From Pseudomonadota bacterium (GTDB lineage: Bacteria; Desulfobacterota; Desulfuromonadia; Geobacterales; Pseudopelobacteraceae), in the NCBI GenBank assembly GCA_019352135.1, contig JABBNX010000012.1:1-43156 (forward strand): a stretch of 43,156 nucleotides of DNA. Direction: 5' to 3'. A model generated the notes under the pieces. That model was given only the letters and a program-made list of their open reading frames with translations, searched no databases and had not been told where the DNA came from. A program made the translations under genes and the position numbers. Each line of letters begins with the position of its first letter. The stretch's first letter is position 1. This document shows, in pieces, positions 1-43,156 of this stretch.

Positions 1-1
1 T

Positions 2-1795
2 AAGCGTGCCGGGGTTTGGCACCACATGACCTATGGCGCGCTGTGGGAACTGTCGGACCGGATTGCTGCCGGTATGATCAAAATCGGTTTCAATTCTGGA
101 GACCACGCGGCCTTGCTGGCGCCTTCATCACCGGAGTGGGTGGCAGCCTATCTGGGGATTCTCAAGGCTGGTGGAGTCGTTGTCCCCATTGACAAGGAAT
201 TGAAGGCGGCGGAACTGCGCCATATTCTCGCTGACTGTGATGCCCGTATCGTGTTCAGTGCTCCACCCTGTCTTGATCTGCTGCTGGAAGTTTTCCCGGA
301 TATCCCGGGTCTGGAATGTCTTGTGACGCTTGCTTCCGCCCCGGCAGCAGGTGGAGACCCCCGGATTGTGCAAGTGCTTGACGCTCTGGTTGAAGAGTGG
401 AGAGATCTGGTTGCTGCAGTAGATCTGCCAGCGGACCGGCGCACGGCAATGGAAGTGCTGGCTCGTCAGGCACACCGGCTGTTATGCTCTTCAGGTTCCA
501 AGGCAGGGACCGTGACCGGGCCAGCTGACCCTTTTGACCCGGTGGAGCGGCTTCGCAGCAAGCTCAACCGCGACGGCAAACTTCTCTCGCTAAACTCATT
601 CTGCCACAGTGCGCCACTTCCGGTAAAACCACGGAGCGATAACGATACAGCCGTGATTCTTTACACCTCCGGGACCACCGGGCGCTCCAAGGGCGCCATG
701 CTCAGCCACGTAAATGTCGTTTCCAATATCAAGGGCGCTGCCCGTCATTTTTATCTCGATAACAGCATCCACACATTGTCTTTCCTCCCGATAAACCATG
801 TATTTGAGCAAGTGTGCGGAGTCCTGCTGCCGCTCTCGCTGGGGGGGCAGGTTTCATTCAGCGAATCACTGAAGAAACTGGGGGAGAATCTTGCGGAAGT
901 CAAACCGACCTTTTTTCTGGCAGTCCCGGCCGTGTACCGGATGATTCTTGACCGGATTGCCAAGAACATTTCTTCAAAAAAACTTTCACGGCTGCTTTTT
1001 TCTGTCCCGGTTATGAGGTCGATCGTGACCTCGAAAGTGCGGCACGCGTTTGGTTCCGGCACCATCTTTATCAGTGGCGGGGCGGCGCTTGATCCGGCCA
1101 TTGCCAGGGGAATGACGGAATTCGGATTGTCGGTGTATCAGGGCTATGGCATTACGGAAACAGCGCCGATAATCAGTGCGGAACAGCCCGGAGCCAAGCG
1201 GTTGGGCACGATCGGGCGGCCGCTGGATCGTGTTGAAGTGAGGATTGATGAACCGAACGATGACGGAGTGGGAGAGATAATTGTAAAAGGGCCTAATGTC
1301 ATGCAGGGGTACTACAAAAATCCCCAAGCAACGGCTGAAGTGCTCGTCGATGGGTGGTATCGCACCGGCGACCTCGGATTTCTCAGCCCGGACGGATTTC
1401 TGACCATCAGCGGCCGGGTCAAAAACCTGATCGTGACCCCCAACGGCAAGAACGTGTATCCGGAAGAAGTGGAAAACGAGCTTCTGAAAAGCCCATTCAT
1501 TTCCGAGGTAATGGTCTATGGCTACCGGGTCGGCACAACGTCCGAGGAGATTCACGCGATAATCTATCCCGAGCAGGAAGCGCTCGACAGCCAATGTCGA
1601 ATGAACGGTACATGCCCGATGAGCGAGGCGGATGTTGAAGCGCTACTGAGGGTTGAAGTCCAGAAAGCCTGCAATGGCCTGGCGGATTACAAGCGGGTTC
1701 GCAAGTTTACGATCCGCGAAGACGAGTTCCCCAAAACAACGACCCGCAAGATTAAACGCTTCGCCGTGGAGGCCAGTATTTCAACCGGTCATTAA
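2..1795 (+). CDS. AMP-dependent acyl-CoA synthetase (long-chain type), 5' partial
   Basis: Activates a carboxylic (probably fatty) acid to its acyl-CoA through an acyl-AMP intermediate. The frame is open to the window edge, and the eight codons before the first ATG (26) read like family sequence, so the true start lies upstream. Counting from that ATG, the P-loop-like motif TSGTTGRSKG starts near residue 214. It is followed by YGITETAP, YRTGDLG, the hinge region GRVKNLIV and a C-terminal TTTRKIKR holding the catalytic lysine (about K575). Between the N-terminal fold and the P-loop (about residues 105-205) there is a longer linker than is usual. The C-terminal domain carries an extra Cys-containing stretch, CRMNGTCP. 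The gene converges on the radical SAM gene with an 18-bp gap and no visible terminator. The class is clear; the chain length of the substrate cannot be read from the sequence. Confidence 0.9.
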   Translation, partial: KRAGVWHHMTYGALWELSDRIAAGMIKIGFNSGDHAALLAPSSPEWVAAYLGILKAGGVVVPIDKELKAAELRHILADCDARIVFSAPPCLDLLLEVFPDIPGLECLVTLASAPAAGGDPRIVQVLDALVEEWRDLVAAVDLPADRRTAMEVLARQAHRLLCSSGSKAGTVTGPADPFDPVERLRSKLNRDGKLLSLNSFCHSAPLPVKPRSDNDTAVILYTSGTTGRSKGAMLSHVNVVSNIKGAARHFYLDNSIHTLSFLPINHVFEQVCGVLLPLSLGGQVSFSESLKKLGENLAEVKPTFFLAVPAVYRMILDRIAKNISSKKLSRLLFSVPVMRSIVTSKVRHAFGSGTIFISGGAALDPAIARGMTEFGLSVYQGYGITETAPIISAEQPGAKRLGTIGRPLDRVEVRIDEPNDDGVGEIIVKGPNVMQGYYKNPQATAEVLVDGWYRTGDLGFLSPDGFLTISGRVKNLIVTPNGKNVYPEEVENELLKSPFISEVMVYGYRVGTTSEEIHAIIYPEQEALDSQCRMNGTCPMSEADVEALLRVEVQKACNGLADYKRVRKFTIREDEFPKTTTRKIKRFAVEASISTGH

Positions 1796-1813
1796 GCCGC
1801 CAGGTTCAATGAA

Positions 1814-2782
1814 CTATATCAGCCCCTGGTTTTCCCCCAACCGGCACCCCTGCCAACTCCCTCGTCTTGTCAATTCGTTGACAATTGCGTACCACATCTG
1901 ATTGTTCTTCAGTCCCCACCGCGGGGCAACGCTTATCTCCAGAGGGGCCGAGCCATACAGGCGCTGGATGGTTATCCCCGGTGAGAGCTGTTCCAGAAAG
2001 TCGGCCACTGTTGTTATATATTGCTCCAACGTCAGCGGCACAAACTCTCCCCGACGGTAAAGCTCAGCCAACTCGGTTCCCGCCACGGCATGCAGTTGGT
2101 GAAGTTTGAGCGAGTCGATTGGCAGAGCTGCCATCAGATCGGCGGTTTTTAGAAACTCTGTGTGGCTCTCTCCCGGAAAGCCATAAATGAGATGGGCGCA
2201 GATGTCAAAATTCCGACCAGAAGCGCGGTTGGCTGTCTGTACAAAATCCTCCAGCGTATGCCCACGGTTGATACGATTCAGAATGGCATCATCCATCGAT
2301 TGCAATCCCAGTTCAAGACAGACGTATTTTGTCCGTGCTATCTCCGTCAGCAGATCAAGGGCCTCATCGCTCAAGGAATCGGGGCGTGTTCCGACCGAAA
2401 TGCCGATTACATCCGGATGATTCAAAGCGCGCCGATACAGGTCGGACAACAGTTCTGCCGAACCGTACGTGTTGGTGTACTTCTGGAAATAGATGATGAA
2501 CTTTTGAGAGCCGAGCCGAAGACGGTGATAGGCAATTCCTGCCGCCATCTGTTCCTCAAGCGGTACGACGGCTTGAGTCTCTTTGGGCGAGAATGATACG
2601 TTATTGCAGTAGATGCACCCGCCTGTCCCCTTGCTGCCATCACGATTTGGGCAGGTGAAGCCGGCATCCACGTTAACCTTGCTGATGCGGAAGCCGAAGC
2701 GACGGCGCAGATAGTGACCGTAGGAGTTTATGTGAAGTTGTGGGTGGATTCTTTCGTCAGGGGCGATGGGCATACTCTTCAA
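1814..2782 (-). CDS. Radical SAM protein, TIGR01212/YhcC family
   Basis: Member of the YhcC-like radical SAM family, whose reaction is not well established. The N-terminal part contains NVDAGFTCPNRDG followed by GGCIYCNN. This is the family's Cys arrangement for a [4Fe-4S] cluster, spaced more widely than the usual CxxxCxxC. Downstream motifs typical of the family are YFQKYTNTY, GTRPD, LELGLQS and HLIYGFPGES. The 322-residue length is normal. The listed start is a TTG at 2782; an ATG three codons later (2773) is an equally good choice. Either start lies inside the end of thiE (26- or 17-bp overlap), so the gene is almost certainly translated from the thi operon mRNA and falls under its TPP riboswitch. 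Family assignment is firm; a link to thiamine is inferred only from the operon. Confidence 0.9.
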   Translation of the reverse strand: MKSMPIAPDERIHPQLHINSYGHYLRRRFGFRISKVNVDAGFTCPNRDGSKGTGGCIYCNNVSFSPKETQAVVPLEEQMAAGIAYHRLRLGSQKFIIYFQKYTNTYGSAELLSDLYRRALNHPDVIGISVGTRPDSLSDEALDLLTEIARTKYVCLELGLQSMDDAILNRINRGHTLEDFVQTANRASGRNFDICAHLIYGFPGESHTEFLKTADLMAALPIDSLKLHQLHAVAGTELAELYRRGEFVPLTLEQYITTVADFLEQLSPGITIQRLYGSAPLEISVAPRWGLKNNQMWYAIVNELTRRGSWQGCRLGENQGLI

Positions 2783-3401
2783 TCTTTTTCAGCAGGGTTG
2801 CGGCTGCAAGGCGCGGATCGGCTGCGGTTAATATGGATGATATAACAGCAATGCCCTGTATGCCGGCAGACAGGGCTTCGAGGACGGTGGCCTGTGAAAT
2901 CCCTCCCAGGCCAATGACCGGTATTTCCAGCACAGAGGCAGTATCTGCCAGTTTTTTGACACCACACGGCTCGCCGTAAGCCGCTTTAGATGGGGTGTAG
3001 TACACCGGGCTGAACGTGACGAAATCGGCCCCATCGGCCTGGGCACGTTCGGCCTCATGAACGGCATGGGCAGAGTAACCGATAATCTTATCCTGTCCGA
3101 GCACCCGGCGGACAATGGTCACCGGGACGCTGTTGACTCCAAGGTGAACGCCATCGGCCTCCACCGCCTGAGCGATATCCAGTCGGTCGTTGATGATGAG
3201 GCGGGCATCAAAATCAGAGGTAAGGCGTCGCAAATCCCCTGCCAGCCGGTATAACTCCGCACTGGAAAGATCCTTCTCCCGCAGCTGGACGGCTTTAACT
3301 CCCCCCTCCAGCGCCTGACGCACTACTTCTGTCAGTGGCCTGCTGCCGGTCTGGCGCCGATCGGTGATCAGATACAGCCTGATATCAGTTGGTTGCATCA
3401 A
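2757..3401 (-). CDS. thiE: Thiamine-phosphate synthase ThiE
   Basis: Joins hydroxymethylpyrimidine diphosphate and the thiazole phosphate carboxylate tautomer to give thiamine phosphate, in the cytoplasm. The 214-residue TIM-barrel protein shows the family signatures in order: LYLITDR near the N-terminus, VQLREKD (diphosphate and Mg contacts), LIINDRLDIA, DGVHLG, IGYSAHAVHEA, ADFVTFSPVYYTPSK and PVIGLGGIS near the C-terminus. It sits 11 bp downstream of thiG and overlaps the next gene. It is the third gene of the riboswitch-controlled thiS-thiG-thiE unit. Confidence 0.96.
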   Translation of the reverse strand: MMQPTDIRLYLITDRRQTGSRPLTEVVRQALEGGVKAVQLREKDLSSAELYRLAGDLRRLTSDFDARLIINDRLDIAQAVEADGVHLGVNSVPVTIVRRVLGQDKIIGYSAHAVHEAERAQADGADFVTFSPVYYTPSKAAYGEPCGVKKLADTASVLEIPVIGLGGISQATVLEALSAGIQGIAVISSILTAADPRLAAATLLKKIEEYAHRP

Positions 3402-3412
3402 TGCCGAGGTAT

Positions 3413-4192
3413 TTAACCGATCATGCCATCCAGCGGACTGGAGGCATTGGCATAGAGTTTACGCGGTATCCGGCCAGCCTTGAAAGACAACCTACCGGCG
3501 ATTACCGCCAGTTTCATTGCCTCCGCCATGGCAATCGGATCTTGCGCTCCGGCAATGGCAGTATTCATGAGAACACCGGCGCATCCCAACTCCATTGCGA
3601 TGGCGGCATCAGATGCCGAGCCGACCCCCGCATCCACAATGACCGGCACGCTGACATTTTCAAGGATGATACGAATATTGTAAGGGTTACGAATGCCAAG
3701 GCCGCTCCCGATCGGGGCCCCCAACGGCATAACAGCCACGCACCCCAGGTCTTCCAGCTTTTTGCAGACGATCACATCATCACTGCAGTAGGGAAGTACA
3801 GTGAAACCCTCGGCCACCAGTATTTTTGCGGCTTTAAGCAGCTCTTCGTTATCCGGGAAAAGGGTTTTTTCATCTCCCAGCACTTCTAACTTTACGAAAT
3901 CCGACATGCCGGCTTCTCGGGCCAGGCGGCAGGTACGTACGGCATCATCAGCGGTGTAGCACCCGGCAGTGTTGGGAAGCAGGGTGTATTTTTTCGGGTC
4001 AATGTAATCGAGCAACGACTCTTTGCTGCGATCGAGATTTACCCGCCGGACCGCTACCGTAATAATCTCGGCTCCGGACATTTCCAGCGCCCGGGCGGTC
4101 TGTTCGAAACTGGCATACTTGCCGGTACCTACCATCAGGCGTGAAGTAAACTCCCGCCCGCCAATAATCAATTTGTCCGCAGTCTGCGTCAT
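3413..4192 (-). CDS. thiG: Thiazole synthase ThiG
   Basis: Condenses 1-deoxyxylulose 5-phosphate, dehydroglycine and the ThiS thiocarboxylate into the thiamine thiazole phosphate. The protein shows [19 protein letters not shown] at its start, then [12 protein letters not shown] (which carries the region around the Schiff-base lysine/Arg pocket), [33 protein letters not shown] and [13 protein letters not shown]. The 259-residue length is typical. An in-frame TTG seven codons upstream exists, but the ATG at 4192 is preferred: it lies four bases after the thiS stop, and the G-rich end of thiS acts as ribosome binding site. This arrangement suggests translational coupling to thiS. Confidence 0.96.
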
Positions 4193-4196
4193 CTCG

Positions 4197-4397
4197 TTAC
4201 CCCCCACCAACAAAATGGACTATTTCGATTTTATCGCCATCCGACAGAAGCTGCTTTTCATAGCCGGCCTTTGGCACGATGCCGGCATTTAACTCAACAG
4301 CGACACGCTCCCGGCTAATTCCGAGCTGCATCAACAGAGTCTCGACCGTTAAACCCTCAGGTTTTTCAACAGTCTCACCGTTTAACATAATCTGCAT
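4197..4397 (-). CDS. thiS: Sulfur carrier protein ThiS
   Basis: Small ubiquitin-like sulfur carrier that donates sulfur as a C-terminal thiocarboxylate to ThiG. The 66-residue product has the family layout: a start [20 protein letters not shown] in the middle, [14 protein letters not shown] at the end. The terminal Gly-Gly is the site of adenylation and thiocarboxylation. The ATG at 4397 is preceded by GGAGG five bases upstream, so the longer open frame reaching 4451 is not used; that extension would run through the riboswitch terminator. First gene of the thi operon. ThiF and ThiH are not in the window. Confidence 0.95.
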
Positions 4398-4414
4398 GTC
4401 AACCTCCACAAACG

Positions 4415-4436
4415 AAAAAAACCGCAGAAGCGGCTT
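4415..4436 (-). terminator. Intrinsic terminator of the thi leader (riboswitch expression platform)
   Basis: On the minus strand a CCGC-TTCT-GCGG hairpin is followed directly by seven T. It lies between the TPP aptamer and the thiS ribosome binding site. This is the expected position for a ligand-dependent terminator. The stem is short (four GC pairs plus weak flanking pairs). Confidence 0.65.
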
Positions 4437-4454
4437 GTTTGAATACAACAATCG

Positions 4455-4540
4455 GTCGCGCTTCCCTACGCCGGCATTACCCGGATCAGGTACGAAGGGT
4501 CGCGGCGTATATCAGCCGCTCTCAGTCTAAACTCCCCCAG
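4455..4540 (-). promoter_or_regulatory. TPP riboswitch (THI element)
   Basis: The minus strand contains the conserved THI-box blocks in order: GGGGGAGT near 4537, ACTGAGAG, then GACCCTTCGTACCTGATC, and finally CCGGCGTAGGGAAG near 4461. The CUGAGA and ACCUGAUC blocks contact the pyrimidine and diphosphate of TPP. High TPP should favour the downstream terminator and switch off thiSGE and the radical SAM gene. The element begins only a few bases after the predicted transcription start. Confidence 0.95.
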
Positions 4541-4547
4541 CAAAACC

Positions 4548-4576
4548 AAGGTAGTTGATTGCCGTTGCTCTGTCAA
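4548..4576 (-). promoter_or_regulatory. Sigma-70-type promoter of the thi operon
   Basis: Minus strand: TTGACA (4576-4571), a 17-bp spacer, then TACCTT (4553-4548). The perfect -35 compensates for a weak -10. The start point would fall near 4541, right at the first base of the TPP aptamer. Confidence 0.6.
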
Positions 4577-4721
4577 TTCAATTTTAGTGACGTGTGAACT
4601 GCCGCGCAAAGTGAAGTGTTTTATCGATTATTCTGCTAGTTATTGAAATTATGGTATGTTTCTGGCATCATGCGAACGCGTCTGTTTGATTCTTTCCTAA
4701 TATGGCGCGGGGACAGGCAGA

Positions 4722-5108
4722 GTGGCTGATAAACGTGACATCAGGCGTATCAAAAAACGCATTGCAATCCGTTTTGGCATTGATGAACCCGCAAGAGTTG
4801 CATATACGGAAGACATTTCCATGATCGGGATGTTTATCAGGTCTCCGTATATCATCACCCCCAACTCAAAAATAAAAGTTGAGATCGTACTCCCGGGAGG
4901 AACGATCGTAGAATTGGAGGCGCGTGTCATGTGGGCGAAAAAAGTCCCGCCGAACCTCTTCCATCTCGTCAAAAAAAGCGGCATGGGGGTGCGCTTTTTA
5001 CGCTTTCATGCCGGCGAAGATGCGTATGACAATTTTTTCGAAAACATTGCAACGCCGCATACATTCGTTGCAGGAGAGACGCAGCCATGTGTAGAAAAAT
5101 TTTTATAG
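4722..5108 (+). CDS. PilZ domain protein (probable c-di-GMP binding)
   Basis: Cytoplasmic PilZ-domain protein of 128 residues. It shows a basic N-terminal stretch RDIRRIKKR that supplies the arginines of the RxxxR switch, followed by the second half of the signature, DISMIGMFI (D/NxSxxG type). After this come a beta-barrel region with LEARVMWAKK and a GMGVRFL strand. The GTG at 4722 is taken as start because it follows a G-rich ribosome binding site and precedes the first family residues. The end overlaps the next gene by 22 bp, so the two are probably translated together. PilZ proteins often tune motility or surface behaviour, which fits the flagellar genes that follow; the target cannot be read from the sequence. 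Confidence 0.85.
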   Translation: MADKRDIRRIKKRIAIRFGIDEPARVAYTEDISMIGMFIRSPYIITPNSKIKVEIVLPGGTIVELEARVMWAKKVPPNLFHLVKKSGMGVRFLRFHAGEDAYDNFFENIATPHTFVAGETQPCVEKFL

Positions 5109-6178
5109 GCGCGACCGGGCAGCATTGCGGAAAAACCACCATCAGTCTCTCATTGATGCACCTGGCACTGAAGAAGTACGGGCGAGTCGGCTTCATGAAA
5201 CCGATCGGCCCGAAATGGACTGAGTTTAACGGTACTATTGTCGACAAGGATGCCGCCATGTTCTCCAGCGTTTTTGGTGTTGAAGGTGACGTTGCGCTTA
5301 TGTCTCCGGTTACCCTGACTCCCGGAACGACCCGTCGGTATCTTGACGGAGATATTGACTCTTTAGCTCCGCGCAAAGCGATTCGCTTCGCCTGTGATGA
5401 GCTTGAAAAGAAGTATGATTTCCTGATTATCGAGGGTGCCGGTCATGGAGGAGTCGGTTCGGTCGTCGGTATGAATAACGCGCAAATAGCAGCTGAACTG
5501 AACGCTCCGGTCCTCCTGGTTACCGGAGGTGGAATCGGGAATGTCGTAGATGCAGTTGAACTTAATCTGGCGCTGTATCAACGGGAGAAAGCGGATGTTC
5601 GCTTCATCATGGCCAACAAGCTGGTTCCTGCAAAGAGGGAGAATACCCTCGGCTACCTTGAGAAAGCTTTTGCAGGAAGGAACCTTATGTTCACAAGCGC
5701 CTTTGACTATCTGCCGACATTGGCAGATCCGACGCTCCTCCATATCGCCGATTTGCTGGGACGGCCCCTTAATGGTGATCCTGCCGACCGGAAGCGCCTC
5801 TGCCACACCATTCAACTGGGAGCGGCGTCATCGCAACGCGTTATCGACAATCTTGATGACTCAACGCTACTGATAGTGACGAGTTCACGTGACGAGTTAC
5901 TGGTTACCGCCTCATCACTTCACCATATACCGGAATACAAGAAAAAACTGGCCGGTCTTGTTATCGGCGGGCATGTGGCGGTTTCCGATATTACCCAGCG
6001 TATTATCGATGACAGTAATATCCCCTATATCCGCATTGTAGAGACATCATCAGAAGTTTTTTACCAGTTACGCGAGCATGTTTCGAAAATCGGTCCCGAG
6101 GATCGCGAAAAAATCGAACTGATAAATTCGATTGCAGAGCGCCATATTGACTTTGATGCCATCGATGCCATGATCTGA
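5087..6178 (+). CDS. P-loop protein with DRTGG domain (Pta N-terminal-like)
   Basis: A 363-residue protein resembling the N-terminal regulatory half of long phosphotransacetylases. A BioD/CobQ-like P-loop domain comes first: GATGQHCGKTT at about residues 8-18, FMKPIGPKW after it, and IIEGAGHGGVGSVVGMNNA as the conserved loop near residue 120. A C-terminal DRTGG-type domain follows (about residues 215-340), with LLIVTSSRDELL and LVIGGH. The phosphotransacetylase catalytic domain is absent, so no acetyl transfer is expected. The function of stand-alone versions is not established. The ATG has GGAGAG upstream and sits inside the PilZ gene. A nucleotide-sensing partner of the PilZ protein is a guess from this overlap. 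Confidence 0.75.
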   Translation: MCRKIFIGATGQHCGKTTISLSLMHLALKKYGRVGFMKPIGPKWTEFNGTIVDKDAAMFSSVFGVEGDVALMSPVTLTPGTTRRYLDGDIDSLAPRKAIRFACDELEKKYDFLIIEGAGHGGVGSVVGMNNAQIAAELNAPVLLVTGGGIGNVVDAVELNLALYQREKADVRFIMANKLVPAKRENTLGYLEKAFAGRNLMFTSAFDYLPTLADPTLLHIADLLGRPLNGDPADRKRLCHTIQLGAASSQRVIDNLDDSTLLIVTSSRDELLVTASSLHHIPEYKKKLAGLVIGGHVAVSDITQRIIDDSNIPYIRIVETSSEVFYQLREHVSKIGPEDREKIELINSIAERHIDFDAIDAMI

Positions 6179-6219
6179 CCGATTCCCGCACCAAGGGAGT
6201 TATAAACAGCAGAAAGTTC

Positions 6220-6248
6220 TTGACCTGGTACAGGTTTTGATATTTATA
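6220..6248 (+). promoter_or_regulatory. Sigma-70-type promoter before flbD-motA-motB
   Basis: TTGACC (6220-6225), 17-bp spacer, TTTATA (6243-6248), about 30 bp before the flbD start. No sigma-28 or sigma-54 flagellar promoter motif was seen in the gap, so the motor genes may be expressed from a housekeeping promoter. Confidence 0.5.
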
Positions 6249-6279
6249 GAAAAACACCCATCTGTCGAGCGGAGTTTTC

Positions 6280-6603
6280 ATGATTGTCGTGACGCGTCTG
6301 GATAAACAGCGGATGTACCTGAACCCGGACCATATTATATGTATCGAAGAAACGCCGGATACGGTTATTACTCTTTTTAACGGCAATCGGTATCTTGTTA
6401 TTGATCGCGCAAGCGCCATTATAAGCCGGATCGTTGCCTTTCGCGCCAAAATTTCGCGCCGGGCGGCATTTCCGGCTGCCAGACGGTATCTCGGCCGCAC
6501 GTTGGCTCATCGCCTTGATTGGTCAAAGGACCGGGTGGAAGAGGTTTCGGCGGATTTTCAAGGTGAACAGAACACTATTCCATTCCACAGTCGGGATTTA
6601 TAG
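6280..6603 (+). CDS. FlbD-family flagellar protein
   Basis: The first ~60 residues match the small FlbD/SwrD-type proteins that precede motA in many flagellated bacteria: MIVVTRLDKQRMYLNPDHI, then IEETPDTVITLFNGNRYLV. In Bacillus the homologue SwrD raises flagellar torque; this is family knowledge, not seen here. The protein is 107 residues long, with a basic C-terminal extension of about 40 residues (AKISRRAAFPAARRYLGR) that the minimal family lacks. GGAG lies five bases before the ATG. It is followed after three bases by motA. Confidence 0.8.
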   Translation: MIVVTRLDKQRMYLNPDHIICIEETPDTVITLFNGNRYLVIDRASAIISRIVAFRAKISRRAAFPAARRYLGRTLAHRLDWSKDRVEEVSADFQGEQNTIPFHSRDL

Positions 6604-6606
6604 CGC

Positions 6607-7353
6607 ATGGATTTAGCTACCATAATAGGGCTGGTGATGGCCTTCGGGGCCGTATTTGGCGGTGCAGCACTCGAAGGAGTGCACATGACGGCGCTGATAC
6701 AGCCTACAGCCGCGATAATTGTTTTAGGCGGCACCTTTGGCGCCACATTTGTCTGTTTTCCGCTCTCCGCAATTATAAATGCGCTGAAAGGTGTTAAAGT
6801 CGTATTTCTGCCGGCAAAAGTAGACCATGAGCAGGTGGTAAAAGACATTATCAACTATGCCACCAAAGCCCGCCGTAATGGCTTGATCTCGCTCGAACAG
6901 GAGGCTCAGTCAGCCCGGGACCCTTTCATCAAAAAAGGGATCTCCCTGGTGGTTGACGGCATCGACCCCCAAAAACTGCGTGAGACGCTTGAAGCGGATA
7001 TTATGGCCTATGAAGACCATACCAAACATACGATTGAATTTTATGAAGCAGCCGGTGGATTTTCTCCGACAATCGGTATTATTGGAGCCGTTCTCGGCCT
7101 GATCCACGTTATGGCCAACCTCTCCGACACCTCAAAGCTCGGCGGCGGCATTGCCGTTGCATTTGTTGCCACCATCTATGGCCTGATTGTTGCTAATGTT
7201 ATCTGTCTGCCGATCGGAACCAAGCTCAAGATACGGATGAAAGAAGAAATGTTGCGGCGGATCATGATACTGGAGGGATTGATTGCCATCCAGAATGGTG
7301 AAAATCCGCATTTTATTGAACAAAAACTGATGGCTTACGTGGGCGGCCACTAA
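6607..7353 (+). CDS. motA: Flagellar motor stator protein MotA
   Basis: Inner-membrane stator subunit that, with MotB, forms the ion channel driving flagellar rotation. The 248-residue protein has four hydrophobic segments: about residues 2-22, 30-50, 148-170 and 180-203. Between the second and third is a large cytoplasmic loop that carries the charged residues contacting FliG (for example ARRNGLISLEQEA). GGFSPTIGIIGAVLGLI and GGGIAVAFVATIYGL are the diagnostic third and fourth segments. It sits between flbD (3-bp gap) and motB (6-bp gap). The coupling ion is not clear from the residues alone. Confidence 0.95.
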   Translation: MDLATIIGLVMAFGAVFGGAALEGVHMTALIQPTAAIIVLGGTFGATFVCFPLSAIINALKGVKVVFLPAKVDHEQVVKDIINYATKARRNGLISLEQEAQSARDPFIKKGISLVVDGIDPQKLRETLEADIMAYEDHTKHTIEFYEAAGGFSPTIGIIGAVLGLIHVMANLSDTSKLGGGIAVAFVATIYGLIVANVICLPIGTKLKIRMKEEMLRRIMILEGLIAIQNGENPHFIEQKLMAYVGGH

Positions 7354-7359
7354 CCAGTC

Positions 7360-8145
7360 ATGGCACTCAAAAAAGAACCGGAAAAGCATGTCAACCACGA
7401 GCGCTGGCTCGTTTCCTACGCAGACTTCATCACGTTGCTGTTTGCCGTCTTCGTGGTTCTGTATGCGATGGGGCAGAGCGACAAGAAGAAGGTTGAAGAG
7501 GTCATGCAGGCTATTCAGCAGTCTTTCGGCATGGCGACTGCCGGTGCAAGTGCCCCGAAAGTCAATGTCATTCCTTCACAGGCAATTACTGTAATTCCAT
7601 CGCTCGTTCCGGAGATAAAGCTGGCGCCGATGGGCAGGGCGCGGAGCGGGCATGCAAAAACACGGGCGGAAGAGAAGGATTTTCGGCAAATCAAATCGGC
7701 GGTGGAAGCATATCTTGTTAAGCAGGGCGCGCAAAACAAGGTGACTCTGGAGATAACGCGCCGCGGCCTGATCGTCAGCCTCAAGGAAGCCGGCTTTTTT
7801 AATTCCGGCCAGGCAACCATTAAGCCTGAGGCGTATGATCTGATTAATACGATCGCGGAAGTGATGAGCCAGTATAACAACCCATTGCGGCTCGAGGGGC
7901 ATACCGATAACATGCCGATCAGCACGGCCCAATTCCCCTCCAACTGGGAGCTGTCAACGGCACGTGCGACAAATGGCCTGAAATATCTGATAAAACATTT
8001 TGACATAGATCCCAATAAAATTTCGGCAGCCGGCTATGCCGAGTTCCGGCCGATTGCCGACAATGCCACTCCCGAGGGACGCGCCAAAAACCGGCGGGTT
8101 GATCTTGTCATGCTCTCAGGTGAAGCAGAGCGCGGCGAACCCTGA
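7360..8145 (+). CDS. motB: Flagellar motor stator protein MotB
   Basis: Stator partner of MotA, anchored to peptidoglycan. One N-terminal membrane segment contains WLVSYADFITLLFAVFVVLY; Asp22 in it is the proton- or sodium-binding residue of the channel. A linker follows, then a C-terminal OmpA-like peptidoglycan-binding domain with LRLEGHTDNMPI, WELSTARA and GRAKNRRVDL. Length (261 residues) is normal. Last gene of the flbD-motA-motB unit. The 104 bp to the end of the converging ttcA gene contains no visible terminator. Confidence 0.95.
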   Translation: MALKKEPEKHVNHERWLVSYADFITLLFAVFVVLYAMGQSDKKKVEEVMQAIQQSFGMATAGASAPKVNVIPSQAITVIPSLVPEIKLAPMGRARSGHAKTRAEEKDFRQIKSAVEAYLVKQGAQNKVTLEITRRGLIVSLKEAGFFNSGQATIKPEAYDLINTIAEVMSQYNNPLRLEGHTDNMPISTAQFPSNWELSTARATNGLKYLIKHFDIDPNKISAAGYAEFRPIADNATPEGRAKNRRVDLVMLSGEAERGEP

Positions 8146-8249
8146 CGCCCGTACACCAGGTGCCGGTTTGACCGCAGCCATTTCAACCTTTTCCAGATGT
8201 TGATTTCCGCACAACAATCCCTCGCAGTTCACGCAGACACTCATCTGAA

Positions 8250-9134
8250 TCATTCAGCAACGATCTTCTGGCAGACAGGGGAATCCGGATCAGCAAGCAC
8301 AGCCGGGTTTGCATGCCGAGTAGCAGTATCTCCACTTCCCGCCGCATCTCTGCACAGCGATGTGTCAAGCAGGTGGCGCGGGTGAACATTTGAAAGGGCT
8401 TTCAACAGGCTGTTTTTGACATGCGGAATAGTGGCCTGCAGCTCTTCAAGCAGCTGTTTCATCCGCTTGCGCTGCATATCGGCAGTACCGCTGACAGGAC
8501 AAGAGCAGCAGACTACCGGCAACTGCGCCTGGCGGGAAAATGACATGATGTCTTCTTCGGCGAGATAGACAAGTGGCCTGATGACAGTAATTATGCCGTT
8601 ATCGGCCAACATGGACGCGGACATCGACTTCAGTGAGCCGACAAAAAACTGGTTCAGCAGGAGCGTTTCAATAAAATCCTCCCGATGATGGCCGAGTGCA
8701 AGCTTGTTGCACCCTAATGCTTGGGCGGCTTCATAGAGGGCGCCCCGCTTCAGGCGCGAACAGATCGAACAGTAGGAGGAGCCGGGACGGCGTTTTTCTT
8801 TAATAATGTCAAAGTGCTCACTTGGCACCATCCGATAGGAAAAACCGTTTTTCCGGAGAAAATCTTCGATAACATCGGTCCGGTAGCCGGGGTAGCCGGA
8901 ATCAATATTGACGGCGATCAGCTCAAATGGCACCGGAGCTCTCCTGCGCAGTTCCTCCAGCAACAGGAGCAGCGTGTAGGAATCTTTGCCTCCGGAAACC
9001 GCCACCGCGATACGGTCTCCCTTCGCAATCAGTCCGAAGTCAGCAATGGCTTTTCCGGTACCATGCCGCAACTTTCTAAACAGCCGATCATCCTTGAATC
9101 CTGCGGATGGATTTTGTTTGTTAGGGGTATTCAC
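8250..9134 (-). CDS. ttcA: TtcA-family tRNA 2-thiolation protein
   Basis: ATP-pyrophosphatase family enzyme that makes 2-thiocytidine at position 32 of tRNA, using an Fe-S cluster. The PP-loop SGGKDS follows IAVAV, and the family cysteines are present as YCSICSRLKRG and, further on, CCSCPVSGT. GHHREDFIETLLLN is the second conserved block. The start is set at a GTG (9134) four bases after the metX stop. An open frame continues into metX up to 9203, so the start is not certain. The C-terminus ends in a tail rich in small and polar residues. Close spacing implies cotranscription with metX from the SAM riboswitch. Confidence 0.88.
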   Translation of the reverse strand: MNTPNKQNPSAGFKDDRLFRKLRHGTGKAIADFGLIAKGDRIAVAVSGGKDSYTLLLLLEELRRRAPVPFELIAVNIDSGYPGYRTDVIEDFLRKNGFSYRMVPSEHFDIIKEKRRPGSSYCSICSRLKRGALYEAAQALGCNKLALGHHREDFIETLLLNQFFVGSLKSMSASMLADNGIITVIRPLVYLAEEDIMSFSRQAQLPVVCCSCPVSGTADMQRKRMKQLLEELQATIPHVKNSLLKALSNVHPRHLLDTSLCRDAAGSGDTATRHANPAVLADPDSPVCQKIVAE

Positions 9135-9138
9135 CGTT

Positions 9139-10236
9139 TCAGATCCGCTCAAGAAAATCGCGCACCATCGGGGTGAAGGTCTCATGCTCCAGCAGAAAAG
9201 CATCGTGACCGTACGCCGACGTAATCAGGTGATATTCAACAGGTTTGCCGAGCTCCTTGAGACAGCCGGCCATCTCTTCCGTTTGATACGGCGGATAGAG
9301 CCAGTCAGAGCTGAACGCATAGAACTGAATCGGGACCTGGACCTGGTTGAAGGCCTCGGCCATTGACTCATATCCCCAGGAAACATCGTAAAGATCCAGG
9401 GATTTGGCCAGATAAAGAAAAGAGTTGGCATCAAAACGATCTACAAAATTATAGCCATTGTAATTCAGGTACCGCTCGACCTCGAATTGGCCGAAGAAGT
9501 CAAACTGGCCGTCCCGTGCCGAAAACCGGCGTCCGAACTTGGCGTTCATTGATTCGTCAGAAAGAAAGGTAATATGGCCGATACCACGGGCCAGCGCCAG
9601 GCCGTCTTTGGGATTATGCTTGTATTCACCCTTGCGCCAGGTGGGATCATTAAATATAGCCCAGCGGGCGATGGCATTGAGCGAAATAGCTTGTGGAGAC
9701 GGCCGCGGTGTCGTGGCGAGGACAATCGCCGAGGCAATGCTGTCAGGGTATTGCGTCGCCCACTCCAGAGCCTGCATGCCTCCCATGCTTCCCCCCATGA
9801 CGGACAGTAACCGCTCGATGCCAAGGGCTTCAATCAGTAGTTTTTGGGCGCGGACCATGTCGCGAATGGTGACAACCGGAAAAGAGAGGTTATAGCGTTT
9901 ACCTGTTTTGGGATTGATTGAGGTGGGCCCGGTAGAGCCGAAACAGGAGCCGATGACGTTTGAGCAGATGATAAAATAACGGTCGGTATCAAGCAGACGG
10001 CCAGGGCCGACGATGGCATCCCACCAGCCGGGTTTTGTTTCAGAGGCGTTCCGTCTTCCGGCCAGATGAGCATCGCCGGTCCAGGCATGCTCAACAAGAA
10101 TGGCATTGGTCCTATGCTCGTTAAGGGCGCCGTAGGTTTCGTACGCCAGAGTAACCGGAGCCAGTATTCGGCCGCTATCGAGACGGATGCCGGATTCAAA
10201 GGTTATAGATTGTTCAGTGATGTAATCTTCAGACAT
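9139..10236 (-). CDS. metX: Homoserine O-acetyltransferase MetX
   Basis: Alpha/beta-hydrolase enzyme that acetylates L-homoserine with acetyl-CoA, the committing step of methionine synthesis by direct sulfhydrylation. The 365-residue protein shows [11 protein letters not shown], the nucleophile elbow [12 protein letters not shown], the acid DWLYPPYQT and the C-terminal histidine in YGHDAFLLE. The acyl-pocket loop reads [11 protein letters not shown]; many relatives have HALTGD there. The ATG at 10236 is used because it directly follows the leader terminator. The open frame upstream of it runs through the riboswitch terminator. Acetyl rather than succinyl specificity is assumed from the family, not proven. 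Confidence 0.94.
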
Positions 10237-10241
10237 AAAAA

Positions 10242-10270
10242 AGCCCTTCACATCATATGAGAAAGGGGCT
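10242..10270 (-). terminator. Terminator/SD-sequestering hairpin of the metX leader
   Basis: Minus strand: AGCCC (10270-10266) pairs with GGGCT (10246-10242), with further pairs around a bulged C, followed by six T and then immediately by the metX ATG. The Shine-Dalgarno GAAGGG (10249-10244) lies wholly inside the 3' arm. The hairpin can therefore stop transcription and hide the ribosome binding site. Confidence 0.75.
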
Positions 10271-10284
10271 GGTAACGGCACAGC

Positions 10285-10387
10285 ACACCTCTCATCTTTG
10301 CCTTGCGGCAGGATTTAGCACCTGGCGTCATATGACCGGTTGCTGTGGTTTCACAGGGCCTTTTCCCTCCACCACTCTCGATAAGCA
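10285..10387 (-). promoter_or_regulatory. SAM-I riboswitch (S-box)
   Basis: The minus strand shows the S-box blocks: CTTATCGAGAGTGG at the 5' end (10385), GGTGGAGGGA, GGCCCTGTGAAACC, CAGCAACC, AGGTGCTAAATCC and GATGAG closing helix P1 (10296-10291). SAM binding should stabilise P1 and favour the downstream hairpin, switching off metX and ttcA when methionine is plentiful. Confidence 0.95.
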
Positions 10388-10401
10388 GGTATAGTAGCGA
10401 G

Positions 10402-10431
10402 ACGATACGAAATAATGCCGTATTTTGTCAA
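10402..10431 (-). promoter_or_regulatory. Sigma-70-type promoter of metX-ttcA
   Basis: Minus strand TTGACA (10431-10426), 18-bp spacer, TATCGT (10407-10402). The predicted start lies about 10 bases before the SAM-I aptamer. Confidence 0.55.
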
Positions 10432-10677
10432 TCAAATTGAATACAAAGAGCGCCATCGCACCTCTTTGCCACGCAGTCAAATTGAGTAGAAAACAAGCCT
10501 GCTTTCTGCTATAAGTGCAACATAAAATCAGGGATTATGAGAATTAAGGAATCGAAAGCGCACTGTTGTAAGTGTCCTGCGGAGCACCAACAAGAGTTAC
10601 CTTTGATCCAGGACAGGGATCTGGGAAAAACGGCAATCTTGCCTGTTTTCCAAACTTTATGCTATGTGGAGATTTTT

Positions 10678-11712
10678 ATGAATCGATTCGTTATTAGTTT
10701 ATTTGTTGTTGCCGGAATAATGCTTGGCTGTGCCCAGAATCATTTCAATATTCCGGCCGATACGTTCTCTGAAAAAGTAAAGGTTCTTGGTGTTGCTCCG
10801 ATTTTTATTGATGCCGACTCAGACATTATCTACCCGCAAAAAGAATTTCTGCTGCCGCTTATTGCCGAACTGAATCTGAAATATGAACAACTGCTTGTGC
10901 GGAAACTCCAGAGCACGGGCAACTTCTCTGCGGTAACCCTGCTGGCTGATGAGCCAGGGCTCCGTTTCAGCTCACTGGTAGCGCGCCGTGAAAAACGGGA
11001 TGATGCCGGCATTCAGTACAACAAATATTTTTGGAAGAATGATGAAATCGGTACGTACATAAAGAAAAACCGGCTTGATGCCGTCATGCTGGTTGTTGTC
11101 AGTGGGTTGACAAAATCCAGTAAAATCTATTCCAGCAATCTGCTTGATTCTCTTGAAACCGACTTCAATTTTTTGACGATGACGGCGCAGATACTTGGCC
11201 CCGACGGCACCGTCCTGTGGGAATACCCGAATTTTCGCACGAGATTGTTAACCTATTACCCGTTGGTAAACCTGCAATATCCGGATTTTAGCGAGACAGA
11301 AGCAAACCTGTCCAAAAGGACGGAGTTACGTTTCAAGTCAATTGACGGAATTCGCCGAACTCTTGAGCAGAAAAAACGCGACTGGCTACACCGGGAGACT
11401 CAGGAGCCTGAAGTTTACGGCAGGCTGTTTGATGAAATGGCCTCGTTGATCAAACATGATAACGATAATCAAACAAAGGGAGGTGTGGTCGTTGACCGCA
11501 AATCGCTGCCGCTTTCGGACGGCTCACTAAAACCGGCTGAATTGCCGGTGCAGTCGGCTGTTCCCGGCCAATCGCCAGTTCTGGCGCCAGCAGCGGAAAC
11601 ACCTGTTCAAGCCTCTGCGGAAGTGCCGGCGGCAGAAAAAGCTGTTAAGGCGCCCGATACTCCTTCCACGGGACCAATCGAAATAGTTCCGGCCACCGGG
11701 AGTACCCGCTAA
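10678..11712 (+). CDS. Probable lipoprotein of unknown function
   Basis: Predicted 344-residue lipoprotein. A signal peptide, MNRFVISLFVVAGIMLGC, ends in a lipobox-like MLGC whose Cys would be lipidated; the next residues are AQN, so outer-membrane sorting is possible. The middle region is mixed alpha/beta, and no known family was recognised. The last ~60 residues form a low-complexity Pro/Ala/Val-rich tail (PVQSAVPGQSPVLAPAAE and similar), perhaps a spacer or cell-wall-reaching segment. An open frame begins at 10537, but the ATG at 10678 is chosen because of the signal peptide and an upstream GGAG. No terminator was seen before hisZ. Confidence 0.75.
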   Translation: MNRFVISLFVVAGIMLGCAQNHFNIPADTFSEKVKVLGVAPIFIDADSDIIYPQKEFLLPLIAELNLKYEQLLVRKLQSTGNFSAVTLLADEPGLRFSSLVARREKRDDAGIQYNKYFWKNDEIGTYIKKNRLDAVMLVVVSGLTKSSKIYSSNLLDSLETDFNFLTMTAQILGPDGTVLWEYPNFRTRLLTYYPLVNLQYPDFSETEANLSKRTELRFKSIDGIRRTLEQKKRDWLHRETQEPEVYGRLFDEMASLIKHDNDNQTKGGVVVDRKSLPLSDGSLKPAELPVQSAVPGQSPVLAPAAETPVQASAEVPAAEKAVKAPDTPSTGPIEIVPATGSTR

Positions 11713-11732
11713 TCATTTGTTTGTCTTTTATT

Positions 11733-11761
11733 TTGACATGGCATCCGGATTTTGCGACAAT
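11733..11761 (+). promoter_or_regulatory. Sigma-70-type promoter of hisZ-purA
   Basis: TTGACA (11733-11738), 17-bp spacer, GACAAT (11756-11761). It lies in the 140-bp gap after the lipoprotein gene. Confidence 0.5.
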
Positions 11762-11855
11762 GAGCGTTTGCAGCAATCTTTAATTGCTGTAACAGATTTA
11801 TACATCACCGGCGCTGATTCGTACCGGTGTACTAATGCACGCCCGGAAAAAATGC

Positions 11856-14458
<2,603 letters not shown>

Positions 14459-14518
14459 TAGTGACACCGGACTCTGAATAAGGAACAACCGGTAACCTGA
14501 TGTCTCAATTTGCTGGAG

Positions 14519-14550
14519 AAAAACCCCGTCTTTTCAGGCGGGGTTTTTCA
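14519..14550 (+). terminator. Intrinsic terminator after purA
   Basis: Stem CCCCG (14524-14528) with CGGGG (14539-14543), flanked by A- and T-tracts so that the stem extends, and followed by five T. Confidence 0.85.
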
Positions 14551-14599
14551 ATATGCTAAAGAGTGCCCATGGTGACGCATCTCTTTTCAGCCGGAAGCC

Positions 14600-14628
14600 T
14601 TGACCTTCCCGTTGCCCGGTCTTATAAA
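14600..14628 (+). promoter_or_regulatory. Sigma-70-type promoter of the MATE gene (leaderless layout)
   Basis: TTGACC (14600-14605), 17-bp spacer, TATAAA (14623-14628). The expected start point, six to seven bases after the -10, coincides with the ATG at 14635, and no Shine-Dalgarno is present between them. Confidence 0.6.
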
Positions 14629-14634
14629 TGAGTC

Positions 14635-15987
14635 ATGTCGCTCTCCATTTTTACCATTACCTCGAAACACCGTAAGCCGGTCTCAATCCGCCGCGATGTT
14701 TTTCGCCTCTCACTGCCGGTCCTGCTCTCATCCCTTTTTCAACGGCTGGTCTCCATTGTTGATGTCTTTCTGACCGGAGGTCTTGGAGCATCTGCAATTG
14801 CCGCCACCGGACTCGGCCAACTCTTGATGGTCACCACCATGACGGTTTTCTGGGGGCTCTCGACAGGTGTTACCGTTGTAATTTCACATCTGTGGGGTGC
14901 CGGACGGCGAAAAGATGCCGGGCGGGCGGCCTCTGTGGCGTGTCTGGTTGGTTTGGCGATGACGGCGCTCTGCTCGCTGGCCGGTTCTCGATGGGGGGGA
15001 GATATCGCCAGGCTGATGGGTGCATCGGGCAGTGTCCAGGAAATGGCTGCCGAATATATCAGGCTGGTGTTCCTCTGGATGATCTGGACTACCGGGTTGA
15101 ATCTCCTTTCGGCGATCATGCATGGTACCGGCGACACCCGTACCCCGATGGAAGCAATCATCCTGGTGAATATTCTGCACGTACTGCTCGCCTGGCCGCT
15201 GATATACGGCACATTCGGGATGCCGGCTCTGGGGGTTAAAGGGGCGGCGATCGCCATCAACAGTTCCGAGTTTGTCGGCTTCACCTACCTGCTGATTCAA
15301 GCCCTGCGCAAGAAATATATTACGTTCAGCCGCCCCGATTTCGGGCTTTTCGGGAGAATTTGGAAAATCGGCTGGCCGGTGGCTTTGGAGCGGGTCGCCC
15401 AGCAAAGCGGCCAGCTGTTCTACTCCAGCTTTATCATCGGGTACGGCACAACTGCCTACGCCGCTCACCAGATCGGCCTTTCGATCGAATCACTATCCTT
15501 CATGCCGGGAGCCGGTATGGGAATTGCCGCGGCAACGCTGATGGGACAGTCCCTTGGCGCCGGCAAGGTCCGTCGTGCGAGGATCAGTCACAACGAAGCG
15601 CTGCGGCTGGCGGTTGTTGTGATGACCATTATGGCGCTCATATTTTTCTGTGCGCCGCACTATCTGATCGGTCTCTTCAGCCACGACCCCGACGTGATCG
15701 AGAAGGGAAGCGTGTTTTTGAAGCTGGTAGCTTTCGCCCAGGTTCCGCTGGCACTATCGTTTGTGTATGCCGGCAGTCTGCGCGGCACCGGAGATACCTT
15801 TTACGTCTTTATCGTTACGCTGGTTGCCATGTGGGGGATACGGGTGGCGCTGTCATGGGTGGCGTCGAGTTGGCTGCACCTTTCTCTCTATGCCGTGTGG
15901 TCGGTCTTTCTGATCGACTGGTATTTCCGCGGCGTGGCTTTCGCCTGGCGGTACCACCGGCGGGATCTGCATGGAATAGTGATGTAA
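14635..15987 (+). CDS. MATE family efflux transporter
   Basis: Inner-membrane multidrug/toxin exporter, driven by a cation gradient, with 12 predicted membrane helices in two homologous halves. The halves carry matching loops, MHGTGDTRTPM (about residue 162) and LRGTGDTFYVF (about residue 382), as expected for the MatE repeat. The N-terminal half begins RRDVFRLSLPVLLSSLFQRL. Other typical blocks are GLSTGVTVVISHLWGAG and GMGIAAATLMGQSLGAGK. Length (450) is normal. The substrate cannot be deduced. No ribosome binding site precedes the ATG at 14635, and no better in-frame start follows within the first membrane segment. The gene converges on the helicase gene with a 31-bp gap. Confidence 0.92.
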   Translation: MSLSIFTITSKHRKPVSIRRDVFRLSLPVLLSSLFQRLVSIVDVFLTGGLGASAIAATGLGQLLMVTTMTVFWGLSTGVTVVISHLWGAGRRKDAGRAASVACLVGLAMTALCSLAGSRWGGDIARLMGASGSVQEMAAEYIRLVFLWMIWTTGLNLLSAIMHGTGDTRTPMEAIILVNILHVLLAWPLIYGTFGMPALGVKGAAIAINSSEFVGFTYLLIQALRKKYITFSRPDFGLFGRIWKIGWPVALERVAQQSGQLFYSSFIIGYGTTAYAAHQIGLSIESLSFMPGAGMGIAAATLMGQSLGAGKVRRARISHNEALRLAVVVMTIMALIFFCAPHYLIGLFSHDPDVIEKGSVFLKLVAFAQVPLALSFVYAGSLRGTGDTFYVFIVTLVAMWGIRVALSWVASSWLHLSLYAVWSVFLIDWYFRGVAFAWRYHRRDLHGIVM

Positions 15988-16018
15988 ATCTGTTTGACAC
16001 TGTGAGTATTCCTCTGCC

Positions 16019-18310
16019 TTATGCCCGCTCCAGCCCTGCAAAGCGCAGCATCAGTTTCTTGGGCCCGACCGAATTGAACCAGACAACCACCTTCTGTCCA
16101 TCACCTTCACCCTCAATTTTTCGAACGGTGCCGACGCCGAACTTGCCATGCCTCACGCGCATACCGAGATAGACGCCATCCTGCTCTTCCGGTGGTTCCG
16201 GGACAATTTCAATTTCGTCGCTGAAGGCGCCGGCAATAGCGGACAGATTGTGGGCCGGAATGACATTTTCTGGTTGGGGAATAGCAGCTCCAGCACCCCG
16301 CATTCTGCCTGAGGCCGCAAAGGAGCTTCTCTCCGCAGCAGAGGGATAGGGGGTGGCGACCATTGCGTGGGTGGAAACTCTGCCCGTGTCCCCCGAATCA
16401 TCCAGCAACTCTGGCGGTATATCCTTTAAAAACCGCGACGGCGGATTGCACTGCTCCTGCCCGTACAGGTACCTCCTGCGGGCATTCAGCAGGTAGAGCC
16501 GTTCGCGGGCGCGGGTCATGCCGACATAGCAGAGGCGCCGCTCCTCCTCCATGCCGTCCAGATCGTCCAGTGAACGGGCATGGGGGAAGAGGCGCTCCTC
16601 CATGCCAATCATGAATACCGCTTTGAATTCCAACCCCTTGGCGGCGTGGAGTGTCATCAGGGTGACTGATGGCTGGCCGGCCTCTCCCTGTTCAAGATCG
16701 GAAACCAGCGAGACCTGCTCCAGAAATTCGGACAGACCTGCGTCGGGGTTTTTTTCACTGAATTCCTCGATTGCAGCCAGAAGCTGCTCCAGGTTCTCCA
16801 GGCGCTCGGCGTCTTCTTCGTCGCGGCTGCTCTTCAGGCGATCCAGATAACCGCTCCCCTGCATGACCGAGCGGGCCAGCTCCGCCAGGCTGCTGGTGGC
16901 GGCAGTATTGCGAAAACCTTCCAGCAGAGTGATAAAGGAGGCGGCCTTTCCGCGTGGGCCGGCGCTCAGCAATCCATCCTGCGCGGCATCCCGCAGCGCG
17001 TCAAAAAAGGTGCCCCCCTGCCGGGCCGCCTGGAGAGAGATCTTATCGATCGTGGTGGTGCCTATGCCCCGGGCGGGGACGTTGATGATCCGTTTCAGCG
17101 AAACCTCGTCGGCCGGGTTGTCCAGTACCCGCAGGTACGCCAGAATATCTTTTACTTCCATGCGGGAGTAAAAACGGACGCCGCCGACGATGTGGTAAGG
17201 CAGTGCGCCGCCGACCAGCGCTTCTTCAATCAGCCGGGACTGGGCATTGGTGCGATAGAAAACGGCCGTCTCCTCCAGGGGCACGCCGCAGTTTCTCAGG
17301 CGACTAATCTCGCTCCTGACAAAACGGGCCTCTTCGCGGTCAGACTCGACCCGTTCATAGCGAATCTTCTCGCCCTGCGGGTTTTCGGTCCAGAGCGTCT
17401 TCCCTTTACGCCCGAAATTTTGTTTTACTACCTCGCCGGCTGCGGCCAGAATGGTGGCGGTGGAACGGTAGTTCTGTTCCAGTCGGATGATTTTCACGCC
17501 GGGAAAATCTTTTTCAAACTCAAGAATATTACGGATGTCCGCCCCGCGCCATGAGTATATGGACTGGTCGTCATCACCAACGACACACAGGTTGCGGCGA
17601 TCCCCCGCCAGCAATCGAATTAAGTTGTACTGCACCGGGTTGGTGTCCTGGTATTCGTCCACCAGTAGCCACTGAAAACGTTCCCGGTAATAGCTGCAGA
17701 CTTCGGGAAAACGGGTCAGGAGGCGGACTGTCTGGATCATCATGTCGCCGAAATCGAGGGCGTTGCACTTTTTGAGGCGCTCCTGATAAACGGCGTAAAT
17801 TTCGACGACTTTCTGGTTATAAACATCGCCTGGTGGGATGGGGCCGATATCCTCCGGAAAGAGGCCGCGATTCTTGAAGTCGTCGATCCGCCCGGAGACC
17901 GCTTTGACTGCAAAGCGCTTTTCATCAAGGTCCATTTCGGCGATGACGTCCTTCAGCAGCCGATCGCTGTCGCGGTCGTCATAAATTGCAAACGAAGATT
18001 GGAAGCCGAGATGGTGGATGTCACGGCGCAGGATGCGTCCGCAGGCGGCGTGGAAGGTGGATATAAGCGGTAGATTCCCTCCGCCCAGCAGCCTGCCGAC
18101 CCGCTCGGCCATCTCCCGAGCCGCCTTGTTGGTGAAGGTCACCGCCAAGATATTCCAGGGGCGCACCCCCCGTTCGCGAATCAGGTGTGCAATGCGGTTT
18201 GTGATGACACGGGTTTTGCCGGAACCGGCGCCGGCCAGGATCAAAAGCGGCCCTTCGCCGTGGAGCACGGCTTCTTTCTGGGGGGGGTTAAGATGTTTGA
18301 GGAGGTCCAT
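16019..18310 (-). CDS. ATP-dependent DNA helicase, UvrD/PcrA type
   Basis: Superfamily 1A 3'-5' helicase acting in nucleotide excision repair, mismatch repair or removal of RecA and stalled polymerases. The 763-residue protein starts MDLLKHLNPPQKEAVLH. Motif I is AGAGSGKTRVITNRIAHL; then VTFTNKAAREM (Ia), LLVDEYQDTN (II), VVGDDDQSIYSWRGAD (III), LEQNYRST (IV), VTLMTLHAAKGLEF (V) and CYVGMTRARERL (VI). A C-terminal Tudor-like segment with RVRHGKFGVGTV is present, as in PcrA/UvrD. The frame is open to 18508, but the ATG at 18310 begins the family homology. PcrA and UvrD are not told apart here. Confidence 0.95.
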   Translation of the reverse strand: MDLLKHLNPPQKEAVLHGEGPLLILAGAGSGKTRVITNRIAHLIRERGVRPWNILAVTFTNKAAREMAERVGRLLGGGNLPLISTFHAACGRILRRDIHHLGFQSSFAIYDDRDSDRLLKDVIAEMDLDEKRFAVKAVSGRIDDFKNRGLFPEDIGPIPPGDVYNQKVVEIYAVYQERLKKCNALDFGDMMIQTVRLLTRFPEVCSYYRERFQWLLVDEYQDTNPVQYNLIRLLAGDRRNLCVVGDDDQSIYSWRGADIRNILEFEKDFPGVKIIRLEQNYRSTATILAAAGEVVKQNFGRKGKTLWTENPQGEKIRYERVESDREEARFVRSEISRLRNCGVPLEETAVFYRTNAQSRLIEEALVGGALPYHIVGGVRFYSRMEVKDILAYLRVLDNPADEVSLKRIINVPARGIGTTTIDKISLQAARQGGTFFDALRDAAQDGLLSAGPRGKAASFITLLEGFRNTAATSSLAELARSVMQGSGYLDRLKSSRDEEDAERLENLEQLLAAIEEFSEKNPDAGLSEFLEQVSLVSDLEQGEAGQPSVTLMTLHAAKGLEFKAVFMIGMEERLFPHARSLDDLDGMEEERRLCYVGMTRARERLYLLNARRRYLYGQEQCNPPSRFLKDIPPELLDDSGDTGRVSTHAMVATPYPSAAERSSFAASGRMRGAGAAIPQPENVIPAHNLSAIAGAFSDEIEIVPEPPEEQDGVYLGMRVRHGKFGVGTVRKIEGEGDGQKVVVWFNSVGPKKLMLRFAGLERA

Positions 18311-18735
18311 CGGGATGTTGTAGCCCGTCGCTCCGTCAGCGTCAAGCGGAAAGGCAACGGTAATCGCCGTGAAAGAGGGTGCTATGAAGGCTTCCGGGAA
18401 ATTGCACTCAGAATGGCGGGATTGCACATAACGGCGACAAGCATGAATGGCTTCATAAACCATGCAAAAAAAGCGGCCGTACGCCAGCTCTTGTGCGAGC
18501 ATTGTCAAAAGGCTGTGTACTCAATCGAGTGCTATTAATACTCATAATGGCGCTCCAGATGAACAGATGAATCACCTTATTTGATAAAACGACCGGCATA
18601 ACGTGTTAACATAGTGAACAGAATGTGGTTGCCAAGCGCATTCTTCATAAAGTGTGGCACACTCCCTGCTTACAAAAATTACCCGCCACCGTTGCGGGGA
18701 ACTCAAAAAAGAATACGTTTACGAAGGCTGCTTCC
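18311..18735. other. Divergent intergenic region between the UvrD/PcrA-type gene and gltB
   Basis: About 425 bp with no convincing gene. The left 200 bp is an in-frame upstream extension of the helicase frame without family homology. The right part carries the sigma-54-type site at 18655-18670. A TTGACA on the minus strand near 18505 has no good -10 partner. Confidence 0.6.
18655..18670 (+). promoter_or_regulatory. Sigma-54-type promoter before gltB
   Basis: The 16 bases match the -24/-12 consensus closely. TGGCAC starts at 18655, and after five bases CTGCT ends at 18670, with the invariant GG and GC exactly 12 bases apart. The start point would be about 55 bp before the gltB ATG. No clear activator site was recognised upstream. 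Confidence 0.7.
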
Positions 18736-21700
18736 ATGAAAACCAATAAACGACCAGTAAAACAGGGCCTCTACGATCCTCAATTCGAGCACGACGCGTG
18801 CGGCGTCGGCTTTGTTGCCAATATGAAAGGGAAAAAGTCCCACGAGATCGTCAGTCAGGCGCTTGAGGTACTCATAAACCTTGATCATCGCGGTGCTACC
18901 GGCAGCGAACCGAACACCGGGGACGGTGCCGGCCTTCTCATGCAGATGCCGGACAGCTTCCTCCGATCAGTTTGTTCGCCACTCGGCATTGAGCTCCCCG
19001 AGCCGTTCCATTATGGCGTCGGCATGGTGTTTACCTCTCCGAAGGCGACCGAGCGCAATGCCGCCCGGCATATTATGGAAAAGATCCTGGTCGAAGAAGG
19101 GGTAGAGTTGCTTGGGTGGCGTAACGTGCCCACCGACAACTCTTCACTGGGGAATACCGCCTGGGAAGGGGAGCCGATGGTGCGGCAGCTGTTCCTCAAG
19201 CGTCCGCTCGGCTGCATTGATGAACAGGATTTCGAGCGCAAACTATATATCATCAATCAGCGGGCAACCAACGAGATCCGGCGTGCCGACGTCGATGATC
19301 ATTGGTATGTCTGCAGCCTCTCGACGCGGACCATAATCTACAAGGGTATGCTCATGCCGGTGCAGGTAGACCAGTACTTCCCCGAACTGCGCGACCCTGC
19401 CATGGAAACCGCTATTGCACTGGTCCATTCGCGCTTCTCTACCAATACCTTTCCCAGCTGGGATCGTGCCCATCCCTATCATTATCTGGCCCATAACGGC
19501 GAGATCAACACTCTGCGCGGCAACGTCAACTGGATGAATGCACGCCAGAATCTTTTTGAAAGCAGTCTGTTCGGTGATGATATCAAGAAGGCCCTGCCGA
19601 TTATCAATGATAATGGTTCGGATTCTGCCATGTTTGACAACTGTCTGGAGCTGCTCGTCATGAGCGGTCGTTCGCTGCCGCACGCGGTCATGATGATGGT
19701 GCCTGAACCATGGGAAAACCACACTGGCATGAGCGACGAAAAGAGGGCGTTTTACGAATATCACTCCTGTCTTATGGAACCATGGGACGGTCCTGCCGCA
19801 ATCGCCTTTACCGATGGCCGTTGCATCGGGGCGGTTCTTGACCGCAACGGACTGCGACCTTCCAGGTATTACATAACAAATGACGATCTGGTTATCATGG
19901 CCTCTGAAGCCGGAGTTCTGCAGATTGAACCACGCCGTATCCTGAGCAAGGGCCGGCTCCAGCCGGGGCAGATGTTTCTGGTCGACACGGAGCAGGGGCG
20001 CATTATACCCGATGAGGAAATCAAGAAGGAGCTGGCAGCAGCCAATCCGTATCGCCAGTGGCTGGAACACCACCACGTAACCCTCGAAGAACTGCCGGCC
20101 GTACCTGATGCCCCGCTTCCGGATCATGCTGCCCTGATTCAGCGCCAGCAGGCTTTTGGCTATACGTATGAGGATCAGCGTGTTGTTCTGGGGCCGATGG
20201 CTCGTGACGGCATCCAGCCGCTCGGCTCCATGGGTACCGACACGCCGTTGGCAGTGCTCTCAAGCCAGAATCAGCTGCTGTACAATTATTTTAAACAATT
20301 ATTCGCCCAGGTTACCAACCCGCCTATTGACCCCATTCGTGAAGAAATTGTCACATCAACCTTCACGTTGATCGGCTCAGAGGGCAATATACTGGAGCCG
20401 ACAGCATCGAACGCCCGGAGGATCAAGCTTCAGCATCCGCTGCTGGGTAATCGGGAACTGGAAAAACTGCGCCAGATTGACCGCCCTGGGTTCAAATCCG
20501 CAACTCTCTCACTGCTTTTCCCCGCGACACGAGGTGCCAGCGCCATGGAGAAGGGGCTGGAGGCTCTCTTTGCTGCTGCCGATGTGGCGGTTGAGAGCGG
20601 GTGCAATATACTTATCCTCTCCGATCGTGGCGTAGATAAAGACAACGCCGCTCTTCCTGCGCTACTGGCGGTTTCCGGCCTTCACCACCATCTCGTCAAC
20701 AGCGGCACTCGCACGCTGGCTTCACTTGTCCTGGAGTCGGGGGAACCTCGCGAGGTCCATCATTTTGCTGTGCTGCTCGGCTATGGTGTCAATGCAATCA
20801 ACCCTTATCTGGCCTTTGAATCATTGGATGACATGATTTTGCAGGGGCTGCTGCCGGAACTCGACCACAAAACAGCGATCAAGAACTATATCAAGGCCTC
20901 CATCAAGGGAATTGTAAAGACTATGGCCAAGATGGGGATCTCCACTGTGCAGAGCTATCGAGGCGCGCAGATCTTTGAAGCGGTCGGCCTGCATCAATCC
21001 GTGATCGACCGTTATTTTGTCTGGACGCCGTCGCGTATCGGGGGGACTGATATTAACGGAATTGCCCGGGAATTGATGGAACGCCACGCCCGAGCTTATC
21101 CGGAGCGGGTTGCCCCCGAGGTGGCGCTTGCTCCTGGCGGAGTGTATCAATGGCGCAAGGATGGCGAAGAACATCAGTATAACCCGTTAACGATAACGTC
21201 GCTGCAGAAAGCGACCCGTAATGACGATTATCGCGAATTCAAGGTATTCTCTTCGTTGATCGACGAACAGAGTACACATCAGTACACACTGCGCGGCCTG
21301 CTTGAATTCAAGGACAATATGCCTTCAGTGCCGCTTGATGACGTCGAGCCGGTAGAAGAAATCATGAAACGATTCAAGACCGGCGCCATGTCCTACGGTT
21401 CGATCAGCAAGGAGGCCCACGAAGCGCTTGCGATTGCGATGAACCGCATCGGGGGAAGATCCAATACCGGCGAGGGGGGCGAGGACCCTGAGCGCTTTAC
21501 CTGGACCAACGAGCTGGGGGATTCAAAAAACAGCGCCATCAAGCAGGTTGCTTCCGGCCGTTTCGGTGTCACCAGCGATTACCTGACCAATGCCGGCGAG
21601 CTGCAGATCAAGATGGCTCAAGGGGCCAAGCCGGGCGAGGGGGGGGAACTGCCCGGCACCAAGGTTTATCCCTGGATTGCCAAGACTCGTCATACTACTC

Positions 21701-23316
21701 CGGGAGTCGGACTGGTGTCTCCACCACCGCACCACGATATCTATTCCATAGAGGATTTGGCCGAACTGATCCACGATCTGAAAAATGCCAACCGCCGTGC
21801 CCGCATCAGCGTCAAGCTCGTGTCTGAAGTCGGTGTCGGAACGATTGCCGCGGGTGTTGCCAAGGCCCATGCCGATGTCGTGCTGATCAGCGGCTATGAT
21901 GGCGGCACCGGTGCGTCACCGATCTCAAGTATCAAGCATGCCGGCCTTCCCTGGGAGCTCGGCCTGGCAGAAACGCACCAGACCCTGCTGCTGAACAACT
22001 TGCGCAGCCGGATCATTATTGAAGCTGACGGGCAGTTGAAGACCGGCCGCGATGTTGCCATTGCCGCCCTCCTGGGCGCCGAGGAATTCGGTTTTGCCAC
22101 TGCGCCGCTGGTGACTTTGGGATGCGTCATGATGCGCGTCTGCCACAGCAACACCTGCCCGACCGGGGTGGCGACCCAGGACCCGAAGCTGCGCAAGAAC
22201 TTCAGCGGCAAGCCGGAGTACGTTGTCAACTTCATGCGCTTTGTCGCCCAGGAACTGCGCGAAATCATGGCGCAACTCGGTTTCCGCACCTTGAATGAAA
22301 TGGTCGGCCGCTGTGATGTCCTTGAGTCCAATAAGGCTATTGAGCATTGGAAGGCACAGGGGCTCGATTTCTCCAACATTCTTTATCAGCCGAAAGTTGC
22401 CTTGAACGTTGGGCGCTACTGTACTGAGCAGCAGGATCACGGCCTGGAAAAATCGATCGATATGACCAGGCTGCTTGAACTCTGCCAGCCGGCAATCGAG
22501 CGGGGCGAAAAGGTTACCGCTGAACTGCCGATCACCAATGTCAATCGCGTTGTCGGGACCATCCTCGGCAATGAAATCACCCGCCATCATGGCGCTGCCG
22601 GGCTGCCGGACGATACGGTGACTCTTACCTTCAACGGCTCTGCAGGACAGAGTTTCGGCGCCTTCATACCACGAGGCGTAACTTTGAAATTATCCGGTGA
22701 TGCGAACGATTATCTGGGCAAAGGGATGAGCGGCGGTACAATTGCCGTTTATCCTCCGGAGGGTTCGACCTTCAGGGCCGAAGAAAATATCATCGCCGGA
22801 AATGTGGCTTTCTATGGGGCTACCAGCGGTACTGCCTTTATCCGCGGCATGGCTGGAGAACGGTTCTGCGTGCGCAACTCCGGCGTCAACGCAGTTGTTG
22901 AAGGTGTTGGTGATCATGGCTGTGAGTACATGACCGGCGGTACCGTCGTGATCCTTGGGCGGACCGGGCGGAACTTCGCAGCCGGCATGAGCGGCGGCAT
23001 AGCCTATGTCCTGGACGAGCAGGAGGATTTTGCCAGCCGGTGCAACACGGAAATGGTCGGTCTGGAACCGCTTGATGATGCCGATCGTGCAACGGTCAAA
23101 GCCATGATCGAAAAACATGCCGAATGCACCGGGAGTGCACATGCTGCGATGGTTCTGATTAACTGGGAGAGTTACCGGTCGCGCTTTGTAAAAGTGATGC
23201 CCATGGACTATAAACGGGTCCTCCAGGCGCTTGAGCGGGCTCAAGCCGCCGGTCTCAGCGGTGACGATGCACTGGCCGCCGCATTTGAGGAAAACTCGCA
23301 TATCTCCGGGCACTAA
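18736..23316 (+). CDS. gltB: Glutamate synthase large subunit GltB
   Basis: Makes glutamate from 2-oxoglutarate and glutamine-derived ammonia. The 1526-residue protein has the full bacterial layout. A short propeptide is followed by the Ntn amidotransferase domain, with Cys22 ([11 protein letters not shown]) as likely N-terminal nucleophile after processing. Then come the central domain, the FMN TIM-barrel domain and the C-terminal beta-helix ([30 protein letters not shown]). The 3Fe-4S cysteines are [15 protein letters not shown] (about residues 1130-1144). The ATG at 18736 has AAGG upstream; the frame extends to 18625 without homology. It is 75 bp upstream of gltD and preceded by a sigma-54-type promoter. 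Confidence 0.97.
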
Positions 23317-23391
23317 CTGAACTCTGGAAGACCGCTTAAAAGCGGGTTGCATTAATTATTACCGAGACGTTATTAAACAGGGAAAACGATT

Positions 23392-24873
23392 ATGGGAAAA
23401 CCAACTGGATTCATGGAATATATTCGCGAAGTGCCGGCTGACCGGGCACCATTGGAGCGTATAAACGACTGGAACGAATTCCATCTGCATATGCCGGACG
23501 AGGATTTGCGCACCCAGGGCGCACGCTGCATGGATTGTGGCGTGCCGTTCTGCCACAGCGGCGTATTGATCAGTGGTATGGCCAGCGGCTGTCCGGTCAA
23601 CAACCTGATACCCGAGTGGAATGACCTCGTCTATCGCAATCTGTGGAGCCAGGCGTTGGACAGGCTGCTCAAAACCAATAACTTTCCGGAGTTCACGGGG
23701 CGGGTCTGCCCGGCTCCCTGCGAGGGTTCCTGTACACTGGCAAGTATCGATCCGGCGGTCACCATAAAGAATATCGAGGTCAGCATAATTGAACGAGGCT
23801 TTGCAGAGGGGTGGGTTGTTCCGGTTCCTCCTGCAGCCTGCACCGGCAAAAAAGTGGCCGTTGTCGGCTCCGGTCCTGCGGGGCTCTCCGCCGCCGCCCA
23901 GCTCAACAAAGCCGGCCATAGTGTCACGGTATTCGAGCGTGCCGACCTGCCGGGTGGTCTGCTGATGTACGGTATCCCGAATATGAAGCTCGACAAGCGT
24001 CAGGTGTTATTGCGCCGCATCAAGCTGATGGAAGCAGAGGGAATTACTTTTGCCTGCAATACCGAAGTGGGGGGAAGTGAGTTTCCGGCGGCAAAATTGC
24101 GTGATGAATTTGATGCCGTCATTGTGACGACCGGTGCAACCCTGCCGCGCGATCTTTCGGTAGACGGCCGTGCCCTTAAGGGCGTTCATTTTGCCATGGA
24201 GTTTTTGACTGCCAACACGAAAGCCCTTCTGAGCGGAGGTGATGATTTCATCTCGGCCAAGGGGAAGGATGTTATTATCATCGGTGGCGGTGATACCGGG
24301 ACAGACTGCGTTGGCACGTCGCTCCGTCATGGCTGCAGCAGTGTCACCCAGCTGGAAATCATGCCTCGTTCTCCGGATGAGCGCGCCGCCGATAATCCCT
24401 GGCCGGAATGGCCAAAGACTCACAAGGTTGACTACGGGCAGGAAGAGGCCGCTGCTAAATACGGTTCTGACCCTCGGGCCTATCTGACAACCGCTACCGG
24501 ATTTGATAGTGACGAAAATGGCGCCGTCAAGGCGGTTCATACGGTTGAAGTCTCCTGGGAAAAGAACGATAAAGGGCAATTCGTGCCAAAACCGTTACCC
24601 GGTACCGAAAAGGTGCGTTCTGCTCAGCTGGTGCTGCTGGCTATGGGGTTTCTCGGTCCGGAGCAGCCACTGATTGACTCTTTTGGTCTGGAACAGGACC
24701 ATCGGAGCAATATCAAGGCCGAGTTTGAGAAGTACAGCACGAGCGTCCCTGGCATATTTGCTGCAGGGGATTGTCGCCGTGGGCAGAGCCTGGTCGTGTG
24801 GGCCTTCAACGAAGGGCGCGGCGCGGCCCGTGAATGTGATCGCTACCTGATGGGGAGCAGCGAACTGCCGTAA
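23392..24873 (+). CDS. gltD: Glutamate synthase small subunit GltD
   Basis: Supplies electrons from NAD(P)H through FAD and 4Fe-4S clusters to GltB. The 493-residue protein has an N-terminal Fe-S region with [10 protein letters not shown] (Cys46, 49, 54) and GCPVNN, then [12 protein letters not shown]. The FAD site is [15 protein letters not shown], the NAD(P)H site is [14 protein letters not shown], and the end contains [18 protein letters not shown]. Length is normal for the beta subunit. It follows gltB by 75 bp, which includes a weak 6-bp hairpin, and ends before a strong terminator. Confidence 0.97.
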
Positions 24874-24926
24874 CTAATTGAATTCATATGGGCTGGTTTA
24901 TGTGAAATATGATTAATTGTGAGGCA

Positions 24927-24969
24927 GAGAGGCCCACCCGATGTCGTCGGGTGGGCCTCTCTTTTGTTT
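24927..24969 (+). terminator. Intrinsic terminator after gltD
   Basis: A 15-bp perfect stem (24927-24941 with 24947-24961) with a five-base loop is followed by a T-rich stretch. Confidence 0.92.
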
Positions 24970-25194
24970 TTAAAACCGAAGTCGGGAAAATAGTGGCCAA
25001 ATAAACAGCACGCTGTCTATATTTTAATCACGCTAAACAGATTTTGTTAAAGTATAATATCTTGCAACTTGTCTTGAATTTGAGGTAAGAGACGTCACGG
25101 CGGTTTATCGAGTGATAAAAAGTGATGAATTGCTGTTTTAATGCACAGGAACGCATGACAAGGTATTCTAAATAGCCGTGCAGGAGAGAGATTC
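24970..25194. other. AT-rich upstream region of the etf operon
   Basis: The gene-free gap from gltD to etfB is 321 bp; its left part is the gltD terminator. The rest is AT-rich and shows a perfect TATAAT at 25053-25058 on the plus strand, but no good -35 at 16-18 bp. The etfB promoter is therefore probably activator-dependent or was not recognised. No ORF is convincing. Confidence 0.4.
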
Positions 25195-26010
25195 ATGCTG
25201 ATAGTTGTCTGCATCAAACAGGTCCCGGACACGACCCAGGTTCAGATTGACCCGGTGACAAATACCCTGGTACGTGACGGTATTCCATTTATCGTCAACC
25301 CCTATGATACCCATGCCCTGGAAGAAGCGTTGCGCCTGAAAGACCGGTTCGGCTGCACGGTTGCCGCCATTTCCATGGGACCGCCGAACGCAGAGGCAAC
25401 ACTGAAAAAAGCCCTCGCTCTGGGGGCCGATCATGCCATACTGCTCTCTGATCGTGTCTTCGGCGGCGCCGACACGCTGGCGACCAGCAACGTTCTGGCC
25501 GCTGCAATACGCAAGCTGCATGCGGAAGTGGACGAGGTCGGCCTGGTGTTGTGCGGCAAGCAGACCATCGATGGCGATACTGCCCAGGTCGGCCCCGGCA
25601 TTGCAAGCCGCCTTGATTATCGCCAATTGACGCTGGTGGATAAAATTGTTGACCTGGATTTTACTGCAAAAAAAATCCGTGTCAGTCGCAAGCTGGAGGG
25701 GCGTCACGAGATTGTAGAAGCACCACTGCCGGCTATGTTAACGGTCGTCCGTGAATTGAACCGGCCGCGCTATCCCAAGGTGCAGATGCGACTGGCTGCC
25801 GCTGAAGCGGTCGTTGAAGTGTGGAATAATAAAACACTGCAGTTGGATGAACAGAAAATCGGCTTGAAAGGTTCTCCTACCTGGGTCTCCAAAATCTTTT
25901 CCCCGGATCGCATTAAAGGAGAAATCCTCGGTGACGGCTACGCCGACCCTGCCGGAGCTGCAGCATTACTGATAGACAAACTAATGGCGAAGGACATGTT
26001 ACCATTATGA
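25195..26010 (+). CDS. etfB: Electron transfer flavoprotein beta subunit
   Basis: Beta subunit of the heterodimeric ETF that takes electrons from acyl-CoA dehydrogenases. The 271-residue protein starts MLIVVCIKQVPDTTQVQID. It contains NPYDTHALEEALRLKD, the nucleotide-binding stretch GPPNAEATLKKALALGADHA, CGKQTIDGDTAQVGPGIA (which contacts the alpha subunit and AMP or FAD) and the family signature VVRELNRPRYP. GGAGAG precedes the ATG. The stop overlaps the etfA start as ATGA, so the two are translationally coupled. Classical or bifurcating mode cannot be settled from this subunit alone. Confidence 0.95.
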   Translation: MLIVVCIKQVPDTTQVQIDPVTNTLVRDGIPFIVNPYDTHALEEALRLKDRFGCTVAAISMGPPNAEATLKKALALGADHAILLSDRVFGGADTLATSNVLAAAIRKLHAEVDEVGLVLCGKQTIDGDTAQVGPGIASRLDYRQLTLVDKIVDLDFTAKKIRVSRKLEGRHEIVEAPLPAMLTVVRELNRPRYPKVQMRLAAAEAVVEVWNNKTLQLDEQKIGLKGSPTWVSKIFSPDRIKGEILGDGYADPAGAAALLIDKLMAKDMLPL

Positions 26011-27335
26011 GCGATCCACAACCACAACCAAAACCAAAGAAGCCGCGCGGCACGGCCCGCCTGATTGACGGAAAGTGTATTGCCTGCGGCGCCCGCTGCC
26101 AGAGCGTCTGCCCGGTTAACTGCGTTGAAATGACCGACAGCGGCGAACCGATCATCGAAACAGCCAAATGCATCGGCTGCCAAAAGTGCGTCAAGATCTG
26201 TCCGGCAGCCGCCCTGGAGATGTTCTACACACCCGAAGAGAAAAAGATCCTCGAACAGTTGGCCGGCGGCGCCGCTCCCGTCGAAGAAGAAATCGACCCG
26301 GAAGCTGCCGCTATTGCCGCGAAACTGGCCGCTTACCGTGATGTCTGGGTGTTTGTCGAACAGACCGAGGGTGAACCTGCCAAGGTCTCCTGGGAGCTTC
26401 TGGGGGTCGGAGCCGGCCTGGCCCGCAGCCTCGGTGTGGAGCTCTGTGCGCTTGTTATCGGCGAGAATGTCGAGCATCTCTGCATGGAAACGTTTGCGTA
26501 CGGCGCGACCAAAGCTTACCTGCTTGATGCTCCGGTCTATTACCACTACCGTACCGAAGCATACGTGGAGGGCTGTTGCCATCTGATCGAGAAATATAAG
26601 CCGGAGATCATCCTGATGGGAGCAACCGGCATGGGGCGCGATCTGGCAGGTGCGATCGCCACCAGGGTCGGCACCGGGCTGACCGCCGACTGTACCGGGT
26701 TGGCCATAGACGATAAACGCAACCTGATGCAAACCCGCCCCGCTTTTGGCGGTAACATCATGGCAACCATCATGTGCGATAAATTTCGCCCCCAGATGTC
26801 CACCGTGCGGCCCAATGTCATGCCGATGCCGGAGCACAGGGCGGGAACAACGGGAATAATCATTCGCGACCCGTTTACCGTACCTGAAGAAAGCGTTCTC
26901 ACCAAGGTCATCGAGATCATCCGCGATTCGCACAGCAAGGGTGCCGTTGATATCACCGGCGCCGAGTTTATCATCTCCGGCGGGCGCGGTATGATGGCCC
27001 CTGAAAACTTTGCCATGCTTCAGGAGCTTGCGGATGAGCTGGGCGGCGTGGTCGGCGCTTCCCGCAGTGCCGTGGATGCCGGCTGGATGCCGGGTGATCG
27101 CCAGGTCGGCCAGACCGGTAAAACCGTACGCCCAAAAATCTATATCGCCTGCGGAATTTCCGGGGCTATCCAGCATTTGGTCGGCATGCAGGATTCCGAC
27201 ATGGTGATCGCCATAAACCGTGATAGTGCCGCCCCGATCTTCGAGGTTGCCACCTACGGCATCGTTGGCGACCTGTTCCAGATTGTCCCGGCGATTACAG
27301 CCAAGATAAGAGAACTTAAAGCCGCTAACCAATAA
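26007..27335 (+). CDS. etfA: Electron transfer flavoprotein alpha subunit with N-terminal ferredoxin-like domain
   Basis: FAD-binding alpha subunit, 442 residues, about 120 longer than the standard ~320 because of an N-terminal domain with two Cys clusters (residues ~18-72). The second cluster is canonical, CIGCQKCVKICP. The first reads CIACGARCQSVCP, with one extra residue between its second and third Cys. After a linker comes the alpha domain (VSWELLGVGAGLARSL) and the C-terminal FAD domain with GGRGMMAPENF, GASRSAVDAGW, GQTGKTVRPKIYIACGISG and IAINRD. The ferredoxin-like part should add Fe-S clusters to the electron path. It is followed after 41 bp by the membrane oxidoreductase. Confidence 0.95.
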   Translation: MSDPQPQPKPKKPRGTARLIDGKCIACGARCQSVCPVNCVEMTDSGEPIIETAKCIGCQKCVKICPAAALEMFYTPEEKKILEQLAGGAAPVEEEIDPEAAAIAAKLAAYRDVWVFVEQTEGEPAKVSWELLGVGAGLARSLGVELCALVIGENVEHLCMETFAYGATKAYLLDAPVYYHYRTEAYVEGCCHLIEKYKPEIILMGATGMGRDLAGAIATRVGTGLTADCTGLAIDDKRNLMQTRPAFGGNIMATIMCDKFRPQMSTVRPNVMPMPEHRAGTTGIIIRDPFTVPEESVLTKVIEIIRDSHSKGAVDITGAEFIISGGRGMMAPENFAMLQELADELGGVVGASRSAVDAGWMPGDRQVGQTGKTVRPKIYIACGISGAIQHLVGMQDSDMVIAINRDSAAPIFEVATYGIVGDLFQIVPAITAKIRELKAANQ

Positions 27336-27376
27336 GATATTCAAATAAGAGAGCAACAGACTTTTCTGAGGTCCAT

Positions 27377-29374
27377 ATGACACCAAATCCATTTATATTC
27401 GCTCCGCTTCTGCTCGCTTCCCTGGCCATATTCGCCTGGGGGTGCTGGAAACGCCTCAGTCTGATTTCACTTGGTCAGCCGGAAGAGCGCTTTGACAACA
27501 TAGGGACCCGCGTCGGCGACATGCTGCGGTACGCTTTCGGTCAGAAACGGGTGCTTGCAAAACCGTTCGGTTTCAACCATTTCATCATCTTCTGGTCGTT
27601 TCTGATCCTTATGATTGCAAACACCGAATTCATCCTTAACGGCCTTTTTCCCCATACGATCAAGCTGGTCAGACTTCCCTTTGAACTCTATGTGCCGCTC
27701 GCCTTCATGATCGATATCGCTTCATTGCTCGCCCTGACAGCCGTGACGGTGGCGGCTCTGAGACGGGTTTTTGCTCCACCATACCCGGAGGCCCGTACCC
27801 TGGACGCATTTTTTATCCTGGGAATGATTGCGACGTTGATGCTTGCTTCATTTACCCTCAACGCCTCGGACCTGGCGGCATATATGTTTCATTCCGGGGC
27901 GGACCCGGTGTCATTTCTTGCTACCGCGCGCAAGATTATGCCGGTGTCGGCTCTTTTGGCAGGCCAGCTGCCGCCGCTGCAGCTGGAGACCATCCATGCC
28001 GCTGCCTGGTGGGCCCATGCCATTGCGCTCCTGACCTTTATCTGCTATCTGCCGATCAGCAAGCATATGCACATTCTGACCGCCATCCCGAATTGCTTCT
28101 TGCACCGGCTGGAAAAGCCGAACACCCAGCCGAGAGAAGTATTCACGGTTGGAAACAGGTTTGGTGTCGGCAGCGTTGATCGCTACAGCTGGAAAGATCT
28201 GCTCGACTCCTTTACCTGTACTGAGTGCGGCCGCTGCCAGAACGTTTGTCCGGCCAGCATCACCGGCAAACCGCTCAACCCGCGCGCGGTGATACATGAT
28301 ATCAAGGTTAATCTGCTGGAGAACGGCGCCGCTCTCAAAAAAGGTGCTGCTCCCCAGACACCCCTGATAGGTGAGGCAGGCGAAGGGAGCGTATCTGCGG
28401 AATCAATCTGGGCCTGCACCACCTGCGGAGCATGTATGGAAGCATGCCCGGTCTTGATCGAGCACATGCCGAAAATTATCCAGCTTCGGCGTCATCTGGT
28501 CGAGACGGAGGTGGAATTTCCCGAAGAATTGCTGAACCTGTTTGAAAATATGGAGGGACGCAGCAATCCATGGGGAATTGCCCCCTCAGAACGGACGAAA
28601 TGGTGCAGCCAGCTTGATGTCAAACCATTCGACCGGGATACAACGGAATACCTGTTCTATGTCGGATGTGCCGGTTCGTTCGATTCACGCAACAAGCACG
28701 TCAGCGTGGCAATGGCACAGCTGCTGGATAAGGCCGGGATCTCGTGGGGAACCCTCGGTAAGGATGAAAAATGCTGCGGTGACAGTGTGCGCAGGTTGGG
28801 GAACGAATACGTTTTTGATAAGATGGCCAAGGAGAATGTCGCGACGTTCATCGAGCGTGGAGTGAAAAAAGTAATTACGCAATGTCCTCACTGTTTTACG
28901 ACTCTGAAAAATGATTATCGCCAGTACGGCCTCGAACTGGAAGTCATTCACCATAGCCAATTGCTGCGCAATCTGGTTCAGGATGGGCGCCTTGTCCTTG
29001 ATAAGACGACAGAGGAAATGGGAGTAACTGTCTTTCATGACTCCTGCTATCTGGGACGGCATAACGACGTGTACGATGCCCCTCGCGCAGTCATTGAAGC
29101 CGCTACCGGGGTGGCTCCGGCTGAAATGGAGCGCAACCGGAACAATGCTTTCTGCTGCGGTGCCGGTGGCGGCAGGATGTGGATGGAGGAACATGTCGGC
29201 GAGCGCATCAACCTCACGCGGGTTAGCGAAGCGCTGGAGCAAAAGCCCGATACGATATGTGTTGCCTGCCCCTACTGTATGACCATGTTTGAAGACGGTC
29301 TCAAGGACGTCAAGGCCGACAACGTCAAGGTACGGGACGTGGCTGAGGTTATGGCTGAAGCGCTGTTCCGCTGA
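27377..29374 (+). CDS. Membrane Fe-S oxidoreductase with CCG domains (ETF:quinone oxidoreductase type)
   Basis: Likely passes electrons from EtfAB to menaquinone. The 665-residue protein has an N-terminal NarI-like membrane part with five hydrophobic segments. These lie at about residues 4-24, 56-78, 94-122, 135-160 and 208-235, and histidines in them could hold b-type heme. Next come two 4Fe-4S motifs, CTECGRCQNVCP and CTTCGACMEACP. Two heterodisulfide-reductase-like CCG domains follow, with DEKCCGD and AFCCGAGGGRMWMEE. This is the layout of the ETF:menaquinone oxidoreductase (EMO) described in anaerobic fatty- and aromatic-acid degraders. Position right after etfBA supports it; direct evidence is lacking. 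Confidence 0.88.
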   Translation: MTPNPFIFAPLLLASLAIFAWGCWKRLSLISLGQPEERFDNIGTRVGDMLRYAFGQKRVLAKPFGFNHFIIFWSFLILMIANTEFILNGLFPHTIKLVRLPFELYVPLAFMIDIASLLALTAVTVAALRRVFAPPYPEARTLDAFFILGMIATLMLASFTLNASDLAAYMFHSGADPVSFLATARKIMPVSALLAGQLPPLQLETIHAAAWWAHAIALLTFICYLPISKHMHILTAIPNCFLHRLEKPNTQPREVFTVGNRFGVGSVDRYSWKDLLDSFTCTECGRCQNVCPASITGKPLNPRAVIHDIKVNLLENGAALKKGAAPQTPLIGEAGEGSVSAESIWACTTCGACMEACPVLIEHMPKIIQLRRHLVETEVEFPEELLNLFENMEGRSNPWGIAPSERTKWCSQLDVKPFDRDTTEYLFYVGCAGSFDSRNKHVSVAMAQLLDKAGISWGTLGKDEKCCGDSVRRLGNEYVFDKMAKENVATFIERGVKKVITQCPHCFTTLKNDYRQYGLELEVIHHSQLLRNLVQDGRLVLDKTTEEMGVTVFHDSCYLGRHNDVYDAPRAVIEAATGVAPAEMERNRNNAFCCGAGGGRMWMEEHVGERINLTRVSEALEQKPDTICVACPYCMTMFEDGLKDVKADNVKVRDVAEVMAEALFR

Positions 29375-29415
29375 GAGAACCCCGTTTGTAATAACATTCC
29401 TGCCTGAAGCAAAAT

Positions 29416-29460
29416 CACTGAAACCGGATTCCACACTATAAGAGGAATCCGGTTTCAGTG
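29416..29460. repeat. 17-bp perfect inverted repeat downstream of the membrane oxidoreductase gene
   Basis: Arms 29416-29432 and 29444-29460 are exact reverse complements with an 11-base loop. No T-tract follows on the plus strand, so it is not a standard terminator. It could be a 3' stability hairpin or a small dispersed repeat. Confidence 0.85.
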
Positions 29461-29539
29461 CCTCTGGAAGCCATCTGCTTTTCCTCTGTTGCAATAACCC
29501 CGGCAATTTATCTTCATTATCAACCGATATGTAACAATT

Positions 29540-29549
29540 CTGTATACAG
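29540..29549. promoter_or_regulatory. Candidate operator (10-bp palindrome) upstream of pckG
   Basis: CTGTATACAG is a perfect palindrome about 83 bp before the pckG start, in an AT-rich leader. Only the symmetry is seen; no regulator is assigned. Confidence 0.25.
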
Positions 29550-29631
29550 TCTGACATAAGTACTTTTTTTTTAGTCATCATTATGTTATTTAATCAAAAC
29601 TAAATTTTAATACCTCAACTGGGGAGGCGGC

Positions 29632-31476
29632 ATGAGTTACGAAGTAAAGAACGAGCAGCTGGTTAAGTGGGTGGCGGAAGTTGCCGCACTTTGTGGGCCT
29701 GAAGCGATCCATTGGTGCGACGGATCACAGGAAGAATATGATACGCTCTGCAATCAGCTGGTAGCGAGCGGAACGTTCAAGAAGCTGAATCAGGAGAAAC
29801 GTCCGAACAGTTACCTGGCCTGGTCTGATCCGGGTGATGTGGCGCGCGTAGAAGACCGTACGTTCATCTGCAGTATCTCCAAGCAGGATGCCGGTCCGAC
29901 CAATAACTGGATGCACCCCAAAGAGATGAAGGAAACATTGACCAAGCTCTTCAAAGGGTGCATGCGAGGACGAACCATGTATGTCATCCCTTTCAGCATG
30001 GGACCGCTTGGTTCACCAATTGCCAAAATTGGTGTTGAAATAACAGATTCCCCTTATGTAGCTGTCAATATGCGTATCATGACCCGCATGGGCCGGGCGG
30101 TTATCGACGTTCTTGATAATGGTGAATTTGTCCCGTGCCTGCATTCGGTTGGCGCCCCGCTGGAGCCCGGCCAGAAAGATGTGACGTGGCCCTGCAATAA
30201 GGAAAAATATATTGTTCACTTTCCCGAGGAGCGTTCGATCTGGTCCTATGGTAGTGGTTACGGCGGCAACGCTCTGCTCGGCAAAAAATGCCTTGCCCTG
30301 CGTATCGCATCCAAAATAGCCAAGGATGAGGGATGGCTTGCTGAACATATGCTTATTTTGGGGATCGAATCACCAAAGGGTGAAAAGACCTACTTGGGCG
30401 CTGCCTTCCCGAGTGCCTGTGGCAAGACCAATCTGGCAATGCTGGTGCCGCCCGAAAGCTTTAATAAAAGCGGCTGGAAAATAACGACTGTCGGAGACGA
30501 CATTGCGTGGATCAAGCCTGGTACGGACGGGCAATTGTATGCAATCAATCCCGAGTATGGTTTCTTCGGCGTCGCTCCCGGAACATCAGCAAAAACGAAC
30601 CCGAACGCCATGGCCTCCTGTGCCGCCAATACCATATTTACCAATGTTGCCTTGACGCCTGACGGCGACGTCTGGTGGGAAGGTATGACTGACGCCAAGC
30701 CGCCTGTGCTGACCGACTGGCAGGGTAATCGCTGGACACCTGAATGCGGCAGAAATGCCGCACATCCGAACTCCCGTTTTACCTCTCCTGCCGGCCAGTG
30801 TCCTTCGATTGACCCGGAATGGGAAAATCCGAAAGGTGTGCCGATGGCAGCCTTTATCTTTGGCGGCCGTCGCAATAGTGTAATTCCGCTGGTCTATCAA
30901 TCATTCAACTGGAGCTTTGGTGTCTATCTGGCCGCCACCATGGGTTCCGAAACAACTGCCGCTGCAACGGGCGCCGTGGGAACCGTACGCCGCGATCCGT
31001 TTGCCATGCTGCCGTTCACCGGTTATCATGTTGCCGATTATTTTGCCCACTGGCTGCAGGTTGGGAGAACAACACCCAAACCGCCGCGTATCTTCAGCGT
31101 CAACTGGTTCCGCAAGGATGCTGTCGGCAATTTCCTCTGGCCGGGATACGGCGAGAACATGCGCATCCTGAAATGGATCGTGGAGCGCTGCAACGGTAAC
31201 GCTGCGGCTGTTGAGAGTCCTCTGGGGTGGATGCCGCGTTATGAAGATCTGGACTGGACCGGACTGGAAAGCGTCAGTCGTGAACAGTTCTATGAGCTGA
31301 TGTCGGTGGACCGTGATGTTTGGAAGGAAGAAATTGTTTCGCATGAGGAGCTGTTCGTCAAAATGTACGATCGGTTGCCGAAAGAGTTCCTGCACATCCG
31401 GCAGCTGATTCTGTCCGGTTTGTGGCGATCACCGGAGCATTGGGAGCAGTTTAATCCCGCATCGGAGCAGGAATAG
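29632..31476 (+). CDS. pckG: Phosphoenolpyruvate carboxykinase (GTP)
   Basis: Interconverts oxaloacetate plus GTP with PEP, CO2 and GDP, linking the TCA cycle to gluconeogenesis. The 614-residue length and sequence fit the GTP family rather than the ~540-residue ATP family. [19 protein letters not shown] holds the nucleotide P-loop and reactive cysteine. [12 protein letters not shown] holds the metal-binding aspartates, and [16 protein letters not shown] and [12 protein letters not shown] are further active-site blocks. GGGGAGG precedes the ATG. The 257-bp upstream region carries a 10-bp palindrome, and a strong terminator follows. Confidence 0.97.
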
Positions 31477-31498
31477 CTGCCCGGTGTGTCTGAACGTG

Positions 31499-31530
31499 AA
31501 AAGGGCGCTGCTTCTGCAGTGCCCTTTTTT
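31499..31530. terminator. Bidirectional terminator between pckG and hypA
   Basis: AAAAGGGC and CTGC pair with GCAG and GCCCTTTT around a TTCT loop, with one bulged G. T-runs lie on both strands. It serves pckG on the plus strand and overlaps the stop codon of converging hypA by two bases. Confidence 0.88.
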
Positions 31531-31864
31531 AATCATCTACCTCTATTTCCCGCACTCGCAACTCCTCTCCTGAAACAATAACGACCCGGTTGCCGCCGCA
31601 GTGGGTACAAGATCCGTATAATTCCGTCAGTGGCGTTTCCCGGCCGCATTCCTGGCATGTTCCTCTGCCGGGAATGCGGATGATAGTCAGCAGGGCGCCT
31701 TCCAGCAGGGTTCCCTGGCTACAGGCCTCAAAGCAGAATTCTATTGCTTCAGGCACTACGCTGCTCAACTCACCTATTTCGACATCTACGGTGAGAATAC
31801 GCCGCCCGCCCGCATGCTCCAGGCAGAGGTCGATTATCCCCTGGGTTATGGACATTTCATGCAT
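31529..31864 (-). CDS. hypA: Hydrogenase nickel incorporation protein HypA
   Basis: Nickel metallochaperone for [NiFe]-hydrogenase maturation. The 111-residue protein begins MHEMSI, giving the N-terminal His2-Glu3 nickel ligands. It has a structural zinc site made of two CxxC motifs, CQECGRETPL and SCTHCGG, 12 residues apart. Helix and sheet blocks such as VDVEIGELSSVVPEAIEFCF are typical. GGAG lies five bases before the ATG. No other hydrogenase gene is in the window. Upstream, an intrinsic terminator ends only ~20 bp before the start codon, so no ordinary promoter fits between them. Confidence 0.95.
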   Translation of the reverse strand: MHEMSITQGIIDLCLEHAGGRRILTVDVEIGELSSVVPEAIEFCFEACSQGTLLEGALLTIIRIPGRGTCQECGRETPLTELYGSCTHCGGNRVVIVSGEELRVREIEVDD

Positions 31865-31883
31865 AAACTCTCCGGTTGAACAT

Positions 31884-31923
31884 AAAAAAAGCCTGCGAAG
31901 TTGTAACTTCGCAGGCTTTTTTG
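31884..31923. terminator. Strong symmetrical terminator between the small lipoprotein gene and hypA
   Basis: A-run, 14-bp stem (AGCCTGCGAAGTT with its complement) around a very short loop, then a T-run on either strand. On the minus strand it ends the lipoprotein transcript and lies in the hypA leader. Confidence 0.88.
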
Positions 31924-31945
31924 CACTCCCCTGAGGGAAAGCGGA

Positions 31946-32122
31946 TTACTTTGATGCAGGTGCAGCTGTTGTGGAAGACACTGGAGCCTGAACAGGAGCA
32001 GGTGCAGGTGCTGGTGCTTCAACAGCAGGAGCAGGAGCAGGAGCTTCTTCTTTTTTCTTGCAGCCAGCAGCAAAAACAGTAGCAAGTGCGAGTACCAGGG
32101 TCAGCGAGATCAGTTTTTTCAT
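31946..32122 (-). CDS. Small Pro/Ala-rich lipoprotein
   Basis: A 58-residue product whose frame was read directly from the minus strand. The signal peptide MKKLISLTLVLALATVFAAG runs up to the predicted lipidated Cys21. The mature part begins CKKKEEAPAP and continues as an Ala/Pro/Val repeat ending in PASK, with no globular domain. The ATG at 32122 has a GAGGT ribosome binding site nine bases upstream and a good promoter at 32221-32194, and a strong terminator follows, so it looks like a monocistronic expressed gene. Lysine-rich mature N-terminus plus Pro/Ala tail could space it through the periplasm. Function is unknown. Confidence 0.85.
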   Translation of the reverse strand: MKKLISLTLVLALATVFAAGCKKKEEAPAPAPAVEAPAPAPAPVQAPVSSTTAAPASK

Positions 32123-32193
32123 TGTGTGTTACCTCTTTCTTTTTTTAATTTACCATTAAAACGCAGAGCGCATGGTTTCTAAATCGACCTTGG

Positions 32194-32221
32194 AATATAC
32201 GCAGATTATTCTGGGAGTCAA
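32194..32221 (-). promoter_or_regulatory. Sigma-70-type promoter of the small lipoprotein gene
   Basis: Minus strand TTGACT (32221-32216), 16-bp spacer, TATATT (32199-32194), about 70 bp before the ATG. Confidence 0.65.
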
Positions 32222-32235
32222 GAGTTTTTTTATGA

Positions 32236-32691
32236 TTATGGAATTTTATTGGTAAAGAGTTCTTGTATGTCACGTTCCGCTTCTTGGACAAGCACTTTCA
32301 GATCAAGCTGGAGTGCGTTACCATCAGGCAGGCTGAGAGTGGCAGTTATATATCCGCTGCCCTCCGTAGAGGCGAAAGGAGCTTCCTCACCGGAAACTAT
32401 CGTGACAACCCTGTCAACGAGAAAGGCAAGTGAGGAGACATCCTTGTTAAGTACGATAAGCTTTCCAGGGTTGATGCTTCCAGGCAGGCACAGAAAAAGG
32501 GCCACGTCCATTACGGCGATGATGTCACCATGAAAACTGAATGCACCGGTATAGTACGCAGGTGCCAGCGGTATAGGCCATGTCTGTGCCGGGTCACGGA
32601 CTTCTGCAATCTGCGCCAGGTCAAGCGCAAACAGTGAATCCTGGAGAGCAAATATCAGAAACCTTCTGTCGCTGGAGGTCGGGGAAGCCAT
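32236..32691 (-). CDS. CheW-like chemotaxis coupling protein
   Basis: A 151-residue single CheW domain that would couple the receptor to a CheA kinase. It begins (after MASPTSSD) RRFLIFALQDSLFALDLAQIAEV. It then shows the glycine-containing turn GAFSFHGDIIAVMDV, where most CheW proteins read NLRGxxxPVIDL. LIVLNKDVSSLAFLVDRVV is the second half. The ATG at 32691 follows the receptor gene's stop by one base; the frame upstream of it lies inside that gene. It is the third gene of the cheR-mcp-cheW unit. Confidence 0.85.
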   Translation of the reverse strand: MASPTSSDRRFLIFALQDSLFALDLAQIAEVRDPAQTWPIPLAPAYYTGAFSFHGDIIAVMDVALFLCLPGSINPGKLIVLNKDVSSLAFLVDRVVTIVSGEEAPFASTEGSGYITATLSLPDGNALQLDLKVLVQEAERDIQELFTNKIP

Positions 32692-32692
32692 G

Positions 32693-33958
32693 CTACGCGT
32701 GGTCGACCTGGAAGCGTTCAACAACAGTCATCAGCTCTTCTGCAAGCTGAGCAAGCTCTTTAGTTGCAAGAGCCATGTCCTGCATTGCTGCCAGCTGTTC
32801 TTCTGTCGCCGCAGAAACCTGCTCTGTCGAAGCAGCATTGTCATCAGCAACCTTTGCAATCTCATCAACCGCCGTTACCATTCGCGCCGATCCCTCCTTC
32901 TGCATCATGGAGAGGTCGGCAATGCTGGAAGCCTTTCGCTCAGTATCGAGAACCGTTTTAAGTATTTCCTGAAAAGCGCTGGCCGTCACATCGATATTTT
33001 TCTTGCCCTCCTTAACACTGCGGGAACTTTCCACGATTGCTTCATGTACTTTGTGGCTTTCTTCACGCAAGACATCAATCATATCGCTGATGTCGGCAGC
33101 CGATTGCGATGAACCGTCGGCAAGTTTGCGAACTTCTTCGGCTACGACCGCAAAGCCTTTGCCGTATTCGCCGGCTCTTGCCGCCTCGATCGATGCATTA
33201 AGTGCCAGCAGATTGGTCTGTCGGGCTATGTCTCCGATGCAGTCGGCAACCTTGCCGACTTTCTGCAGCTTCGTGTTAAACGCATCAAACTGCTGCCCTA
33301 TCTGCTCCTGTTTCTCAAAAAAATCTTTCATCCTTTCCAGCGACTCATTGGCCAGTACGCCACCATGCTGAGCTGTCAGGCTGGTTTCATGGGCGGTTTT
33401 AGCGGTTTCTCGGGCACGTGAAGAAACGAGTTCAATAGAAATGGCCATTTCCCGAATTGTTTTGGAACCATTTTCAACAAGCTCGGCTTGCGTTTCTGCA
33501 CCGCGTGAAATCTGCTCAATCGCCTGGGCAACCTCTTCAGTCGAAGCGTTGATTTCCAGTGCGGTTGAATTGATCTCGCGGGCGGATTCGGTGAGTTTTC
33601 CGGATGTGTTCTTAATGTGGCGAACCAGCTCGCGCAAACTCTGGAGCATAAGATTTATAAGGCTTGCCAACTCGTGACTTTCATCCGGAATCCGCGAGGG
33701 GCGAATCGTTACATCCGTGGTCAGATCACCACGAGTAATGGATTCAGCTGAATCAGTCAGTTTTCCGATATTGGCGGTAAACCCTTTTGAAAATAACCAC
33801 CCCAGAATCAGGCCGATTGTCAGGGCAACCGCGTACCCTAAAATTTCGCTGATTTCTGCCGAATAGCCGAGCAGCACTACCAGTCGGGGGCTAAAAGCCA
33901 CGGCCGCAACAACAACTATAAAACCGATAATAAATTTATGCCCTATGGGAATGCGCAT
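32693..33958 (-). CDS. Methyl-accepting chemotaxis protein without a large periplasmic domain
   Basis: Receptor of 421 residues. Two closely spaced membrane segments (about residues 8-30 and 38-58) leave only a ~10-residue outer loop, so there is no periplasmic ligand domain. A HAMP-like region follows (about 55-110, with [14 protein letters not shown]), then the signalling coiled coil. The hairpin tip is conserved: [21 protein letters not shown] followed by [16 protein letters not shown]. There is no CheR-tethering pentapeptide at the C-terminus. The signal could be membrane-related, or a partner protein could supply sensing. It sits between cheR (46-bp gap) and cheW (1-bp gap). Confidence 0.92.
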
Positions 33959-34004
33959 GTTCGGCCCTCCGGATAACTAAACGGATGCAGTTGTCATTAA
34001 TGAG

Positions 34005-34856
34005 TCATAGTCTACGATAAATCCGTTCCACTGGGCAGACCGTGGCAAAAAGACCCCGAACTTCACCCACGAGTGTTTCTGATTTTCCGAGCACCAGTAT
34101 ACCACCAGCCGGCAAAATGTGCGCAATGCCGCGTAATATTTTTTCCTGATCCGGCCGGTTGAAATAGATCAGAGTGTTTCGGCACAGAATCAGCTGGCAC
34201 GGATCAAATGACCCGACATCCATAATATTCTGCTGCTGAAACGTCACCAGCTCCCGGACGTTCTTCGACAGCTGCACGCGTGTCCCCTTCGGGGTAAAAT
34301 AACGCTCCCTGATAGAATCCGGAAGATCTTTCAGCCGATCCTCATTGTATTCCGCCCGTACGGCTGTCTGCAATATATCTGCTTCGATATCGGAAGCCCG
34401 GATTTCTGCCGGAGTATGCTGGTGCTCCAGGGCGAAATACTCCCGCAGCAGTATGCCCAGACTGAAAGGTTCTTCGCCACCGGCACACCCGAGGCTGTGG
34501 AACCTGAGCTGCCCCTGTGCCGCATCTGCCTTTTGAAAGAGATAGGGGAGTACGACGGTATGCAGCTTTTCGAACATTGACGGGTTACGGAAAAATTGAC
34601 TGACATGAATGGTTAGAGTTTTTTTCAGCAGATCAAGTTCCTGATCGTTTTGACGCAATATGCTACAGTACGTGGCTACGTCATGACACCGGCAAGAACG
34701 CATTCGTATGGCAACGCGGCGCTTCATGCACTTGTCCTTGTACATTGAAATGCTGAAGTTGTGGCGCAATTCGAGGATCTGGCCAATCTCGGCCAGCATT
34801 TCATCACCGATTTCCAATGAATCCACTACGGTATGTTCCGTCAGGATATTTGTCAC
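34005..34856 (-). CDS. CheR-type chemoreceptor methyltransferase
   Basis: Methylates glutamates of chemoreceptors using SAM. The 283-residue protein has the N-terminal helical domain (KDKCMKRRVAIRMRS, then LTIHVSQFFRNPSMFE). The SAM-binding domain follows, with LGCAGGEEPFSLGILL, LILCRNTLIYF and GKSETL. The usual CSTGEEPYS block reads CAGGEEPFS here, a mild change at the SAM site. A GTG at 34856 with GAGG upstream is used as start. It is first of three genes, cheR-mcp-cheW; cheA, cheB and cheY are not in the window. Confidence 0.92.
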   Translation of the reverse strand: MTNILTEHTVVDSLEIGDEMLAEIGQILELRHNFSISMYKDKCMKRRVAIRMRSCRCHDVATYCSILRQNDQELDLLKKTLTIHVSQFFRNPSMFEKLHTVVLPYLFQKADAAQGQLRFHSLGCAGGEEPFSLGILLREYFALEHQHTPAEIRASDIEADILQTAVRAEYNEDRLKDLPDSIRERYFTPKGTRVQLSKNVRELVTFQQQNIMDVGSFDPCQLILCRNTLIYFNRPDQEKILRGIAHILPAGGILVLGKSETLVGEVRGLFATVCPVERIYRRL

Positions 34857-35042
34857 GGCAACCTCATGATCACTTCATTCAAGATATGGTAAGTAGCACG
34901 AAGCGGCCTGTGACGCAACTGCAAGAAAACAATACTGATCTTACCGATACGTCATTGCCCGTATTCAGTGGAAAATTTATTGCGGCAGTTCCTGGGGCAG
35001 TGCTACAGTGACGTACATCAACGTTATTCTAGAGGGCATGTC

Positions 35043-35879
35043 ATGTCCCAAACATCGCACATCGAAACGGCAGCAACGGCAGCAACGGCAGCAACGGCAG
35101 CAACGGCAGTGCCGGAAAATATAATCACGGCCGATGCTCAGCTGGAAGCGCTTACGGCTGACAGTGACCGTCTGTTTACTGTCATTCAAGACAGTCGAGA
35201 AGAGGTGTTGCTGGCGGCACTGCGCAATCCCTCTCTTGATCCCCAGCATCTCCTGACACTTCTCAAACGAAGGGGAATTGAGGCTGTAATCAGCGCTATC
35301 TATGTCCGCAAGCCCCTTATTGAGGCCTCTGCGGTCAAATTGGCGCTGGTTGCCCACCTGGATACTCCTCCTCCTATTGCGCAAACCTTGTTGCCGCTTC
35401 TGTATATTTTCGACCTGTTGAAGCTGTGTCTTATACCGGGTGTGTCTGCCGACATACGCGTGGCCGCCGAACGTAAAATTGTTCAGCAGATACCGACCCA
35501 GCCGCTCGGAAACAAGTTGACGCTGGCGCGGCGCGGAACGGCTGCAATTCTTGACGCGCTGCTTCGGGAAGGGGTGCAGAGTGTCATAGAAATATGTCTT
35601 GATAATCCGCATCTGAAAGAAGGTTCCTTGCATCAGTTTCTGATGTCGTCACATGCAAGCGCCGAAAATGTATCAATAATTGCCCGAAGCAACCGCTGGA
35701 AGGGGCGTCCCAATATTCGCCTGGCTATCCTCAAAAATCCTCGTACTCCTCTGATCTGGTTCACCCTCTTTCTGCCGGGACTCCCTGCCGCCACCCTGCG
35801 CGACCTGCTCGCGTCACCCCGCCTGAGCTTTGCTCAAAAAGAACTGGTGCGGCAGGCCCGTGCCCATTTTCATACATGA
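35043..35879 (+). CDS. Helical-repeat protein with NP motifs, unknown function
   Basis: A 278-residue protein, probably cytoplasmic (no signal peptide or membrane segment is compelling). The N-terminus has a low-complexity Ala/Thr tract encoded by a 9-bp tandem repeat. At least three units share a short motif with Asn-Pro: ALRNPSLDPQHLLTLL (about 59-74), CLDNPHLKEGSLHQFL (about 185-200) and ILKNPRTPLIWFTLFL (about 229-244). This resembles leucine-rich-variant or HEAT-like helical repeats, which usually bind proteins. No family was recognised with certainty. The ATG at 35043 has AGAGGG seven bases upstream; the frame opens at 34968. The stop overlaps the next gene (ATGA). Confidence 0.75.
   Translation: MSQTSHIETAATAATAATAATAVPENIITADAQLEALTADSDRLFTVIQDSREEVLLAALRNPSLDPQHLLTLLKRRGIEAVISAIYVRKPLIEASAVKLALVAHLDTPPPIAQTLLPLLYIFDLLKLCLIPGVSADIRVAAERKIVQQIPTQPLGNKLTLARRGTAAILDALLREGVQSVIEICLDNPHLKEGSLHQFLMSSHASAENVSIIARSNRWKGRPNIRLAILKNPRTPLIWFTLFLPGLPAATLRDLLASPRLSFAQKELVRQARAHFHT
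35068..35109 (+). repeat. 9-bp tandem repeat near the 5' end of the NP-repeat gene
   Basis: Four exact copies of CGGCAGCAA plus a partial fifth. The unit is three codons long, so copy-number change would alter the Ala/Thr tract without a frameshift. Confidence 0.95.
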
Positions 35880-36772
35880 TACAACGCATAGTCCTCATAG
35901 CTCTGTTCTGGCTCGCATTTCTCAGGCCATCCGAGGCCGCTGAGTATGGTGTGGCAAGCACGTCAGCCCCTGTTCTGAATACCCCTGACTTCACGTTGGT
36001 CTTCGGAGGCGTAAGCCGGCATGTCCTGAAAACCGATCGCTGCGGACAGGTCCGTGAGCTTGAATTCATAGCCCTGCCCGGGACTGTTTTTACCCTCTTG
36101 AAAAAGCTGCATTCCGGATCGGCTGATGTGTACCAGGTTAAAACCGATGAGTATGTGACACCGCCACATGTTCGTCTGTTTGTCGACGGCCGTTTTCTAA
36201 GGCTGGAGCATGCCGTTCCTGAACCACGCCGACCGGTGCTGCCTCCGCGGGATGAAATTTTATCGGCGCTCAGAGCCGCTGTCGGCAGCCCTTATGTCTG
36301 GGGAAGCAATGTGTTGGACGGAGTCCCCGAGCTGGAGGCATGGTTCTATGACGGCATCAAAACGGTTGATAAAAAACGACTTATTCTGGCCGGGCTGGAT
36401 TGTTCAGGGCTGTTGTACTATGCCACCGGCGGCTGGACACCACGAAATACCACGCAACTGATTACTTTTGGTCAAGGGGTTGTTATTGCCGGCAAGCAGA
36501 GCGCAGAAATTGCGGCGCTGCTTCAGCCGCTTGATTTGATTGTCTGGAATGGACATGTCATTATCGTGCTTGACCGGCAGACGGCTATAGAAAGCCGTCT
36601 TGAATGTGGCGGGACTGGCAATGGCGGGGTCGTGATGTCGCCGTTGACGCGGCGGATTGCTGAAATCATGCGTACGCGCCGTCCGGCCGATACCTGGCCG
36701 TCAGATAAAAAGCTCCCGGATATCTTTGTAATCAGGCGCTGGTATGGCCTGACATGTCGTCTGCCGCGATAA
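35876..36772 (+). CDS. Secreted NlpC/P60-like cysteine peptidase domain protein
   Basis: A 298-residue exported protein. The signal peptide MIQRIVLIALFWLAFLRP ends near SEAAEYG. An N-terminal region of ~100 residues may be an SH3-like wall-binding fold (TVFTLLKKLHSGSADVYQV). The C-terminal catalytic part has GSPYVWGSN, then GLDCSGLLYYATGG with Cys176 as nucleophile, and GHVIIVLDRQ with His227. This is the Cys-His order of NlpC/P60 peptidoglycan endopeptidases. An insert of ~25 residues between YVWG and the Cys (LEAWFYDGIKTVDKK) is unusual. It is translationally coupled to the helical-repeat gene, which suggests a shared role. The cleaved bond is unknown. Confidence 0.85.
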   Translation: MIQRIVLIALFWLAFLRPSEAAEYGVASTSAPVLNTPDFTLVFGGVSRHVLKTDRCGQVRELEFIALPGTVFTLLKKLHSGSADVYQVKTDEYVTPPHVRLFVDGRFLRLEHAVPEPRRPVLPPRDEILSALRAAVGSPYVWGSNVLDGVPELEAWFYDGIKTVDKKRLILAGLDCSGLLYYATGGWTPRNTTQLITFGQGVVIAGKQSAEIAALLQPLDLIVWNGHVIIVLDRQTAIESRLECGGTGNGGVVMSPLTRRIAEIMRTRRPADTWPSDKKLPDIFVIRRWYGLTCRLPR

Positions 36773-36797
36773 ATTATGGCATCCAATAAAAAAACAA

Positions 36798-36826
36798 TTG
36801 ACTTCCGTGGAATAGTTGGATATAAA
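36798..36826 (+). promoter_or_regulatory. Sigma-70-type promoter of tRNA-Glu
   Basis: TTGACT (36798-36803), 17-bp spacer, TATAAA (36821-36826), about 65 bp before the tRNA. Confidence 0.7.
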
Positions 36827-36890
36827 ACTCATCCTTTCCACGCTTCATTGGGCATGATTCCTTAAATGGAACGGCGTGGCAGGTTTATAC

Positions 36891-36968
<78 letters not shown>

Positions 36969-37001
36969 TCAACTAGTCCGGCTTAGTCCGGCTTGATACA
37001 G

Positions 37002-37028
37002 AAAGCCCTGAGAAATCAGGGCTTTTTT
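37002..37028 (+). terminator. Intrinsic terminator after tRNA-Glu
   Basis: AAAGCCCTGA pairs with TCAGGGCTTT around a GAAA loop, followed by T6. It lies inside the junction between the tRNA and the integrase gene. Confidence 0.88.
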
Positions 37029-37077
37029 GTTTTCTGTTGTCCGATACAATCCGCTTTGATATGATGGAATCCAGAAG

Positions 37078-37135
37078 TTTTTACGGTGTTTGTTACGGTG
37101 TTTAGAAAAACCGTAAAAGAAAACACCGTAAAAAA
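37078..37135. repeat. Direct and inverted repeats upstream of the integrase
   Basis: TTTTTACGGTGTTT (37078-37091) is the exact inverse of the block at 37121-37134. TTACGGTGTTT is repeated directly at 37093-37103, and a related core, AACCGTAA, lies at 37109-37116. This leaves four copies of an ACGGT(G) core within 58 bp, ending 12 bp before the integrase ATG. Candidate integrase arm sites or an operator. Confidence 0.8.
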
Positions 37136-37146
37136 GGGGAGAGCCC

Positions 37147-38388
37147 ATGCCAAAGCGTATTATGCCACTCACTGACCTCAAAGTAAAAAACGCCAAACCG
37201 AAGGAAAAAAATTACAAGCTGTCAGATGGCGCTGGATTGTATATGCTGATAACTCCTAGTGGTGGCAAGCTCTGGCGATTCGACTACAGTTTTGATGGGA
37301 AACGTAAAACCCTTTTCTTAAAATCCTACCCTGAAAAATCACTCTCTGATGTCCGTAAAGATCGAGAAGACGCTCGTTCTCTTCTCGCCAATGGCATTGA
37401 TCCTGGTGCCATCATAAAAGAGCAGAAATCTCAAGTACAGCTACAATCTGAACATGACGCGAATACATTTGAAAAGGTAGCGCGTGAATGGTTTTCCAAG
37501 AACGAGCCGGTGTGGAGTGATAGCCATATTAAAACCATAAAAAGCAGGCTTGAGAGGGACGTCTATCCGATTATTGGCAATAGGCCGATTGCAGAGATAA
37601 CACGTGGGGAAATTATTGCGCTTGTTCACCGCGTCGAGGCAAGGGGGGTGATTGAAACTGCTGACCGGATAAAAATATACTGTGGGCAGATTTTTCGTTA
37701 TGCGCTCAACCTGGAATTGATTCCGCACAATCCGGTCACTGATATGCGGGATGTTATTTCAAAGCGTATAGCAGGGCATCATGCGGCAATTACCGATCCG
37801 AAAAAACTTGCAGGGCTTATGAGGGCGATTGATGATTTTGACGGCTCTTTCGTTGTTACATGTGCCTTAAAAATTGCTCCGCTTGTATTTGTTCGGCCAG
37901 GTGAGCTTCGGCATATGGAATGGTCTGAAATTGACTTTGACACTGAGCAATGGAACATACCGGCTGAAAAAATGAAAATGAAAGTAAATCATCTTGTCCC
38001 GCTGAGTAAACAAGTGATTGCAGTCTTGAAAGAATTGCACCCGCTGACAGGATCAGGAAAATATGCTTTTCCGAACGGTCGGACTACAGATCGACCAATG
38101 AGCGAGGTAGCGTTACTTGCAGCTCTTAGGCGTATGGGGTATAGCAAGGAAGAAATGACACCACATGGTTTCAGGGCAACAGCAAGAACAATTCTTGATG
38201 AAGTTCTTCAAGTGCGGCCAGACTTCATAGAGCACCAGCTTGCACACGCAGTTAAAGACCCGAACGGCAGGGCATACAACAGGACAGCACACCTTGACGA
38301 GCGCAAAAAGATGATGCAGCGGTGGGCTGATTATCTCGACGGGTTGAAGGCCGTGGCTAAGGTTATACCATTAAGAAAAACGGTTTAA
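37147..38388 (+). CDS. P4-type tyrosine recombinase (integrase)
   Basis: Site-specific recombinase that would insert and excise the element at tRNA-Glu. The 413-residue protein begins with a DUF4102-type arm-binding domain (LTDLKVKNAKPKEKNYKLSD, DGAGLYMLI), then a core-binding SAM-like domain (about residues 105-200). The catalytic domain follows. Its conserved residues are Arg250 in RPGELRHMEW, HGFR (His340, Arg343), His363 in EHQLAH and the nucleophile Tyr377 in AYNRTAH, so it should be active. AGGGGAGAG precedes the ATG. The gene lies 178 bp from the tRNA end and converges on the AlpA-like gene with a 5-bp gap. Confidence 0.95.
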   Translation: MPKRIMPLTDLKVKNAKPKEKNYKLSDGAGLYMLITPSGGKLWRFDYSFDGKRKTLFLKSYPEKSLSDVRKDREDARSLLANGIDPGAIIKEQKSQVQLQSEHDANTFEKVAREWFSKNEPVWSDSHIKTIKSRLERDVYPIIGNRPIAEITRGEIIALVHRVEARGVIETADRIKIYCGQIFRYALNLELIPHNPVTDMRDVISKRIAGHHAAITDPKKLAGLMRAIDDFDGSFVVTCALKIAPLVFVRPGELRHMEWSEIDFDTEQWNIPAEKMKMKVNHLVPLSKQVIAVLKELHPLTGSGKYAFPNGRTTDRPMSEVALLAALRRMGYSKEEMTPHGFRATARTILDEVLQVRPDFIEHQLAHAVKDPNGRAYNRTAHLDERKKMMQRWADYLDGLKAVAKVIPLRKTV

Positions 38389-38393
38389 TCCAA

Positions 38394-38624
38394 TTATGCT
38401 TCTGATTTGTTAATGAGCTGACGAATGTCGAGAACATTCCAGCAGGTCGTACGCTCTCCTAATTTTATCGGTTTTGGAAAACGTCCAGACTTCACTCCAT
38501 CCCACCATGTCGATTTGCTCACAGGTATTATCGGAGGTATTCCTTTTTTCTTATCTCCCAGAATTTGTGACAACCTCACAAGACCTGTTTCAGGGAGTGC
38601 GTTGTATGTATTGAGTGTTTGCAT
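38394..38624 (-). CDS. AlpA-family DNA-binding regulator
   Basis: A 76-residue winged/helix-turn-helix protein of the AlpA type, which in P4-like elements controls integrase expression or acts as excisionase. The signature runs LVRLSQILGDKK, then VSKSTWWDGVKSGRFPKPIKLGERTTCW followed by the recognition-tail residues DIRQLI. A slightly long insert (KKKGIPPIIP) lies before the first helix pair. The ATG at 38624 has GGGGG five bases upstream; the longer frame reaching 38657 lies in the upstream gene. It follows the P-loop gene by 8 bp and is thus part of the replication operon. Confidence 0.88.
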   Translation of the reverse strand: MQTLNTYNALPETGLVRLSQILGDKKKGIPPIIPVSKSTWWDGVKSGRFPKPIKLGERTTCWNVLDIRQLINKSEA

Positions 38625-38632
38625 ATAGCCCC

Positions 38633-40225
38633 CTAAAACGGCAGATCGACGGGACATGACTCGTCATCATAGGAATGGAGTGCATCGATTCCGGCTATAT
38701 CCGCTACAATTGTTGTCCTGAAATTATCACCATGATCAGCCCTCCATTGCTCAAGATGCTCCTGAGCCAGACGTTCCATATCGTCCCGTGACAACCCGCC
38801 TGTTTTCTTCAATTCGTTCAGTCGTGCCAGGTAAACTTCTTTCTCTTCCGGGGTTGTAAAGGTAAGCCGTTTCACCCGTACCGGTGCAGACTCTCTACCA
38901 CTCTCTACCTCTTTCAAAACATGCTGATGTTGTTCAGCTTTATCAGGTAGAGAGTTGGTAGAGTGTGCCGACTCTCTTGCCGTATGTCCGTATTGTTTCA
39001 GGATCAAGGCATATTCTTCGGCGGTGATCTTGATTTCCGAGTAACCGTGAACAATCCGGTTATGGAAACTCATGCTCTTTAAGCGTTTGCCGATCCATTG
39101 CGGTGAAACATGCTTGTCTTCCGGTCTTCCCTGGTTGAATTTATTGCGAATATCTCCGGTCTTGATGCTCCATTCAACAAAGCGACCAAGGCCGTCTTCA
39201 TCGGTGATTTCCTTGATGATGGCAACCAGGCGACCTTCAAGAGAATCCTTTCTTGATTCATCCTTTTCACCGGCTATTGAGAGGATCGAATCTTCCAGGA
39301 TTGAAGCATCAACCGGCAGCAGACTGTTCATAAAGAACATCGGCTTGGTGATGTCCCACAGTCTCCCTGAAATGCCGTCGATTGGTTCCAGGTCGGGGAA
39401 TGTGGTTGTTAGATGTTTTGCTCTCCAGGCGGTCAGCCGTTCCTTTAACTCAAGGCCGAGTTCCGGGCGCGGGTTCTCATAGTTGCCGGGACGGTTCGGC
39501 ATGATGATCGGCAGACAACGGGTTTCAAGGATGTTGTGCAACTGTTCGTTGCTGGCGATGATCGTCGGGCCGTAGATATCGAAATAGACCGTATCATTGA
39601 AAGCGCCCTGATCCGGGTAGAGGACGCGGGAACATTTGGCCCCCTTTTCAGCCCGTAACAGCAGAATGTCATCACAGCCGCCCCGTTCCGCTTTTTTGGA
39701 GACATCAAGTAGATCGAGGAACAACGTGCCGTGGAGGTTCTGGCTATAGCGGAAGATGGTAGCTTCCCGTAGTTCAATCAGATGAATGCCCCTGAAAGCA
39801 ATATAGGTGACTGACTTGCCGGTTCTGCTCTTGCCCCGTTCCGGTACGGCGTAAAAGAGAAGATAGCCGCAATAGTCGATATCTGGATGATCGTGGAGAT
39901 AGGTCAGAAAGACGTAGTGAGCGACAATAGCCCATTGCACATCATCCAGACCGGAGAAGCGTTTCAGATAGGCCAGCAGATCATCATAGAGGGAATCATC
40001 ATCCTGGTTGAAGTAGCGCATGACTTCAACAGTGCGGGGAATGGTGAACTGGAAATGCTTTCTTTCCGGTATGGCAAAGCTTTCCGTTTGGGTGTTGTAC
40101 TCCTGGGAAAAGATAAGTTCGTCATCTGTGCGGATTGCATAGACGAGTTGCCCGTCATCATTCTGGCAGATATCCACCAGGCCGGGGAAGTAAGCGGAAA
40201 GTGCGGAGTCGCTGAAAGAGTCCAT
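38633..40225 (-). CDS. P-loop ATPase of the element, probable replicative helicase/primase-like protein
   Basis: A 530-residue protein. After ~115 residues without known motif comes a Walker A, VPERGKSRTGKSVT (about 128-140), a Walker B-like TLFLDLLDVS (about 177), and ASNEQLH as sensor 1. ETRCLPIIMPNRPGNYENP follows, with possible arginine finger. The pattern is like the ATPase half of mobile-element primase-helicases (DUF927/DUF3631-like), but a specific family was not confirmed. A winged-helix-like segment lies near 395-440 (WIGKRLKSMSFHNRIV), followed by a charged tail. Its ATG overlaps the stop of the small ORF by one base, and it is followed by the AlpA-like gene. It likely works with the Rep protein. 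Confidence 0.75.
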   Translation of the reverse strand: MDSFSDSALSAYFPGLVDICQNDDGQLVYAIRTDDELIFSQEYNTQTESFAIPERKHFQFTIPRTVEVMRYFNQDDDSLYDDLLAYLKRFSGLDDVQWAIVAHYVFLTYLHDHPDIDYCGYLLFYAVPERGKSRTGKSVTYIAFRGIHLIELREATIFRYSQNLHGTLFLDLLDVSKKAERGGCDDILLLRAEKGAKCSRVLYPDQGAFNDTVYFDIYGPTIIASNEQLHNILETRCLPIIMPNRPGNYENPRPELGLELKERLTAWRAKHLTTTFPDLEPIDGISGRLWDITKPMFFMNSLLPVDASILEDSILSIAGEKDESRKDSLEGRLVAIIKEITDEDGLGRFVEWSIKTGDIRNKFNQGRPEDKHVSPQWIGKRLKSMSFHNRIVHGYSEIKITAEEYALILKQYGHTARESAHSTNSLPDKAEQHQHVLKEVESGRESAPVRVKRLTFTTPEEKEVYLARLNELKKTGGLSRDDMERLAQEHLEQWRADHGDNFRTTIVADIAGIDALHSYDDESCPVDLPF

Positions 40226-40413
40226 TAGCGGCCACCTCCATCCGACAACGTGCCGCGTTGAATCGCTTTCTTGATGCAGGCTGTTTCAAAGTCGGCGGCG
40301 TTATTGCGTTTGGTCAGGCGGCTTTGTAGCTCTTGCAAGGCGTCAAGGCGGTTGGTTATCCCCAGGAAGGCGGCAAAGGAGGAGAGACAGCCATCTATAT
40401 GGGAAAGGTGCAT
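40225..40413 (-). CDS. Small 62-residue protein between rep and the ATPase gene
   Basis: MHLSHIDGCLSSFAAFLGI is followed by a helical, charged segment (RLDALQELQSRLTKRNNAAD) and a Gly-rich end, GGGR. No family was recognised. The start overlaps the end of rep by 19 bp, and the stop shares a base with the ATPase start (TAATG). This end-to-end coupling on both sides is the main evidence that it is translated. A small accessory replication or copy-control protein is plausible but unproven. Confidence 0.55.
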   Translation of the reverse strand: MHLSHIDGCLSSFAAFLGITNRLDALQELQSRLTKRNNAADFETACIKKAIQRGTLSDGGGR

Positions 40414-41495
40414 TCCGGTGAGGCGGCGCCGGAAGTGCCATAGTCACGCTGTACCTCGCTGTCAGTACCAGGGACATGATTCTTGAAACATTCCTGGACG
40501 GCAGACCAGAAGGGATGAATGGTTTTACGTTCGGCTTTGTCGTTATCAGGAAGGCGAAGAGAAAACCATTTTGACGTGAGATAGCCCCATAGTCCGGCCT
40601 GTTTTTCTTTCAGATCGTCAAGGGAGTTGATGCCGAACTGTTTAAGGGCAGGGCGGCGCACCTGGAATTCTATCCGCCAGATATCATCGGTTGATTCACG
40701 TTTCCAGAGATCGAGGAACCAGAGCTTGACACCACCCTGTTTGACTTCGATTCCCTTATTGTAAATTCGTGCTTGAATTGGAGACTTGGCATCGGCGGCG
40801 TAATAGGTTTGCAGCTCATTCTTGTCGAGGAAGAGTTTGCCTTTATCATTGCGGGTGACTTTGTGGGACAGAATGAATTCGTGAGAGAGGCCACCGGGAA
40901 CCAGGAAGTCGGCGCAGAGATCGAGACGGCTGACCTGGACAAGCTGAATCGTACCGCCACCGATTGCTTTCAGGTCAAGGGCAATCCATGACATTGCTGT
41001 TTCAATGCCGTTCTGCCACAGAATCTTGGCACTGATGGAAAGATAGACGTTGGGGGATGTTCCGGGCCGGGCAGCTTTACCGATAAAAAGGTTGTAGGCG
41101 TCGAACTGGAGATGAAAGCGGTAGTTCTCACCCTTGCCACCCGGCTTGAAGATACAGTTTCCACCGGAGGGCATGGCGATAAGCAGACCACCATTTTTAC
41201 GAGCTTGTAGTTTCTTTTTGTCGAGGGAATGAAGGCGACGTTTCCAATCTGATCCCCATACGACATATAAACCGAGATCAAGGGAATCAATGCCGCAGAG
41301 GAGAAACTGGAACTCTTCAACGAGTGGGGTTGAAGCAGGATGTGTTACAGGTACCATCCTGCTGGAAAAAGATTCCGCCGCCCCGGCAGGGCTCCCGGCA
41401 GAGCCAGTAAGCTCTGCCGGGGCGGCGGGCACATTTGATGATGTGGATTCGGGGGAAGTACTGCTGACTGACAATTCGTTCTGATTCGGTTTCAT
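40395..41495 (-). CDS. Rep_trans-like replication initiation protein
   Basis: Probable rolling-circle initiator. The 366-residue protein has an unusual Ser/Ala/Pro-rich head (about residues 8-45, no fold expected). A domain with QVSRLDLCADF (about 187-197) follows. QARIYNKGIEVKQ comes next, where Tyr245 is the candidate nicking tyrosine, then WRIEFQVRRPALKQFGI with the conserved acidic residue. This order matches the replication-initiation-factor (pT181 RepC/RstA-like) family by eye. AAGGAG lies five bases before the ATG at 41495 and is part of a hairpin. An internal ATG at residue 47 would skip the head. Confidence 0.75.
   Translation of the reverse strand: MKPNQNELSVSSTSPESTSSNVPAAPAELTGSAGSPAGAAESFSSRMVPVTHPASTPLVEEFQFLLCGIDSLDLGLYVVWGSDWKRRLHSLDKKKLQARKNGGLLIAMPSGGNCIFKPGGKGENYRFHLQFDAYNLFIGKAARPGTSPNVYLSISAKILWQNGIETAMSWIALDLKAIGGGTIQLVQVSRLDLCADFLVPGGLSHEFILSHKVTRNDKGKLFLDKNELQTYYAADAKSPIQARIYNKGIEVKQGGVKLWFLDLWKRESTDDIWRIEFQVRRPALKQFGINSLDDLKEKQAGLWGYLTSKWFSLRLPDNDKAERKTIHPFWSAVQECFKNHVPGTDSEVQRDYGTSGAASPECTFPI
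41375..41428. repeat. Nested, competing GC-rich inverted repeats inside rep (candidate origin)
   Basis: Outer pair: 15-bp perfect arms 41375-41389 and 41414-41428. Inner pair: 11-bp perfect arms 41394-41404 and 41411-41421 around a CAGTAA loop. Both use 41414-41421, so only one can form at a time. They encode the disordered residues ~23-41 of Rep. Confidence 0.9.
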
Positions 41496-41500
41496 GGAGG

Positions 41501-41525
41501 CTCCTTAGGTTTTAGTTGCCTAAGG
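41501..41525 (-). promoter_or_regulatory. Hairpin covering the rep Shine-Dalgarno
   Basis: CCTTAGG (41525-41519 on the minus strand) and CCTAAGG (41509-41503) pair perfectly around a nine-base loop. The second arm contains most of the AAGGAG ribosome binding site of rep. Confidence 0.75.
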
Positions 41526-41562
41526 ATTCCACTAAATCCGGGCGGTTGCCCGGACAGCAAAA

Positions 41563-42522
41563 CTACTTTTTTGTGTCCGGTTGAAAGACCTTCAGCCATT
41601 CCTCACGATAACGGAAGATTGCCCTGGCAAAGCTGTCTTGATTTATAGGCAGATCAGGATCAGTAAGAGTTCCATCAAAATCTTGAGCCACAGCATCGAA
41701 AAGCTTGTGAATCTCTGCGGCTGAAAGAGTTTTTTTTGTCAGTGGTTTGAGAACCTTTGCTAACGCCGATATAAGCCCTCCAATCGCATATTTCATCTGT
41801 TGCGGGGTAACATTCAGTTGATGATCGTTGTGAGTGGCTGTCAAGAGGTTTTCATATATGGTCGTTTTTCGATTGAGGCGAAGCCCCTGTAGCTTTTTGC
41901 CGATTGATGGATCATGGAGCATGAGTGGGTCAAGAGATAACAACTTTTCAAGTGCGTCAACTTTCCCCTGGCGTGCTCTGCGATAAAGGCGGGTAGGCAA
42001 TGTCCTGTAGATCAACCAGCAGGGGACTGTTACAAGGATAAAGAAACTACTTTCAAGGCTGTTATCAATAAACAAAGACAGCAGTTGTTCTCTTTGTGAG
42101 GGGTCAGCAGGCAGCGGTGAAAGATCGTTTTTGATCTCCTGGAGTGATTCGGTCATCATATTTTCCATTACAGGTTTTATCTGTTCAATCTCTTCTGGAG
42201 TTGACATCTGTAATTCAGCTTGATTGTATCTAGCAAGTTCTCCTACTCCATCAAGTACCTTTTCTCCAAATTCAATTGACTCTGGCCCGAAACTGGAAAA
42301 ATCAGCGAAGATTTTACGAAGGAAAATTAGTGGTTTTTTGTGTGAACGATACATTGCAAACCACGCTGGAAGGTATGGCAAGGGGAATTGGTGTTTCAAT
42401 ATGCGGCGTTGTTTTGTGTATTGAAATGCTTCGTGAATATCTCGTGCTGTTATTGCAGCTTTGGGTGCAAGAAGGGCAATAAGGAACGGTTTACCTATGA
42501 TCCATTTATTTATTTTCTGCAT
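41563..42522 (-). CDS. Unrecognised 319-residue protein of the element
   Basis: No family recognised. The N-terminal part is basic and helical (MQKINKWIIGKPFLIALLA, later KQRRILKHQFPLPYLPAWF). Around residue 180-200 a hydrophobic stretch, SSFFILVTVPCWLIYRTLP, could cross or attach to a membrane. After it come basic residues (RLYRRARQGK) and a repeat-like LEKLLSLDPLMLHDPSIGKK. The C-terminal ~60 residues are mixed and end in QPDTKK. AGGAG lies five bases before the ATG at 42522. The longer frame to 42591 lacks a ribosome binding site. It is transcribed towards rep, 67 bp away, and is AT-richer than the core genes. It could be an accessory (for example host-interference) gene; this is speculation. 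Confidence 0.7.
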   Translation of the reverse strand: MQKINKWIIGKPFLIALLAPKAAITARDIHEAFQYTKQRRILKHQFPLPYLPAWFAMYRSHKKPLIFLRKIFADFSSFGPESIEFGEKVLDGVGELARYNQAELQMSTPEEIEQIKPVMENMMTESLQEIKNDLSPLPADPSQREQLLSLFIDNSLESSFFILVTVPCWLIYRTLPTRLYRRARQGKVDALEKLLSLDPLMLHDPSIGKKLQGLRLNRKTTIYENLLTATHNDHQLNVTPQQMKYAIGGLISALAKVLKPLTKKTLSAAEIHKLFDAVAQDFDGTLTDPDLPINQDSFARAIFRYREEWLKVFQPDTKK

Positions 42523-43156
42523 TGAAGCTCCTAAATCAAATGTATTTATTACAAATGCGAGCATGGTATAGGAAAGATAAAATAGTTCCAAGATAAGTAT
42601 TAAAAATATGGGAAGACCGCTACAGTCAGCCAGCGCAAGAGGCCACGCTGTCTAACTTCCGCCAAGATTGATTCAACTGATAACGGCAACTCATATCACA
42701 CCGCGCTTCACTACACGCCGTTACACTCTGTTCCGTTACGGCGGCGTCATATTCGCCCAGGCTGATATGACGTCTAACAAACCAGCGAAAAGATGCTGGA
42801 TTGCCAGACGAAACAATAATGGAAAGTTGATGTTAAGGGACTTTCCGTTGAACTTGTGACGTCGGAACTAACGTCCCGCATTTCGCACTTGCGCTCACTA
42901 ACGTTCGCCGCACCCTCCGACCTGGTCTGGCTTATAGCGCCTTACCAGGTCTCACGGGTCGTGCTGGAATAATAAGCTATATTTGAACATGATTAACGTG
43001 ATAGGACTGTGAGTGGATTTAAGGGCACGAGGACTGTAAAGGGGCTGGCCAGATGAGAGTTGGCCAACATCCCAAAAGAGTGGATGGCCGGATCTGGTCA
43101 ATAACGAGTTGAACTAAACCGCTTTGCGGGAACTTAAAACCTAATAAAAACAGAAA
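42523..43156. other. Gene-free, hairpin-rich distal region of the element
   Basis: 634 bp without a credible coding frame. It holds at least four separate inverted repeats: 42625-42635 with 42646-42656 (9 of 11 paired), 42745-42752 with 42765-42772 (8 of 8), 42919-42926 with 42944-42951 (8 of 8) and 43046-43054 with 43092-43100 (8 of 9). The last encloses a further stem. No terminator-like T-run follows any of them. A replication or transfer origin, or a structured RNA, are options. Confidence 0.6.

Follow-up and report, generated by a model that had tools for sequence, protein, structure and literature searches.

A probable rolling-circle origin made of two hairpins at the start of rep in an integrative element of a Geobacter-like genome

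Introduction

Near the start of a rep gene in the window, as I call the whole 43,156-nucleotide stretch of DNA analysed here, a GC-rich hairpin (H1) is laid over codons for a Ser/Ala/Pro/Gly peptide. Is this structure part of an origin of replication, as an earlier note made from the letters alone had suggested, and if so, where is the DNA cut? In pT181 and pC221 the origin lies inside the initiator gene (repC and repD), the nick falls in the loop of a hairpin, ICRII, and the peptide encoded there is dispensable (passages of PMC5703833 and PMC4797284); in pC221 a Rep-binding repeat, ICRIII, is centred 23 bp downstream of the nick (PMC4797284, passage on the origin). For MOBT/Rep_trans proteins the nic site is given as CT'AA, located in a GC-rich hairpin loop; in ICESt3 a 7-bp repeat flanks a 12-bp spacer, and rolling-circle replication after excision has been shown for Tn916 and ICEBs1 (sections of PMC9371924). 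Most rolling-circle plasmids carry their single-strand origin (sso) upstream of the double-strand origin (dso), and a pBAA1 sso with altered sequence and conserved structure is functional (sections of PMC4595007).

Results

The element and its initiator

The genes around rep have the anatomy of an integrative element, with a tRNA-Glu, a tyrosine integrase, an AlpA-like gene, P0002 and P0004 (Table 1). The host genome is Geobacter-like and the element is tRNA-linked; no other repeat of at least 15 nt of the tRNA-Glu 3' end occurs within the window. In a Pfam scan that covered five genes around rep, and in NCBIfam, P0002 and P0004 had no match. P0002 gave no useful match in the PDB (vinculin at E 0.27 or worse), and relatives of P0004 adjoin rep in at least 10 other loci. 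Rfam returned one tRNA for the window and four matches under their cut-offs, none of them for H1, and on eight loci tRNAs alone reached gathering scores. Hairpins similar to those at 41502-41526 and 41550-41580 are found in several relatives, and it is possible that the two control the expression of rep.

Table 1. Features of the element, in window coordinates
Feature	Position	Strand	Remark
tRNA-Glu(TTC)	36891..36968	+	adjoins integrase; presumed attachment site
Tyrosine integrase of the element	37147..38388	+	PF22022, PF13356, PF00589
AlpA-like excisionase/regulator	38394..38657	-	PF05930, 24.5 bits (cut-off 21)
P0002, 530 aa, downstream of rep	38633..40225	-	P-loop-like GKSRTGKS (by eye); possible helicase
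rep, Rep_trans-type initiator, divergent, 366 aa	40395..41495	-	
Frozen Pro codon CCA	41325..41327	-	19-21 nt downstream of predicted nick
H2, probable nic hairpin (double-strand origin)	41334..41363	-	codons ~45-54 of rep
Predicted scissile step CTGT'AACA in H2 loop	41346..41347	-	between T41347 and A41346
H1, two-tier GC-rich hairpin, codons 23-41 of rep	41375..41428	-	probably a single-strand (lagging-strand) origin, or else another accessory hairpin of the origin
Hairpin TCCTTAGG..CCTAAGGA over likely rep ribosome-binding site	41502..41526	-	
Inverted repeat CCGGACA..TGTCCGG across stop codon of upstream gene	41550..41580	-	
P0004, 319 aa, function-unassigned gene upstream of rep	41563..42522	-	

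The earlier note had taken Rep for an initiator of the pT181 kind. The assignment to Rep_trans is supported by the relatives of the protein and a profile comparison rather than by a Pfam match of its own: the window Rep matches no family at E≤0.01 or at E≤0.1. Among 14 Rep sequences, 10 match PF02486 (Rep_trans) at E≤0.1, the best at 4.1e-5, and six match Phage_CRI. Compared with four Rep_trans proteins, three of which had been scanned against Pfam, the Rep profile gave Prob 85.5 and E 5.7e-6. R190, D192, Y245, K247, E250, R274 and E276 are invariant in the alignment of the 14 sequences; these residues match the catalytic motifs RxD, YxKxxE and W/LxRxE, catalytic Tyr included, that are given for Rep_trans in a passage of PMC5714925. 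The sole PDB match up to E 1 was the Rep 4cij, at E 0.18, from Geobacillus (organism as named in a passage of PMC6499999), and an AlphaFold2 model of the Rep of the relative L008 was poor (pLDDT 46.7, pTM 0.40), Foldseek finding no match for it at E≤0.001. Relatives are about 55 aa longer than the window rep frame; since the matching C-terminal stretch lies at 40228-40416 in another frame, the window copy may be broken or misassembled.

Relatives of rep were found at 5 loci in the public genome set, in 30 of 141 genomes of the order and in 17 of 395 sampled genomes of the phylum, the last two counts including the window's own genome; some of the matches are short or distant. The named hosts in the public set are Geobacter, Geobacteraceae, Desulfuromonadaceae and unplaced Deltaproteobacteria metagenome-assembled genomes; no relative in a viral contig was confirmed. 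The window's genome has one clear Rep_trans protein elsewhere (L157, G000:C149:4332-4874, E 3.4e-37), with no nic-like hairpin of stem 6 or more in the 3.5 kb around it.

H1 is a strong two-tier hairpin

The perfect inverted repeats of 15 and 11 bp reported in the earlier note at codons ~23-41 of rep are present, and share eight bases as described. The arms of H1 (41375-41393 and 41410-41428) are 95% complementary; its outer part is the perfect 15-bp stem (41375-41389 with 41414-41428), which the 11-bp repeat (41394-41404 with 41411-41421, 6 nt apart) overlaps at 41414-41421. Folded as RNA, the 54-nt minus strand has an energy of -50.4 kcal/mol (z -7.1; none of 200 dinucleotide shuffles folds as well), and an 81-nt segment of this strand gives z -5.8 as RNA and -5.0 as DNA. 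H1 exists and is far beyond chance. Its minimum-energy form is a single two-tier hairpin, in which the 15-bp outer stem is topped by a small inner stem with a TCT loop. The 11-bp hairpin alone reaches -25.2 against -50.4 for this form, and the pair that had been called mutually exclusive consists indeed of two overlapping helices, but these are unequal alternatives. On the plus strand, the 11-bp helix can also be drawn as an 8-bp stem with a 12-nt loop, AGCCAGTAAGCT.

The window holds five perfect stems of at least 12 bp within a 75-nt span. Of these, only H1 falls within a long ORF taken as a gene; the other four are intergenic, two of them overlapping antisense or short ORFs of the mechanical list. 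Two readings of H1 were rejected: a terminator, as L007 and, by eye, most rows of the recoding test described below lack the T-run that follows H1 in the window; and a dispersed repeat of the RPE or REP kind, H1 DNA being unique in its own genome and showing no order-wide dispersal.

The fold of H1 is kept while its sequence is replaced

H1 recurs 5' of a second hairpin, H2, in relatives where its sequence is different and its length ranges from 32 to 64 nt. Between the window and L008 the Rep proteins are 93% alike, the rep cores 89.9% and H2 identical; H1 is 63% alike and the 75 nt before it 73%, so that the synonymous conservation expected over codons 23-41 was not seen: what is kept is the fold, not the sequence. 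The cores of L016 and L017 are 86.8% alike and their H1 44.6%; for the window and L044 the values are 61% and 81.5%. The two-state mRNA switch suggested in the earlier note did not survive this comparison as a general feature, L008 having no second helix of at least 8 bp and alternatives occurring, among the rows inspected, only in L007 (11 bp), whose H1 belongs to the same family as that of the window, and in L027 (10 bp).

The demand of the peptide was separated from that of the fold by synonymous recoding, with a fixed 78-nt segment, in 25 of 31 rows (out: L031, L083, L084, L004, L005 and L030). H1 was more stable than recodings drawn from codon usage, 15 or fewer of 300 being as stable, in 22 of these 25 in-frame rows (mean z -3.4), and it passed a codon permutation null in 16 (mean z -2.7). 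L014, part of whose H1 is lost from the segment, L017 and L020 fail both tests; with L018, L019, L021, L023, L026 and L029, nine rows in all fail the permutation. A hairpin upstream of H2 is present in all 25, weak in L021 and L023 (-11.0 and -13.1). In 26 of 28 loci (31 rows without L031, L083 and L084), the best hairpin in the 160 nt upstream of H2 is stronger than its downstream counterpart, with medians of -19.8 and -6.35, a count in which the head, by eye richer in Ala/Gly/Pro codons than the core, favours upstream hairpins by itself. In the two exceptions, L004 and L005, and in L030, H1 is part of the leader DNA and falls outside the 160-nt range, its distance from H2 being 131, 132 and 132 nt, respectively. 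In most relatives it is the fold of H1 and not its sequence that is maintained, and more strictly than the peptide requires. The recoding tests and the leader copies bear out the proposal that structure rather than peptide is selected here, and the Ser/Ala/Pro/Gly peptide of the head, itself correctly described in the earlier note, is variable across relatives. Between H1 and rep, the leaders of L004, L005 and L030 have in common, by eye, repeats like GTAGCnAGCCA..GnAGCAAGCCATyGGCAAT, which matched no Rfam family at gathering scores.

H2 is the candidate nick hairpin

H2 lies 11 nt 3' of H1 on the coding strand. It has a 9-bp stem, 5 of whose 9 pairs are G-C in the window, and a 12-nt loop GTACCTGTAACA (41343-41354), and is written AGCAGGATG GTACCTGTAACA CATCCTGCT. 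No other hairpin of the window, on either strand, combines a perfect stem of at least 7 bp, a loop of 10-14 nt and a TAACA-like loop end. Its pattern aligns without gaps in 30 of 31 rows, the junction row L031 being out of these counts, with the innermost pair failing in two; in the 8-bp stem, 99.2% of stem cells are paired. Both partners have changed in six of the eight pairs (23 cells), a level reached by none of 500 shuffles, and sliding the partners yields at most 1 doubly changed pair. The loop is CTGTAACA in 26 of the 30 rows, the window included, and CTGTTACA, CTATAACA, TTGTAACA and CTCTAACA in L007, L027, L021 and L023, respectively. Codon choice is rigid as well: in 26 of 31 rows (out: L031, L083, L084 and the truncated L028 and L075), no other of the 87 conserved columns is as frozen as the loop codons Thr ACA (26/26) and Val GTA (23/24) and the downstream Pro CCA (26/26), and the mean top-codon share in the 48 columns with a degeneracy of 4 or more is 0.54.

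An exact search of the 141 genomes with the right half of H2, CTGTAACACGCCATGC, found 18 sites in 16 genomes, and a reversed control found none. Sixteen of the sites fall at the beginning of a rep relative, whether full or broken; of the others, L083 has a short rep remnant and L084 has no rep. H2 is very likely the nic hairpin. The cut probably falls at CTGT'AACA in its loop, as I infer from the conservation of that loop, from the published nick at CT'AA and from a natural junction in L039. The window loop reads GT'AA, and therefore departs from the strict CT'AA motif; CTAA stands in the hairpin loop of L023, the distant L054 and L110 only. Just 3' of the predicted nick there is no perfect repeat of at least 8 bp in the window or the relatives' rows inspected, and folding downstream is weak, as the median given above indicates. 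An HTH_17/AlpA-like protein in L088 (G127:C29:11257-11580) likewise has H2, in frame and with its peptide MASSVTRHALNP, in its N-terminal part; the 30 genomes with a rep match do not include G127.

The junction is found in genome G116, where the first codons of the integrase beside a tRNA-Sec run into rep at ...GGGCTGTAACACGCC. CTGTA is common to both sides and contains the predicted nick. None of 13 integrase relatives compared runs into rep at that point, and the sister rep L040 has the whole of H2. This single case could reflect termination of a rolling circle at a nick-like sequence within int, or plain microhomology.

Nic-like hairpins in distant reps and in rep-less units

The distant reps L052, L053 and L064 have a 10-bp stem whose 12-nt loop, AAATGACTATCA, holds the apparent rep start codon, and L054 has a 7-bp stem with a 12-nt loop, AAATGACTAACA, again with the apparent start codon inside (by eye). 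In L097 and L101 a second Rep_trans type, which matches PF02486 at E 4e-40 to 6e-59 (three proteins scanned), bears a CCCCCG...AGTAACACGGGGG hairpin within the first codons. The nic hairpin of L110, GCCCCCC..CTAATA..GGGGGGC, lies further inside the gene, and upstream of it this different Rep_trans also has a hairpin of the H1 kind. With one mismatch allowed, the CCCCCG hairpin pattern has 14 sites in 9 of the 141 genomes and none in a reversed control. Seven loci with a nic-like hairpin, four distant relatives of the window Rep and three of the second type (L052, L053, L054, L064, L097, L101 and L104), have no strong hairpin within 160 nt upstream; H1 is therefore not essential to the class.

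A nic-like hairpin, CCCCCG...GTAACACGGGGG, also occurs where rep is absent, in L152 (G042:C6), L153 (G124:C1), L154 (G031:C1) and L155 (G027:C22). Several such hairpins are upstream of an AlpA-like gene (L096 matches HTH_17 and AlpA; the others by eye), and copies recur about 1.6-1.7 kb apart, two in G042 and three in G124. In L095/L154 an H1-like hairpin lies upstream of the nic-like hairpin and the AlpA-like gene (by eye). These units may possibly be satellites of Rep-bearing elements.

Discussion

The reading I favour, with a probability of roughly 0.6, is that H1 and H2 form one rolling-circle origin within rep, nicked in H2, with H1 as an accessory. That the origin lies inside rep, as the earlier note proposed by analogy with pT181 (passages of PMC5703833), is very probable. 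After excision, Rep would cut the coding strand in the H2 loop, at about CTGT'AACA, and would become joined to the 5' end; leading-strand synthesis would then pass through rep and go round the circle. Because it is just 5' of the nick, H1 would be the last to become single-stranded. It would then fold, and its shape, not its sequence, would serve as sso, from which a host enzyme would prime the second strand. If H2 is the dso, H1 is a folded strand 5' of it, the arrangement expected of an sso; and since its shape is kept, its sequence replaced, its place 5' of the nick and its company different Reps, an sso fits best among the roles considered. Taken alone, I hold this role for H1 to be somewhat short of an even chance. 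In ICEBs1 the sso is downstream of oriT, and an upstream sso is argued to be harmful to an ICE (section of PMC4595007), which counts against H1 as sso. H1 is like sso of the ssoA and pBAA1 types in being a folded strand 5' of the dso, as in most plasmids, and structure can outweigh sequence in these (passages of PMC5703833 and PMC4595007). It differs in being one hairpin, usually in coding sequence, compared with about 160 nt for ssoA (PMC5703833, same passages) and with the intergenic sso1 of ICEBs1, which has three stem-loops (PMC4595007, same section); that it is much shorter than ssoA also counts against the role.

Of the other roles that H1 might play, an RNA control element of rep comes first, H2 still being the nick hairpin: H1 would be an mRNA structure that slows translation, or an antisense RNA would act on it to set the copy number. 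I regard this as unlikely. Antisense control is known in pT181 and is a precedent for it; the separate hairpin over the likely ribosome-binding site of rep would suit RNA control, and quick change of sequence under a kept fold would suit incompatibility specificity. H1 is also more stable on the coding strand than on the complement in 21 of 27 rows with RNA parameters and 19 of 27 with DNA parameters (27 of 30 rows; out: L021, L023, L084), and has 41 G-T pairs there against 19, but this bias is weak evidence because H1 was located by folding the coding strand. Spacing argues the other way, as H1 holds its distance to H2 (sd 6 nt) and not to the start codon (sd 17 nt; n=20 in-frame rows, ten of 30 being left out: the leader rows L004, L005 and L030, the solo rows L083 and L084, L014, L021, L023, L028, and L029, whose start codon is absent). 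Depending on the element, H1 sits in the leader or within the ORF, and in L095/L154 it has no rep to control. It belongs to no Rfam family, and it is alike in the window, L007 and L044, which are of one genus and have different reps, the reverse of incompatibility diversity.

Slightly below this stands a binding role, likewise improbable, in which H1 would be the bind part of the origin, read by Rep as a cruciform or through the inner CCGGCTCTGCCGG, and would help to extrude H2 for cutting. The nearly fixed gap between the two hairpins and the inner CTCTG loop found in many H1 rows speak for it, as does the adjoining of bind and nick sites in most rolling-circle plasmids (passages of PMC5703833). 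The near-identical Reps of the window and L008 have different H1 stems, however, and leader-type H1 is far from H2. Moreover, the known Rep_trans/MOBT bind sites are downstream of the nick (passages of PMC9371924 and PMC4797284), the side on which the frozen CCA codon lies, at +19.

That H1 is a mobile palindromic insert, tolerated in the disordered head and with no part in an origin, is disfavoured and very improbable. Rickettsial palindromic elements are a precedent for palindromic inserts in proteins; H1 is in frame, codes for a low-complexity peptide in a head that varies between relatives, and has been exchanged between elements. A search of the 141 genomes with H1 at E≤0.001 nevertheless returned nine rows, of which eight (self included) are in rep or Rep_trans genes and the ninth is a 25-nt match in another ORF; single copy in its genome, with a hairpin upstream of H2 in every in-frame row and a fold beyond codon usage in most, H1 does not behave as such an insert. 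A nick in the H1 loop, with H1 as the whole double-strand origin, is the least credible reading and was rejected because the loop is not conserved: H1 is a cruciform-forming hairpin inside rep as in pT181, its plus-strand form with loop AGCCAGTAAGCT has nic geometry and CAGTAA is similar to the AGTAACA found in a related type of hairpin, but of 30 rows only those of the window and L007 have this loop, which does not end in TAACA, the frozen nic-like loop is that of H2, the natural int::rep junction falls at H2, and the seven nic-like loci above do without H1. On present evidence H1 is not the nick site.

The origin composed of H2 and H1 would resemble that of pT181 and pC221 in lying in the initiator gene and in its predicted nick within a hairpin loop. 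It differs in that H1 is 5' of the nick hairpin, whereas ICRIII is 3'; no ICRIII-like repeat is present here, only the frozen CCA at +19; and the carrier is an integrative element in Desulfobacterota rather than a Firmicutes plasmid. With the MOBT nic of ICESt3, H2 shares a short stem and a 12-nt spacer, and with ICESt3, Tn916 and ICEBs1 the element shares a Rep_trans-type relaxase. The H2 stem is less GC-rich than ICE nic stems, its loop core is GT'AA in place of CT'AA, and it is inside rep where the MOBT oriT/nic is intergenic.

A wider hypothesis, which I offer as tentative and rather doubtful, is that many integrative elements of Geobacter-like and related bacteria have a portable two-part origin. 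Rep would recognise the nick hairpin and the host, through shape alone, the lagging-strand hairpin; the two would be overprinted on the start of rep and exchanged between at least two Rep_trans lineages. The nick hairpin would occur also in rep-less tandem AlpA units, which would be satellites dependent on a Rep supplied in trans. Searches of an open-access collection listed no title on these elements; as far as that collection shows, what is new is this group of elements, the exchange between Rep types and the overprinting of the H1-H2 pair on coding sequence. An origin inside rep is known from pT181, and the principle is therefore not new.

The locus provides a family of Desulfobacterota integrative elements, whose genes next to rep here mostly match no family, with a rolling-circle origin that can be tested. 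It is also a protein-coding stretch shaped by DNA structure in two ways, H2 covarying around a frozen loop and H1 turning over in sequence while its fold stays. If H1 is an sso read by shape, its diverse natural set would amount to a ready-made mutagenesis of what an sso needs.
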